Shown here: positions 1 through 55,864 of the stretch, in pieces | How positions within the stretch are numbered: the first letter of the stretch is position 1 | Layout: each line of letters begins with the position of its first letter | Assembly (NCBI RefSeq): GCF_001510655.1 | Contig: NZ_LMVC01000010.1 | Span: forward strand, 1 to 55,864 | DNA from: Fictibacillus sp. FJAT-27399 | GTDB lineage: Bacteria; Bacillota; Bacilli; Bacillales; Fictibacillaceae | Length of the DNA stretch: 55,864 nucleotides | Reading direction: 5' to 3' | Program-made: the position numbers and the translations under genes | The notes under the pieces: model-generated | What the model was told of the DNA's origin: nothing | Seen by the model: the letters and a program-made list of their open reading frames with translations, nothing else | The model's database searches: none

Positions 1-13
1 ACTCTCCAATAAA
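1..13 (-). rRNA. 16S rRNA gene, first bases only (cut by window edge)
   Basis: Read on the minus strand, the last 13 bases are TTTATTGGAGAGT, the usual 5' end of a Bacillus 16S rRNA, which continues TTGATCCTGGCTCAG outside the window. The tandem promoters and the leader just upstream agree with this. Only the extreme 5' end is present. Confidence 0.8.
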
Positions 14-156
14 GTGTTTGATATAGCTCTTAAAGTTTAAAAATTGATGGGATTGTAAAATCCCTGACTTACCTGGCTTTTGTTTGGTTTTCAAAGAACA
101 TTTTGTGTCAAACTCCAACGCTTAAGTTGTCGTTTGCCGTCGCTCATTGGCGACTT
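14..156 (-). other. rRNA operon leader
   Basis: This is the transcribed leader between promoter P2 and the 16S gene. It contains GTTCTTTGAAAACCAAAC on the minus strand (about 84-101), typical of the boxA-like antitermination and processing region of Bacillus rrn leaders. The inverted repeat GGGATTTTACAATCCC lies at about 50-65. No protein gene is credible here. Confidence 0.7.
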
Positions 157-160
157 TATT

Positions 161-189
161 ATATTACCATACTGTCACCAGCCTGTCAA
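161..189 (-). promoter_or_regulatory. rRNA operon promoter P2 (sigma-A)
   Basis: On the minus strand TTGACA (184-189), a 17-bp spacer and TAATAT (161-166) precede the 16S leader. An overlapping TATAAT at 158-163 would give a 20-bp spacer. Tandem P1/P2 promoters are normal for Bacillus rrn operons. Confidence 0.75.
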
Positions 190-256
190 CATTCTTTTTA
201 AAAAGTTTTTATCAAGTTTGTTGAACATTTTCATAAGCTTTGCAGCGACAGGTAAT

Positions 257-285
257 AATATACCACCTATTTAAACACCTTGCAA
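257..285 (-). promoter_or_regulatory. rRNA operon promoter P1 (sigma-A)
   Basis: On the minus strand TTGCAA (280-285), a 17-bp spacer and TATATT (257-262) lie about 95 bp upstream of P2, giving the tandem promoter layout of Bacillus rrn operons. It sits between the lysS terminator and the rRNA leader. Confidence 0.65.
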
Positions 286-326
286 TACTATTTAAGAAAA
301 AAGTTTCAATTTCGTGTAAAAACATA

Positions 327-358
327 TAAAAACCGCCTGCACACTGCATGCAGGCGGT
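327..358 (-). terminator. Rho-independent terminator after lysS
   Basis: The inverted repeat ACCGCCTGCA/TGCAGGCGGT (332-341 and 349-358) is followed on the minus strand by a T run. It closes the folate-dusB-lysS transcription unit and insulates it from the rRNA promoters. Confidence 0.9.
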
Positions 359-375
359 GTTAAATTCCTTTGTTA

Positions 376-2302
<1,927 letters not shown>

Positions 2303-2385
2303 TTGCTTTTCCTCCATATCATTATTAAAAATAATAATTTTGAAAACACCAGGTAGCCTTAATTATTTAGAAAACACAAGTGCAA

Positions 2386-2410
2386 CAAAAGCCAGAATTA
2401 GGTTCTGGCT
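2386..2410 (-). terminator. Terminator after dusB
   Basis: Stem AGCCAGAA/TTCTGGCT (2390-2397 and 2403-2410) with a short T-rich tail on the minus strand. It separates the folate-dusB unit from the GreA-like gene and lysS, which must therefore be served by readthrough or by a promoter in 2318-2385. Confidence 0.75.
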
Positions 2411-2438
2411 GTTAGTAAGATTCAATAGGGCGATTAAC

Positions 2439-3434
2439 TCAGCTCGCTTTTCCTTGCTGTTTAGCCTCTACTTCTTCAATATAGCCGTAGAGGAGCTTGC
2501 TCATTTCATCCCTTGTTGTTTTTGTATTTACTTCGTTTCGAACCGTTCCTGTTTTAGGAAGGCCTTTTAAATACCATGCAGCGTGTTTGCGCATCTCGCG
2601 AACGGCCACATCTTCACCTTTGAGGTCAATGAGGCGGTCCATATGAAGCATGCAAATATCGATCTTTTCTCTTGGTGTCGGTTCTGCAGGAATTTCTCCT
2701 GTTTCGAGGAACTGAACGGTGCGATAAAGCATCCATGGGTTGCCAAGCGCCGCGCGGCCGATCATAACGCCATCTACACCATAGGTTTCAAGCGCATGTT
2801 TGGCATCGTGCGGAGTAGAGATGTCTCCGTTTCCGATTACCGGAATCGAAACATTTTCTTTTACTTGCTTGATAATGTCCCAGTTCGCTTTTCCCTCATA
2901 CATCTGCACGCGTGTGCGCCCGTGCACAGATACCGCAGCACCGCCGGCACGTTCCACCGCCTGTGCGTTTTGCACAGCGAAAATATGGTCTTCATCCCAG
3001 CCGACACGCATTTTTACAGTAACCGGCTTTTGCACAGCATCTACTGTAGCCGCAACCATCTCATAGATTTTGTTTGGGTCTAACAGCCATCTTGCTCCAG
3101 CATCACATTTCGTGATCTTAGGCACTGGGCAGCCCATGTTGATATCTATAATATCGGCATTTGTATTTTCATCTACATACTTTGCTGCCGCAACAAGAGA
3201 TTTGCGTTCTCCTCCAAAGATCTGAAGGCTGAGCGGTTTTTCCCTCTCATCTACATACAGCATTTTTAAAGATCTTTCGTTCTCGTGAAGAATACCTTTA
3301 TCGCTTACCATTTCGGCACAAACGAGCCCCGCTCCGAAATCTTTGGCGATCAGGCGGAATGCCGGGTTGCAGACACCTGCCATAGGTGCAAGCACAACGG
3401 GATTCTTCATGGTAATACCACCGATTTTCAACAT
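2439..3434 (-). CDS. dusB: tRNA-dihydrouridine synthase B
   Basis: A 331-residue FMN-dependent TIM-barrel enzyme that reduces specific uridines in tRNA to dihydrouridine with NADPH. Visible family signatures are VLAPMAGVCNPAFR at the N-terminus, the GCPVPKITK segment with its catalytic cysteine near residue 105, KMRVGWDE, and the phosphate-binding VIGNGDI and GVMIGRAALGNPW. A GTG nine bases upstream could be read as a start, but GAGG eight bases before the ATG at 3434 favours the latter. It lies 14 bases after yazB at the end of the folate operon, as in B. subtilis (yacF). Confidence 0.95.
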   Translation of the reverse strand: MLKIGGITMKNPVVLAPMAGVCNPAFRLIAKDFGAGLVCAEMVSDKGILHENERSLKMLYVDEREKPLSLQIFGGERKSLVAAAKYVDENTNADIIDINMGCPVPKITKCDAGARWLLDPNKIYEMVAATVDAVQKPVTVKMRVGWDEDHIFAVQNAQAVERAGGAAVSVHGRTRVQMYEGKANWDIIKQVKENVSIPVIGNGDISTPHDAKHALETYGVDGVMIGRAALGNPWMLYRTVQFLETGEIPAEPTPREKIDICMLHMDRLIDLKGEDVAVREMRKHAAWYLKGLPKTGTVRNEVNTKTTRDEMSKLLYGYIEEVEAKQQGKAS

Positions 3435-3448
3435 TCTTTTCACCTCGC

Positions 3449-3664
3449 TTATTTATGAACATAGTCTTGCGTTAATTCATCTATAGAAACCTGAAAGATC
3501 GTTGCAATCTTAATCATAAGTTCTTCCTTCGGTTTGCGGTTTCCGCGTTCTACTTCTCCAAGTATAGAAACAGAGATCCCCAAGTCCTTCGCAAGGCCTT
3601 CTTGTGTATAGCCTTTCAGTTTTCGAAAGGCCCGTATTCTCCTGCCCCACTTTTCCTCTTCCAT
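3449..3664 (-). CDS. yazB: Small XRE-type helix-turn-helix protein YazB
   Basis: A 71-residue protein that is almost entirely one Cro/C1-type helix-turn-helix domain: RRIRAFRKLKGYTQEGLAKDL, then SVSILGEVERGNRKP as the recognition-helix region. DNA binding is predicted; its target is unknown. The gene starts inside folK (49-base overlap) and precedes dusB, the position of yazB in the B. subtilis folate operon, so it is probably translated by coupling. There is no effector or dimerisation domain beyond the HTH. Confidence 0.9.
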   Translation of the reverse strand: MEEEKWGRRIRAFRKLKGYTQEGLAKDLGISVSILGEVERGNRKPKEELMIKIATIFQVSIDELTQDYVHK

Positions 3665-4140
3665 ATATGCACACCTTCTTTATTCTGCAGCTGTCTGAAG
3701 ACGTCATCCAATGATACGTCTGTATCTGGGAATGTGAGATATGGAGCAATCTCAAACAACGGAATCATCACAAAAGCACGTTCCAGCATACGGGGATGCG
3801 GAATGTGCAGCAGTTCTGACTGTATACGTTCACTATTATACAACAAAATGTCAAGGTCGATTGTTCTTGGACCCCATCTGATTTTCCGTATTCTTTCCAG
3901 CTGGTTCTCGATTTCCTGGGTTATGCTCAGTAAAGCTTCAGCAGACAAGCTCGTCTGCAGTTTTACCGCCAGATTCAGAAAAGGAGGCTGATCGGTGTAG
4001 CCGACTGGTTCTGTTTCATAAAGTGATGATATCTTTTCTACTTTAATAGCGGGATGGTCATTTAATGCATCGATCGCCTTCCGGATATACTCTTCCCGGT
4101 TCCCAAGGTTGGAACCAAGCGAAAGGTAAACACTATTCAT
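3616..4140 (-). CDS. folK: 2-amino-4-hydroxy-6-hydroxymethyldihydropteridine pyrophosphokinase
   Basis: A 174-residue enzyme that transfers pyrophosphate from ATP to hydroxymethyl-dihydropterin, the step before dihydropteroate synthase in folate synthesis. Signatures are YLSLGSNLGNR at the N-terminus, ETEPVGYTDQPPFLN, and the HPPK block RWGPRTIDLDILLYN followed by IPHPRM. Its start codon overlaps the folB stop by one base, and its 3' end overlaps yazB, so the folate genes are tightly coupled. Length fits the monofunctional HPPK family. Confidence 0.97.
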   Translation of the reverse strand: MNSVYLSLGSNLGNREEYIRKAIDALNDHPAIKVEKISSLYETEPVGYTDQPPFLNLAVKLQTSLSAEALLSITQEIENQLERIRKIRWGPRTIDLDILLYNSERIQSELLHIPHPRMLERAFVMIPLFEIAPYLTFPDTDVSLDDVFRQLQNKEGVHIWKRKSGAGEYGPFEN

Positions 4141-4502
4141 CAGGCTCTGCTCCGGGTTATCTCTATGGCAACAGAGTCATAATGGCCCGGGATAGGCGGA
4201 TCCGGTTTAGTAACTTTAACCGTGCATTGCTGAATCAGCGGGTAACTGGAAAGAAGGGAAGAGGCAATACTTTCCGTTACCGTTTCAACCAATTTCTTCG
4301 GTTCGCCTTCTACAATTTCTTTTACCGTTGAATAAATGTCACCGTAATTCACCGTTTTTTCAAGGTCATCCGTCGTACCGGCTGCCTGAAGATCCATCTC
4401 AAGAATCAGATCGGCGAAAAATCGCTGGCCCAGTTTATTCTCTTCGGGAAAAACACCATGATAGCCATAAAACGAAAGGCCGTTCATATATATTTTATCC
4501 AA
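4140..4502 (-). CDS. folB: Dihydroneopterin aldolase
   Basis: A 120-residue tunnelling-fold enzyme that converts dihydroneopterin to 6-hydroxymethyl-dihydropterin and glycolaldehyde. The N-terminal MNGLSFYGYHGVFPEE carries the substrate-binding Tyr/Glu of the family, and KPDPPIPGHYDSVAIEI is the conserved C-terminal strand with the catalytic lysine region. It overlaps folP by 8 bases and folK by one, as expected for translational coupling in the folate operon. Confidence 0.97.
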   Translation of the reverse strand: MDKIYMNGLSFYGYHGVFPEENKLGQRFFADLILEMDLQAAGTTDDLEKTVNYGDIYSTVKEIVEGEPKKLVETVTESIASSLLSSYPLIQQCTVKVTKPDPPIPGHYDSVAIEITRSRA

Positions 4503-5358
4503 GCGTCTTCATCCCTTTTCCGAGCATGGCATCCATCATTCTTGCCATGCGGCTCATTTCTTTTACATCATGGACGCGTACAATCGTACATCCCCGTTCA
4601 ATGCCAAGGCATACTGTGGCGCCTGTTCCTTCCATTCGTTCATCCACCGGAAGATCGAGGGCATTCCCGATCATGGATTTTCTGGATGTTCCTAGGAGTA
4701 CGGGATATCCCATCACCACGATCTGGTCGAGGTTCCTCATCGTTTCAAGGTTCTGCTCATATGTTTTGGCAAAACCGATTCCAGGATCTAAAATGATGTT
4801 CTCCGGTCTCACGCCTTCTTTCGAAACAATGGCGATGCTCTTGTTCAGATCGGCAATGATATCAGGCATCAATTCTGCATAATCACGGTCACTCCGATTA
4901 TGCATAAGGATGATGGGTACGTTGAGCTTTGCTGCTGTGGAGGCCATCTGTTCATCCGCCTTAGCTCCCCATACATCATTAATGATATGGGCTCCGGCAA
5001 GAATGGCTTTTTCAGCGACTTCTGCTTTGTACGTATCGATGGAAATCGGAACGCTTACTTCGCGGGAGACTGCCTCAATTACCGGGACGACACGCCTTAA
5101 CTCTTCCTCTGCTCCAACCCTCTCACCGCCTGGACGAGTGGATTCTCCCCCGATATCAATAATATCGGCTCCGTCTTCTACCATTTGCTTAGCATGCTCA
5201 ACTGCTCGTTGAATCGTGTTGTATCTGCCGCCATCAGAAAAGGAATCCGGAGTGGCATTTAATATTCCCATGACATAGGTTTTCTTGGATAGATCCAGCG
5301 TGTATGGGCCACAGGATATGAGATGATTAATATTCTTGGCTGTTATTGTCTGTCCCAT
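4495..5358 (-). CDS. folP: Dihydropteroate synthase
   Basis: A 287-residue TIM-barrel enzyme that joins p-aminobenzoate to hydroxymethyl-dihydropterin pyrophosphate; it is the sulfonamide target. Signatures include VMGILNATPDSFSDGG, DIIDIGGESTRPG, the IINDVWG block, and DPGIGFAKTYEQN. The reading frame is open further upstream, but GGGAG eight bases before the ATG at 5358 and alignment of the first domain favour this start. It overlaps the 3' end of pabC by 32 bases. It is called sul in B. subtilis. Confidence 0.97.
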   Translation of the reverse strand: MGQTITAKNINHLISCGPYTLDLSKKTYVMGILNATPDSFSDGGRYNTIQRAVEHAKQMVEDGADIIDIGGESTRPGGERVGAEEELRRVVPVIEAVSREVSVPISIDTYKAEVAEKAILAGAHIINDVWGAKADEQMASTAAKLNVPIILMHNRSDRDYAELMPDIIADLNKSIAIVSKEGVRPENIILDPGIGFAKTYEQNLETMRNLDQIVVMGYPVLLGTSRKSMIGNALDLPVDERMEGTGATVCLGIERGCTIVRVHDVKEMSRMARMMDAMLGKGMKTLG

Positions 5359-6232
5359 AATAGGTTCTCCCTTCAAACAGTTCATCAATGCTCCATAGAC
5401 TTTTGCTGCATGAATGATAAAGAAATAAAAGCGATTGGGCCGTCTGCCCGCCAGCACCCGGAAAGTTCTTTCCCTGAAAGGCGCGAACCGGGACGATTTC
5501 CTGAATCGAATTCGTTAAAAAAATCTCGTCCGCATTTTGTACATCAAGGGACGAATATAGACCCTCTTCTGCCTGCATTCCCATCTTGGCCGCACTGGCC
5601 ATGACGAACTGCCTCGTGATTCCGTTCAGAATTCCTGTATTTACGGAAGGGGTATAAAGTACCCCATCTTTTACCCAAAAAACATTTGAAACGGTTCCTT
5701 CGCTGACAAATCCATCTTCTGTCAAAAACAGGCCTTCCTGTTCATGCGGCCTGTTCAACTCCCTTTTACCGAGGATGCTGTTCAAATAATGATGGGACTT
5801 CAAGCGGATTCTTCCTTCCGGGGTATTCCGCCTTGTCTGAAGCACGACAAGCTCTTTCTCGTTAAAAGGGCCCTGTTCCGGCAGTGGTTTGCCGTAAATA
5901 ATGACAGTCGGATTTAAATAAGGGTCTGTCTGCAGGCCGATCTCACCGGCTCCTGCTGATATATTAAAGCGGATATAAGCATTCTTCCATTTGTTCCGCC
6001 GCATTAAACGCCTTGTGTCGATCCAGGCTGCCGCACTGTCCAGTTCATGCTTTATATTCAGCTCAACAAGCGCTTCTTTTAAACGCTTCATATGTTCTTC
6101 CCAAAGAAATGGATGTCCATTGTAGACTCTGACGGTTTCAAATGCACCAAGGCCATACATATATCCATGATCAAACGGAGAGATAGAAGCTTCATTTTTA
6201 CTTACAAGTTTTCCATCTATTGAGAGGTACAT
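5327..6232 (-). CDS. pabC: Aminodeoxychorismate lyase
   Basis: A 301-residue PLP-dependent fold-type IV enzyme that releases pyruvate from 4-amino-4-deoxychorismate to give p-aminobenzoate. Features are [17 protein letters not shown] near the N-terminus, the [14 protein letters not shown] segment holding the catalytic lysine, [10 protein letters not shown], and the NSIQEIVPV cofactor-binding region. It overlaps pabA by 16 bases in another frame and folP by 32 bases. The final ~30 residues are less conserved and run into the folP ribosome-binding region. Branched-chain aminotransferase is the main alternative; the neighbours make PabC clear. Confidence 0.95.
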
Positions 6233-6816
6233 ACCATGTTCCCTTTATTTTTGTATTGATCGATAAAATTCCGCAGCAGCTTTTTGCCTGCTTCTGTCAT
6301 GATCGACTCAGGGTGAAATTGTACACCTTCTACCGGAAGCGTCTTATGGCGAATGGCCATAATTTCTCCTCCCGGGGTCCATGCTGACACACTGAAACAT
6401 TCTGGAAGTGTTTCTTTCTTTACAATGAGAGAGTGGTATCTCGTAGCAGTAAATACTTTTTCAAGCCCGCTGAAAATGGTCTTTCCGTCATGTGAAATCT
6501 CTGAGGTCTTTCCATGCATCAGGCGTTCGGAGCGAATGACATCTCCTCCAAATACTTGGGCGATGGATTGATGCCCTAGGCATACCCCGAAAATCGGAAT
6601 CTCACCTGCAAAGTGCTTAATGGCTCCCATGCTGATTCCAGCTTCGTTCGGTGAACAAGGGCCCGGAGAGATCATCAAAAAATCTGGCTGAAGCGCCTCG
6701 ATTTCTTTGAGAGTGATCTCATCGTTTCTCTTGACGACAAGCTCTTCTCCCAGCTCTCCTAAATATTGTACAAGGTTGTACGTGAATGAATCGTAGTTAT
6801 CAATCATTAAAATCAT
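6217..6816 (-). CDS. pabA: Glutamine amidotransferase of anthranilate and aminodeoxychorismate synthases
   Basis: A 199-residue class I glutamine amidotransferase that supplies ammonia to PabB, and in Bacillus also to TrpE (amphibolic PabA/TrpG). [14 protein letters not shown] opens the domain, FGVCLGHQ contains the nucleophilic cysteine, and GVQFHPES the catalytic His/Glu. The frame has an ATG two codons upstream, but GAGGAGG nine bases before the second ATG fits better. A run of GAG/UAG triplets covers its ribosome-binding site, as expected for TRAP control in response to tryptophan. Confidence 0.96.
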
Positions 6817-6817
6817 T

Positions 6818-6865
6818 CTCATCTTCCTCCTCTAAGCTCAGCTAAACTAACTCGTACTCGTACTT
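6818..6865 (-). promoter_or_regulatory. TRAP-like triplet site over the pabA ribosome-binding site
   Basis: On the minus strand, reading toward pabA, triplets occur in the order AAG, GAG, GAG, UAG, UAG, GAG, UAG, GAG, AAG, GAG. Spacing is one to three bases and the last triplet ends two bases before the pabA start. This matches the known TRAP target on B. subtilis pabA (trpG) mRNA, where tryptophan-bound TRAP blocks ribosome binding. The site overlaps the pabB stop region. Whether this organism encodes TRAP cannot be seen here. Confidence 0.75.
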
Positions 6866-8284
6866 GCTTTCTTCACTTAATTCTTTGGCCCGCCATAAAG
6901 CAGCGGCTTTTTTCAGCGACTCTTTATACTCCGCTTGGGGATCTGAGTCGATAACGATGCCGGCACCAGCCTGTACGTGGGCCATTCCGTCCTTGCAGAC
7001 CATCGTCCGGATCGCGATATTCAATTCCATGTCACCATCGTATCCAATCCAGCCGATAGAGCCAGTATATACTCCTCTGCGCACAGGCTCAAGCTCTTCA
7101 ATAATTTCCATTGTGCGTATTTTCGGAGCCCCTGTAATCGTCCCACCTGGAAAAGTGGCTGCAATCAGGTCAAACGCATCGCAGTCTTCACGAAGTGTTC
7201 CCCTGACGTTCGAGACAATGTGCATGACGTGGGAGTACTTTTCAATCGTCATAAACTCATCCACTTCAACACTGCCATACTTACTCACTTTGCCCAGGTC
7301 GTTTCTTTCCAGGTCAACCAGCATCACATGTTCCGCGCGTTCTTTCTCATTTTCGATCAGTGTTAATGCGAGCTTACGGTCTTCTTCTTCCGTCTTGCCC
7401 CTTGAGCGTGTCCCGGCGATCGGGCGGGTACTGATATGTTCTCCCTTTTTTTTCACTAATAATTCAGGTGAACCGCTGACGAGCTGAAAATCAGGAGTAT
7501 GAAAGTAAGCCATATACGGCGATTGATTAAAACGGCGAAGTTCATTATAAATTTCAAATGGCATCGACAGAAGGGGCTTTGACTGCCGTACAGATAGATT
7601 AACCTGAAAGACATCGCCTGCAGCAATATAGTCTTTGACTTGTTTTACTGCCTGCACAAACTTTTCTTCGGACATGGATACCGATTCCGGCAAAAATGAA
7701 AAGGGCGCCTTTTCGTTCTTTGCAGAAATGCCGCTGTGATTTGCCGCAGTCCATTCCGCTCGATATTGTTCCAGTCTTAATTCAGCCCTTTTTTTATGCT
7801 GTTCTTCATAGTGAAGAATAAGCCATAAACATTCTTCTTCATGGTCATATACGAATACATCATCAAATACCATGAGAGAAACATCCGGAAGTTGAAGATC
7901 ATCTTCTGCTTTTTGAGGAAGCTTCTCAATCTCCCTGGCCACATCATAACTAAAATATCCGATAGCTCCCCCGTTAAAATCAGGAAGCCCTGCCGGAACA
8001 TCGCACTTAAACAAACTAAGCCAATCTTTAATGATCGGAAGGAGTTTTCCTTCTCTCGTGGTATTGCTGCCTTTATATTCAATAGAAACTTTATTGTTTT
8101 TACCTACAATATAAGCAACTGGAGTAAGGCCCATGATACTGTATTTTCCGCTCCGTCCGCTTTCAAGGAGAACGTGGTTTTCTTCACTGCCCGAAAGGCT
8201 CCTATAACGGCTGAACCATTCGCTTTTGGCTAGGGGAATTTTTTCAAAGATGATTTGTCGTTCTTCACAAATTGGGTAAGGCAC
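6842..8284 (-). CDS. pabB: Aminodeoxychorismate synthase component I
   Basis: About 480 residues. With PabA it converts chorismate and glutamine to 4-amino-4-deoxychorismate, the first committed step to p-aminobenzoate. The chorismate-binding domain shows AGDVFQVNLSVRQ, SPELLVKKKGEHISTRPIAGTR, VDLERNDLGKV, and FPGGTITGAPK, and ends with QAGAGIVIDSDP. It heads the folate operon. Two GTG codons are possible starts (8293 and 8284); AGGAG lies about ten bases before the second but only one before the first, so 8284 is chosen. TrpE is excluded by the adjoining pabA/pabC/fol genes. Confidence 0.95.
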   Translation of the reverse strand: MPYPICEERQIIFEKIPLAKSEWFSRYRSLSGSEENHVLLESGRSGKYSIMGLTPVAYIVGKNNKVSIEYKGSNTTREGKLLPIIKDWLSLFKCDVPAGLPDFNGGAIGYFSYDVAREIEKLPQKAEDDLQLPDVSLMVFDDVFVYDHEEECLWLILHYEEQHKKRAELRLEQYRAEWTAANHSGISAKNEKAPFSFLPESVSMSEEKFVQAVKQVKDYIAAGDVFQVNLSVRQSKPLLSMPFEIYNELRRFNQSPYMAYFHTPDFQLVSGSPELLVKKKGEHISTRPIAGTRSRGKTEEEDRKLALTLIENEKERAEHVMLVDLERNDLGKVSKYGSVEVDEFMTIEKYSHVMHIVSNVRGTLREDCDAFDLIAATFPGGTITGAPKIRTMEIIEELEPVRRGVYTGSIGWIGYDGDMELNIAIRTMVCKDGMAHVQAGAGIVIDSDPQAEYKESLKKAAALWRAKELSEESKYEYELV

Positions 8285-8375
8285 ACCTGTCACGCTCCTG
8301 ATCTTTCTTATGGATACTATTGTAACTGATGCAGTGATTAATGTGGGGATAAAAATCCAATTACTTTTGAGAACA

Positions 8376-8408
8376 GCTCAAGCGCCCTGCTAATGGGCGC
8401 TAGAGCTA
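8376..8408. repeat. Short perfect-stem palindrome
   Basis: AGCTCAAGCGCCC and GGGCGCTAGAGCT flank a seven-base loop (TGCTAAT), forming a 13-bp stem with one mismatch. There is no T run, so it is not a typical terminator. The ends resemble the ends of the ~120-bp hairpin repeats at 26318 and 35546 (AGCTGAAGC... and ...GAGCTAGA), so it may be an internally deleted member of that family. Confidence 0.6.
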
Positions 8409-8427
8409 GACCATACTCCCATGCATA

Positions 8428-8452
8428 GAAAAAGCTGACAAAATTGTCAGCT
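8428..8452 (-). terminator. Terminator after cysK
   Basis: Stem AGCTGACAA/TTGTCAGCT (8433-8452), followed on the minus strand by five T residues, 11 bases past the cysK stop. It separates cysK from the folate operon. Confidence 0.9.
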
Positions 8453-8462
8453 TCATCTCTTG

Positions 8463-9395
8463 TTATTCTGTTTCATCAAATTGATATAGCGGTGTGCTCA
8501 AATACCGTTCACCATTACTCGGAATGATGGCGAGCACTTTTTTGCCTTTGCCCAGCTTCTCAGCCACTTTAAGAGCAGCAGCGATAGCAGCTCCTGAGGA
8601 GATCCCGCCAAGGATTCCTTCTTCTTTAGCCGCACGGCGTGCAAATTCAAAAGCTTCATCATTTGTAATCTGGATAACTTCATCATATACAGACGTATTT
8701 AAGATTTCCGGAACAAATCCGGCGCCAATCCCCTGAATCTTATGAGGACCGGGCTTTCCGCCTGACAGTACAGGAGAATCAGATGGTTCAACGGCGTATA
8801 CTCGAATATCAGGATAAGCTTCTTTCAGCACTTCCCCAGCACCGGTGATGGTTCCGCCTGTACCGATTCCTGAAATGAAACCGTCCAGTCCGTCCGGAAA
8901 TTGTTCAAGAATTTCTTTCCCAGTTGTTTGCCGATGGATCTCCGGGTTCGCTTCATTGTTGAACTGTTGTGCCAAGAAATAGCCGTGTTCTTTTGATAAA
9001 GCTTCCGCCTTGCGGATTGCTCCGCCCATTCCTTCAGCGCCAGGTGTCAGAACAAGCTCCGCTCCATAAGCGCGCAGCAGATTTCTTCGCTCCAAGCTCA
9101 TCGTGTCCGGCATGACAAGAACAGCCTTATAGCCTTTAGCTGCTGCTACCATTGCAAGCCCGATACCCGTGTTCCCGCTTGTAGGTTCAATAAGCGTATC
9201 GCCTGCTTTAAGTTTGCCGTCTGCTTCCGCTTTTTCAATCATAGCCAAAGCAATGCGGTCTTTAACACTGCTTCCCGGGTTCATGAATTCCAGTTTCAAA
9301 TACACGTCTGCATGAGTATCATTTGTAATACGATTGAGTTTAACAACAGGTGTCTGTCCAATAAGCTCTGTAATTGAATTTGCTATTCTTGCCAA
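8463..9395 (-). CDS. cysK: Cysteine synthase (O-acetylserine thiol-lyase)
   Basis: A 310-residue PLP enzyme that forms cysteine from O-acetylserine and sulfide. Signatures are [26 protein letters not shown] with the PLP-binding lysine, [20 protein letters not shown], the [12 protein letters not shown] phosphate loop, and [12 protein letters not shown]. The likely start is TTG at 9395, ten bases after GGAGAG; GTG at 9404 is too close to that site. Product length then matches CysK. It has its own promoter and terminator. The yacD foldase gene that in B. subtilis separates hslO and cysK is absent. Confidence 0.96.
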
Positions 9396-9435
9396 CCTTA
9401 TCACTCTCCTAATTCCGAGTAAATACATTGGTTTA

Positions 9436-9465
9436 AGTTTAACAACAGTACGAATCGTCTGTCAA
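9436..9465 (-). promoter_or_regulatory. Candidate cysK promoter
   Basis: On the minus strand TTGACA (9460-9465) is followed after 18 bp by TAAACT (9436-9441), about 40 bases before the cysK start. The -35 is perfect and the -10 weak (4 of 6), as expected for a gene that needs induction. Confidence 0.5.
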
Positions 9466-9527
9466 TTCATATGCATTGCTTTAGACCTGACCCAAAGCAT
9501 TCTAAGTTTGATCGATTTTCTTTAAAT

Positions 9528-10409
9528 TTATCTGCTTTCGTTATAAAGCTCTTCCAGTTCATCCTCTGCAAATAAGTAAGTTTCATTGCAGAAATGGCAG
9601 TGGGCTTCAGCCTGCCCTTCGTCTTCAATAATTGAACGGATTTCCTCTCTTCCCAATGACACAAGTGCATTGGCAATGCGGTCCCGTGAACATGTGCACT
9701 GGAAGGAAACCGGCATCTTATCCAGTATTTTTACATTTTCTTTCCCAAGCAGTTCAAACAGGATCTCTTCTGGGGTGAGGCCTTTTTCAACTAATTTAGA
9801 GATCGGAGGAATAGCAGAAATCCGCTCTTCCAAAAGATCAATAATTGTATCTGATGCATTTGGCAGCACCTGGATCACAAATCCTCCTGCAGCAAGAATG
9901 CTGTTATCCGGGTTAACGAGAACACCTACACCCACTGATGAAGGCACTTGTTCAGAGGCTGCGAAATAATAAGTAAAATCATCGCCGATCTCCCCGGATA
10001 CAAGCGGAACCTGGCCGGTGAAGTTATCACGCAGACCAAGATCTTTCACTACTGATAAAAATCCATTTTTACCCACGGCACGTGCAACATCTAATTTTCC
10101 GTGCTGGTTCAAATCAAAATGGACTTGCGGGTTCGTTACATATCCTCTTGTATGACCGCTTGGTGCAGCGTCTACAACAATAGCACCAATGGGGCCTCCG
10201 CCTTCAATCTTTACCGTCATCTTGTGCTTATCACTTTTAAGCATGGATGCCATCATAGTGCTCGCCATCATCGAACGGCCTAAAGCTGCTGAAGCCGTCG
10301 GCCAGGTTTGGTGCCTGTGCTGCGCTTCACCCACCATTTCACTACCGCTCATAGCGTACGCGCGTATCTGCCCGTCAAAGGCCAGCGCCTTTATTAAATA
10401 ATCCGACAT
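9528..10409 (-). CDS. hslO: Redox-regulated chaperone Hsp33
   Basis: About 293 residues. A cytoplasmic holdase activated by disulfide formation and zinc release under oxidative stress. The C-terminal zinc centre is visible as CTCSRDR near residue 235 and CHFC near residue 268, the CXC plus CXXC signature. The N-terminal domain includes [19 protein letters not shown] and [15 protein letters not shown]. The start at 10409 (ATG) is preceded by AGGTG; a GTG three codons upstream is the alternative. It lies 41 bases after coaX, as in B. subtilis. Confidence 0.96.
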
Positions 10410-10450
10410 ATTTATCACCTGTCCTCATGTATTAACTCAGTAGTTCTCGT

Positions 10451-11221
10451 TCATTTCCGATTGTTTTTTAAGTAGATCAGCTGCAGGCCCTTTAAGGTTA
10501 AATAAGGATCAACCACATCGATCAGCTCGCATTCCTCTGCGATCAGACCTGCCATTCCTCCAGTGGCCACTACTTTTGGACTCGTTTTCTCCTGAGCTTT
10601 TATCCTTTTAACAATACCCTCAACCTGTCCAACATATCCAAATAAAAGTCCTGACTGCATGGCACTTACCGTATTTTTTCCAATAATGTTCTCAGGTTTG
10701 GCAAACTCTATTCTCGGAAGTTTCGCCGCATTTTTATAGAGGCCTTCTGTCGCTACATTAATTCCCGGGGCAATTGCGCCCCCCATATAATGGCCCGCCT
10801 CATTGATGTAGCAATATGTCGTGGCCGTACCAAAGTCAACGATAATGAGCGGTTTACCGTAATTGTGAATCGCTGCAACGGCGTTAACAATCCGGTCAGC
10901 CCCCACTTCTCTTGGATTTTCATATTTTATATTCAAACCGGTCTTTATGCCAGGCCCGATCACCAGCGGTTTTTTATGAAAAAATTTGAGGCACATCCGC
11001 TCAAGCGTCGCCATAATGTGAGGCACAACAGATGAGATAATAATCCCTTCAACTTCTTTTCTTTCAATCTCCGCATTCTGAAACAGGCTGAGAATCAGCA
11101 TTCCGTATTCATCTTCTGTTTTTTCTCTGGAAGTACTGACCCTCCAATGATGTTTCAGATCATCTCCGTCATACATACCCAGTACGATATTCGTATTCCC
11201 TACGTCAAAAACAAAGATCAT
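10451..11221 (-). CDS. coaX: Type III pantothenate kinase
   Basis: A 256-residue ASKHA-fold kinase that phosphorylates pantothenate, the first step of coenzyme A synthesis. [19 protein letters not shown] carries the N-terminal phosphate-binding motif, [11 protein letters not shown] the pantothenate-site region, and VDFGTATT the second ATP motif; VVATGGMAG is the adenosine motif. GCGAGG upstream of the ATG is a reasonable ribosome-binding site. It follows the ftsH terminator by about 40 bases and precedes hslO. Confidence 0.96.
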
Positions 11222-11259
11222 GGAAATGCCTCGCTTACTTTTAATTTGATTTTTTACTT

Positions 11260-11293
11260 TTAAAAAGGATGCCTCTGAGTTAGAGGCATCCTT
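11260..11293 (-). terminator. Strong terminator after ftsH
   Basis: Perfect 12-bp stem AAGGATGCCTCT/AGAGGCATCCTT (11265-11276 and 11282-11293) with a TTTTT tail on the minus strand, five bases beyond the ftsH stop. Confidence 0.95.
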
Positions 11294-11297
11294 CGTT

Positions 11298-13205
11298 TTA
11301 ATCTTCCTTGCGTTCTTCTTCGTCTTTTTTATGAATTGTAACCTTTACATCATTTTCCGGAGAAGAAATGACTTTACGCTCAGGAAGCTGTCCTGTTTTT
11401 ACAAGCTCCTTAATTTGCTCTTCATCCAATGTTTCTACATTGAGAAGAGTTTGAGCGATGATTTCAAGCTTTTCATTATGCTCTGTAAGGATTTGTTTAC
11501 AGCGCTGGTAAGAAGTTTTAATGATATTTTGGATTTCCATGTCGATTTCATGGGCAATGGCATCACTGTAGTTTTGCTCATTGTTGAAATCGCGTCCAAG
11601 GAATACCTGTCCGCCAGAGCTTGAGCCAAATTGCATCGGTCCAAGTCTGTCACTCATCCCGAACTCCGTAACCATGCGGCGGGCAATGCCTGTAGCACGC
11701 TGGAAGTCATTGTGAGCACCTGTGCTGACTTCATTAAAGGTAATCTCTTCGGCAACACGTCCGCCAAGGAGACCGACGATCTTATCAAGCAGTTCCGGTT
11801 TTGTCATGAAGTACCGGTCTTCTTTTGGAAGCATAACGGTGTATCCGCCTGCCTGGCCGCGAGGCACTACTGTTACTTTATGAACCGTATCTGCCCCTTC
11901 CAGCACTAGACCGATGACGGTATGCCCGGCTTCATGGTAGGCCACGATATTCTTTTCTTTTTGTGAGATAACCCTGCTTTTCTTCGCAGGACCCGCGATG
12001 ACTCGGTCAATCGCCTCATCCACATCGTCCATGTTAATCTTCTTCTTGTTTTGCCGCGCTGCCACAAGAGCTGCTTCATTCAGCAGGTTCTCAAGATCGG
12101 CACCGGAGAAACCAGGAGTCCGCATGGCAATGGTTTTCAAGTTTACTTCTTCACTTAATGGCTTATTGCGTGCATGTACACCCAGCACTTCTTCTCTTCC
12201 TTTTACATCAGGGCGGTTTACCGTAATCTGACGGTCAAATCGTCCCGGACGAAGAAGAGCAGGGTCAAGAATATCCGGACGGTTGGTCGCAGCAATGATA
12301 ATGATTCCTTCATTAGCTCCGAATCCATCCATTTCAACGAGTAACTGGTTAAGCGTCTGTTCCCGCTCATCATGTCCGCCGCCAAGACCGGCACCGCGCT
12401 GGCGTCCGACTGCATCGATCTCATCGATAAAGATGATACACGGTGCATTCTTTTTAGCGTTTTCAAACAGGTCACGTACACGTGATGCACCGACCCCAAC
12501 GAACATCTCAACAAAATCAGAACCTGAAATCGAGAAGAAAGGAACTCCCGCTTCCCCTGCAACCGCACGGGCAAGCAACGTTTTACCAGTACCTGGAGGT
12601 CCTACTAAGAGAACCCCTTTTGGAATACGGGCTCCTAATGCAGCAAATTTTCGTGGATCTTTTAAGAATTCGACCACTTCAACAAGTTCCTGCTTTTCTT
12701 CGTCCGCTCCGGCAACGTCTTTGAACGTCACTTTTTTCTTTTCTTCGTTATAGAGCTTGGCTTTACTCTTACCAAAGTTCATCACTCGGCTTCCGCCGCC
12801 CTGAGCTTGGTTGAGCAAGAAGAAGAACAGGATGAAAATAATGACAAACGGAATAATGGATGTAAAGAACGTAACCCAACCGCTCGTCTGCTCTTCTGGT
12901 TTAATGTCAACGTTAGATGTTTTAGCTAGCTGGTTAAGCTGTTTGATGGATTCTTCAGAGTCTGGTGTATATGTTTCAAACACTTCACCCTGTTTCGCAT
13001 TCTCCAGCTTTCCTCTAACAACATAAACGCCGCCTTCAGGCTGGTACTCAATGCTTTTTACGCGCCCATCCTGAATGTAATTCGTTAATTGGTCATAACG
13101 AATTTTCTTCACTTCATTGTTGGTTCCGTTAAAAAAGCTGACGACACCAACTACAACTAAAAAGATTAACAAGTAAAATATGGTGTTCCGGAAGATCCGA
13201 TTCAT
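11298..13205 (-). CDS. ftsH: ATP-dependent zinc metalloprotease FtsH
   Basis: A 635-residue membrane-anchored AAA+ protease that degrades misassembled membrane proteins and regulators. Two membrane segments (about residues 9-26 and 111-131) flank an extracytoplasmic domain. The AAA module has Walker A GPPGTGKT at residues 202-209, Walker B IIFIDEID, and the second region of homology [20 protein letters not shown]. The zinc site HEAGH lies near residue 426. It follows hpt, as in most Bacillaceae, and ends in a strong terminator. GAGGAGG precedes the start. Confidence 0.98.
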
Positions 13206-13274
13206 TCCTTACCTCCTCAACGACAATGAGACGATGAAATACATTTATTATTGCATGTTAACAAATAAACAGGA

Positions 13275-13814
13275 TTACTTTTCGTATACTTCAGGCTTCA
13301 GAACCCCGATATAAGGAAGGTTGCGATAGCGCTCAATATAGTCCAGGCCGTAACCGACAACAAACGCATCCGGTACGATAAAACCTGTAAGATCCGGTTT
13401 GATATCCACTTTTCTGCCAGTCGGTTTATCCAGCAGAGTAACAATTTTGACCGAATTGGCGTTACGGGTTTTGAAAAGCTGAACAAGATAACTTAACGTC
13501 AGACCGCTGTCTATAATATCTTCGACAATGATGACATCTCGTCCTTCAAGAGATGTATCCAGGTCCTTAATTATTTTAACTTCCCCTGAAGAAACAGTGG
13601 ATGTTCCATAGCTTGAAACAGCCATGAGGTCAATCTCAAGGTGGATGTCCATCCGTTTGATAAGATCCGCCATAAAAGGAAGGGCTCCTTTTAATACTCC
13701 GACAACAAGCGGAAATCGATCTTGATAATCCTCTGATAATTGCTTTCCGAGATCCTTGATCTTTTCCTGGAGAACTTCCTCGGAAATTAATACTTCTTTA
13801 ATTTCATCATGCAT
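13275..13814 (-). CDS. hpt: Hypoxanthine phosphoribosyltransferase
   Basis: A 179-residue purine salvage enzyme converting hypoxanthine (and guanine) with PRPP to nucleotides. The PRPP-binding loop is [14 protein letters not shown] near residue 100; the N-terminal [14 protein letters not shown] and C-terminal [22 protein letters not shown] are family signatures. The frame is open upstream into tilS, but AGGAGG ten bases before the ATG at 13814 and the family length fix the start. It lies 14 bases after tilS and upstream of ftsH, the classic tilS-hpt-ftsH cluster. Confidence 0.97.
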
Positions 13815-13828
13815 GCTGCTTTGGCCTC

Positions 13829-15229
13829 CTAGACGTCCTGGCAGAAATTTTGAAACTGTAAGACTAACCATTGCTTAGGTTTGCTTGAGTGTGGAACGGG
13901 GGCGTGCTTTATACCCGGAATCCAGATAATGTTACCCCTCCCATCTTGCAGGACGGGCCATACATCGCGTTTCTCCCTCTCAAGCTTTTGGTCGATAAAT
14001 ATATCTTTGACCTTCCGAGTTCCGCTTACCCCTTGAATGGCCATCCGGTCACCGGGTTTGCGGCTCCTCGCAATGATTGGCAAACTTACACTTTTAACAT
14101 CACATACAAAAACATCTTTTCCCTTTTTTCCATCCGGATACTCTTCTTTATACTCAGCGGTGATGAAACCTACAGGAAGTTCGAGCGTTCCTGGCACTTT
14201 CAATTCCATTTGATAGCCTTCCTGCTTTTCGGCTTCCCCAAACGCCAGCCTGCACCGGTCATAGGAACGGATTACCTGCAAACCATGGGGAAAATCCAGC
14301 CTTCCAGATGGATGTTCGCTTCCGAGCAAAGTTAAAAAGCTTTCCTTATGTAGTGAGGAAAGAGATGAAGGTGTTTGCTTATATAGATAGTTTAATATTA
14401 GTGTAATCGCCCTTTTTTGTAAAGGAATAGGCATGTTGAGAAATTTAGCAGCCGAAACTTCAATCAACGATGCTTTTTTCACTGTTACAACAGCTTCCAG
14501 GCTTCTTTTTGCCTGTTCCAATAAATACGTTTCATCCTCATAAAAAGTTTCACTTATTTGCTGAAATCGAAGATGAACATTCGGATTTTCTTTTTTAAGA
14601 AAAGGCAGCACATGATGCCTGAAGCGGTTTCTTACATAGTCATCCGCCTCATTGCTCGGATCCCTTCTCGGAAAAATCGTATGTACTTTACAATAATGCT
14701 CTATTTCGTCCTTCGTTATTCCTAAAAAAGGACGAATAATACATCGGCCTTCAAAAGAGCGTTTCGCTTGCATACCGCCAAGCGCGGTTCCTGAGCTTCC
14801 CCTTGTCATCCGCATCAGAATGGTCTCCGTCTGGTCATCTCCATGGTGAGCCAATGCGAGTGAATCGGCATTATGCCTTGCCATGACTTCAGCATAAAAT
14901 GCATACCGGCATTCTCTCGCAGCCAATTGAGTGCTCGTCACTTGATTCTCCTTTTTATAGGAATCCACATCCACACGTTTGCCCTCAAACTGAATATCAT
15001 GCTCTCGGCAGTAGGACTGCACGTACAAAAGGTCTTCTTCCGACTCTCTGCCCCGCAGCATGTGGTCGGCATGGGCAGCAATAATGTTCAGCTCATCCCC
15101 CTTTCTGCGGTTCCAAAGATAATGAAGCAATGCCATGGAATCAGGGCCGCCTGATACACCAACAACGATTGTCTGTCCCCGGCGAATCAGCTGATGCTTT
15201 TTAATAAATTGTTCGACTGCCTGAAGCAT
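13829..15229 (-). CDS. tilS: tRNA(Ile)-lysidine synthase
   Basis: A 466-residue N-type ATP pyrophosphatase that modifies C34 of the CAU-anticodon tRNA-Ile to lysidine, making it read AUA. The P-loop-like motif [15 protein letters not shown] lies near residue 26. A central TilS substrate-binding region is followed by the C-terminal TilS domain with [20 protein letters not shown] precedes the ATG. It is the first gene of the tilS-hpt-ftsH group and has a promoter about 75 bases upstream. Confidence 0.97.
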
Positions 15230-15299
15230 TCCCTTCTCTCCTTATCCTATGCGGCTCAACCTTGCCTTCGTCCATTTTTTCATGAACAGCCTCTCGGGT

Positions 15300-15330
15300 A
15301 GTATACCAAAAACAAGGATGTCCCTGTAAA
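15300..15330 (-). promoter_or_regulatory. Candidate promoter of tilS-hpt-ftsH (extended -10)
   Basis: On the minus strand TTTACA (15325-15330), a 19-bp gap and TATACT (15300-15305) preceded by TGG make an extended -10 promoter. It sits between the yabT stop and the tilS start. Confidence 0.55.
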
Positions 15331-15345
15331 GAATTGAAACTGCCG

Positions 15346-16326
15346 CTACATGGACTGGCTAACAAGGTAAAACAGATAGACGATAAACAGAAATGAGCCC
15401 AAGAGAACCGTTTCGAACATGACCGCTCTTTTCCTCTTTTTCTTTATGATCCTCTGTCCCGACCGTCTGCTTGACCGCTGTCCGTTTACAGGCTGGGCCG
15501 GCATTTTGCTTCTTCCCTTATTGTTCAGGGTGGAAACCATTTCATTGCGCATCTCTTCGGCGCTTTTATATTTTCCATACAAGCCTTTCAGGAGAACAGA
15601 TTGGAAGGGAGACAGCATGGCGCTGTTTTTGACAGCGTCCTTCAGCTGCTGTCCCCCGTCCTTCCTTTTATCAAACCGTTGGGGATACGCCAGGTTGATC
15701 ATAATCATACTTGCAGCGAACAGGTCATAGGAGGGTTCAGCCTTCCGGGTACCAAGACCCCAGTAGCCCCTGTCAAAAAACTCGGTATATTCCTTGATTG
15801 ACCGCCCAATTTGAGTCGTTCCTCCCACATCGATCCAGCGAATGCGGTGCGGAGGCCCTACGACGAGCAGGTTGTCGGGCTTTAAATCGCCGAATACCCA
15901 GCCGGCCTGATGAAGCATCTGCAGATCCGTGAGAAGCTGGACGAGGAGGATGGCCGCCCATTCTTCTTTATGGTTCTTCATGAAGTGAAACAATGTATCC
16001 CCTTTTAAATACTCCATCACATAAAAGGGGATCTGCTGCTGTCCTTGAAGATAGTCATCCACATCGATTAAAGAAGGCCCAAGGATTTTGCCTTGGACCC
16101 TTGAAAAGTGTTTTAACACGTTGACTTCCGAAATAATCGCCATGCTGTCATGGCCTGTTTTAACAGCGACCTTGCCGTTTCTTCCGGCAGCAAGATACAC
16201 AGTTCCTGTAGCCCCTGAGCCCAGCTCTCTAATGATGGAATACTCGTTTCGGTGCCATTTGCCGGTAACCAGTTCACCGGCCCTGAGCTTAAAAACCTGA
16301 CCCTTCGAAGTATTCTTCTTCATCAC
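15346..16326 (-). CDS. yabT: Membrane-anchored Hanks-type Ser/Thr protein kinase YabT
   Basis: A 326-residue kinase. The glycine loop is LGSGATGTVYLAAG, the ATP lysine lies in VAVKTGH, and the catalytic loop is VFGDLKPDNLL, where the usual HRD is FGD; DFG is replaced by DVG (WIDVGG). The B. subtilis YabT has the same variations and phosphorylates RecA during spore development. A basic linker (about residues 270-300, many Arg/Lys) precedes a single C-terminal membrane helix, so the kinase faces the cytoplasm. The basic stretch could bind DNA, as reported for YabT. It overlaps yabS by 38 bases. GTG (16326) or the next ATG may start it. Confidence 0.93.
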   Translation of the reverse strand: MMKKNTSKGQVFKLRAGELVTGKWHRNEYSIIRELGSGATGTVYLAAGRNGKVAVKTGHDSMAIISEVNVLKHFSRVQGKILGPSLIDVDDYLQGQQQIPFYVMEYLKGDTLFHFMKNHKEEWAAILLVQLLTDLQMLHQAGWVFGDLKPDNLLVVGPPHRIRWIDVGGTTQIGRSIKEYTEFFDRGYWGLGTRKAEPSYDLFAASMIMINLAYPQRFDKRKDGGQQLKDAVKNSAMLSPFQSVLLKGLYGKYKSAEEMRNEMVSTLNNKGRSKMPAQPVNGQRSSRRSGQRIIKKKRKRAVMFETVLLGSFLFIVYLFYLVSQSM

Positions 16327-17041
16327 CGGTGATCAATCTCCTTTTTGCACGCCTGTTCGTAAATTCATTGATCGCGGCTTTTATCGCCGGACCGGTCGGG
16401 GTAATACCTCCCGATGAAAGCTTGCTGAACGCACTGGTGATCGAATTTAACTGAGGGGTCCAATCGATCAGCTTTTCTGTATCATCCTTCTTGCCCGGAA
16501 ATGCATACAGAGCGAATTGATTGTAGCCCATCCTTGAGTTCAGGGATATGGATAAGTCAATGAGCGACTCCTGTACAGTAGCCAGCTTCTTCTCCATGCT
16601 CCCGGACGAATCTACGAGAATGAGCAATTCCAGATCCATGGTTTCACCGAGATCATCTACCACTTCCATAACTTCCCCCCGTTTTTCTGGCGGAAGGTCC
16701 TCGATAGTCGAATCTTTCCCAAGAATCTGCTGAAGTTCGCTGTTGATGACGCCATGAATCGTTTGTGCCATCCCTTTTCTCGTGACCATCTGAACAGTCT
16801 GGGAAAGCTGAGCTGTATAGACGATCTGGCTCACACCACCTCCTGACAAGGATATATCCTCCACTTCTTTCAAGCCTTTATGAAGGTATTCAGGACTGTT
16901 CTCTTCCATAATGCCGATTACATTTATCGTAATGCCATGTTCGCGTGCAAGCGCCGCCATCGCAACCGGATCCTCGCCCTGGTTTGAGCAGCCATCTGTG
17001 ATTAGAAGCACCTGGCGCAGTGTACCTTTTTTTATGTCCAT
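16289..17041 (-). CDS. yabS: von Willebrand factor A-like protein YabS
   Basis: A 250-residue soluble protein. The N-terminal part contains VLLITDGCSNQGEDP, and the second half a clearer VWA metal site, LLILVDSSGSMEKK, with the DxSxS pattern. Function is unknown; VWA domains usually bind partners through a metal ion. It forms a two-gene unit with the kinase gene yabT, downstream of spoIIE, suggesting a role with YabT in sporulation. GAGGAG precedes the ATG. Confidence 0.9.
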   Translation of the reverse strand: MDIKKGTLRQVLLITDGCSNQGEDPVAMAALAREHGITINVIGIMEENSPEYLHKGLKEVEDISLSGGGVSQIVYTAQLSQTVQMVTRKGMAQTIHGVINSELQQILGKDSTIEDLPPEKRGEVMEVVDDLGETMDLELLILVDSSGSMEKKLATVQESLIDLSISLNSRMGYNQFALYAFPGKKDDTEKLIDWTPQLNSITSAFSKLSSGGITPTGPAIKAAINEFTNRRAKRRLITGDEEEYFEGSGF

Positions 17042-17077
17042 ATAAATCGTCTCCTCTCATCATGATTTGCTGTTATC

Positions 17078-17106
17078 ATCCTTGTCATCGATGAGGGGAT
17101 TTATAC
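17078..17106 (-). promoter_or_regulatory. Possible sigma-F promoter of yabS-yabT
   Basis: On the minus strand GTATA (17102-17106), a 15-bp spacer and GACAAGGAT (17078-17086) resemble a sigma-F promoter (GGnnAnAnT at -10, with two mismatches), 37 bases before yabS. Forespore expression would suit YabT. Weak call. Confidence 0.35.
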
Positions 17107-17121
17107 TTTTATTCTTTGAAA

Positions 17122-19617
17122 TTATTGAGCTTTCGGGCGTTTAATATTGATTTTCGGAAAATGAGGTATGGATGCCCATTTCGGAATGTTACGGTTTATT
17201 TTCGCTACCACCACCGTCATATCGTCTTCAATCGAATTCGATCCTGTGCGAATGACCTCTTCCATAAGCAAGTCTGCCATGGCCTGAGGATCGTCTGTCC
17301 CCATCTCTTTGATCTTCCGCTTCATCCACGCATTAATGTTCTCCACATGCTTTGGCCCCTCATAGATTCCGTCGCTCATCATGATGAGCAGGTCCCCTGC
17401 CTTCAGCTGCTCACTGACCACATCGACTTCAAACTCTTCAATGATTCCAATGGGAAGGTTGCTTGCCTCAATCATTCTTACCTGGTCACCGCGTTTGACA
17501 AAGCTTGGTGATGAGCCGATCTTCAAAAATTTCAGTGAAGCATCCTGAAGGTCAATCATAGCGAGATCCAGTGTGGAAAAGATCTCATCTGTCGTGCGAA
17601 GAGAAAGAACTGAGTTGACCGATTTGATAGCCACTTCTTCATCGATTCCTGATTTTAATATCTTTTGAAGCAGCTCCAGTGTTTCATTGCTCTCTTTAAA
17701 AGCCCTTTCTCCATTTCCCATGCCGTCTGAAATCGCAATGGCATATTTTCCGCCGCCAAGCTCGATCGTGGAATGGCAGTCGCCGGATAGCCATGCTCCT
17801 CCCTTTGCCGCAGAAGCAATGCCTGTTTCAATGATAAACTCACGTGCCGATCCGAACGACACATGGCAATTGCCGTTCTGGTAATAGCTGCACTCCTCTT
17901 TTTTTACAACAATCGTCTCCTGAAGGATATCTGATAAAAGAGGGGCAATGATTTTTTCACACTCCCCGCTGCCCTGGCAATATGGGAGGCTCAATTCAAT
18001 ATCCACATTGGACGCTTCAAGGCTGTATACGTCGATATGCCCCAGCTCAATGCCCGCATGCAGGATCGCCTCTTTAATCTGCTCCTCCTGCACCTGATGG
18101 TTGGCATGCTCTCGTTGGATTTCCTTCGCAAAATCCCCCATCACCTGCGATACGCCAAGCAACTGATTAGCAACCAGCTTCCGGCTTTCCTGCACCTGCT
18201 GCTTCAGCTTCTGGCTGGCCCGATACTGAGAGAGCTCTTTCGAAATAGCATCTGTAATCTTTTGAGGCTTCACACAATGCTTTTCCCATTCTAGTTTAAG
18301 CCGCCGATCTTTTATTTCCTGATATTGCTCCTGCTCGTACATAATTTGGGACATCATCTCATACGTTTTAGTAAAATTAACTGCCCAGCACTGTTCCTTC
18401 TTAAAACAAGTCTGGCACGTTTTTTCTGTGATGTTGCTTAAAAACAAATCAACTTCGCGGTCGTTGCTCTCTTCATATTCATCTTCTCCATAGGAAGAGA
18501 AGGAATGAGACAGCGCCTGGAACATTGACGAAAACTGTTCTACACGGTTCGCCGTCACGTCTCTGATCTTTTTAACATACTGCTGCTGTTCATTAGAATG
18601 TTCCCGGGATCCCGGCACATAGCGGGCAATGCTCGAAATCACGGCATTCGGCGTGAGTAAAAAAAGAGCAATGGCAATACCTGACTCAATCATCGTCTGC
18701 ATAATGGCTACATTTCCTTCGCCATACAGACCGATCAGTAATGTGCCGATTAACAGGCCGAAACCGACACCAAGCCGCTTCCCTTCTTTCAGCAGCCCGC
18801 CCAAGAGACCCGCAAAAGCAAGCAAGCTCATTTGGTAGAGGCTACCTACATTGGCCAAACTTAAAATCAACCCCGTTACGACGCCGACCGTTGAGCCGAT
18901 CGCCGCTCCGCCAACAAACGCGAACATCAGAACTAAATATCTTGAAACGATATGTTCAACCGAATAATGGTGAATTTCCCATCCGATGGTCCCGGTCATG
19001 ACAGAGGCCAGCAATATCATAAAACAAATGATTTCTTCATTCTTTAACGATTGTGGAATTCGTTTGAAGTTCAATAGAGGAATACTTTGCAAAAAGATCA
19101 AGGTAAGTACGAGTGAAAGGCCCGCTTCAACAGCTCCCATCATGTACTCACTGATTTGAGGGTTTCCTGACGTAAGAAAGATGGTCGCCAGCCTGGCCGT
19201 TATGCTTGTCAAGAATACGACGGCCGGCACCCATCTGGCACGGTTCTTTGTCATCAGGTCAGCTGCTTTTTGATAAACAGCATAAATGACAACTCCCGTT
19301 ATTATGTAAAATGCGTTGATGGGCATATGGGACAGCGCACCGGCCACCAGTGCAAGAATCGCAATACCTGTCCGTTCCTTCCGCAAAATGTATACTGAAG
19401 CGATCAGCGGCAGGGCAAAAGGTGTTATCTCTGATAGAATCATAGCTCGTCCAAGTAAAAAACCAACAGCAAACAACAACAGTCTCCAGTTTAAAAGCAC
19501 ACTTTCCAGCCTGTGCATGAAGCGTTTACTCATGCCGACTGAAAGATTCTGCGTCTTCTCAAACCACACCATCACCCGAAGAGGTCCCATTACATTTCTG
19601 TCCGCCTTTTGATACAT
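17122..19617 (-). CDS. spoIIE: Stage II sporulation protein E, PP2C phosphatase
   Basis: About 831 residues. It dephosphorylates SpoIIAA to release sigma-F in the forespore and helps shift FtsZ to the polar septum. The N-terminal ~330 residues contain about ten membrane helices. A central FtsZ-interaction/oligomerisation region with several cysteines (TCQTCFKKEQCW) follows, and then a C-terminal PP2C domain with GKYAIAISDGMGNG and LLIMMSDGIYEGP holding metal-binding aspartates. Alignment of MYQKADRNVMGP with the family N-terminus favours the ATG at 19617, though its ribosome-binding site is unusual; frames extend to 19662. The promoter carries Spo0A features. Confidence 0.97.
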   Translation of the reverse strand: MYQKADRNVMGPLRVMVWFEKTQNLSVGMSKRFMHRLESVLLNWRLLLFAVGFLLGRAMILSEITPFALPLIASVYILRKERTGIAILALVAGALSHMPINAFYIITGVVIYAVYQKAADLMTKNRARWVPAVVFLTSITARLATIFLTSGNPQISEYMMGAVEAGLSLVLTLIFLQSIPLLNFKRIPQSLKNEEIICFMILLASVMTGTIGWEIHHYSVEHIVSRYLVLMFAFVGGAAIGSTVGVVTGLILSLANVGSLYQMSLLAFAGLLGGLLKEGKRLGVGFGLLIGTLLIGLYGEGNVAIMQTMIESGIAIALFLLTPNAVISSIARYVPGSREHSNEQQQYVKKIRDVTANRVEQFSSMFQALSHSFSSYGEDEYEESNDREVDLFLSNITEKTCQTCFKKEQCWAVNFTKTYEMMSQIMYEQEQYQEIKDRRLKLEWEKHCVKPQKITDAISKELSQYRASQKLKQQVQESRKLVANQLLGVSQVMGDFAKEIQREHANHQVQEEQIKEAILHAGIELGHIDVYSLEASNVDIELSLPYCQGSGECEKIIAPLLSDILQETIVVKKEECSYYQNGNCHVSFGSAREFIIETGIASAAKGGAWLSGDCHSTIELGGGKYAIAISDGMGNGERAFKESNETLELLQKILKSGIDEEVAIKSVNSVLSLRTTDEIFSTLDLAMIDLQDASLKFLKIGSSPSFVKRGDQVRMIEASNLPIGIIEEFEVDVVSEQLKAGDLLIMMSDGIYEGPKHVENINAWMKRKIKEMGTDDPQAMADLLMEEVIRTGSNSIEDDMTVVVAKINRNIPKWASIPHFPKINIKRPKAQ

Positions 19618-19651
19618 CCTCCACACCACCCCAATAGTTTTTGTGTGTATC

Positions 19652-19685
19652 ATTATACCCACAGGTAATTCACATTTTTTGTCAA
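19652..19685 (-). promoter_or_regulatory. spoIIE promoter with 22-bp spacer and Spo0A box
   Basis: On the minus strand a consensus TTGACA (19680-19685) and TATAAT (19652-19657) are separated by 22 bp instead of 17. Abnormally long spacers are the known hallmark of Spo0A-P-activated sigma-A promoters (spoIIE, spoIIG). TTTGTCAAA (19678-19686, plus strand) is a perfect Spo0A box lying over the -35. Confidence 0.88.
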
Positions 19686-19700
19686 ACGATTAGAGCATGT

Positions 19701-19753
19701 TCAAAAAACTTCTCGACGTACAAATACAAAAAATCTGTATTGTCTTGGACAAA
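19701..19753 (-). promoter_or_regulatory. Upstream Spo0A-box-like sites of spoIIE
   Basis: TTTGTCCAA on the minus strand (19745-19753) matches the Spo0A box TTTGTCRAA at 8 of 9 positions. CGTCGAG (19702-19708, minus strand) is a weaker match. They lie about 20 and 65 bases upstream of the -35, a usual place for activating sites. Confidence 0.5.
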
Positions 19754-19754
19754 T

Positions 19755-19792
19755 ACAAAAAACCCTGTATTTTTTTATAAAAATACAGGGTT
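19755..19792 (-). terminator. Terminator of the tRNA operon
   Basis: AACCCTGTATTTTT and AAAAATACAGGGTT form a long stem (19761-19792) with TTTTTT after it on the minus strand, 17 bases past tRNA-Glu. Its tail touches the upstream Spo0A-box-like site of spoIIE. Confidence 0.9.
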
Positions 19793-19808
19793 GATAATTA
19801 TATGTAAT

Positions 19809-19883
19809 TGGTGACCCGTACGGGATTCGAACCCGTGTTACCGCCGTGAAAGGGCGGTGTCTTAACCGCTTGACCAACGGGCC
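19809..19883 (-). tRNA. tRNA-Glu (UUC)
   Basis: 75 nt including an encoded CCA. The acceptor GGCCCGT pairs with ACGGGTC; the anticodon loop CTTTCAC carries TTC; the T loop is GGTTCGAATCC. It is the second gene of a two-tRNA operon upstream of spoIIE, as in the B. subtilis trnSL locus. Confidence 0.97.
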
Positions 19884-19909
19884 AGTCTTATTTTTTTTGT
19901 AGAAAAACA

Positions 19910-19986
19910 TGGTAGCGGCGGAGGGAGTCGAACCCACGACCTCACGGGTATGAACCGTACGCTCTAGCCAGCTGAGCTACACCGCC
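19910..19986 (-). tRNA. tRNA-Met (CAU), elongator type
   Basis: 77 nt including CCA. The acceptor GGCGGTG, D arm GCTCAGCTGGCTAGAGC, anticodon loop TTCATAC and T loop GGTTCGACTCC are intact. The first base pair (G-U) makes it elongator rather than initiator. It is the first gene of the tRNA operon. Confidence 0.95.
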
Positions 19987-20006
19987 ATGTTAAAGACACA
20001 AGTAAT

Positions 20007-20035
20007 ATATTACAAGAATCCATACCACCTGTCAA
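20007..20035 (-). promoter_or_regulatory. tRNA operon promoter (sigma-A)
   Basis: TTGACA (20030-20035), a 17-bp spacer and TAATAT (20007-20012) on the minus strand, 20 bases before tRNA-Met. The same box pair occurs at the rRNA P2 promoter at the left end. Confidence 0.8.
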
Positions 20036-20070
20036 CGGTTTTTCAAAAAAGATTAAAAAGAAAAGCTGTT

Positions 20071-20305
20071 TTCTAAAAGATTGTTGCTTTGGGAACCTTC
20101 TTGTAAAGAAGCTTCATTGATAGGTTGATTGGAGTGTAAGGTGCGAGACTCCTGCGGGAGCAGCGGGACAGGTGAGACCCACAGGCGCATGCGTCGAGAA
20201 AGTAGGCGCTGGCGCCGGTAAGGCTCACCGCCCGCCCCGCGGAAAGCGAGCATCCTGAAACGGAAATCAACCACTCCAAAAAGCAACAAAGCTTAAGAAA
20301 GCAGC
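20071..20305 (+). repeat. ~230-bp structured intergenic repeat, copy 1
   Basis: Shares its whole length with an inverted copy at 27308-27522. Common blocks are GATTGTTGCTTTGGGAAC, TTGATTGGAGTG, GGTGCGAGACTCCTGCGGG, CCCCGCGGAAAGCGAGCATC and GGAAATCAACCAC. The ends (TTGATT...GGAGTG / CCACTCC...AATCAA) are complementary, so it can fold as a long branched hairpin. I recognise similar sequences as common between Bacillaceae genes, but know of no function. It fills the 440-base gap between the tRNA promoter and yabR. Confidence 0.8.
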
Positions 20306-20347
20306 CAAAAGAAAAGCTGAAGCAGCCGATCCGCCTGAAAAAAATCA

Positions 20348-20379
20348 AAAAGAAAAGACATCCCTTGAGAGATGTCTTT
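20348..20379 (-). terminator. Terminator after yabR
   Basis: Stem AAAGACATC/GATGTCTTT (20354-20362 and 20371-20379) followed on the minus strand by a T-rich tail, about 48 bases past the yabR stop. Confidence 0.8.
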
Positions 20380-20426
20380 GTATTTATATAAGGTTGTGAA
20401 GCTTGAGCATTCAAGTCAGCAGCCTA

Positions 20427-20918
20427 TTAGCCTCGGCGAGCTCCGCGTCCGCCGCGTTTTGACTCTGTTTGGCGTTTCAATGTTGCCAGACGGTCTTCAC
20501 TGTCTTTTAAGAATTTACTCATTTTATCTTCAAATGTTACAGCCGTGTTAAAACCGCCATTGCCGCGAGGAGAACCTTTGCGCTGTTTATTGAATCCGCC
20601 TTTTGACGGGCCGAATCCGCCGCTTTTCGGTGCACCAAAGTTTCCTTTGTTTGCTCCGTAGCTGTTTCTCACCGGTGCAGGATTATCTTTCGCCTTTTTA
20701 ATGGACAAGCCGATTTTGCCGTCTTTTTCGATATTCATGACTTTAACTTCGACTTCATCACCGACTTTTAAGTGGTCGTTAATGTCCTTAACATAATTGT
20801 CCGCAACTTCACTAATGTGCACAAGTCCGGTTGTTCCTCCTGGCAGCTCGACAAACGCTCCAAAATGAGTAATTCCTGTAACCTTACCTTGCAACTTGCT
20901 GCCTACTTCAATTGACAT
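20427..20918 (-). CDS. yabR: S1-domain RNA-binding protein YabR
   Basis: A 163-residue protein with one S1 RNA-binding domain at residues 1-75 (GSKLQGKVTGITHFGAFVELPGG, then GLVHISEVADNYV and VGDEVEVKVMNIEKDGKIGLSIKKA). The remainder is low-complexity and basic, with Gly/Lys/Arg-rich repeats (FGAPKSGGFGPSKGGF) and an RGGRGARRG tail that may also bind RNA. It is longer than the ~130-residue B. subtilis protein because of this tail. The role is unknown; related proteins associate with ribosomes. It lies downstream of divIC and ends at a terminator. Confidence 0.93.
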   Translation of the reverse strand: MSIEVGSKLQGKVTGITHFGAFVELPGGTTGLVHISEVADNYVKDINDHLKVGDEVEVKVMNIEKDGKIGLSIKKAKDNPAPVRNSYGANKGNFGAPKSGGFGPSKGGFNKQRKGSPRGNGGFNTAVTFEDKMSKFLKDSEDRLATLKRQTESKRGGRGARRG

Positions 20919-20984
20919 GAAGAAAATGCTCCTCCTTAGGTATTCATAAGTTTACTTTATTATACATGTGAAAAATTCGGGATG

Positions 20985-21365
20985 TCAATCCGACGAAGAC
21001 CCTGGTACTTTAAATACGGTCTCCCCCTTCTTTGACATGAAGTAATCACGCCTTGCAATCTCCCCGATATAATCAACGTCTTTTAGTTTATGCACTTCAT
21101 CTTTTAATTGTGACTTCTTATTTTTCGTCTGCTCTAATTTGGCCTTCAGGTGTTTTTCTTGCTTCCCCTTATCCTCGAGTGAGACCATTTGGGAAGTGAT
21201 GGTTGAGATCAGCATAAAGGCAAAAAACGAAAAAACCACCATAAAAGCTGCCAGGCGTCGATATAAACCACGTTTCTTCTTCGCGTCGATCTTTTGCTGG
21301 AGATGATGTTCTTTAACGTAGCCCGTATTTAATTCAGTAATCTTCTCTTTATTAAACTGGACCAT
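20985..21365 (-). CDS. divIC: Septum formation initiator DivIC (FtsB-like)
   Basis: A 126-residue bitopic division protein of the DivIC/FtsB family that forms a septal complex with DivIB and FtsL. A short basic cytoplasmic tail (KKKRGLYRRL) precedes a single membrane helix (about residues 35-56). An extracytoplasmic leucine/lysine-rich coiled coil follows (KHLKAKLEQTKNKKSQLKDEV), and the family ending IARRDYFMSKKGETVF. GGAGG six bases before the ATG at 21365 fixes the start. It follows yabQ by ten bases. Confidence 0.95.
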   Translation of the reverse strand: MVQFNKEKITELNTGYVKEHHLQQKIDAKKKRGLYRRLAAFMVVFSFFAFMLISTITSQMVSLEDKGKQEKHLKAKLEQTKNKKSQLKDEVHKLKDVDYIGEIARRDYFMSKKGETVFKVPGSSSD

Positions 21366-21375
21366 GCCCACCCTC

Positions 21376-21978
21376 CTATTTCTCCTGTTTGCGGAACCAA
21401 TTTTTGACTGTATTCTTCAGAGAAATAAGAATCCCTGCTTTTTTTAGCCATTTACCTTTTAAATTATACCATGTTTGCTTAGGAATGAAACGCGAAATCA
21501 GTCTAAATAACCATTTTATTGGAGAAAAAACAATCTTGAGCAGCGTGAAAACAATGGCCCAAACCCATCTTGCCGCCAAAATGCCTATAGCAAAAATGAT
21601 AGAGATTACCCATTTTACAGGCTTTATGATAAGTCCATAGAAAAGCCGTACGAAAAAACTGAACAATTGTGTGACAATGCGGATCATTACTTCCAGCACG
21701 CGTTTATAGCCTGTTTGCAGCAACGCTTTATAAAAACTGAAGCCGCACAAAAGAGCCGCAAAAATATACAAACGGAGATTGGCATGGTTCACATGAAGCA
21801 AAACATAAAAGACGATCAGTGCCTGCAGAAGCCAGAAAATCAAGTCATTGATAAAGTGCAGCCAGTACCATTTTCGGCGTTCATGGACGAAACGGCCATA
21901 CGTATCAATCGCCATCCCGATCCATATTCCCATGGCTGCCATGGACAGCATCGTCTGGAATTGTACAGATAAGGTCAT
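21376..21978 (-). CDS. yabQ: Spore cortex membrane protein YabQ
   Basis: A 200-residue membrane protein needed for cortex formation in B. subtilis, placed in the mother-cell membranes around the forespore. About four or five hydrophobic segments fill residues 5-165, and the C-terminal ~35 residues are basic and cytoplasmic. The start overlaps the yabP stop by four bases (ATGA). Sequence is poorly conserved, as typical for YabQ; the position between yabP and divIC is decisive. Confidence 0.93.
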   Translation of the reverse strand: MTLSVQFQTMLSMAAMGIWIGMAIDTYGRFVHERRKWYWLHFINDLIFWLLQALIVFYVLLHVNHANLRLYIFAALLCGFSFYKALLQTGYKRVLEVMIRIVTQLFSFFVRLFYGLIIKPVKWVISIIFAIGILAARWVWAIVFTLLKIVFSPIKWLFRLISRFIPKQTWYNLKGKWLKKAGILISLKNTVKNWFRKQEK

Positions 21979-22280
21979 TTGAAAAGCTTGCCGAAAAATC
22001 CTTTGGTTTTTTCCCCGCTCTGCTGGTCAAGATAAACAAGGTCAAATACTTTCCCTTCTATGGACACCATGCCGGATTCCACATCCAGATTCTTCATTTT
22101 CAGGTTGGTACCCCGGATTGCAAGAAAGCCCATCGTTGTTTCCAGTAGAAACTCCTCGTTATCAAAGCTTTCAACCTGTTTGACACCAGTGATCTCAAGT
22201 TTTTTCCGGCCAACCATTTTCACGTCATGATCTGGAAGGTTCGCATTATTTAAGGAGCCATAGTTATGATATTGGTCCAT
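21975..22280 (-). CDS. yabP: Sporulation protein YabP
   Basis: A 101-residue soluble protein of the YabP/YqfC family, required for spore cortex assembly together with YabQ. Family features are RKKLEITGVKQVESFDNEEFLLET and GFLAIRGTNLKMKNLDVESGMVSIEGKV. The frame continues upstream, but GAGGGGG nine bases before the ATG at 22280 gives the right length. It is first in the yabP-yabQ-divIC group and is presumably expressed from the preceding ~265-base gap by mother-cell sigma-E, for which I see no convincing promoter. Confidence 0.94.
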   Translation of the reverse strand: MDQYHNYGSLNNANLPDHDVKMVGRKKLEITGVKQVESFDNEEFLLETTMGFLAIRGTNLKMKNLDVESGMVSIEGKVFDLVYLDQQSGEKTKGFFGKLFK

Positions 22281-22530
22281 TCTAATCCCCCTCTTTCGCT
22301 TTATGTTTATGAAAAGAGGGACAACTTTAGAACTTGGACTAAACAAAGAAAAGCGCATCCTCCGAGGACTAGGGATGAAATTAATGTTTTAAGCTAAAAA
22401 CAAAAGATAAGTTTCCCCATCTGACCGCTAAAGACCAGACATCGCATACTAATGTTTAAAAGAGACCTCAAGTCTTTTTCTCCAATCACACCCCACAAAA
22501 AATCAACAACATACATGGACTAACAGAGCT
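22281..22530. other. Gene-free stretch upstream of yabP
   Basis: About 250 bases, AT-rich, no credible protein or RNA gene. It must contain the yabP promoter. On the minus strand CATAAACAT near 22307 is only vaguely sigma-E-like. Confidence 0.5.
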
Positions 22531-22565
22531 AAATAAAAGAAGAGCCTAGAACTTAGGCTCTTCTT
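22531..22565 (-). terminator. Terminator overlapping the rqcP stop
   Basis: AAGAAGAGCCTA/TAGGCTCTTCTT (22537-22548 and 22554-22565) with a T-rich tail on the minus strand; the stem includes the last codons of rqcP. Confidence 0.9.
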
Positions 22566-22827
22566 CCGTTGATTGAAGTGATTCCTCATTGATGATGGTA
22601 TACATTTGGCCAGCTTCCTCTTTTTTAGTGAACTCCTTTAGCTCGTCTACGCGAACGGTCACGAGTTTCTGTCCGAAGCGGATAGAAAGTTCGTCACCGG
22701 CTTTCAGAACCGAAGAGGATTTGGCCTGTTTGCCGTTGATGGCGATGCGGCCTTGATCAGAAATTTCCTTTGCTACCGTCCTTCTTTTAATAAGACGGGA
22801 GACTTTAAGAAATTTATCAAGACGCAT
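22546..22827 (-). CDS. rqcP: S4-domain ribosome quality control protein RqcP
   Basis: A 93-residue protein that is essentially one S4 RNA-binding domain ([22 protein letters not shown], then [20 protein letters not shown]). RqcP (YabO) works with RqcH on stalled 50S subunits in the addition of C-terminal alanine tails. The acidic C-terminal ~25 residues are a variable tail. It begins directly after the HU stop, so the two are almost certainly cotranscribed, and ends in a terminator. Confidence 0.94.
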
Positions 22828-23100
22828 TTACTTTACGGCTTCCTTTAACTTGTTCCCTGGACGGAAAGCCGGAACTGTAGAGGCAGGGATGCTGATCTCT
22901 TCTCCAGTTTGCGGGTTGCGCCCTGTACGGCTTGAACGCTCTCTTGTTTCAAACGTTCCGAATCCTACGAATTGTACTTTGTCCCCGCTCTTCAACGCAT
23001 TTGTAATCTCATCAACAAGACCACTTACTACCACTTCAACGTCTTTCTTGGTTAAACCTGATTTCTCAGCAATATTTGTCACTAGTTCATTTCTGTTCAT
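22828..23100 (-). CDS. HU-family nucleoid protein
   Basis: A 90-residue histone-like DNA-bending protein: MNRNELVTNIAEKSGLTKKD, VQFVGFGTFETRERSSRTGRNPQTGE with the DNA-inserting arm, and FRPGNKLKEAVK at the end. AAGGAGG ten bases before the ATG at 23100 is strong. HU dimers bind and bend DNA without strong sequence preference. From memory, the B. subtilis HU gene (hbs) is elsewhere, while an HU gene between mazG and the S4-domain gene is common in clostridia. Whether this is the main HU or a second copy cannot be told here. Confidence 0.95.
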   Translation of the reverse strand: MNRNELVTNIAEKSGLTKKDVEVVVSGLVDEITNALKSGDKVQFVGFGTFETRERSSRTGRNPQTGEEISIPASTVPAFRPGNKLKEAVK

Positions 23101-23215
23101 TTTTAAAAACCTCCTTAGCATTCTTTCAAAAGATTCGGGCAAAGTCCAGAAAACTTAAGGGTTCTGCTTGCTCTCGAACAATATTCTCTAAGAAAAAACA
23201 GATTCCTTCCCGGTT

Positions 23216-24667
23216 TTACAAATTTTCTTTCGCCTGATTCCAGAGCTGGTCCATCTTTTCCAGAGAGGCTTCCTCTGGAGTTAGCCCTTCTTTGCTTAGT
23301 TCATTTTCGATATAGCGGAACCGGGCATAGAACTTTTGATTCGTCAGAGCCAGTGCTTCTTCCGGATGGATGCCGTAAAAACGTCCGAGGTTCACCATGG
23401 TGAACAGCATGTCCCCAAATTCCTTACGGCGCTCATCGTCGGATTCTGCGGCCTTCCATTCATCGAACTCTTCCCTTAACTTATCTAAAATAGGCGTGAC
23501 CTCATCCCAGTCAAAACCGGCCTTTGCCGCTTTTTTCTGATAATCATAAGCTTTGTGCAATGCAGGAAGCCCTTTTGCTACCCCATCAAGGAGCGAGCGG
23601 CGGTGCTCATTTCCTTTTTCCTTAGATTTGATCTGCTCCCAATTTTGAAGCACTTCATCCGATGTATCGGCTTCTACGTCACCGAATACATGAGGATGGC
23701 GCCTAATCATTTTTTCTGCCAGACCCGAGATCACTTCATCTATTGAAAAATAACCTTCATCTTCACCGATCTGGGCATGCAGCAAGACTTGAAGGAGAAC
23801 GTCCCCCAATTCCTCCGCTAGATGCTCATCATCTTCATCATCGATGGCTTCAAGCACTTCATAGGCTTCTTCGATTAAATATTTTTTCAACGATTCATGC
23901 GTTTGTTTCTTGTCCCATGGACAGCCGTCCGGCCCGCGCAGTTCTCTGATGATACCCCGCAGATGCTCAAAATCCCGGTACAGCATTTCCTCTTTATCAA
24001 CGGGAGGAACATAGACGGCCGTCAAATTATTGAGCGTGACAGAATGATCCAGTTCATAGAGGTGAACCCACTGAATGGATTCTTCGGCACTTCCTGCAGC
24101 GGTCACAACAGCAACGTTAAAGTCATCCGGATACTTTTCCATTAACGTCAGTTTTACTTCGGAAGCGATGAATCCATCATAAACCTGCACGATGATGAGG
24201 TGGTTGCGGATCTGGATGTGTTCCTTCTTCAAGCTGGTGCCGTCCAAGATTTGACATCCATCAATCGGGTCAATTTTTAAAGCGGTATACATCTCATCCA
24301 GAAAACTTTTGCCTCCCGCCACTTTCACTTCAACGCCGCGGCTGTCAGCTTCCTTCAGCAGCAGCTGAACGGTTTGCTCGGCAACAAGCGGATGACCCGG
24401 CACGGCATAGATGATGTGATCTGAAGAAGCCTTTTGGAATAAAACAGAAGTGATTTCACGATAAACATCTTCAAAAGCATCATGTTTTTCATAGATGTCA
24501 TCAAAGAAAGTCATCTTGACGCCTTCCTGCTCCAGCTGAGCTACAGCTGGATGATCATTTGTACGGACAAAGACATGTTCTGCCTTAAGCAGCATCCGGT
24601 ACACTCCTACAGTGAGCTGATCCAGGTCCCCTGCTCCCAGTCCAAGTATTGTTATCGAATAAGGCAT
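23216..24667 (-). CDS. yabN: Tetrapyrrole methylase/MazG fusion protein YabN
   Basis: A 483-residue two-domain protein. Residues 1-220 resemble SAM-dependent tetrapyrrole methylases (ITILGLGAGDLDQLTVGVYRML). Residues 230-483 are two MazG modules with ELRGPDGCPWDKKQTHESLKKYLIEEAYEVLEA (shown here as consecutive blocks) and EELGDVLLQVLLHAQI, whose acidic residues bind magnesium. MazG hydrolyses nucleoside triphosphates to monophosphates; the substrate of the first domain is unknown. It starts one base after the flippase stop, in the conserved spoVT-yabM-yabN order. Confidence 0.95.
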   Translation of the reverse strand: MPYSITILGLGAGDLDQLTVGVYRMLLKAEHVFVRTNDHPAVAQLEQEGVKMTFFDDIYEKHDAFEDVYREITSVLFQKASSDHIIYAVPGHPLVAEQTVQLLLKEADSRGVEVKVAGGKSFLDEMYTALKIDPIDGCQILDGTSLKKEHIQIRNHLIIVQVYDGFIASEVKLTLMEKYPDDFNVAVVTAAGSAEESIQWVHLYELDHSVTLNNLTAVYVPPVDKEEMLYRDFEHLRGIIRELRGPDGCPWDKKQTHESLKKYLIEEAYEVLEAIDDEDDEHLAEELGDVLLQVLLHAQIGEDEGYFSIDEVISGLAEKMIRRHPHVFGDVEADTSDEVLQNWEQIKSKEKGNEHRRSLLDGVAKGLPALHKAYDYQKKAAKAGFDWDEVTPILDKLREEFDEWKAAESDDERRKEFGDMLFTMVNLGRFYGIHPEEALALTNQKFYARFRYIENELSKEGLTPEEASLEKMDQLWNQAKENL

Positions 24668-24668
24668 G

Positions 24669-26264
24669 TTAACTCCTTCTTTCTTTCCAGCGTTTCAACA
24701 TATGCTGTAATTTTTGTAGTTTAGGAATGCGGACCAGTTCTTCTACCTTAAATACTTTAGCTGTTGCGAGTGCCACAAAAAGAGCGACCCCGCCGCCTGC
24801 ACTGGCAGCCAGTGAAATGACAGCATCCGCCGATCTGGATTCTGTCATCACACGATCCAATCCTGATTTTATGATCCATGCCGTAAGCGACATCACAGCC
24901 GCAGCGCCGCCGATGCGTATGCCATAAAATTTTTCTGCAGCAGCAAAGCCTGTTGTTCTTTCTAATATGACAAGATTTATTGCCGCTGCGGCAATGGATG
25001 CCAATACAGTGGCAAAACTTGCTCCCATTGGACCCCATAACGGCATCATAGCAAGGTTTCCTGCCACTTTAACAATAAAAGCAGCTGATACACTCATCAC
25101 AGGATAGGTACTGTAACCCATCCCCTGCAAAAGGCCGGTGGATACAAGGAAAAGGGAAACGGTCAGGATAGAGATACCCAGGACTGCGATTTCCAAGGAT
25201 CCTTCCGCGCTCTCAAAAAGCATCCGGTTTACAGGCTCGATAATCACGGCAAGGCCTGCCGAAGCGGCTAGACCGATAATAAAAACAGCCTTTATCGAGA
25301 TACCGCATATTTTTTGAATTCTGGCAGAGTCCAAACGTACTTTTGCCGCGGCCACCGCTGGGACAGCAGCAAGGGAAATGGATGTTGCAATGACCGTACC
25401 CAGCTGAAGGAGCGGCTGCGCCCTGTCAAAGATCCCTTTTAAACTTCTTGCCTCCCCTAGCGACACCCCATTTTGCTGCAGTAGATTTACGAACGTAAAC
25501 GCATCCGCCAGCTGGAATAAAAGTAAAATCATTGAGCTCAATGATAATAGAAGCCCCGCTGAAAGGAGCTGAAAACCTATCTTTCTTGATGGCTTGGACC
25601 CCACTATCCAGCTTTTCTTCCGGCTCCCGGATCGGTAGAAATAGAGAACTAAAACGAGCAGCCCTGCCAAAGAACCGACAGCAGAGCCAGCGGAAGCTCC
25701 CGCACCAGCAATATAGACATTATAGCCATGTGAAATAAAATAATAGGAAAACCCAATGATACAGGCGACCCGGATGAACTGTTCTGCCACCTGGGAAAAA
25801 GCTGTGGGTTTCATTTGTTCAAATCCTTGAAAGATTCCCCTGAAAACGGCCACAAAGGGTACGGTCAAGTAGATCAGCGAAGTTGCCTGAATCGGAAGCT
25901 GAAGCCCCGGGTCACCCATCCAGCTTGCAATCTTGGCTGATGCAAAAAACACCAGAAGAAAAAGAAGCAAGCCTGCCGCAATAAATGCAGTAAATGCACT
26001 TCGGATGATCGTGCCTCTCTCCTTTTCTAAAAGACCTTCTGACCTTTCAGACAGAAGACGGGAAAGAGCAACAGGAAACCCGGCCAGCGCAAACGCTGAG
26101 GCGATGCCGTAAAACGGATACACCTGCTGAAACACATAAAACCCCGTATTGCCTGTTATATTTTGATAAGGAATGCGGTAAACCACACTTAGAATTTTTA
26201 CGATAAACATGGCGATGGTCAACAAAAATGCCCCATGCCAAATCCGTTTCGATTGTTCGTCCAT
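24669..26264 (-). CDS. yabM: Polysaccharide/lipid flippase YabM (SpoVB/MOP family)
   Basis: A 531-residue polytopic membrane protein with about 14 hydrophobic segments across its length, belonging to the MOP/MurJ-like exporter group that also contains SpoVB. Such proteins flip lipid-linked saccharides across the membrane; the substrate here is not known. The N-terminal WHGAFLLTIAMFIVKILSVVYRIPYQN is typical. AGGAGC before the ATG at 26264 sets the start; the frame opens seven codons further upstream. It lies two bases before yabN. SpoVB itself is the alternative, but position indicates YabM. Confidence 0.92.
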   Translation of the reverse strand: MDEQSKRIWHGAFLLTIAMFIVKILSVVYRIPYQNITGNTGFYVFQQVYPFYGIASAFALAGFPVALSRLLSERSEGLLEKERGTIIRSAFTAFIAAGLLLFLLVFFASAKIASWMGDPGLQLPIQATSLIYLTVPFVAVFRGIFQGFEQMKPTAFSQVAEQFIRVACIIGFSYYFISHGYNVYIAGAGASAGSAVGSLAGLLVLVLYFYRSGSRKKSWIVGSKPSRKIGFQLLSAGLLLSLSSMILLLFQLADAFTFVNLLQQNGVSLGEARSLKGIFDRAQPLLQLGTVIATSISLAAVPAVAAAKVRLDSARIQKICGISIKAVFIIGLAASAGLAVIIEPVNRMLFESAEGSLEIAVLGISILTVSLFLVSTGLLQGMGYSTYPVMSVSAAFIVKVAGNLAMMPLWGPMGASFATVLASIAAAAINLVILERTTGFAAAEKFYGIRIGGAAAVMSLTAWIIKSGLDRVMTESRSADAVISLAASAGGGVALFVALATAKVFKVEELVRIPKLQKLQHMLKRWKERRS

Positions 26265-26317
26265 ACCTGCTCCTAAACACTGCATCGAATAAAAGTATAA
26301 GTATTATAGCATAGTTA

Positions 26318-26583
26318 GAAAAGCTGAAGCCGCTGTTTAGAGACGAAATGCACTGGAGGTCTTTGGCATAAAACGCTTTTTGTTTTCTGACAAAGACCGA
26401 AGTGGTCGAGTCTCTAGCGGCTGAAGCTGGATCAAGAAAAGCTGAAGCCGCCTGTTTAGAGACGACAAGCGCTGGAGTTCTCATACAGCAACACGCTTTT
26501 GTGTTGAGGTGGGAGATCGAAGCGTTCGAGTCTCTAGGCACTGAAGCTGGATCAAGAAAAGCTGAAGCGCCTGGTTAATAGCA
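26318..26583. repeat. Hairpin repeat family A: two tandem copies plus a partial third
   Basis: Copies begin with GAAAAGCTGAAGC at 26318, 26436 and 26556 (periods 118 and 120); the third breaks off after 28 bases at the spoVT terminator. Each full copy folds on itself: an outer arm such as CCGCT...AGCGG, then AGAGAC...GTCTCT, then a small inner hairpin (AAAAC-GCTTTTT-GTTTT in copy 1, AACAC-GCTTTT-GTGTT in copy 2). Related tandem copies are at 35546-35812. No protein gene is supported here. Confidence 0.85.
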
Positions 26584-26585
26584 GA

Positions 26586-26617
26586 AAAAAAGAAGGAGCC
26601 TCAGCTTCCTTCTTTTA
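26586..26617 (-). terminator. Terminator after spoVT
   Basis: AAAAGAAGGA and TCCTTCTTTT arms around GCTGAGGC, with a long T run on the minus strand; the stem touches the spoVT stop codon. Confidence 0.9.
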
Positions 26618-27151
26618 GTGTTCCATTTGTCTGGCAAGAAAGCCCGCTGCAGTCTCTGCAAGCTTTTGCTCGAGTTCTGTGATTTTCTTGCCTTCTTTTG
26701 ATATTAATGCAACGGCTCCAATCGGATCTCCGCTCGCTACAATCGGTGCAATAACGTAGGATGATGACTCTTTCGTTCCATCTACGATCTCTACTTCGCT
26801 TCCATTGGAATCAAGCAGTGATTTTCGGTCGTTCATTGATGATTCAATCATTTTGCCGATGCTTTTGTTCAGATAGTCTTTCTTTGATCCGCCAGCTACC
26901 GCAATAAAAGTATCACGGTCAGCGATGAGAACTAAATGTCCCGAACTGTCAGCCAAGGATTCAGCATATTCTTTTGCAAAATCACCGAGCTCATTGATCG
27001 GTGAATATTTTTTTAATATCACTTCGCCATCCCTGTCCACAAAAATTTCAAGTGGATCTCCTTCTCTGATGCGGAGCGTACGGCGAATCTCTTTCGGTAT
27101 AACAACCCGGCCAAGGTCATCAATACGGCGTACAATGCCTGTTGCTTTCAT
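26615..27151 (-). CDS. spoVT: Stage V sporulation regulator SpoVT
   Basis: A 178-residue transition-state-type regulator that tunes sigma-G-dependent genes in the forespore. Residues 1-50 are an AbrB/SpoVT swapped-hairpin DNA-binding domain (MKATGIVRRIDDLGRVVIPKEIRRTL as successive blocks). Residues 60-178 form a GAF-like domain (GHLVLIADRDTFIAVAGG, then SSSYVIAPIVASGDPIGAVALI) that may sense a ligand. The N-terminus closely resembles AbrB at 46988-47272 in this window. It has its own promoter region and terminator, and lies between mfd and yabM. Confidence 0.97.
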   Translation of the reverse strand: MKATGIVRRIDDLGRVVIPKEIRRTLRIREGDPLEIFVDRDGEVILKKYSPINELGDFAKEYAESLADSSGHLVLIADRDTFIAVAGGSKKDYLNKSIGKMIESSMNDRKSLLDSNGSEVEIVDGTKESSSYVIAPIVASGDPIGAVALISKEGKKITELEQKLAETAAGFLARQMEH

Positions 27152-27169
27152 AGAATAATGCCCTCGCTT

Positions 27170-27199
27170 TCATATGGTGTATTCACTGGATGTAATACA
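27170..27199 (-). promoter_or_regulatory. Possible sigma-G promoter of spoVT
   Basis: On the minus strand TGTATT (27194-27199), a 17-bp spacer and CATATGA (27170-27176) resemble the sigma-G pattern TGAATA/CATACTA (4 of 6 and 5 of 7), about 20 bases before spoVT. B. subtilis spoVT is sigma-G dependent. Confidence 0.4.
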
Positions 27200-27307
27200 T
27201 AAATGAAACCTTCTTTTGAAGATTGTTCCATTCCCTGCTAGTATTATTTGTTACCTTGCGAGTTCTATTCATCAAAAGCATTGTTTTTGGCCGGGCCTAA
27301 TTTTTTT

Positions 27308-27522
27308 CCAGGCTGTTTTCTTTGTTGTTCTTGGAAGTGGTTGATTTCCATTTCAGGATGCTCGCTTTCCGCGGGGCGTGCGCTGAGCCCTACTCGGCGC
27401 AAGCGCCTGCGTGGTCTCATCTGTCACGCTTCCCCCGCAGGAGTCTCGCACCTTCCACTCCAATCAACTTGTCAATGAAGGCTCTTTGCAAAAATGTTCC
27501 CAAAGCAACAATCTTTTTAGAA
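27308..27522 (-). repeat. ~225-bp structured intergenic repeat, copy 2
   Basis: Inverted relative to copy 1 at 20071-20305, with matching blocks in order: GATTGTTGCTTTGGGAAC, TTGATTGGAGTG, GGTGCGAGACTCCTGCGGG, CCCCGCGGAAAGCGAGCATC and GGAAATCAACCAC on the minus strand. The inner part differs but stays GC-rich and self-complementary. It begins about 13 bases past the mfd stop and fills most of the 380-base gap to spoVT. No gene seen in it. Confidence 0.8.
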
Positions 27523-27534
27523 GAAAGCCTTTTT

Positions 27535-30500
27535 CTACGATCTGGACTTGGCTTTATCTTTTTTGACGCTTTTTAGCTTCTTCAGTACCTGCTCCATTGC
27601 CTGAAGCAGTTCTTTATCCGAGATGCGTTTTTTGTTAAATAATATTTTAAGTCTTTCTTTTTCCACACCAAGATTAATGAACCGTCCGAGCTTGTTGACG
27701 ATATCAAACAGCTTGGCACCATCTATTTTCTCTGTCGCTTCCTGCGACAGCATGAGGGTTACCGTATCGCCTTTTTGCTCAATGCTGTCCGCGCTTTCTT
27801 GTTTGGCCAGCTCTTTAATCCTCGCAATTAACAGCAAGCATTCCACTTCAACCGGATAATCTCCAAAACGGTCGATCAGACTGTCATGAAGCTCATCGAC
27901 ATCAGCAAGGGAGTTCGCCGCCTTAAATTGCTTGTACATGTCAATCTTCTGTTTGCTGTCATCGATATAGGTCGAAGGAATATAGGCATCCACTTCAATA
28001 TTAATATCAATCACAGGCACAGTTTTCTTCGGCTTGTCGCCTTTTCTTTCTTCAATGGCTTCCTGCAGCATTTGAGAATAGAGGTCAAATCCAACAGAGT
28101 CAATAAAGCCATGCTGTTGAGCCCCAAGAAGGTTACCCGCTCCTCGGATCGACAGGTCACGCATTGCAATTTTAAAGCCTGAGCCAAGTTCTGTGAACTC
28201 CTTGATCGCCTGAAGTCTTTTTTCAGCCACTTCCGTAAGCACTTTATCCCGCTGATAGGTAAAATAAGCATAAGCGACCCGGTTGGAGCGCCCAACCCTC
28301 CCTCTTAACTGATAAAGCTGGGAGAGGCCCATTTTGTCAGCATCATAGACAATCAATGTATTGACGTTCGGTATGTCTACACCCGTCTCTATAATGGTCG
28401 TGGACACTAGCACATCTGTATTGCCTTCAAGGAAATCAAGCATGACAGATTCCAGTTCGTTCTCCGACATCTGTCCGTGAGCCGCAGCTACCCGGACATC
28501 AGGTATGAGAGCTGATATCTGTTCGGCCATCCGATCAATCGTTTCTACACGGTTATATAAAAAGTAAACCTGGCCGCCGCGCCCAAGTTCGCGCTCGATC
28601 GCCTCTCTCACAAGGGATGCGTTGTATTCCACTACATAGGTTTGAACAGGAAAACGGTTTTCAGGCGGTGTTTCAATGACTGATAAGTCCCTTACACCAA
28701 GCATGGACATATGGAGCGTCCTCGGTATAGGGGTCGCCGTTAACGTCAGTACATCAACGTTAGATTTTAACCGTTTGATTTTTTCTTTATGAGTAACCCC
28801 AAACCGCTGTTCCTCGTCAATAATCAGAAGGCCCAGATCATGATACTGGACATCCTTGGAAAGTAAACGGTGTGTTCCGATGACAATATCAACAGTTCCG
28901 TTCTTAAGCCCTTTCGTCACTTCCGACTGTTCCTTTTTAGAACGGAACCGGCTGAGTGAACCAATGGAAATCGGAAACTCGGCAAATCGTTCACGGAAGG
29001 TTTCGTAGTGCTGCTGAGCCAAGATCGTCGTTGGAACGAGGAATGCCACCTGCTTACCGTCCATAACTGCTTTAAAGGCGGCACGGATAGCCACCTCCGT
29101 TTTGCCATAGCCGACATCCCCGCAAAGAAGGCGGTCCATGGGGCGGGTCCTTTCCATATCGACCTTAATTTCATTAATAGCCCGAAGCTGATCGTCTGTT
29201 TCCTGATAAGGAAAGGAGGACTCAAATTCCTGCTGTTCAGCTCCATCTTTTCCGAACGCATAACCAACACTGGCTTCGCGTTCAGCATAGAGCTTGATCA
29301 AGTCATCCGCAATATCCTGCACCGAAGACTTAACTTTGCTTTTGACCTTCTTCCAGTCACTTCCGCCCAAGGCATAGATTTTCGGTTCCTTCGCTTCAGA
29401 ACCGACAAACTTCTGCACTTGGTCGATCTGCTCGACAGGCACATAGAGCTTGTCATTTCCGGCATACCGAATGTGAAGATAATCTTTGTGGACCCCTTTT
29501 ATTTCAAGGGTTTCAATCCCTAAGTATTTCCCAATCCCATGGTTAACGTGTACGACATAATCGCCGACTTTAAGTTCTGAGTAGCTTTTGATCCGTTCGG
29601 CATTGGACATTTTTTGAGAGCGTACTGGACGTCTTGCTTTCTTTGTAAAGACTTCTTCCTCTGTGATGACGGCAAGCTTCTGTTTCGGTGATTCGAAACC
29701 ACTCGATAGGTCACCAATCAAAATTTGATTCACTTTCGGCTTAAGTACGGTATCGCCAGAAATAAGGCTCGCTTCCATTTCGTAGTCAGCCAGCACTCTT
29801 TCCAGACGCTTTGCCCGCTCCTCATTGGCGGCAAGAAAGACGACTGTATATCCTGTTTTCTTCCACCGCTCCAGTTCACCCTTCAGGACTTGTAGCTGCC
29901 CATGGAAATTCTGCATTCCTTTGCTTTCGACATTTACAATATTCTGCGGATTGGTGTGCGGAACATGGCGCAGGAAAAGCGATAGATAAATTTTATGGAA
30001 TGGTGCCTGCTGTAGGATATCGCTCTCTTGTGATAAACGGATATCCGTCAGAATTTCCCCTTGCATCAGCAGTGATGTATGCCATTCTGCTTCTTCTTTT
30101 TCCAGCTGGTTCGACATCTCCTGAACACGGCTGACTTCATCCATTACGATAATACTGTCCTTCGGCACGTAATTCAGCAGACTGGCAGGCTCATCATAAA
30201 ATAAGGATATATATTTATACATCCCCTGGTAGCGCTGCTTTTCCTTAAATTGGCCGATTTCATAAGCCGTATGTTCAACAAGCGTTTCTTTAACCTGCTT
30301 GTCTTTAATCTTTTTTAGTGTGGAGGCCACTCCGGCTTCCATCTTTTCAACCGCTGTTTCAAATTGTTCACTATAGAGCAGGATCTCCTGTGCAGGCCCG
30401 ATCAATATTTTTTCTGTCTTTTTGTCAGATCGCTGCGTATCCGCTTCAAAAAAGCGAATTGAATCGATTTCCGTATCAAACAGCTCAATTCGGACCGGCA

Positions 30501-31068
30501 GTCTTTCTGTTAAAGGATAGATGTCCAGAATTCCGCCGCGCATACTGAACTCTCCTGGGGAGGAAACCATGCTTACCCGCTCGTACCCAATGGCCACGAG
30601 TGTATTCAATACGTGTTCAACCTCAAGATCCATTCCCGTTTCAAATTCAAGCTGACTCTGTTTCCATAAACTTTTTGGCGGCAGAAATCTCCTGACACCG
30701 GCAATCGGAGCTATAATGACGCCTTTATCCTTATGAGCCAAAAAGTTAAGCACTTCTAACCGCTGAGCTTTTAACTCGGGACTGGCAATTGCAATTTCTG
30801 AAGATATCAAATCATTGACCGGATAAAGAAAAACCTCTTCTTCCGGAAGCAGGCTGCATAGATCTTCATAGAGCTTCTGAGCCTGATAAAGATTATGAGT
30901 GATGACGAATTGTGTTTGTCCCGTCTGCTCATATAAAGAGGCAATTAGAAGCGTCCTTGCCGATCCGGATAATCCGGCGACCAGCTGTTCTTTCAGGTTT
31001 TCCTTTAAACCTGTCAGTACAGCCTGAAAATCATCGCCCTTGCTGTAGAGCTTTTTAAGTCCTAACAT
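27535..31068 (-). CDS. mfd: Transcription-repair coupling factor
   Basis: A 1177-residue ATP-driven translocase that removes stalled RNA polymerase from damaged DNA and recruits UvrA. The N-terminal third is the UvrB-homology region. The polymerase-interacting RID has VGDYVVHVNHGIGKYLGIE, and the RecG-like motor has Walker A CGDVGYGKTEVA, LLIIDEEQRFGV, and RGRVGRSNRVAYAYF. A C-terminal TRCF domain (VPVIDINIEVDAYIPSTYI) ends the protein. GGGGAGG before the ATG at 31068 fixes the start; the frame opens nine codons earlier. It lies downstream of fin. Confidence 0.98.
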   Translation of the reverse strand: MLGLKKLYSKGDDFQAVLTGLKENLKEQLVAGLSGSARTLLIASLYEQTGQTQFVITHNLYQAQKLYEDLCSLLPEEEVFLYPVNDLISSEIAIASPELKAQRLEVLNFLAHKDKGVIIAPIAGVRRFLPPKSLWKQSQLEFETGMDLEVEHVLNTLVAIGYERVSMVSSPGEFSMRGGILDIYPLTERLPVRIELFDTEIDSIRFFEADTQRSDKKTEKILIGPAQEILLYSEQFETAVEKMEAGVASTLKKIKDKQVKETLVEHTAYEIGQFKEKQRYQGMYKYISLFYDEPASLLNYVPKDSIIVMDEVSRVQEMSNQLEKEEAEWHTSLLMQGEILTDIRLSQESDILQQAPFHKIYLSLFLRHVPHTNPQNIVNVESKGMQNFHGQLQVLKGELERWKKTGYTVVFLAANEERAKRLERVLADYEMEASLISGDTVLKPKVNQILIGDLSSGFESPKQKLAVITEEEVFTKKARRPVRSQKMSNAERIKSYSELKVGDYVVHVNHGIGKYLGIETLEIKGVHKDYLHIRYAGNDKLYVPVEQIDQVQKFVGSEAKEPKIYALGGSDWKKVKSKVKSSVQDIADDLIKLYAEREASVGYAFGKDGAEQQEFESSFPYQETDDQLRAINEIKVDMERTRPMDRLLCGDVGYGKTEVAIRAAFKAVMDGKQVAFLVPTTILAQQHYETFRERFAEFPISIGSLSRFRSKKEQSEVTKGLKNGTVDIVIGTHRLLSKDVQYHDLGLLIIDEEQRFGVTHKEKIKRLKSNVDVLTLTATPIPRTLHMSMLGVRDLSVIETPPENRFPVQTYVVEYNASLVREAIERELGRGGQVYFLYNRVETIDRMAEQISALIPDVRVAAAHGQMSENELESVMLDFLEGNTDVLVSTTIIETGVDIPNVNTLIVYDADKMGLSQLYQLRGRVGRSNRVAYAYFTYQRDKVLTEVAEKRLQAIKEFTELGSGFKIAMRDLSIRGAGNLLGAQQHGFIDSVGFDLYSQMLQEAIEERKGDKPKKTVPVIDINIEVDAYIPSTYIDDSKQKIDMYKQFKAANSLADVDELHDSLIDRFGDYPVEVECLLLIARIKELAKQESADSIEQKGDTVTLMLSQEATEKIDGAKLFDIVNKLGRFINLGVEKERLKILFNKKRISDKELLQAMEQVLKKLKSVKKDKAKSRS

Positions 31069-31195
31069 GTAAACCTCCCCCCTGATGAAATACAAACCCG
31101 TGTATTCCTCAGTACTATGTTGTATATGCTTACTGATGGTGTTTCTTGCTCTTTTCCCCGTTTATGATATGAATATTCTATTCTGCTTCAAACAG

Positions 31196-31221
31196 AAAAA
31201 GCCTTGGCCAGCTGCCAAAGC
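31196..31221 (-). terminator. Terminator after fin
   Basis: Stem GCCTTGGC/GCCAAAGC (31201-31208 and 31214-31221) followed by TTTTT on the minus strand, eight bases past the fin stop. Confidence 0.75.
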
Positions 31222-31228
31222 GACTTTC

Positions 31229-31459
31229 TTATTGAATAAAAGAATGGAGCGCATAGTAATCCGGGTTTCTCTCAAGCGCTTCATGGCAATCCTCGCAAAT
31301 GGTTTTGACTTGTAAATGCCCTTGCTTGTCATACTCGAGCATCGCTTGCCTTTCTTCAGAAGTAAGTTCGTGGAAACCAAGCTGTTCTGAAGTAAGATTC
31401 TGGTGCTCCAGGCTTCCCACGTGCTTTCCACAGTGGCGGCAATGATAATGAATAGCCAA
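31229..31459 (-). CDS. fin: Anti-sigma-F factor Fin
   Basis: A 76-residue zinc-ribbon-like protein with CRHCGKHVGSLE near the N-terminus and ICEDCHEALERNPDYYAL near the C-terminus; the two CxxC pairs probably bind zinc. In B. subtilis Fin (YabK) inhibits sigma-F and so helps the switch to sigma-G in the forespore. The start is TTG at 31459, preceded by AAGGGGG. It lies between pth and mfd as in B. subtilis, with a sigma-G-like promoter over the pth end. Confidence 0.93.
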   Translation of the reverse strand: MAIHYHCRHCGKHVGSLEHQNLTSEQLGFHELTSEERQAMLEYDKQGHLQVKTICEDCHEALERNPDYYALHSFIQ

Positions 31460-31503
31460 TGACTCAGCCCCCTTATCCGGTTCATATTATGTTATGTTAC
31501 TCC

Positions 31504-31534
31504 CATTATGAACGGAACAGGGGATTTCTATTCA
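31504..31534 (-). promoter_or_regulatory. Sigma-G-like promoter of fin
   Basis: On the minus strand TGAATA (31529-31534), an 18-bp spacer and CATAATG (31504-31510). The -35 is consensus and the -10 differs at one or two positions. It lies 45 bases before fin and overlaps the last codon of pth. Confidence 0.6.
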
Positions 31535-32092
31535 GCCGTTGTACTTATTCATGACGCGTGAAAACGGCATAGACAGAAAGGCTTCACACGCATCAGATGA
31601 CCGTTGAAGAGCTGATTCAATAAGAGGAGCGTCCTCTTTAGAAAACGGACTGAGAACGTAATCCGGTACAGGCTGGGCATTGGACGGCCTTCCAATTCCG
31701 AATCGGACTCTGTTATACTCCTGAGTGCCAATATGGGCGATAATAGATTTCATCCCATTATGGCCGCCGGCACTTCCTTTTTCCCTCAGCCTCAGTTTGC
31801 CCGCAGGGGTATCCAGATCATCGTAAATGACCACCATGTCCTCAACAGCCAATTTAAAATAATCTTTAAAAGGGCGGACACTTTCTCCTGATAAATTCAT
31901 ATACGTTAAAGGCTTTAACAAATACACCTTTTCTCCATTAATTACACCCGTCCCATAAATCCCTTTAAATTTTGATTGGTTTAAAGGAATGTTAAAACGC
32001 TTTGATAATTCATCGATCACCCAAAAGCCCACATTGTGGCGTGTATTTTCATATTCTCTGCCCGGGTTTCCGAGACCTACAAACCATTTCAC
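31532..32092 (-). CDS. pth: Peptidyl-tRNA hydrolase
   Basis: A 186-residue essential esterase that recycles peptidyl-tRNA released from ribosomes (spoVC in B. subtilis). Signatures are [20 protein letters not shown] with the catalytic His near residue 20, [42 protein letters not shown] (as successive blocks) with the catalytic Asp near 93, and FGIGRP. The Pro-rich lid and C-terminal helix are complete. It follows ctc and its terminator by about 185 bases and precedes fin. Confidence 0.98.
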
Positions 32093-32225
32093 ATGAAATC
32101 CTCACTTTCATGGCCGCCGTCTTACACCAGCAGCCTATGATGATGCTACCTCATATTATACACTAAACTGTGCTGGTCATTAATTAAGAACACCTACAGA
32201 AAAGCCCATTGAGCCAGGCCCAATC

Positions 32226-32259
32226 AAAACAAACGGCGCAGCCTGCAAGCTGCGCCGTT
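32226..32259 (-). terminator. Terminator after ctc
   Basis: Perfect 11-bp GC-rich stem AACGGCGCAGC/GCTGCGCCGTT (32232-32242 and 32249-32259) with a short T-rich tail on the minus strand, closing glmU-prs-ctc. Confidence 0.9.
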
Positions 32260-32278
32260 CCTTATCTTCTGCTATTAA

Positions 32279-32950
32279 TTATTCTTTAGGCCCGCCGGAA
32301 CCTTTGTCCTCATTATCCACAGCTTTTCCTTCTGCATCTCCGCCTGGATCCGCTTCTGCTTCTTCTCGATCTTCAGCATCTTCGTCTTCCGTTTCAGCAA
32401 CGGCCGGAGGTGTAACAGTCAGAACAACCTCTTCCTCGTCATCAACAATTTCATAAGAAGATGAGGCCGGAAGATCTCTTACAAGGAGGGAATCCCCAAT
32501 GTTAAGATTTTCTGCATTGACTTCAATATGATCCGGGAAATCATTCGGCTTGGCTTTTACCGTCACCGTATGAAGAATACGCTGAAGGACACCGCCTTCT
32601 TTCACTCCCGGAGATTCGCCTGTAACCGTTAGAGGCACATCAGCTTCGATTTCTTTTTTAAGGTCAACCACGATGAAATCAATATGTCTGATTTCATTTT
32701 TTAAGTGATCTCTTTGTACTTCCTGAACCATTACCGACAATTTTTTCTTATCATCTGTAACCAGGGAAATAACCCCGTTTAGTCCATGGTCTTTTATTAC
32801 TTTTATAAACTCTGTTTCTGTAACAGCTACAGACTGAGGTTCTGTGCCGCTGCCGTATACAACTGCAGGCACATTCCCTTCTTGTCTTAGTTGAGTGATA
32901 TAAGAACGCTTTGTGGTATTTCGTTTATTGGCTTTGAGTTCTGTTGCCAT
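32279..32950 (-). CDS. ctc: 50S ribosomal protein L25, long (Ctc/TL5) form
   Basis: A 223-residue 5S rRNA-binding ribosomal protein and general-stress protein. Residues 1-90 are the L25 domain (ATELKANKRNTTKRSYITQLRQ, then VPAVVYGSGTEP). Residues 95-185 are the C-terminal TL5 domain with GESPGVKEGGVLQRILHTV. The final ~40 residues are highly acidic (DEDAEDREEAEADPGGDAEG) and disordered, longer than in B. subtilis. It is the third gene of glmU-prs-ctc and ends at a GC-rich terminator. Confidence 0.96.
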   Translation of the reverse strand: MATELKANKRNTTKRSYITQLRQEGNVPAVVYGSGTEPQSVAVTETEFIKVIKDHGLNGVISLVTDDKKKLSVMVQEVQRDHLKNEIRHIDFIVVDLKKEIEADVPLTVTGESPGVKEGGVLQRILHTVTVKAKPNDFPDHIEVNAENLNIGDSLLVRDLPASSSYEIVDDEEEVVLTVTPPAVAETEDEDAEDREEAEADPGGDAEGKAVDNEDKGSGGPKE

Positions 32951-33048
32951 ATTATTTCACCCTTCCTAAATATATACGTCTCTATAAGAATTACCCTATT
33001 TTACGAAGTTTAAAACCAAGCAAGCAAAAACACTCCGAAAGCTGTCTA

Positions 33049-34002
33049 TTAATCAAATAGTTTGGAAACAGAAAGCTGTTCGTGAACGCGAATAATCGCT
33101 TCTCCAAGCAATGGAGCCACAGATAGCTGAGTAACTTTGTCCGTGCGTTTTTCGTCTGGAAGGACAATCGTGTTCGTCACGACAAGTTCTTTAATCCTGG
33201 AGTTCTGGATGCGTTCCATTGCAGGACCTGACAATACAGGGTGTGTACAGCACGCATAGACTTCCTTCGCACCATTTTCAACAAGCGCGTTTGCAGCAAG
33301 TGTGATCGTACCTGCAGTGTCGATGATGTCATCAATCAAAATCGCCGTCTTTCCTTCAATGTTACCAACGATGTTCATGACTTCAGCCACATTCGGACGC
33401 GGACGACGTTTGTCAATGATCGCAATAGGAGCTTTCAGACGGTCTGCCATTTTTCTTGCACGTGTTACTCCACCGTGATCAGGAGAAACCACGACAATGT
33501 CATTAAGTTTCTTATCTTCAAAGTAATTGGCAAGAATCGGAACACCAAGAAGCTGATCCACTGGAATATCAAAGAATCCCTGGATTTGGGTAGCGTGAAG
33601 GTCGATAGTAATAACCCTTGTCGCGCCTGCAGTTTCTAAAAGGTTTGCTACTAGTTTTGCTGTAATAGGTTCACGCGCACGCGCTTTGCGGTCCTGGCGG
33701 GCATACCCGTAATAAGGAATGACCACATTGATCGTTTTGGCTGAAGCACGTTTAAGCGCATCAATCATGATAAGCAATTCCATTAAGTGCTGATTAACTG
33801 GGGCGCTTGTAGACTGAATAATATAAACTTCGCTCCCGCGGATGCTTTCTTCGATATTGATTTGAATTTCGCCATCGCTGAAGCGGGTTACAGAGCTTTT
33901 TCCAAGATCAATTCCAATATGCTTCGCAATTTCCTGTGCGAGTTCAATATTTGAATTTAACGTAAAAACCTTTAACGTAGAATCAACATAACTAGTAGCC
34001 AT
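33049..34002 (-). CDS. prs: Ribose-phosphate pyrophosphokinase
   Basis: A 317-residue enzyme making PRPP from ribose 5-phosphate and ATP, the precursor of purines, pyrimidines, histidine and tryptophan. [36 protein letters not shown], the ATP/ribose site [18 protein letters not shown], and the PRPP loop [12 protein letters not shown] are all present. The ATG at 34002 (317 residues, the family length) is preferred to a GTG two codons earlier; AAGGA lies ten bases before it. Follows glmU by 63 bases. Confidence 0.98.
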
Positions 34003-34065
34003 TAACACCTATTCCTTCCGTTTTTTAAACTACTTGCTCAATTTTCTTGTAAACAGCTTTATGCT

Positions 34066-35439
34066 TTATTTTTTGTTCTTTAATTTTGAAACATAACCTT
34101 CTTTAGTTGTCTGTCTGCTTCTCGCAATCGAGAATGCTTCACCCGGAACATCATCAGTAATTGTAGATCCTGCAGCGACATAGGCGTTTTGCCCGACTGT
34201 TACAGGAGCGATTAAATTGGAGTTGCAGCCGATGAAAGCTCCGTCTTCAACTTTCGTTAGATGCTTGTTCTCTCCATCATAATTCACGGTAATCGATCCG
34301 CAGCCGAGGTTCACCTCTCTGCCAATCTCCGCATCACCGATATAGCTTAGATGAGAAGCCTTGCTTCCTTGTGCCATTACCGATTTTTTCACTTCCACAA
34401 AGTTACCAATCTTTACCTGGTCTTCAATAGAAGAAGCTGGGCGGATATGGGCGAACGGCCCGATGTTTACTTCATTACCGACCTCACTGTCATGAACGAC
34501 GGACTGTTTGATCGTATTTCCGTTTCCGAACTTACTGTCCTTAATTTCACTGTTTGGTCCAATGATATTGTTTTCACCGATGACAGAAGATCCATTGATC
34601 ATTGTGCCCGGATAAAGAATGGTGTCTCTTCCGATGACTGCGTCAGAAGAAATATACGTCTGTTCAGGGTCAATGATGGTTACACCGTTTCTCATATGCC
34701 CTTCATTGATTCGTTTTTTCATCGTTTTTTCCGCTTGCGAAAGGGCTACACGGTCATTGACACCAAGTGTTTCATCAAAAGATGGAGTCTGATAAGCTGC
34801 TACGACTTCACCTTTCTTCTGAATGATTTCGATTACGTCTGGCAAATAGTATTCACCCTGAGAGTTATCGTTATTGACAGAAGAAAGAGCCTCAAATAAG
34901 GACTGGTTATCGAAGCAGTAGGTTCCCGTATTAATTTCCTGTACTTTCTTTTCTTCGTCACTTGCATCTTTATGCTCAACGATTCTTTCAACCGTTCCGC
35001 TCTCATTGCGAAGTACACGTCCATAACCTGCTGGATCTTCTGCTTTCGCAGTAAGAATCGTGACTTTCGCGCCGGCGGCCTGATGCTCATCAATCAGCTT
35101 TTGCATCGTTTCTGCAGTGATCAGAGGAGTGTCGCCACATACGACAAGCGTAATGCCGTCCTCTTTTGACAGGGCATCATCAGCCTGCATTACTGCATGC
35201 GCTGTTCCTAGCTGTTCTTCCTGAAGTACATATCCTGAACGGTCTCCTAGCTGGTCTTTAACCTTTTCGGCGCCATGGCCTACTACCGTTACAATCTTCT
35301 GCATGTCCAATTGAGAGATCTGATCGACCACGTGTTGTACCATCGGTTTGCCGCAGACAGGATGCAGTACTTTATATAAACTGGATTTCATTCTCGTTCC
35401 TTGACCTGCAGCTAACACTACTGCGAAGCGTTTACTCAT
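34066..35439 (-). CDS. glmU: Bifunctional GlmU: N-acetylglucosamine-1-P uridyltransferase and glucosamine-1-P acetyltransferase
   Basis: A 457-residue enzyme making UDP-GlcNAc for peptidoglycan and teichoic acids. The uridyltransferase domain (residues 1-230) starts [23 protein letters not shown] and has VVCGDTPLI. The C-terminal left-handed beta-helix (about 250-450) shows hexapeptide repeats and the acetyltransferase region [14 protein letters not shown] with the catalytic His, plus [10 protein letters not shown]. It heads glmU-prs-ctc and is preceded by a sigma-A promoter and GGAGG. Confidence 0.98.
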
Positions 35440-35488
35440 AAATGACCTCCACTATTATTTACTATTACTCTGCTGATATTCCCTTACG

Positions 35489-35517
35489 AATATATCTTAT
35501 AATCACAGTCATTTCAA
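35489..35517 (-). promoter_or_regulatory. glmU promoter (sigma-A)
   Basis: TTGAAA (35512-35517), 17 bp, TATATT (35489-35494) on the minus strand, 50 bases before the glmU start. Confidence 0.7.
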
Positions 35518-35545
35518 GGAGTGTGAAGGATTTGTCAATGTATTG

Positions 35546-35812
35546 TTAAAAAGCTCCAATGGTTTGGCAGAGACGCCGTGCACTGGAGGCCTTGAGATCC
35601 AGTACGTCCTTTGTGCTGGGCCGAAGGGGCGCAGTGACTCAAGTCTCTAACCATTTGAGCTAGATTAGTTAAAAAGCTGAAGCGACCGCATAAAGCTGAA
35701 AGACGGTGGAGCGCTTACGCAGCAACACGCTTTTTGTGTTGAGGCGGGAGAGCAAAGCGGCCGAGGCTTTGGTCGCTGGAGCCAGATTAGTTAAAAAGCT
35801 CCAATAACTCAA
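35546..35812. repeat. Hairpin repeat family A, second locus: two tandem copies plus a partial third
   Basis: Copies begin with TTAAAAAGCT at 35546, 35669 and 35791 (periods 123 and 122); the third ends after about 22 bases. Paired arms are AATGGTT/AACCATT with AGAGAC/GTCTCT in copy 1 (35558-35564 with 35649-35655), and GCGACC/GGTCGC in copy 2 (35682-35687 with 35771-35776). Inner hairpins are AGTAC/GTGCT and AACAC/GTGTT. The family matches 26318-26583. It fills most of the 547-base glmU-spoVG gap. Confidence 0.85.
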
Positions 35813-35943
35813 GCATTAATACTCATAATGACATTACTATTGGCTATGAATATAGCTATCCTTGCAGTACTTTAATGACTAGATACATCATTGGAACTTC
35901 CCTTTTCATTCCTGTCTTAAAACTACCCACGCTAAAAAAGGCA

Positions 35944-35977
35944 TAAAAAAAGAACTCCTTGAGTAAGGAGTTCTTTT
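35944..35977 (-). terminator. Terminator after spoVG
   Basis: AAAGAACTCCTT/AAGGAGTTCTTT stem (35949-35960 and 35965-35976) followed by a run of T on the minus strand, ten bases beyond the spoVG stop. Confidence 0.93.
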
Positions 35978-35986
35978 ATACGCTGT

Positions 35987-36277
35987 TTAGGATGCCCCTG
36001 CTTCTTCAAAAGCAGATTCCATTTCACCCATTCTGTGATATTCCGTCAACACCGCGTTTTGAATCTTTTCGCGTGTACTGGACGTAATCGGGTGAGCGAT
36101 ATCTCTAAATTCCCCATCCGGCGTTCTTTTGCTAGGCATAGCAACGAACATACCGTTATTCCCATCAATCACACGAATGTCATGGATAACAAATTCATGA
36201 TCGATCGTAATCGAAGCAATCGCTTTCATACGTCCTTCTGTATTCACCCTTCTAAGTCTTACATCAGTCACTTCCAT
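35987..36277 (-). CDS. spoVG: Stage V sporulation protein G (SpoVG)
   Basis: A 96-residue SpoVG-family nucleic-acid-binding regulator. It starts [28 protein letters not shown], continues [29 protein letters not shown], and ends with EEAGAS, nearly identical to the B. subtilis protein. It affects asymmetric septation and gene expression in many Firmicutes. AAAGGTGG before the ATG at 36277 fixes the start; an in-frame upstream start exists at 36289. A sigma-H-like promoter and an AT-rich box lie upstream, as in B. subtilis. Confidence 0.97.
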
Positions 36278-36319
36278 TCCAAACACCACCTTTTTCCATA
36301 AATAAGAACGTATAACAAC

Positions 36320-36345
36320 ATTTCTTCATTCTTTTTCAAAATCCT
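36320..36345 (-). promoter_or_regulatory. Sigma-H-like promoter of spoVG
   Basis: On the minus strand AGGATTT (36339-36345), 14 bp, GAAAT (36320-36324), compared with the sigma-H pattern AGGAWWW and GAAT. Directly upstream (36346-36390) is a stretch of almost pure A/T, matching the AT-rich box that activates B. subtilis spoVG and binds AbrB. Confidence 0.65.
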
Positions 36346-36382
36346 TCTATATATAATAAAAATTTTTAAAAAATTATGTAAA

Positions 36383-36422
36383 ATAAAAAATAGCACCTTC
36401 TCAAATGAAAAGGTGCTATTTT
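36383..36422 (-). terminator. Terminator after yabJ
   Basis: AAAATAGCACCTT/AAGGTGCTATTTT stem (36387-36399 and 36410-36422) with T residues following on the minus strand. It ends purR-yabJ and abuts the spoVG AT-rich box. Confidence 0.93.
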
Positions 36423-36437
36423 CCTATCTTTTTATTT

Positions 36438-36815
36438 TTATGTTCTGACTAAGGCAATGACTTCAATTTCAATTTGCACATCCTTTGGCAGGCGGGCAAC
36501 TTCCACACAGGAACGGGCAGGCTTGTGTTCAGGGAAATACTCTCCGTATACTTCATTAATGGTTCCAAAATCATCCATATTTTTGATAAAGACAGTCGTT
36601 TTTACTACTTGCTCGAATGAAGAGTTCGCTTCCTCCAAAACAGCCTGAAGGTTTTTAAAAACCTGATGGGTTTGCGCAGCAATATCGCCTTCCACCAAGG
36701 TGCCTTCTGCTGTCAGAGGAATCTGGCCTGAACTGTAAAAAAGATTATTAACAACCATCCCCTGTACATACGGGCCGATAGCTGCAGGTGCTTTTGCAGT
36801 CTGTACCTTGTTCAT
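36438..36815 (-). CDS. yabJ: RidA family enamine/imine deaminase YabJ
   Basis: A 125-residue YjgF/YER057c/UK114 protein. RidA enzymes hydrolyse reactive 2-aminoacrylate and related imines from PLP enzymes. [26 protein letters not shown] is the N-terminal block and [26 protein letters not shown] carries the substrate-binding arginine. It follows purR by two bases, and in B. subtilis affects purine regulation together with PurR. Cytoplasmic trimer by family. A terminator follows. Confidence 0.96.
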
Positions 36816-36817
36816 CG

Positions 36818-37648
36818 TTATCTCTTCTCCTTTTGAATGAAGTAATTTCCTTCCTCAACCTCTATCCTCTGCTCCTTTTCATTCACGCTGGCCAGCCGGG
36901 TTAATGACACATAATCATCCACGAGCCTCTCTGCTCCATCCTGTGCCTCAACGAGTACACCGATTCCAGCCACTTCCGCCTGGAACTCTTTGATCAGGCT
37001 GATCATGCCGCGGATTGTGCCGCCAGCCTTCATGAAGTCATCAATAATAAGTACGCTGGCACCCTTCTTGATACTTCTTCTCGCCAGCGCCATCGTTTGA
37101 ATGCGTTTCGTTGATCCCGATACATAGTTGATACTGACAGTAGACCCTTCCGTCACTCTGCTGTTGCTGCGTACGATTACGACAGGAACATTCAACTGCG
37201 AGGCCACTGCATACGCCAAAGGTATCCCCTTCGTCGCCACGGTCATGACGGCATCAATTTTTTGAAGCGAAAAAACGGAGGAAAAAAGCCGTCCCACCTG
37301 GTTGACCAGATTAGGATTTCCAATGATGTCCGTTAAGTAAAGGTAACCGCCGGGAAGCAGCCGGTCAGGATCTTCAAGCATCCCGGTCAGTTCTTCAATG
37401 ATCTCTTTTGCTTCCGCTTCAGAAACAGAAGGAATATACTTTACGCCGCCGGCTGCGCCAGCCACTGTAATGATAGAGCCAATCCCTTGGTATTCAAAAT
37501 TTTCTTTAATGATGGCCAAGTCTTCGCTGATGGATGATTTGGCAGACTGATACCTCTCCACAAAGTATGATAATGGAATCAACTGATGGGGATGCTGCAA
37601 TAGGTATGTGGTTAAGTCAACCATTCTTCCGCTTCGTTTTAACTTCAT
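36818..37648 (-). CDS. purR: Purine operon repressor PurR
   Basis: A 276-residue repressor of purine genes, released from PurBoxes by PRPP. Residues 1-70 are a winged helix ([25 protein letters not shown]). The rest is a phosphoribosyltransferase-like domain with [20 protein letters not shown] and the PRPP loop [13 protein letters not shown]. It is transcribed with yabJ. PurBox-like sites in its own promoter suggest autoregulation, as in B. subtilis. Confidence 0.97.
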
Positions 37649-37660
37649 CCTGCGCCTCCA

Positions 37661-37710
37661 AAAACCGAATATTTGAAGTTAATATACCATTTTCATACGG
37701 TTTTTATCAA
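37661..37710 (-). promoter_or_regulatory. purR promoter with two inverted PurBox-like sites
   Basis: TTGATA (37705-37710), 18 bp, TATATT (37681-37686, extended -10 TGG) on the minus strand. AAAACCGAATATT (plus strand, 37661-37673) matches the PurBox AWWWCCGAACWWT at 12 of 13 positions. AAAACCGTATGAA (minus strand, 37692-37704) matches at about 9 and faces it across 18 bases. Confidence 0.6.
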
Positions 37711-37765
37711 CATACAAATGAAAATCGTTCAAATTATCCGTTTTTTTAAAGAGGGCGAAAGAACA

Positions 37766-38650
37766 TTAGTATTTAAAGTCTTCCTGTCCCTCACCCAGCA
37801 GGCGTACAGCGTAAACTTCATGGCAAAAACCTCTCAGGCCGTTGTACACACGGTTAACCCGCGACTCATGCTGAAACAGTCCAAAAACGGTTGGGCCGCT
37901 TCCGCTCATGAGCACACCATCTGCACCGAGCCGATGCATTTGATCTTTGATCTGCTTTACTTCCGGATAAATGGGAAGTGTAACCGTTTCGAGAACGTTT
38001 CCTAGCTGGCCGCAGACACCTTCATAATCATTCGTTTCAATTGCATGAACCATCGCCTCAATGTCAGGATGATCAATGGTTTTGGTATCAAGCCTTCGGT
38101 ACACTTCGGCAGTCGATACACCGATTGGGGGTTTGGCAAGCAGCACCCAGCAAGGCGGCGGCGCTTTAATATGCTGAATATGTTCCCCTCTGCCAGAAGC
38201 GATAGCGGTACCGCCGTAAACACAAAAGGATACGTCAGAACCGATCTTTGCCCCAAGTACAGCCAGTTCATCCAGAGAAAGTCCGAGCTTCCAGATCTCA
38301 TTCAGGCCTTTTAATGCCGCGGCTGCATCGCTGCTCCCCCCTGCAAGTCCAGCTGCAACAGGAATATTCTTAGCAATGTGGATCCCGACTCCTTTTTTAA
38401 CCCCAAAGGTCTTCTTGAGAAGCAAAGCTGCTTGATAAGCCAGGTTCCGCTGATCGAGGGGGACGAACCCGCCTGTAGATTCAATCGTTATTCGATTTTC
38501 CTCAAGGAGTGTCAGTTCCACACGGTCAGAGAGGTCTACCGTCGTCATAATCATTTTTACTTCGTGGTACCCATCTTCCCGTTTACCGAGAACATCCAGA
38601 GACAAATTGATTTTTGCCGGAGCCTTGATGGATATCTTATTATCATTCAT
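37766..38650 (-). CDS. ispE: 4-diphosphocytidyl-2-C-methyl-D-erythritol kinase
   Basis: A 294-residue GHMP-family kinase of the MEP isoprenoid pathway that phosphorylates CDP-methylerythritol. [23 protein letters not shown] with the catalytic lysine, the glycine-rich ATP loop [18 protein letters not shown], and the C-terminal [16 protein letters not shown] are the three GHMP motifs. AGGGGA precedes the ATG. It lies between sspF and purR, its usual Bacillus position. Confidence 0.97.
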
Positions 38651-38715
38651 AAAGATTCCCCTATATTTTTAAGATAATTTGATACTATCATAAAACGGGA
38701 AGCGCCTCTATATAC

Positions 38716-38739
38716 AAAAAACCGGAGCATGGCTCCGGC
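38716..38739 (-). terminator. Terminator after sspF
   Basis: CCGGAGC/GCTCCGG stem (38722-38728 and 38732-38738) followed by TTTTTT on the minus strand. Confidence 0.88.
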
Positions 38740-38751
38740 GTCTCGCATATT

Positions 38752-38928
38752 TTATTGCTGTCGGGACAGGTTCTGCTGCGCCATTTCTATAGCGCGCTTT
38801 ACCATATTGCCTGCGTCCTTGGACTTAATGCCGCCCCAGCCTTCCTTTTGGACCGTATCATAAAAACCAAGGTCTTTTGCAAGCTCCATCTTGAATTGTT
38901 CAGACATCATTCCACGTCTACGGCTCAT
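38752..38928 (-). CDS. sspF: Small acid-soluble spore protein SspF (alpha/beta type)
   Basis: A 58-residue protein. It begins [21 protein letters not shown] and continues [20 protein letters not shown], ending [17 protein letters not shown]. This matches the SspF group of DNA-binding spore proteins that coat and protect spore DNA. The [12 protein letters not shown] block is the alpha/beta SASP signature. AGGGG precedes the ATG, and a terminator follows. Made late in the forespore, probably from the sigma-G-like promoter at 38964-38994. Confidence 0.95.
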
Positions 38929-38963
38929 GATGCAATACCCCTCTCAAAAATAAGCGATAAGGG

Positions 38964-38994
38964 TAGTATTTTACGGATTATAAAATGTTATGTA
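38964..38994 (-). promoter_or_regulatory. Possible sigma-G promoter of sspF
   Basis: TACATA (38989-38994), 18 bp, AATACTA (38964-38970) on the minus strand; -35 matches sigma-G at 4 of 6 and -10 at 6 of 7 positions. It lies 36 bases before the sspF start. Confidence 0.45.
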
Positions 38995-39040
38995 TCAACC
39001 ATTGGTTTGCTTAAGTCTTCGTTTTTTGAAAAAAAGGCAA

Positions 39041-39066
39041 AAAAAAGCAGTAAGGATTCTTACTGC
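39041..39066 (-). terminator. Terminator overlapping the veg stop
   Basis: GCAGTAA/TTACTGC stem (39047-39053 and 39060-39066) with a T run on the minus strand; the stem includes the last codons of veg. Confidence 0.88.
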
Positions 39067-39320
39067 CCGCTAACCACCTGGGATTCTTCTAAGAAAGTTA
39101 GTTCAACGGTTTCCGTTAATACGTCAGCGTAGCTGTAAGAAACACGTTCAAAAGCGTTGGTGTCCTGATCCAGTTTAATAATAAATACGGCAGGGTATGT
39201 TTCTTCTAAGGTACCAAGTCGTTCAATCGTTTTGCGACGACCTCCGTTGGCTCTTAGAGAAAGTTTTTTACCCACGTTAGACTCTAAAATTCGTCTAATG
39301 TCCACAATTGTTTTACCCAT
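39060..39320 (-). CDS. veg: Veg protein
   Basis: An 86-residue highly conserved Firmicute protein: [40 protein letters not shown] in successive blocks and [18 protein letters not shown]. In B. subtilis Veg is abundant in vegetative cells and promotes biofilm formation; the molecular mechanism is not settled. A strong GAGGTGG ribosome-binding site and two good sigma-A promoters fit high expression. It lies between yabG and sspF. Confidence 0.97.
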
Positions 39321-39344
39321 ATCGGCTCCACCTCACTTAGACAA

Positions 39345-39374
39345 ATTGTAACACAAATCGCTACTTTTTGTCAA
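39345..39374 (-). promoter_or_regulatory. veg proximal promoter (sigma-A)
   Basis: TTGACA (39369-39374), 18 bp, TACAAT (39345-39350) on the minus strand, 24 bases before the veg start; same boxes as the classic B. subtilis veg promoter. Confidence 0.85.
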
Positions 39375-39386
39375 ATTAAAACTAAA

Positions 39387-39416
39387 ATTATAGCAATTTT
39401 GAAGTTGTCATGTCAA
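39387..39416 (-). promoter_or_regulatory. veg distal promoter (sigma-A)
   Basis: TTGACA (39411-39416), 18 bp, TATAAT (39387-39392) on the minus strand. Both boxes are consensus; the tandem layout resembles a housekeeping gene with very high output. Confidence 0.7.
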
Positions 39417-39499
39417 TGAAAAATTATCCTTTTTTCACTTTTATTATGTGGGAAATTGTAAAAAAGTATGTATGCTTGCCAATAATCTTTTTTTAAGCA

Positions 39500-39531
39500 T
39501 AAGAAAACTCCAGCAAACAGGCTGGAGTTTT
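39500..39531 (-). terminator. Terminator after yabG
   Basis: AAAACTCCAGC/GCTGGAGTTTT stem (39504-39514 and 39521-39531) just past the yabG stop, with a T-poor tail on the minus strand. Confidence 0.8.
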
Positions 39532-39532
39532 C

Positions 39533-40408
39533 TTATTGGGTAAAGGTTTGTGATTTAATCGGCATGCCAGTCCGCAAGAACCCTTTTGTTTCGACCCCGC
39601 CCAATCCTTCCCGGCCCGTGAGCGTGTTCCGCAGGACGTCCATCACATTTACATGTTCCATGAAGGAAGTCATGCTGATCTTGGATACAATATAAACAGG
39701 ATCCAGGGCGTGTATATTGATCCTTGCCGGTGAGCTTGCAAAATTACTGCCCGCTTTTATCAATGACTCAAAATGAGATTGGCATGCTCCTGCAAAAATC
39801 ATTAAATGATCAAGCTGAGGATAATTTCTCCGAATTTCTCTTACAGTTCTTACAAAGAATTTAGTATGCCGATAAGCCTGCATATCATCAATTGATCCTT
39901 TGTTCTTCATGTAGGCGTCATGCCCGGTGATGACCAGGATATCCGGTCGCACTTCATCAACAAGAGCGGGAACTTTTTCAGGCATTTCTGTTTCCTTCAG
40001 ATGGATCCCATATACAGGAACACCAAGCCGCTTATAGAGCTCAAGGCATTTGCTTAAATAGAGGGGATCACCATCTACGTGAAGCACCCGGCCGGGCAGC
40101 TCGAAATACGATTGGTCATATTCATAGCCGTTTGTTGAAAGGTATTCTCTCTTCTGCCTGAGCAGGTAGTAATCCTGCCTGAACAGTTTATAGGAGGACT
40201 CTTCCTTTTCCTGCCCCGCCTGCCGCCTTTCGTGCTGCTGCTGTGGAGACATGGTTACAAGATCAGCAACCGGAGCATCGGCAATTAGTCTCATCTCTTC
40301 ACCGGCAAGATCTGCCACTGTTTTATCTTCATTGAACCCTACGATTCGAAACAATAGATCACATTTATATGACGTCCTGCCAACCACTGATCCGATTTCA
40401 AGTTTCAT
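39533..40408 (-). CDS. yabG: Sporulation cysteine protease YabG
   Basis: A 291-residue protein of the YabG peptidase family, made in the mother cell, that trims spore-coat proteins such as SafA and SpoIVA. Conserved segments include RPDILVITGHDAYMKN and HLMIFAGACQSHFESLIKAGSNFASSPARINIHALDP, which hold the likely His and Cys catalytic residues. GGGGGAG precedes the ATG at 40408; the frame opens ten codons earlier. B. subtilis expresses it from sigma-K; I could not find a convincing sigma-K promoter in the short upstream gap. Confidence 0.95.
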   Translation of the reverse strand: MKLEIGSVVGRTSYKCDLLFRIVGFNEDKTVADLAGEEMRLIADAPVADLVTMSPQQQHERRQAGQEKEESSYKLFRQDYYLLRQKREYLSTNGYEYDQSYFELPGRVLHVDGDPLYLSKCLELYKRLGVPVYGIHLKETEMPEKVPALVDEVRPDILVITGHDAYMKNKGSIDDMQAYRHTKFFVRTVREIRRNYPQLDHLMIFAGACQSHFESLIKAGSNFASSPARINIHALDPVYIVSKISMTSFMEHVNVMDVLRNTLTGREGLGGVETKGFLRTGMPIKSQTFTQ

Positions 40409-40494
40409 CGAACTCCCCCTGTTTGGAGAAAAGTACAAATCCCAGTTACATCATCCTTTTTAAAGATATGTCGCCGGGATTAGAAACATGAGTC

Positions 40495-41924
<1,430 letters not shown>

Positions 41925-41993
41925 GATTTCCTCCCAGGTCATGCAAAAAACTACTTCCTAGTATACCCTTACTTTCACTTAAGGAAAATAAAA

Positions 41994-42049
41994 AGCAGAG
42001 GATTGGCATCAATACCCGCTTTTGCGGGTATTGACACAGCTCCCCTGCT
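41994..42049 (-). terminator. Two-tier terminator after yabE
   Basis: An inner perfect stem TCAATACCCGC/GCGGGTATTGA (42009-42019 and 42024-42034) sits on an outer stem AGCAGAGGA/TCCCCTGCT (41994-42002 and 42041-42049, one G-T pair), followed by a T-rich tail on the minus strand. Confidence 0.75.
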
Positions 42050-42074
42050 TCTCTTCTATATCTGGAATTTAGCT

Positions 42075-43271
42075 TTATTTAATAATTTTAACTCTTACCG
42101 TTTTTCTTCCCCATTTGACAGCCTCTGACTGAGAGGAGAAGAAAACATCGATGCGATTGCCATTGATGGCACCGCCTGTATCAGAAGCGATAGCATAGCC
42201 ATAGCCTTCTACATACACTTTGCTCCCAAGCGGAATGACTTTTGGGTCTACCGCGATGACTTTCGCATTAGGATTGGCGTGAAGGTTCAGGCCTGTCCTC
42301 GTCTTGCCCGAACATCCGGCGCAGCTCGCAGTGTAAGCGGTACTTGTAACATAAAGTTCCTTGCCTCCGGAAGGAGCACTCTTTCCGCGCGAAACCGTAA
42401 CAGGTTTCGGCTTTGTGCCTTCGGCTATTACCTTATCTGAACTATCTTCCAATGTTTTTTTACTTTTTAATTTTCGGGAAACCTCTTTCCCATTTTCAAG
42501 TACGACCTCATACTTTTTCGAAACCCGGCCTTTGGAGCCCGGTTCTACCACTTTCTCTTTTCCTTTTGCCAGTTTTCCGTCTTTACGGGTGACGGTAGCA
42601 AACGGCGTATCTTCTTCCACTACATCGGTGACCTTTTCTACTCTGATGATATTAACCTTCATGTCGTTGTTTAACTTCGTCTCTTTAGCGGGCTCTACCC
42701 GGTCAAGATCCCCTAGTTTCACTTTGTTTTGTTTTAAAAGGTCAGCGACCGTAGTCGAAGTGGTCCAAACTTGCTTTTCTTTTCCGCCTACAACAAGGTC
42801 AACTGAGACAGCTTGCTGAAGGTTTATGTGCTGCTGAGTTTTGAGCGGCGTTGCTAAACCAGGCTTAAGTTTATCATGCTGGTTCACGCTGATATTGCGT
42901 TCGCCTAAAAATTCTTTAACAGTGCTGGCTGTTGACCAAACCGATTGTTTTTCTCCGTCCTGCGTAAAGTTAATTTTATGTGCAGGTGTATACTCAATCT
43001 TCATGCCGTTTTTAAGCGGCTCGTTTAATCCTGGTTCCACCTCATCATGGCGGTTAACCGATATACCATAGTCAGAAAGTGCATCCCTAACATTTTCTGC
43101 GTGTGAACTAAACGATTTCTCTTTCCCATCAACCATGATCATAACGTCGGTTTTCGAAGTTTCATAGCTTACGAAACCTGTTGTTACAGCCAGAACGATG
43201 ATCGCGGCAGCAGCCATTACGAGCTTTTTCGTGAAGAAATCATAAAAAAGCTTACTCTTGCTCCTGTTCAT
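42075..43271 (-). CDS. yabE: Cell-wall-binding protein YabE (resuscitation-factor-like, 3D domain)
   Basis: About 398 residues. A cytoplasmic basic N-terminus and a membrane/signal segment (VMAAAAIIVLAVTTGFV, about residues 18-35) are followed by three DUF348 repeats, each with MVDGKEKSF- or VVGGKEKQVW-like starts. A G5 domain (around residues 205-280) and a C-terminal 3D domain come next. That domain has VTSTAYTASCAGCSGKTRTG and VIAVDPKVIPLGSKVYVEGYG, ending DTGGAINGNRIDVFF with the catalytic aspartates. It is probably an exported murein hydrolase. Starts at 43280 or 43271; spacing favours the latter. It has a consensus promoter and Spo0A-box-like sites upstream. Confidence 0.93.
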   Translation of the reverse strand: MNRSKSKLFYDFFTKKLVMAAAAIIVLAVTTGFVSYETSKTDVMIMVDGKEKSFSSHAENVRDALSDYGISVNRHDEVEPGLNEPLKNGMKIEYTPAHKINFTQDGEKQSVWSTASTVKEFLGERNISVNQHDKLKPGLATPLKTQQHINLQQAVSVDLVVGGKEKQVWTTSTTVADLLKQNKVKLGDLDRVEPAKETKLNNDMKVNIIRVEKVTDVVEEDTPFATVTRKDGKLAKGKEKVVEPGSKGRVSKKYEVVLENGKEVSRKLKSKKTLEDSSDKVIAEGTKPKPVTVSRGKSAPSGGKELYVTSTAYTASCAGCSGKTRTGLNLHANPNAKVIAVDPKVIPLGSKVYVEGYGYAIASDTGGAINGNRIDVFFSSQSEAVKWGRKTVRVKIIK

Positions 43272-43300
43272 GTCATCCATTCCCCCTTTACAAGGATTGA

Positions 43301-43329
43301 AGTATAATCGTTGAATAATTCGTTGTCAA
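43301..43329 (-). promoter_or_regulatory. yabE promoter (sigma-A)
   Basis: TTGACA (43324-43329), 17 bp, TATACT (43301-43306) on the minus strand, about 30 bases before the yabE start. Confidence 0.85.
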
Positions 43330-43404
43330 ATCCCCCCTTTTATGCAAATTAATTACACAAGCCCAATTATGTAAGGGAAAAGGGTGAAAAGGGAAGGAAA
43401 ACCG

Positions 43405-43484
43405 TTCGACAGTTTCCTCTTCCGTAATGTTGAATTTGCTGGATTTACAACGTTTTTTGCCTGTTTTTTTCTCTTTTCGACAAA
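43405..43484 (-). promoter_or_regulatory. Two Spo0A-box-like sites upstream of yabE
   Basis: TTTGTCGAA (minus strand, 43476-43484) is a perfect Spo0A box, and TGTCGAA (minus strand, 43405-43411) is the perfect seven-base core. They lie 75-150 bases upstream of the yabE -35, just past the tatD stop. Confidence 0.5.
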
Positions 43485-43489
43485 ACCGG

Positions 43490-44257
43490 TCAGCGATTGA
43501 TGCCGAATAATTGTCTGGCATTGTCGGAAGTTTTTTTAACTAAATCTTCCAGAGGTATTTCTCTTAACTCGGCGATAGCCTCAGCTACGTACTTTACATA
43601 TGATGGTTCATTTCGCTTGCCCCTGAGCGGATGGGGACTTAGGTAAGGACAATCCGTTTCGATAAGGAGCCGGTCGATCGGGATTTCTTTCGCCACTTCT
43701 TTTGGCTTCTTGGCATTTTTAAATGTAACTGGCCCGCCAAAAGAAATGTAGAAGTTCATGTCCAAACACTGTTTAGCAACCTCCAGGCTGCCGCTGTAAC
43801 AGTGCATGATTCCGCCAACTTCCTCGGCACCTTCGCTTTTAAGAATATCAACGACATCCTGTGTCGCATCGCGATTATGAATAATAATCGGAAGCTTCAC
43901 TTTCTTAGCCAGTTGAATCTGTTGGCGAAAGACATCTTTCTGAACATCTTCCGGTGATTTATCCCAATGGTAATCCAGCCCCATCTCACCTAAAGCCACC
44001 ACTTTGGGGTGAGCTGCGAGTTCTTCGATCCACTGTAAATCTTCCGGTGTCATATCCACCGCGTCCACGGGGTGCCATCCTACAGCTGCATAGATAAAAT
44101 CATATGTATCAGCCAACTTTATAGCGCCTTTGATTGTCGGCCGGTCAAACCCAACGACAACAATATGTGAAATTCCTTCATCCAAAGCTCTTTGTATTAC
44201 CTCTTCAAGATCTTCTTCAAACTGAATTGCATTTAAATGTGCGTGTGTATCAAACAT
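43490..44257 (-). CDS. yabD: TatD-family metal-dependent hydrolase
   Basis: A 255-residue TIM-barrel metallo-hydrolase. FDTHAHLNAIQF holds the first HxH metal pair, VALGEMGLDYHWDKSP the bridging Glu, LPIIIHNRDA and GIMHCYSGS further histidines, and LLIETDCPYLSPHP the final Asp. TatD proteins are DNases/exonucleases, possibly also D-aminoacyl hydrolases; the substrate here is not known. AGGAGG ten bases before the ATG at 44257 sets the start. It is in the conserved metS-tatD-yabE-rnmV-ksgA order. Confidence 0.95.
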   Translation of the reverse strand: MFDTHAHLNAIQFEEDLEEVIQRALDEGISHIVVVGFDRPTIKGAIKLADTYDFIYAAVGWHPVDAVDMTPEDLQWIEELAAHPKVVALGEMGLDYHWDKSPEDVQKDVFRQQIQLAKKVKLPIIIHNRDATQDVVDILKSEGAEEVGGIMHCYSGSLEVAKQCLDMNFYISFGGPVTFKNAKKPKEVAKEIPIDRLLIETDCPYLSPHPLRGKRNEPSYVKYVAEAIAELREIPLEDLVKKTSDNARQLFGINR

Positions 44258-44394
44258 GAAGAAAGCCCTCCTAATTAATACTTTCACAGTTTATCATACC
44301 TTTGTCCTATAACACCAAGACGTCTGGATAACAATTGCATTACAGTTTTATTACATACTGGAAATAACATGCCCCATTTGACCCCTGGTAAAAT

Positions 44395-44426
44395 TAAAAA
44401 AGGGAACCCTTTTAGGCTCCCCTTTC
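44395..44426 (-). terminator. Terminator after metS
   Basis: AAAGGGAACCC and GGCTCCCCTTT arms around TTTTA with a TTTTTT tail on the minus strand, ten bases past the metS stop. Confidence 0.85.
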
Positions 44427-44435
44427 ACGCGTACT

Positions 44436-46610
<2,175 letters not shown>

Positions 46611-46616
46611 ACTCAA

Positions 46617-46646
46617 AATATACCTAATCCCGTAAAGTCATGTCAA
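46617..46646 (-). promoter_or_regulatory. metS promoter (sigma-A)
   Basis: TTGACA (46641-46646), 18 bp, TATATT (46617-46622) on the minus strand; the best promoter match in the interval toward metS, about 220 bases from its start codon. Confidence 0.7.
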
Positions 46647-46702
46647 GGTAAACAGGATGTACGGTGAAGAATAGGCTAAGGGAGTATTTTTTAAAAGTCA
46701 GT

Positions 46703-46721
46703 TTTGTCGAATAATGACGAA
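46703..46721 (+). promoter_or_regulatory. Upstream tandem Spo0A-box pair in the abrB/metS interval
   Basis: TTTGTCGAA (46703-46711) and TGACGAA (46715-46721) are both exact matches to the Spo0A box (TTTGTCRAA, core TGNCGAA), with cores spaced ten bases. This repeats the abrB-proximal pair at 46911-46929 in sequence and spacing. It lies about 57 bases upstream of the metS -35. Confidence 0.7.
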
Positions 46722-46868
46722 TTTATCAAGAATAATTCCCAGTAATTTTTTTGAAAAACAAGAATAATTTTCTAAACCTATTTTTACCTGTTTGTAAAGA
46801 TAATCTGGTATGATTGAACTTATAGAAAAACGGGTAAATAGATAGAGAAATTTTTGTTTGCAAAACAG

Positions 46869-46897
46869 TTGACCTCATCTGGAAATATTGTTATGAT
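46869..46897 (+). promoter_or_regulatory. abrB promoter (sigma-A)
   Basis: TTGACC (46869-46874), 17 bp, TATGAT (46892-46897) on the plus strand, about 90 bases before abrB. The Spo0A boxes lie just past the expected start site, the repressing arrangement known for B. subtilis abrB. A second weak extended -10 (TGGTATGAT, near 46810) may be an additional promoter. Confidence 0.85.
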
Positions 46898-46910
46898 GAA
46901 TCCGTAAGAT

Positions 46911-46929
46911 TTTGTCGAATTCTGACGAT
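46911..46929 (+). promoter_or_regulatory. abrB Spo0A-box pair (repressor site)
   Basis: TTTGTCGAA (46911-46919, perfect) and TGACGAT (46923-46929, 6 of 7), cores ten bases apart, starting 13 bases downstream of the -10. In B. subtilis this arrangement lets Spo0A-P shut off abrB at the onset of stationary phase. Confidence 0.88.
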
Positions 46930-46987
46930 TATATATATAAATAATATTAGGATTTAAATATCTACTATTCGGGAGGAGATTACTAAA

Positions 46988-47272
46988 ATGAAATCTACAG
47001 GTATTGTTCGTAAAGTTGATGAACTAGGACGTGTGGTAATTCCAATCGAATTACGACGCACACTCGGAATTGCTGAAAAAGACGCACTTGAAATCTACGT
47101 TGATGATGACCGCATCATCCTTAAAAAATACAAGCCCAATATGACTTGTGCAGTAACCGGGGAAGTTTCTGATGACAACTACTCACTTGCTGGCGGCAAA
47201 ATCATTCTTAGCCCAGAAGGCGCACAAGAAATCATGAATGAACTTCAAAAACAACTTCAAACAACAAAATAA
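46988..47272 (+). CDS. abrB: Transition-state regulator AbrB
   Basis: A 94-residue repressor of post-exponential genes. Residues 1-50 are the swapped-hairpin DNA-binding domain (MKSTGIVRKVDELGRVVIPI, then ELRRTLGIAEKDALEIYVDDDRIIL). The C-terminal half (NMTCAVTGEVSDDNYSLAGGKIILSPEGA) is the multimerisation domain. It is the only protein gene on the plus strand here, divergent from metS and convergent with rsmI. GGGAGGAG precedes the ATG. Spo0A boxes over its promoter mark it as a Spo0A-repressed gene; spoVG in this window is a classic target. Confidence 0.98.
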   Translation: MKSTGIVRKVDELGRVVIPIELRRTLGIAEKDALEIYVDDDRIILKKYKPNMTCAVTGEVSDDNYSLAGGKIILSPEGAQEIMNELQKQLQTTK

Positions 47273-47277
47273 GGATT

Positions 47278-47311
47278 GAAAGAGCCTCCTGATGACAGGA
47301 GGCTCTTTTTA
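47278..47311 (+). terminator. Terminator between abrB and rsmI
   Basis: AAGAGCCTCCTG/CAGGAGGCTCTT stem (47280-47291 and 47296-47307) followed by TTTTT on the plus strand; it can also serve rsmI on the other strand, with a poorer T tail. Confidence 0.93.
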
Positions 47312-47316
47312 TGTGT

Positions 47317-48204
47317 TTAGCTTTCATTTTCAACGTGATAGGCTTGGTATACTTCTCGCTTTGGCAGATTTCGGTCTGCCGCTGCTTTTTTTACCGCTTC
47401 TTTACTTTTTAGCTGTTCTTTATCGATGTAATGCTGGACGTGTTCAACAAGCGTCAGAGGATCCCACCACTGAGATTCTGCCTTTTCTTCGGGTGCATCT
47501 GACGAGCCTTCCACTACCAGGCAAAACTCGCCTCTGATCTCTGTTTCCTTAGTCCAATCCACCACCGTGCTTAATGGGCCTCTGATGAACTCCTCATATT
47601 TCTTTGTCAATTCTCTCGCCATTGAAACACTCCGCTCACCCAAAATGTCATGCATAATGGATAAGGTTTCTTTCAGCCGATGGGGAGACTCATAAAAGAT
47701 CATCGTAAATGGAAAGGACTTGAGCCGCTCAAGCTGTTCTTTCTTTTCTTTCTTGCCCCGTGGCAAAAATCCGTAAAAGTAAAAATCCTTCGTATTAAGT
47801 CCTGAAGCAATTAATGAAGATAATGCCGCATTCGCCCCGGGGAGAGGAACAACAGGAATCTTTTCCTCCAGTGCGCTCACAACAAGTTCATAACCCGGAT
47901 CGGAAATGGCCGGTGTTCCTGCATCTGATACAAGTGCCACTGTTTTTCCTTCTTTCAGCAGGTCGATTAGTTTCATGCCGCTCACTTCTTTATTATGTTC
48001 ATGGTAGCTGAAAAGAGGGGTCTGGATCTCAAAGTAATTGCAGAGCTTTTTCGTCTGCCTCGTATCTTCCGCTCCTATGTAATCAGCTTCCTTTAAAATC
48101 CGTATCGCACGGAAAGTCATGTCCTCCAGATTTCCAATCGGCGTGGGAACTAAATAGAGTAAACCTGTTTCATGACCGCTCTGATAGCTGCTCTGCTGCC
48201 ACAT
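47317..48204 (-). CDS. rsmI: 16S rRNA 2'-O-ribose methyltransferase RsmI
   Basis: A 295-residue tetrapyrrole-methylase-fold enzyme that methylates the ribose of C1402 in 16S rRNA. GLLYLVPTPIGNLEDMTFRAIRIL, EADYIGAEDTRQTKKL, LVSDAGTPAISDPG and the FYFYGFLPRGKK block are family signatures. The start overlaps yazA by 35 bases; [14 protein letters not shown] aligns with the B. subtilis YabC N-terminus. It ends next to the abrB terminator. Confidence 0.97.
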   Translation of the reverse strand: MWQQSSYQSGHETGLLYLVPTPIGNLEDMTFRAIRILKEADYIGAEDTRQTKKLCNYFEIQTPLFSYHEHNKEVSGMKLIDLLKEGKTVALVSDAGTPAISDPGYELVVSALEEKIPVVPLPGANAALSSLIASGLNTKDFYFYGFLPRGKKEKKEQLERLKSFPFTMIFYESPHRLKETLSIMHDILGERSVSMARELTKKYEEFIRGPLSTVVDWTKETEIRGEFCLVVEGSSDAPEEKAESQWWDPLTLVEHVQHYIDKEQLKSKEAVKKAAADRNLPKREVYQAYHVENES

Positions 48205-48466
48205 GATATACAGCGCCTCCTTCCTTGATCAAGTGTTCCTTCTCTTTCTTCGTCATTCTTTTTATTCGGTATTCTGCTTTCATCGCATCTTCTTTAGTTG
48301 GAAAATCAGCGGAGAAAACAAGCTGCAGCGGAGCTCTCCCTCTTGTGTACTTTGCTCCCTTTCCTGATTCATGAGCCAGTACCCGCTTTTCCAGGTTATT
48401 GGTATAGCCGGTATAGAGGGTATCATCAATGCACTTCAGAATATAAACATAAAATTTATTTTCCAT
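48170..48466 (-). CDS. yazA: GIY-YIG domain protein YazA
   Basis: A 98-residue single-domain member of the UPF0213 GIY-YIG group: [37 protein letters not shown] holds the YVY...YTG core and the catalytic Arg. The nuclease fold is clear, but the substrate is unknown. It overlaps trmN6 by 11 bases and rsmI by 35, so the three are translationally coupled, as in B. subtilis. Confidence 0.94.
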
Positions 48467-49199
48467 AGAAGACCTTCTTCAATTCTTCCGTATATTGCCC
48501 GTCTTCTCCATACACGGTCAGCGGGGGGAGAATATGAAGATCAGGCTTGCCGTCCTTCATTCCCTCGACAAGAAGCATGTTCGCCTCACCGCCTTGCTTT
48601 GGATAAACAAACTGCAGCCTTTTGGGCTCAAGCCTATATTTTCTCATCAGGCTCAATATATCCATCAGCCGCTGAGGACGGTGGACGAACGCAGCTTTAC
48701 CTCCCTGCTTTACCAGCTTGCTGCTCACTGAGATCACATCTTCAAGTGTACAATGGATCTCGTGCCTGGCTACCGCCAAATGAGGGTTCTCATTATAATC
48801 TTTTTCATTTACCGAGGAAAAATACGGCGGATTGCACACAACCGTATCAAACTTTCCTGTACCAAGCTTTCCAGGAAGATTGATGATGTTGTCTGTCAGT
48901 ATTGAAACCTGATCCTGCATCCCATTAACTTCCACGCTACGGCCGGCCATATCACTCAGCCGTTCCTGAATCTCTACTCCTGTGATGGCAGCCTTCGAAC
49001 GCTGTGTCAATAACAAGGCGACGGCTCCGTTTCCTGTGCAAAGATCGATAATGTTTCCCTTTTGAATGGGTACGTAGGCAAACCTGCTCAGCAGTACGGC
49101 ATCCAGAGAAAAAGAAAAGACGGATGGGCTCTGTATGATTTTCAAAGATTCATCAACTAGATAGTCTAACCGTTCGTCTCCTTTTAACAGGTTTTCCAT
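48456..49199 (-). CDS. yabB: tRNA(Val) m6A37 methyltransferase TrmN6-like (YabB)
   Basis: A 247-residue SAM-dependent methyltransferase: [22 protein letters not shown] is the SAM motif, [18 protein letters not shown] follows, and [10 protein letters not shown] is the NPPY catalytic motif for N6-adenine methylation. It resembles TrmN6 (YfiC), which modifies A37 of tRNA-Val; the substrate is inferred by family. It overlaps yazA and follows a ~145-base gap after yabA. Confidence 0.93.
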
Positions 49200-49311
49200 T
49201 TCATCACTCTTTCTGCTTCACTTTTTTTCTTGGCTTTGTTAAAGCATATTGCTGATTTAATCACACCTGCTCAAAATCAACAACATTGACGAACAGAGTT
49301 TTTCTTTAAAC

Positions 49312-49346
49312 ACAGAAAAGAGTCTTCCCCTTTGGAAAGACTCTTT
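49312..49346 (-). terminator. Terminator overlapping the yabA stop
   Basis: AAAGAGTCTT and AAGACTCTTT arms around CCCCTTTGGA, with a T-rich tail on the minus strand, starting at the yabA stop codon. Confidence 0.88.
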
Positions 49347-49698
49347 ATTTTTTATTAAGAAATGACAGACAGAACAGGCAGTCGCCCTCTGTTCGCACAC
49401 TTCCATAATGAAGATTGCAAATATGAAATCCTTCTTGATACAGCCTGGCCAGGTTGTCATAGCCTTCCCCGATATCTGCCGATTCTTGTGGCAATGGCCG
49501 CTTTTTAACAGAGGAGTTGGATCCTTTTTTTTCCTGTGGCTTCAGAGCACTTCGCAAATTGTAATTTTCCATTTGCAGGTTGTGATTCTGTTCCAATAAG
49601 GCGACAAGGTCTGCTTTTAAGTCTCCAATTTGTTCCGTTAAAGCTGCCAATTGCTGCTCCATATGGGTCACCCGGGAAAAAATCTGATCTTTCTCCAC
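49345..49698 (-). CDS. yabA: Replication initiation control protein YabA
   Basis: A 117-residue regulator that bridges DnaA and DnaN to limit initiation. An N-terminal leucine-zipper coiled coil ([36 protein letters not shown] in blocks, residues 10-50) forms a tetramer. A basic linker follows, then a C-terminal zinc-binding domain with CNLHYGSVR and DCLFCLSF. Length matches B. subtilis. It follows ricT by 15 bases and ends the csfB-to-yabA series with a terminator. Confidence 0.96.
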
Positions 49699-49713
49699 GT
49701 GCTTTCCACCTCG

Positions 49714-50541
49714 TTATTCTGTAGCTTGCGTAAATAATTCCTTTTCTTTCATGAGCTCTTCAATTGTATATTCCGTTACTTTTTCAAGTTCCGGCAGTTC
49801 GACCTGTACAAGTTTCTCGAGCATATTCAATCCAACAACGCGACCTCTTCCATCTGGAGTGGCGATATGTTCACCCACATCTGGAAGCTCTCTTTTGACT
49901 TCTTCATAATAATCGTTTTCGTATTTTAAACAGCACATTAAACGGCCGCATAATCCAGAAATCTTTGCGGGGTTAAGCGATAGATTCTGGTCTTTGGCCA
50001 TTTTAATTGATACGGGTTCAAAATCACCAAGAAAAGTGGAACAGCACAGCATTCTTCCGCATGGGCCGATGCCTCCAAGCATTTTTGCTTCATCACGGAC
50101 TCCGATTTGCCGAAGCTCGATCCGCGTCCGAAAAATGGAAGCGAGATCTTTAACCAGTTCCCTAAAATCGATGCGTCCATCTGCAGTGAAATAAAAAATG
50201 ACTTTATTTCGGTCAAAGGTATATTCGACATCTACCAATTTCATGTCAAGCTTATGCTCGGTTATCTTTTCCGTACACAGTTCAAAAGCATTTTGGGCAG
50301 CTTTTTTGTTTTCATCTACCGCAAGTGTATCTTTCTCGTTTGCGCTTCTTACTACCTTTTTTAAAGGAAGTACAACATCATTCTCCCCAACTTGCTTCTT
50401 GTCTATGACGACTTTTCCGTACTCAATTCCGCGCGCTGTTTCAACAATTACGAATGTATCCTTTATGATATCAAGGTCGCCAGGATCGAAATAGTATATT
50501 TTTCCCGCTTTTTTAAAACGGACTCCGACTACTTCATACAC
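49714..50541 (-). CDS. ricT: PSP1-domain protein RicT (YaaT)
   Basis: A 275-residue PSP1-domain protein that forms the RicAFT complex with YlbF and YmcA, which promotes mRNA processing by RNase Y and Spo0A phosphorylation. Cysteine-rich pairs CGRMLCCSTF and CGRLMCCLKYEND (around residues 160-210) are the iron-sulfur ligands known for the complex. Length equals the B. subtilis protein. It starts six bases after holB. Confidence 0.96.
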   Translation of the reverse strand: MYEVVGVRFKKAGKIYYFDPGDLDIIKDTFVIVETARGIEYGKVVIDKKQVGENDVVLPLKKVVRSANEKDTLAVDENKKAAQNAFELCTEKITEHKLDMKLVDVEYTFDRNKVIFYFTADGRIDFRELVKDLASIFRTRIELRQIGVRDEAKMLGGIGPCGRMLCCSTFLGDFEPVSIKMAKDQNLSLNPAKISGLCGRLMCCLKYENDYYEEVKRELPDVGEHIATPDGRGRVVGLNMLEKLVQVELPELEKVTEYTIEELMKEKELFTQATE

Positions 50542-50547
50542 AGGCTT

Positions 50548-51543
50548 TTATCCCTCCCGTAATCGTAACACCAGCTGCTCCATCAGGAGCTGGGGGTTTA
50601 CGTTTGCACCTAGACGTTGCTTGGCTGTTAAGATAGCCAGCATTTTCTCACTGATTCTTTTCTGTGAGGTATGTAGAGCTTGCTGCTCTAACGCTTGCCG
50701 CTGATCGACAAATACCAGGTGCTCCGGCTCTGAAAGCTGTATAAATAAAAGATCTTTGTACCAGATCAGTAAAAGGCTTAATGCATTGTCGAGTTGATCT
50801 TTTTCCTTAAAAAACGACAACCAGTTATCCTGTAATGAAACAAATACCTGGCTGGGACGAGTTTTCAACTCTTCTGTTAATTGTATCACTTTGTCTCGTG
50901 CTTGTGCAAACCACTCTTGCCTACAAATTTCGAGTGCTTCTGACTTATCACTCGTTAATGCAGCTGCCATAGCAGCCATAGGCAAAGAGATATCTTCTTC
51001 CTGCAAAGATTTCATAAGCTGTTCAGGCGGAAGAGGAGAAAAGGAAACAACCTGAGACCTGGAAAGAATGGTCTCCAGCAGACGATGCACCTGTTCTGTC
51101 AATAAAAAGGCGATCGTGGATGACGTCGGTTCTTCCAAAAATTTAAGCAGGCTGTTTGCGGCCTGTACCGTCATACGATCGGCATGTTCAACAATGTATA
51201 CTTTTTTATCTGATTCCATTCCATGATAAGCAAATTCCTTTTGCAGACCGCGGATTTGATCAATTTTAATGGATTGCCCTTCAGGCTGGACGATATGAAC
51301 GTCCGGATGGTTTCCTGAGTCGATCCTCTTACAATCCTTACATACTCCGCATGGTTCAACACTTGTTGTTTCCCTGCACAAAAATGTTTTTGCGATCTGC
51401 AGGGCCATATCCATTTTTCCTGTTCCATGACCCCCCTCAAACACATAAGCATGAGCGAGACGATCCTTCTTAACACTATTCGTTAACGTTTTTACAACTC
51501 TTGGCTGCCGTTCACTTAATTGTTCCCAGCTCATTTTTTCCAC
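50548..51543 (-). CDS. holB: DNA polymerase III delta' subunit
   Basis: A 331-residue clamp-loader subunit. The P-loop-like EGGHGTGKMDMALQIA near residue 40 is followed by a zinc cysteine set CRETTSVEPCGVCKDC, then ADRMTVQAANSLLKFLEEP and an SRC-equivalent LSRSQVV. It loads the beta clamp with DnaX and HolA. The start abuts the yaaR stop with no gap. Similar to the AAA+ modules of DnaX, but length and context identify HolB. Confidence 0.95.
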   Translation of the reverse strand: MEKMSWEQLSERQPRVVKTLTNSVKKDRLAHAYVFEGGHGTGKMDMALQIAKTFLCRETTSVEPCGVCKDCKRIDSGNHPDVHIVQPEGQSIKIDQIRGLQKEFAYHGMESDKKVYIVEHADRMTVQAANSLLKFLEEPTSSTIAFLLTEQVHRLLETILSRSQVVSFSPLPPEQLMKSLQEEDISLPMAAMAAALTSDKSEALEICRQEWFAQARDKVIQLTEELKTRPSQVFVSLQDNWLSFFKEKDQLDNALSLLLIWYKDLLFIQLSEPEHLVFVDQRQALEQQALHTSQKRISEKMLAILTAKQRLGANVNPQLLMEQLVLRLREG

Positions 51544-51984
51544 CTACATATACAGATTAATCAAAAGACCTTTGACTTCACCGATCTTATCGAGCAGGCC
51601 GATTGATTTTTCTTCCTTTTTTAACATCAAATCTGTCATTTCCAGAAGCTTCGTATCTACTTCTTGGACAAGTCTCGTGGTCTGCTGCCTTCCCTGGCTG
51701 TTCCAGCCGCGGCTATGTTTCAGATTCATGCCAAAATCAACAGCTTCTTTTACAAAACGCTGCACAAGCTGTTTATACTGATTAAAATCTCTCATGGTCT
51801 GATACTGAGCAAGCCGCTGCCCCTGCTTCTCTACGTCCTTAAAAAGAGTGCCGAGCTGATCGGACTGCAGCTTTTCCTGATGGCTCGTAACAGCTTCTCC
51901 AAAAGCATGTCCGCTTTTTCCGCTGAGCTTTCCTTCTTTTTGTTTCGTATCGATTAAAGGGCGGGGATCTTGGCCAATTTTCAT
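51544..51984 (-). CDS. yaaR: DUF327 protein YaaR
   Basis: A 146-residue, mostly helical, charged protein of the YaaR/DUF327 family. Function is unknown. The middle contains FVKEAVDFGMNLKHSRGWNSQGRQQTTRLVQEVDTKLLEMTD in successive blocks, the most conserved part. It has no signal peptide or membrane segment. Placed between darA and holB in Bacillaceae generally; the zero-base junction with holB implies cotranscription. Confidence 0.93.
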   Translation of the reverse strand: MKIGQDPRPLIDTKQKEGKLSGKSGHAFGEAVTSHQEKLQSDQLGTLFKDVEKQGQRLAQYQTMRDFNQYKQLVQRFVKEAVDFGMNLKHSRGWNSQGRQQTTRLVQEVDTKLLEMTDLMLKKEEKSIGLLDKIGEVKGLLINLYM

Positions 51985-52002
51985 TTTGATTCCTCCGTTA
52001 TT

Positions 52003-52996
<994 letters not shown>

Positions 52997-52998
52997 GT

Positions 52999-54441
52999 CT
53001 ATTCTTCCTTCTGTTCAGCATATACGTTTATTTTTTTGCCTTGGCCGCCCTGAAAACGGGCGCCATGCTCTAATAGATATTGATAGTTTTTCACCAGTTC
53101 ATCAGTAATTCGTTCTCCCTTGGCAATCAAAGGAATGCCAGGCGGATATGGAATAACAGACTGGGCAGCTATGTGTCCGGAAGAGTGGGATATCCATATC
53201 TCTGCACTCTCCATCTTAAGCATCTCTTTATAGCTTACTGCAAGGGCGCTGATGCCTGTCTCTTCCCTCTGCAAAGGGATGCGAGAATGTTCCTTGTGAA
53301 ACATCCCGTCTGACAGGGCACCTTGAATGGTTTCAATCAATGCGCTGAGATTCGGTATCCTTCCAAGGGGCAGAACAAACAGGACATTCATGGGATCTGC
53401 GAGTTCCGTAAAAATCCCCTTCTCCTCTAACTTCTCCTGCAGCTCATATCCGGTAAGACCCGTCGTGCTCTGTACGGTAACTTTTAGAGGGTCCATCAGA
53501 CAGCCGGCAGAAGCCGGCAGCACATTTAGTTGAGGAATACGGTTCAGAGCTTTGCGGAAATGATCACCATCTTTTTTTATTTCATTAAAATCCCTTCGAG
53601 TCAGGCTGGCTAAATAGGCTCTGGCTAAATCCAGCGAGGCCATGATGGGATAAGATGGCGAACTGGATTGAAGGGCTTGTAAATAATGTTTTACCCTCTT
53701 TTCATCAATACGAAAACTGTTGAAATGCAAGTACGCACCCATGGTCATAGCAGGCAGTGTTTTATGAGCAGAATGAACAACCATGTCAGCTCCAGCTTCA
53801 AGAGCACTTTCGGGAAACTGCCCATCCCGTCCAAAGTGGGCTCCATGGGCCTCATCCACCAGTACAACCAGTCCGTTCTCGTGCAAATAAGGAATTATTT
53901 CCTTAAGATCCACCGACATTCCATAATAGTTGGGGTTAGTCAGCATAATCCCTTTGGCTGCCGGAAACTTCCTTACACCTTCTTTTACCACTTCAAGAGT
54001 AAGACCAGTGGCAAACTGGCCAACCGGATCGATGCCCGGTGAGAGAAACACCGGCCGCAGCCCTGCCAGCTCAAGCCCGTTTAAGACAGACTTATGGCAA
54101 TTGCGCTGAACGAACACTACATCATTCTCTTGAAAAGCGGACAAAAGCATGACCAGGTTTCCCGCTGTACTTCCTCCCACTAAAAAATAACTGGAATTAA
54201 CGCCATACAAGGAAGCCGTCAACGCTTGCGCCTCCTGAATGGCTTCAGATGGTTCATGCAGATCATCCAGTCCAGTCAGCTCTGTCACATCTATAGGAAG
54301 AACTGAGGCAAAGGCTTTGTTTTGTTTGCCGCCAAAACCGATGGCTCCATTTTTATGACCCGGAACATGAAAGGACCATTTTGTTTTATGGCTATGCCGT
54401 ATGAGGGCATCATATAAGGGGGTTCTTTGTTCATTTATCAT
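52999..54441 (-). CDS. yaaO: Orn/Lys/Arg decarboxylase-family protein YaaO
   Basis: A 480-residue fold-type I PLP enzyme of the short group I decarboxylase family (like SpeA of Bacillus). SYFLVGGSTAGNLVMLLSAF, VLVDEAHGAHFGRDGQFP and VVHSAHKTLPAMTMGAYLHF with the PLP lysine are clear. The C-terminal domain with YPPGIPLIAKGE is the family signature. Substrate (arginine, lysine or ornithine) cannot be told. The ATG at 54441 is preceded by AAAGGA; a TTG lies two codons earlier. Next to tmk as in B. subtilis, but xpaC and yaaN, which there lie between csfB and yaaO, are missing. Confidence 0.94.
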   Translation of the reverse strand: MINEQRTPLYDALIRHSHKTKWSFHVPGHKNGAIGFGGKQNKAFASVLPIDVTELTGLDDLHEPSEAIQEAQALTASLYGVNSSYFLVGGSTAGNLVMLLSAFQENDVVFVQRNCHKSVLNGLELAGLRPVFLSPGIDPVGQFATGLTLEVVKEGVRKFPAAKGIMLTNPNYYGMSVDLKEIIPYLHENGLVVLVDEAHGAHFGRDGQFPESALEAGADMVVHSAHKTLPAMTMGAYLHFNSFRIDEKRVKHYLQALQSSSPSYPIMASLDLARAYLASLTRRDFNEIKKDGDHFRKALNRIPQLNVLPASAGCLMDPLKVTVQSTTGLTGYELQEKLEEKGIFTELADPMNVLFVLPLGRIPNLSALIETIQGALSDGMFHKEHSRIPLQREETGISALAVSYKEMLKMESAEIWISHSSGHIAAQSVIPYPPGIPLIAKGERITDELVKNYQYLLEHGARFQGGQGKKINVYAEQKEE

Positions 54442-54522
54442 GTGCAATCCTTTTTTCTTGCATGAAGTTACGTTTATCCTTCTATTTTAGCATACCTCAA
54501 ACCTCTCTGCTTTTCGCTCCAA

Positions 54523-54551
54523 AGAGAAAAACAGGCCATGTTGGCCTGTTT
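54523..54551 (-). terminator. Terminator overlapping the csfB stop
   Basis: AAACAGGCC/GGCCTGTTT stem (54529-54537 and 54543-54551) followed by T residues on the minus strand; the stem ends at the csfB stop. Confidence 0.85.
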
Positions 54552-54748
54552 TATAAAGAAGAATTAACTAATTTTAGTTTTCTTAATTGATTTAAATAGT
54601 GTTTGTAATACTCGTCATTGGTTTCAGCAGAAACTATTTTTTTCTCGCAGTCCATACAAATGTATTGATGTAAAATATGAATACCGGTCTGCTTATGCTC
54701 CTCGCATATTAAACACATTTCCCCTGTTGGTTTCAATGATGATTTCAT
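54551..54748 (-). CDS. csfB: Anti-sigma factor Gin (CsfB)
   Basis: A 65-residue zinc-binding protein with MCLICEEH and ICMDCEKK, two CxxC pairs near residues 12-34 that bind zinc, followed by a charged helix. Gin inhibits sigma-G (and sigma-E) so that late forespore genes are not expressed too early. GGAGG lies nine bases before the ATG at 54748; another ATG at 54754 is only three bases away. A consensus sigma-F promoter lies upstream. It is in the usual place next to the rRNA operon end. Confidence 0.94.
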   Translation of the reverse strand: MKSSLKPTGEMCLICEEHKQTGIHILHQYICMDCEKKIVSAETNDEYYKHYLNQLRKLKLVNSSL

Positions 54749-54770
54749 TTTCATCCACCTCCATTACTTC

Positions 54771-54799
54771 ATTCTTTCCAGAGTTCCTCCGCTCTATAC
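54771..54799 (-). promoter_or_regulatory. Sigma-F promoter of csfB
   Basis: GTATA (54795-54799), 15 bp, GGAAAGAAT (54771-54779) on the minus strand fit the sigma-F consensus (GTATA, then GGnnAnAnT) at every defined position, 22 bases before csfB. Confidence 0.85.
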
Positions 54800-54994
54800 T
54801 CTCGTACCTTATTAATCTTCGTTTCTGTTTAGGCTCTAGTTCAATGTATGTGAAACAGAATTTGTTCGTGTCTGTCTTGGAAAATTAAAGCCTTCCCGGC
54901 CGATTCAGTGAAATAAATGTTCTATGCTCGAAGAACAAGATGGTAAAAGTAGTGGCTTCTGACTGAATGATTGGATTCCGCTGGCTAAATGATT
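54800..54994. other. Gene-free stretch upstream of csfB
   Basis: About 195 bases between the csfB promoter and the left 21-bp array. I see no gene, strong promoter or hairpin; the short perfect repeat TGTTCT...AGAACA (about 54919-54935) is the only local structure. Confidence 0.5.
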
Positions 54995-55110
54995 GTTACT
55001 TGCGGGTTTGTACGGTTTTCATGCGGCTTTGTCCCTTTTACGTGCGACTTTGAAGGGTTTACATGCGGGAATGGAGACTTTACGTGCGACTTTTCAGCCT
55101 TTCATGCCAA
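54995..55110. repeat. 21-bp-spaced repeat array, left (diverged)
   Basis: Six units with the core TTAC(T/G/A)TGCG; the TGCG of successive units starts at 55001, 55022, 55043, 55064 and 55085, exactly 21 bases apart. A last unit with TGCC is at 55105. The 10-11 bases between cores differ in every unit. It lies 34 bases past the terminator of the left 5S gene (transcription order). Function unknown. Confidence 0.85.
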
Positions 55111-55137
55111 ACCCCTCATTGTCATAAAAAAGAACAT

Positions 55138-55174
55138 ACAAAAAAGCACTGCTGAAATCAATCCAACAGTGCTT
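55138..55174 (-). terminator. Terminator after the left 5S gene
   Basis: AAGCACTG/CAGTGCTT stem (55144-55151 and 55167-55174) with a T run on the minus strand; nearly identical to the terminator at 55636-55672. Confidence 0.9.
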
Positions 55175-55181
55175 CGTTCAT

Positions 55182-55298
55182 GCCCGGCAACGTCCTACTT
55201 ATACAGGGGAAAGCCCCCACTCCCATCGGCGCTGAAGGGCTTAACTTCCGTGTTCGGTATGGGAACGGATGTGACCTCTTCGCTATCGCTCACCACCG
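55182..55298 (-). rRNA. 5S rRNA, second divergent copy
   Basis: Aligns over its full length with the 5S gene at 55680-55795 (the core GAAGAGGTCACA...CCGTTCCCATACCGAACACGG is intact), but has about a dozen differences, including one extra base near the 5' end (TGGTGAGCG against TGGTGGCG). The terminal helix can still pair (GGTGG with TTGCC). No 16S/23S or clear promoter precedes it. It may be a functional extra 5S fed by readthrough, or a decaying copy. Confidence 0.75.
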
Positions 55299-55493
55299 AA
55301 TATCCCTTGCTCTGAGCACGACCCAGGCGGCGATATGCAAACCACCTTATTTGGTTGATCCCTCGATGGTTTTAGGAAAAATAGAACAAGTAATTAGTTT
55401 GTATAGGCTTTATTTTTTCGTTTTCTCTTTGAAAATCATCTTTTTGTGGCTAATGGATACGGTTTCGAAGGTTCTGCTTTGTTGTCCGGGAGC
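55299..55493. other. Gene-free stretch between left 5S and right array
   Basis: About 195 bases. A short inverted repeat AACCACC...GGTTGAT lies at 55339-55357. No 23S-like sequence, clear promoter or protein gene is seen, so the sequence ahead of the second 5S is not a copied 23S-5S spacer. Confidence 0.5.
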
Positions 55494-55610
55494 GTTACTT
55501 GCGGTTTTTGTGGGTTTACTTGCGAAACCGGCTCATTTACTTGCGGTTCGACAGCGTTTACTTGCGATTTCACAGCCGTTACTTGCGATTCGACAAGGTT
55601 TACTTGCCTA
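55494..55610. repeat. 21-bp-spaced repeat array, right (uniform)
   Basis: Six units with the core TTACTTGCG; TGCG/TGCC starts at 55500, 55521, 55542, 55563, 55584 and 55605, always exactly 21 bases apart (minus-strand core CGCAAGTAA). The remaining 11-12 bases vary between units. The last unit has TGCC, as in the left array. It begins 26 bases past the terminator of the rRNA operon. Function unknown. Confidence 0.9.
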
Positions 55611-55635
55611 TCACGTCATTTTCATAAAAGAACAT

Positions 55636-55672
55636 ACAAAAAAGCACTGCTGGAATCAATCCAACAGTGCTT
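55636..55672 (-). terminator. Terminator of the rRNA operon
   Basis: AAGCACTG/CAGTGCTT stem (55642-55649 and 55665-55672) with TTTTTT on the minus strand, eight bases past the 5S gene. Confidence 0.93.
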
Positions 55673-55679
55673 CAATCGT

Positions 55680-55795
55680 GCCTGGCAACGTCCTACTCTT
55701 ACAGGGGGAAGCCCCCAACTACCATCGGCGCTGAAGAGCTTAACTTCCGTGTTCGGTATGGGAACGGGTGTGACCTCTTCGCTATCGCCACCAGA
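55680..55795 (-). rRNA. 5S ribosomal RNA (end of an rRNA operon)
   Basis: 116 nt, minus strand: begins TCTGGTGGCGATAGCGAAGA, contains the conserved loops, and ends GGACGTTGCCAGGC; the ends pair as CTGGTGGC with GTTGCCAG. It is followed by a terminator and preceded by a normal 23S-5S spacer, so it is the last gene of an operon whose 23S lies to the right of the window. Confidence 0.96.
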
Positions 55796-55864
55796 CATAG
55801 GTAGGTTTTTCAACCTATTTTGAGGTATATTCCCTCAAAACTAGATAACTTTTCATCCAAACTT
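55796..55864 (-). other. 23S-5S intergenic spacer (to window edge)
   Basis: Contains GAGGGAATATACCTC and the hairpin AGGTTGAAAAACCT on the minus strand, upstream of the 5S gene; typical rRNA spacer with processing structures. The 23S gene itself is outside the window. Confidence 0.7.

Follow-up and report, generated by a model that had tools for sequence, protein, structure and literature searches.

Phased, usually six-unit repeat arrays with a 21-bp pitch form a dispersed family behind gene ends in Fictibacillus

The REP units of enterobacteria are palindromes which form hairpins. The iterons of plasmid origins are direct repeats with a pitch of approximately 20–22 bp and are read by protein on one helical face. 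The RacA ram sites and parS, both origin-proximal binding sites of Bacillus chromosomes, are inverted repeats, and in CRISPR loci long unique spacers separate repeats that measure approximately 20 bp or more. For BIME-2, binding by gyrase and a possible contribution to genome organisation have been reported (PMC6379681). The same paper reports an enrichment of gyrase sites downstream of highly transcribed operons (PMC6379681). A precedent for head-to-tail, cooperative binding of a protein to direct repeats, with distortion of the DNA, is BldC (PMC5859096). Here we describe a family of phased, usually six-unit arrays of direct repeats, curved according to modelling, whose scope exceeds that of an original prediction made for one array in the window, the whole stretch of 55,864 nucleotides analysed.

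The array in question was located on the plus strand at positions 55495–55608. Each unit consists of the core TTACTTGCG and a 12-nt filler, and the core starts at 55495, 55516, 55537, 55558, 55579 and 55600 lie exactly 21 bp apart. This confirmed the six units and the constant pitch which had been predicted. The prediction had also seen TGCG in all six cores; this is the case for cores 1–5, which all read TTACTTGCG, but not for the sixth core TTACTTGCC, where TGCC stands at 55605. The sixth core is followed by the conserved tail TATCACGTCATTTTCATAAA (55609–55628, plus strand; genus consensus AAACACATCATTTTCATAAA). Approximately 12 bp from the tail end lies the end of a terminator-like hairpin (55641–55673, minus strand), the intrinsic terminator of a 5S rRNA gene at 55680–55795 (minus strand; RF00001, 99.8 bits). 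The array was thus rightly placed behind an rRNA operon terminator. It was also rightly judged not to be a simple satellite, and its size agrees with the judgement that it is not a CRISPR: in contrast to CRISPR loci, the repeats measure 9 bp and the 12-bp fillers are patterned.

A second, diverged array of the same architecture occupies positions 54996–55108 (plus strand). Its word, as we call the five nucleotides after TTAC, is RTGCG, and its cores read TTACTTGCG, TTTCATGCG, TTACGTGCG, TTACATGCG, TTACGTGCG and finally TTTCATGCC, which comes one base early. It is followed by the tail AAACCCCTCATTGTCATAAA (55109–55128, plus strand), a terminator (55143–55175, minus strand) and a second 5S rRNA gene (55182–55300, minus strand, 67.2 bits). 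A search of the window for two cores 21 bp apart with up to three mismatches yielded 9 matches, 5 in the first and 4 in the second array, compared to 0.01 expected from 100 dinucleotide shuffles. The rRNA operon end (54996–55864) contains a tandem pair of 5S genes, each with its own terminator and its own array, and the words of the two arrays differ. Two 5S genes are likewise present at locus L192 of genome G048, a near-complete chromosome of the same species. Elsewhere in the window, positions 26317–26577 hold a tandem repeat of 120 bp (2.2 copies, 80% matches).

The arrays are widely dispersed. A degenerate pair pattern found 23 forward and 43 reverse matches in the window's own genome (G000), and the control pattern none. 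On the G048 chromosome, a search for six TTAC at 21 bp, with three mismatches allowed, gave 46 + 42 overlapping matches compared to 0 + 1 for the control. Merging all 88 matches resulted in 29 array loci with unrelated, varied neighbouring genes. Only four of these 29 loci adjoin a 5S gene (Rfam). Consequently, the predicted role tied to rRNA ends does not hold. The arrays are not confined to rrn operons, but they are intergenic and not scattered through coding DNA. Among the arrays away from rRNA genes, that of L118 follows a prfB-like gene. Their design comprises six 21-bp units, each made of TTAC, a 5-nt word and 12 nt, mostly followed by a conserved 20-bp tail. Among 25 fully read arrays, 20 have exactly six cores, three score seven, each with one chance extra, and two score five. 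The unit step is 21 bp in 118 of 122 cases, 20 bp in three and 22 bp in one. In the tail AAACACATCATTTTCATAAA after the sixth core, A2 and T11 are invariant in all 25 arrays; the other positions from 10 to 20 show their main base in 22–24 of 25 arrays, except position 17 (19/25).

A profile built from 22 arrays was applied to genomes of this one genus, with the best 150 candidates per genome scored. It matched at least 33 times in G000, 40 in G048, 30 in G003, 41 in G002, 24 in G004 and 42 in G005. In G001, a 3.7-Mb genome of the same genus, no array was found by the pair pattern, by the profile (best 150 candidates scored) or by the search for six TTAC at 21 bp (no match; control 3 + 3). The element is therefore dispensable, and G001 would serve as a natural control in a search for a reader protein. 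In Neobacillus mesonae the latter search gave 4 + 1 matches and its control 1 + 0.

The words observed after TTAC are TTGCG, RTGCG, RTGCC, TCACS, TGGCG, GGGCG and TGTCC. Arrays with TCACG or TCACC occur in G003 and G005, and arrays with TTAGTTGCG in G002, G003 and G004. Arrays with other words keep the 21-bp design and, where complete, six units. The tail is mostly present behind TCAC and TTAGTTGCG arrays, partial behind RTGCC and TGTCC arrays, and absent behind TGGCG and GGGCG arrays. For 78 distinct six-unit arrays from the fetched Fictibacillus loci, word identity was 0.862 inside an array and 0.603 for comparisons across arrays whose majority words differ; the corresponding filler identities were 0.385 and 0.328. 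Some arrays contain mixed or alternating words (ATGCG/GTGCG, TCACG/TCACC, TGTCC/GTGCC). With words that vary from array to array, a single strict 9-bp site cannot account for the whole family, and the idea of one strict reader of TTACTTGCG is weakened by the other words in arrays of the same design. Among the matches listed for core, 21-bp, origin-proximal and Bacillus repeats in the open-licence literature, we recognised no description of such arrays. The family is apparently undescribed so far.

Arrays of this pitch also occur in other Bacillales. A scan which asked for TTACTTGCG alone revealed arrays of TTACTTGCG or TTATTTGCG at least in Ureibacillus, Psychrobacillus, Neobacillus, Planococcus, Bacillus spp. 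and Aquibacillus. The commonest step is 21 bp in all six groups, which agrees with the spacing anticipated for relatives. The Lysinibacillus locus holds a single core pair. Long higher-order arrays with a 102-bp super-repeat were found in U. acetophenoni (L009, L039), whose genome contains at least 188 + 307 unit pairs with up to one mismatch. The Fictibacillus tail was not seen by eye in 19 stretches of other genera. A search of 398 genomes of the class with a strict TTAYTTGCG pattern of three units matched at least 6 genomes, among them that of the window; two of the other genomes had one match each with two mismatches, and the control matched two genomes. Among the matches listed, G269 and G179 (same class, family f28) contain 21-bp arrays with the cores TTATTTGCG and TTGTTTGCG; TTAC itself is thus not universal outside Fictibacillus. 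Viral contigs showed no arrays and only single core pairs (16 contigs, one pair each), and a phage origin was rejected on these grounds.

In order to describe the placement of the arrays we recorded the neighbouring genes and terminators. Of 25 arrays, 17 have a terminator-like hairpin beyond the tail, compared to 0.3 expected, and 6 have one on the head side. The 17 terminators end 1–39 bp from the tail; five of them are of the 5S type, and that of L115 is doubtful because the neighbouring gene starts there. In 39 of 50 Fictibacillus arrays the gene next to the tail has its 3' end facing it (p = 9e-5), and in 30 of these 39 the gene end lies 20–100 bp away. In other genera a gene end faces the array in 47 of 57 gaps (p = 8e-7; background 55/128), namely 19/22 in Ureibacillus, 15/20 in Psychrobacillus, 7/8 in Neobacillus, 3/4 in Bacillus, 2/2 in Planococcus and 1/1 in Aquibacillus. 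Each gap was counted once. This count and that of the commonest step above used 71 Bacillales loci outside Fictibacillus among the matches listed, and covered arrays with at least three cores which lie more than 150 bp from the end of their locus. Divergent gaps are depleted in the other genera (5/55 array gaps versus 38/128 background gaps, p = 0.002). In co-directional gaps CGCAAGTAA stands on the coding strand by 30 to 5 in other genera and by 23 to 2 in Fictibacillus. L129 and its counterpart L181 (1243968) have no 5S gene nearby according to Rfam, and a 5S-type terminator was seen in L129; terminator and array look as if they had moved together.

On the G048 contig of 4,354,756 bp, parS maps at 4,344,729 and 4,347,285 and dif at 2,270,425. 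The origin-proximal 40% of the chromosome arms holds 24 of the 29 loci (p = 3e-6), and none lies beyond 68%. Without the four 5S-adjacent loci the bias persists (20/25, p = 5e-5); thinned to one locus per 50 kb it is weaker (14/19, p = 0.003). In N. mesonae, 7 of 9 loci fall within 40% of the half chromosome, with oriC taken from the parS cluster and the terminus, as no dif match was obtained, assumed opposite oriC. Origin-proximal DNA is syntenic and slow-changing, and old elements may simply persist there. The array sequence differs from the parS/ParB TGTTTCACGTGAAACA palindrome, and parS maps elsewhere. Replication polarity was rejected as an independent signal: 21 of 25 G048 loci point the same way relative to oriC (p = 0.21), which does not exceed an assumed gene co-orientation of 75% and is therefore attributed to gene direction.

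The history of individual arrays was followed at several sites. One syntenic site is flanked by two genes, tentatively identified as ywlG and as coding for a MurR/RpiR-like regulator; the array there consists of six units in G000, four in G005 and two in G003. G004 has a probable remnant, G002 the terminator alone, and in G001 the neighbourhood differs. Array L114b of G000 is missing from the same-species genome G048 together with its surroundings (288 bp). Consequently, arrays persist, decay, and come or go with larger pieces. Clean transposition is not apparent at the sites inspected: L114b and the syntenic site show no target duplication, the alignments at L115 and L126 were unclean, and no terminal inverted repeats were seen by eye in the array ends. 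At L126 (G000:C9:191500-196000) there is an array and no CBS-domain frame of at least 60 aa listed; the same site in G048 (L177, 14068–14541) contains an open CBS-domain frame of 157 aa. A G/C-rich element, which looks like another repeat family, adjoins the array at L054 (~6280–6400) and L121 (~1900–2220) and has an 84% match in L174.

Comparison of homologous arrays revealed that the cores are mostly held more firmly than the fillers. In five of eight pairs the cores change clearly less (Fisher p 0.005 to 1e-9): each of the five differs in 1/54 core positions, compared to filler differences of 15/60 for the window array and L129, 11/60 for the window array and L131, 13/60 for L116/L141, 15/60 for L112/L113 and 30/60 for L127/L128. 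The comparisons between the window array, L129 and L131 reuse the same arrays and cannot count as independent. Two pairs are uninformative, namely L129/L131 (cores 2/54, fillers 7/60, p = 0.17) and L121/L138 (0/54 and 2/60, p = 0.5). The array at 54996 and L132 show the opposite trend (cores 7/54, fillers 2/60, p = 0.08), which is due to the one-base slip in the last unit.

The fillers had been described as free, which is wrong. A purine occupies unit position 10, and 99% of the units have A or T at position 12, which gives alternating A/T and G/C blocks with a period of 10.5 bp. The spectral power of this W/S pattern at 10.5 bp is 2.03, compared to 0.23 in shuffles and 1.16 when the cores are kept and the fillers shuffled. 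A wedge model predicts a bend of 98.6 degrees over 126 bp versus 37.6 ± 18 degrees in shuffles; the predicted bend drops to 37.7 degrees when the fillers alone are shuffled. For eleven Fictibacillus arrays with other words the predicted bend is 74–132 degrees (shuffle P of 0.03 or less). The 10.5-bp power is raised in five other groups (0.62–2.07 versus 0.22–0.31 shuffled). Among these five groups, only Planococcus (2 arrays) and the Bacillus group (15) show a clear rise in the modelled bend; in Ureibacillus (59 arrays), Psychrobacillus (19) and Neobacillus (5) it is near background. From one filler to the next, unit position 12 switches between T and A in 57 of 88 steps, compared to 41.7 ± 3.5 expected from filler reordering (0 of 1000 reorderings reached 57), which hints at three 42-bp dimers. 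The Spo0A box core is TGTCGAA, and the filler GTTCGACA (e.g., at 55546–55553 of the window), which reads TGTCGAAC on the other strand, resembles it. TTCGACA is present in 35 of 110 Fictibacillus fillers and in none of 550 fillers from other genera.

An element acting at the RNA level was rejected: for 22 arrays neither strand folded better than dinucleotide shuffles (mean z −0.44 and +0.71 per strand), and z fell below −2 in 2/22 arrays on one strand and in 0/22 on the other. Protein coding was rejected as well, as no consistent frame was found among the six. A gene for a small repetitive protein, in which 21 bp would equal seven codons, is very improbable. Three of the six frames do contain few stops (2, 4 and 3 in ~770 codons, fewer than in column-permuted units), and one frame has TAA at the end of the tail. 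However, low-stop frames occur on either strand, which linked filler motifs would account for, steps of 20 or 22 bp exist, TTAGTTGCG arrays have TAG in one frame, and the residues would have to change in concert with the words.

The two-turn pitch, the held cores, the filler-dependent predicted bend and the missing RNA structure and reading frame point to double-stranded DNA read by a protein. The most economical interpretation is a phased array of non-palindromic sites read by a protein, in view of the nearly constant step, the same pitch elsewhere and the held cores. Of the predicted protein site on one helical face, the phased-site reading is plausible and the rRNA-specific role unsupported. 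From sequence analysis we tentatively propose, as a plausible if not yet probable reading, that the arrays are architectural DNA elements, dispersed behind transcription units, which a candidate protein reads in double-stranded form. A sequence-specific protein, or several related ones for the different words, would bind head to tail along one helical face of DNA that is already curved. A stiff or wrapped nucleoprotein block would form, and the placement behind gene ends suggests its position at the transcription-unit border. There it would retain supercoils, tether the DNA or halt read-through within the origin-proximal chromosome region. In a more far-reaching form, which we consider quite improbable, the arrays would act as an address code of the chromosome's architecture: each would be a curved six-site platform behind a gene end, with one of several 5-nt words for its own paralogous DNA-binding protein, and together they would mark and fold the origin-proximal domain of Bacillales chromosomes, possibly the segment trapped in the forespore during sporulation.

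The strongest rival of the architectural element is a selfish lineage. A selfish or neutral repeat would spread by duplication and recombination to safe spots behind terminators and then decay, and the likeness of the units would reflect the copying mechanism and no useful function. Gene 3' ends are safe for insertions, the tail is common to the copies, and some copies are homologous filler by filler. Presence varies even within the species, as seen for L114b, and five species range from six units to none at the one syntenic site. This origin is possible, though on balance rather unlikely, since it has to face the fixed pitch and the usual six units, cores that are more conserved than fillers in most homologous pairs, and a predicted bend which depends on the fillers. 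Moreover, other genera with different fillers share the pitch and the 3'-end orientation, and neither terminal inverted repeats in the array ends nor target duplications at the inspected sites were seen.

Two further explanations assign a function to the same placement. The arrays might be a platform for DNA gyrase, with 126–135 bp of flexible, 10.5-bp-phased DNA wrapped by the enzyme, which would remove positive supercoils behind active transcription units in the manner reported for BIME-2 and strong gyrase sites. This is unlikely, in spite of the A/T–G/C phasing and the position at gene 3' ends. Array length and phased G/C fit the extended E. coli gyrase motif, whose G/C content is phased at 10 bp (PMC6379681). 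Left unexplained are the fixed 9-mer and the array-specific words, and arrays of other genera can far exceed one wrap in length. In addition, the attraction of gyrase downstream of genes seems not to be hard-wired and lies further downstream, according to the same paper (PMC6379681). Alternatively, a bound array or a CGCAAGTAA transcript might serve as a transcription-end device, which backs up the terminator and blocks or binds read-through RNA polymerase or RNA. The strand specificity of CGCAAGTAA and the adjacent terminators argue for such a device. It is still an improbable explanation, as a terminator is missing at the tail of 8 of 25 arrays, the gene beside the tail has its start there in 11 of 50 cases, no RNA structure was detected, a constant two-turn pitch is needless for RNA and the origin bias is left unexplained.

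If the arrays are indeed read by a protein, several Bacillales genera would possess an architectural element which is defined by its sequence and has six as its usual stoichiometry. Dozens of loci with few core words would offer a simple bench handle and a defined system for the insulation or anchoring of gene ends, terminators and the origin region. The arrays would also expose a new DNA-binding protein or protein family. If they are selfish instead, they would represent an unusual repeat which changes its word yet keeps pitch, unit number and bend.

Among the known systems, the REP/BIME elements of enterobacteria resemble the arrays as dispersed intergenic repeats biased to gene 3' ends; the arrays differ from them in that they are direct repeats, do not fold better than shuffled sequences, and keep a constant 21-bp pitch with six units as a rule. 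In contrast to iterons, which form one cluster beside a Rep gene and a replication origin, the arrays are found at 29 dispersed chromosomal loci. They share the origin-proximal bias of the RacA ram sites and parS and differ from both in being non-palindromic. The extended motif of strong gyrase sites spans ~130 bp with G/C phased at the helical repeat like the arrays (PMC6379681), but it is not known to have a fixed 9-bp core or array-specific words. The TAACTGA repeats of Beggiatoaceae likewise form many sets of short intergenic direct repeats; however, these heptamers stand mostly just upstream of start codons (PMC4679880), whereas the arrays lie mainly behind gene ends and possess 12-nt fillers and a tail.
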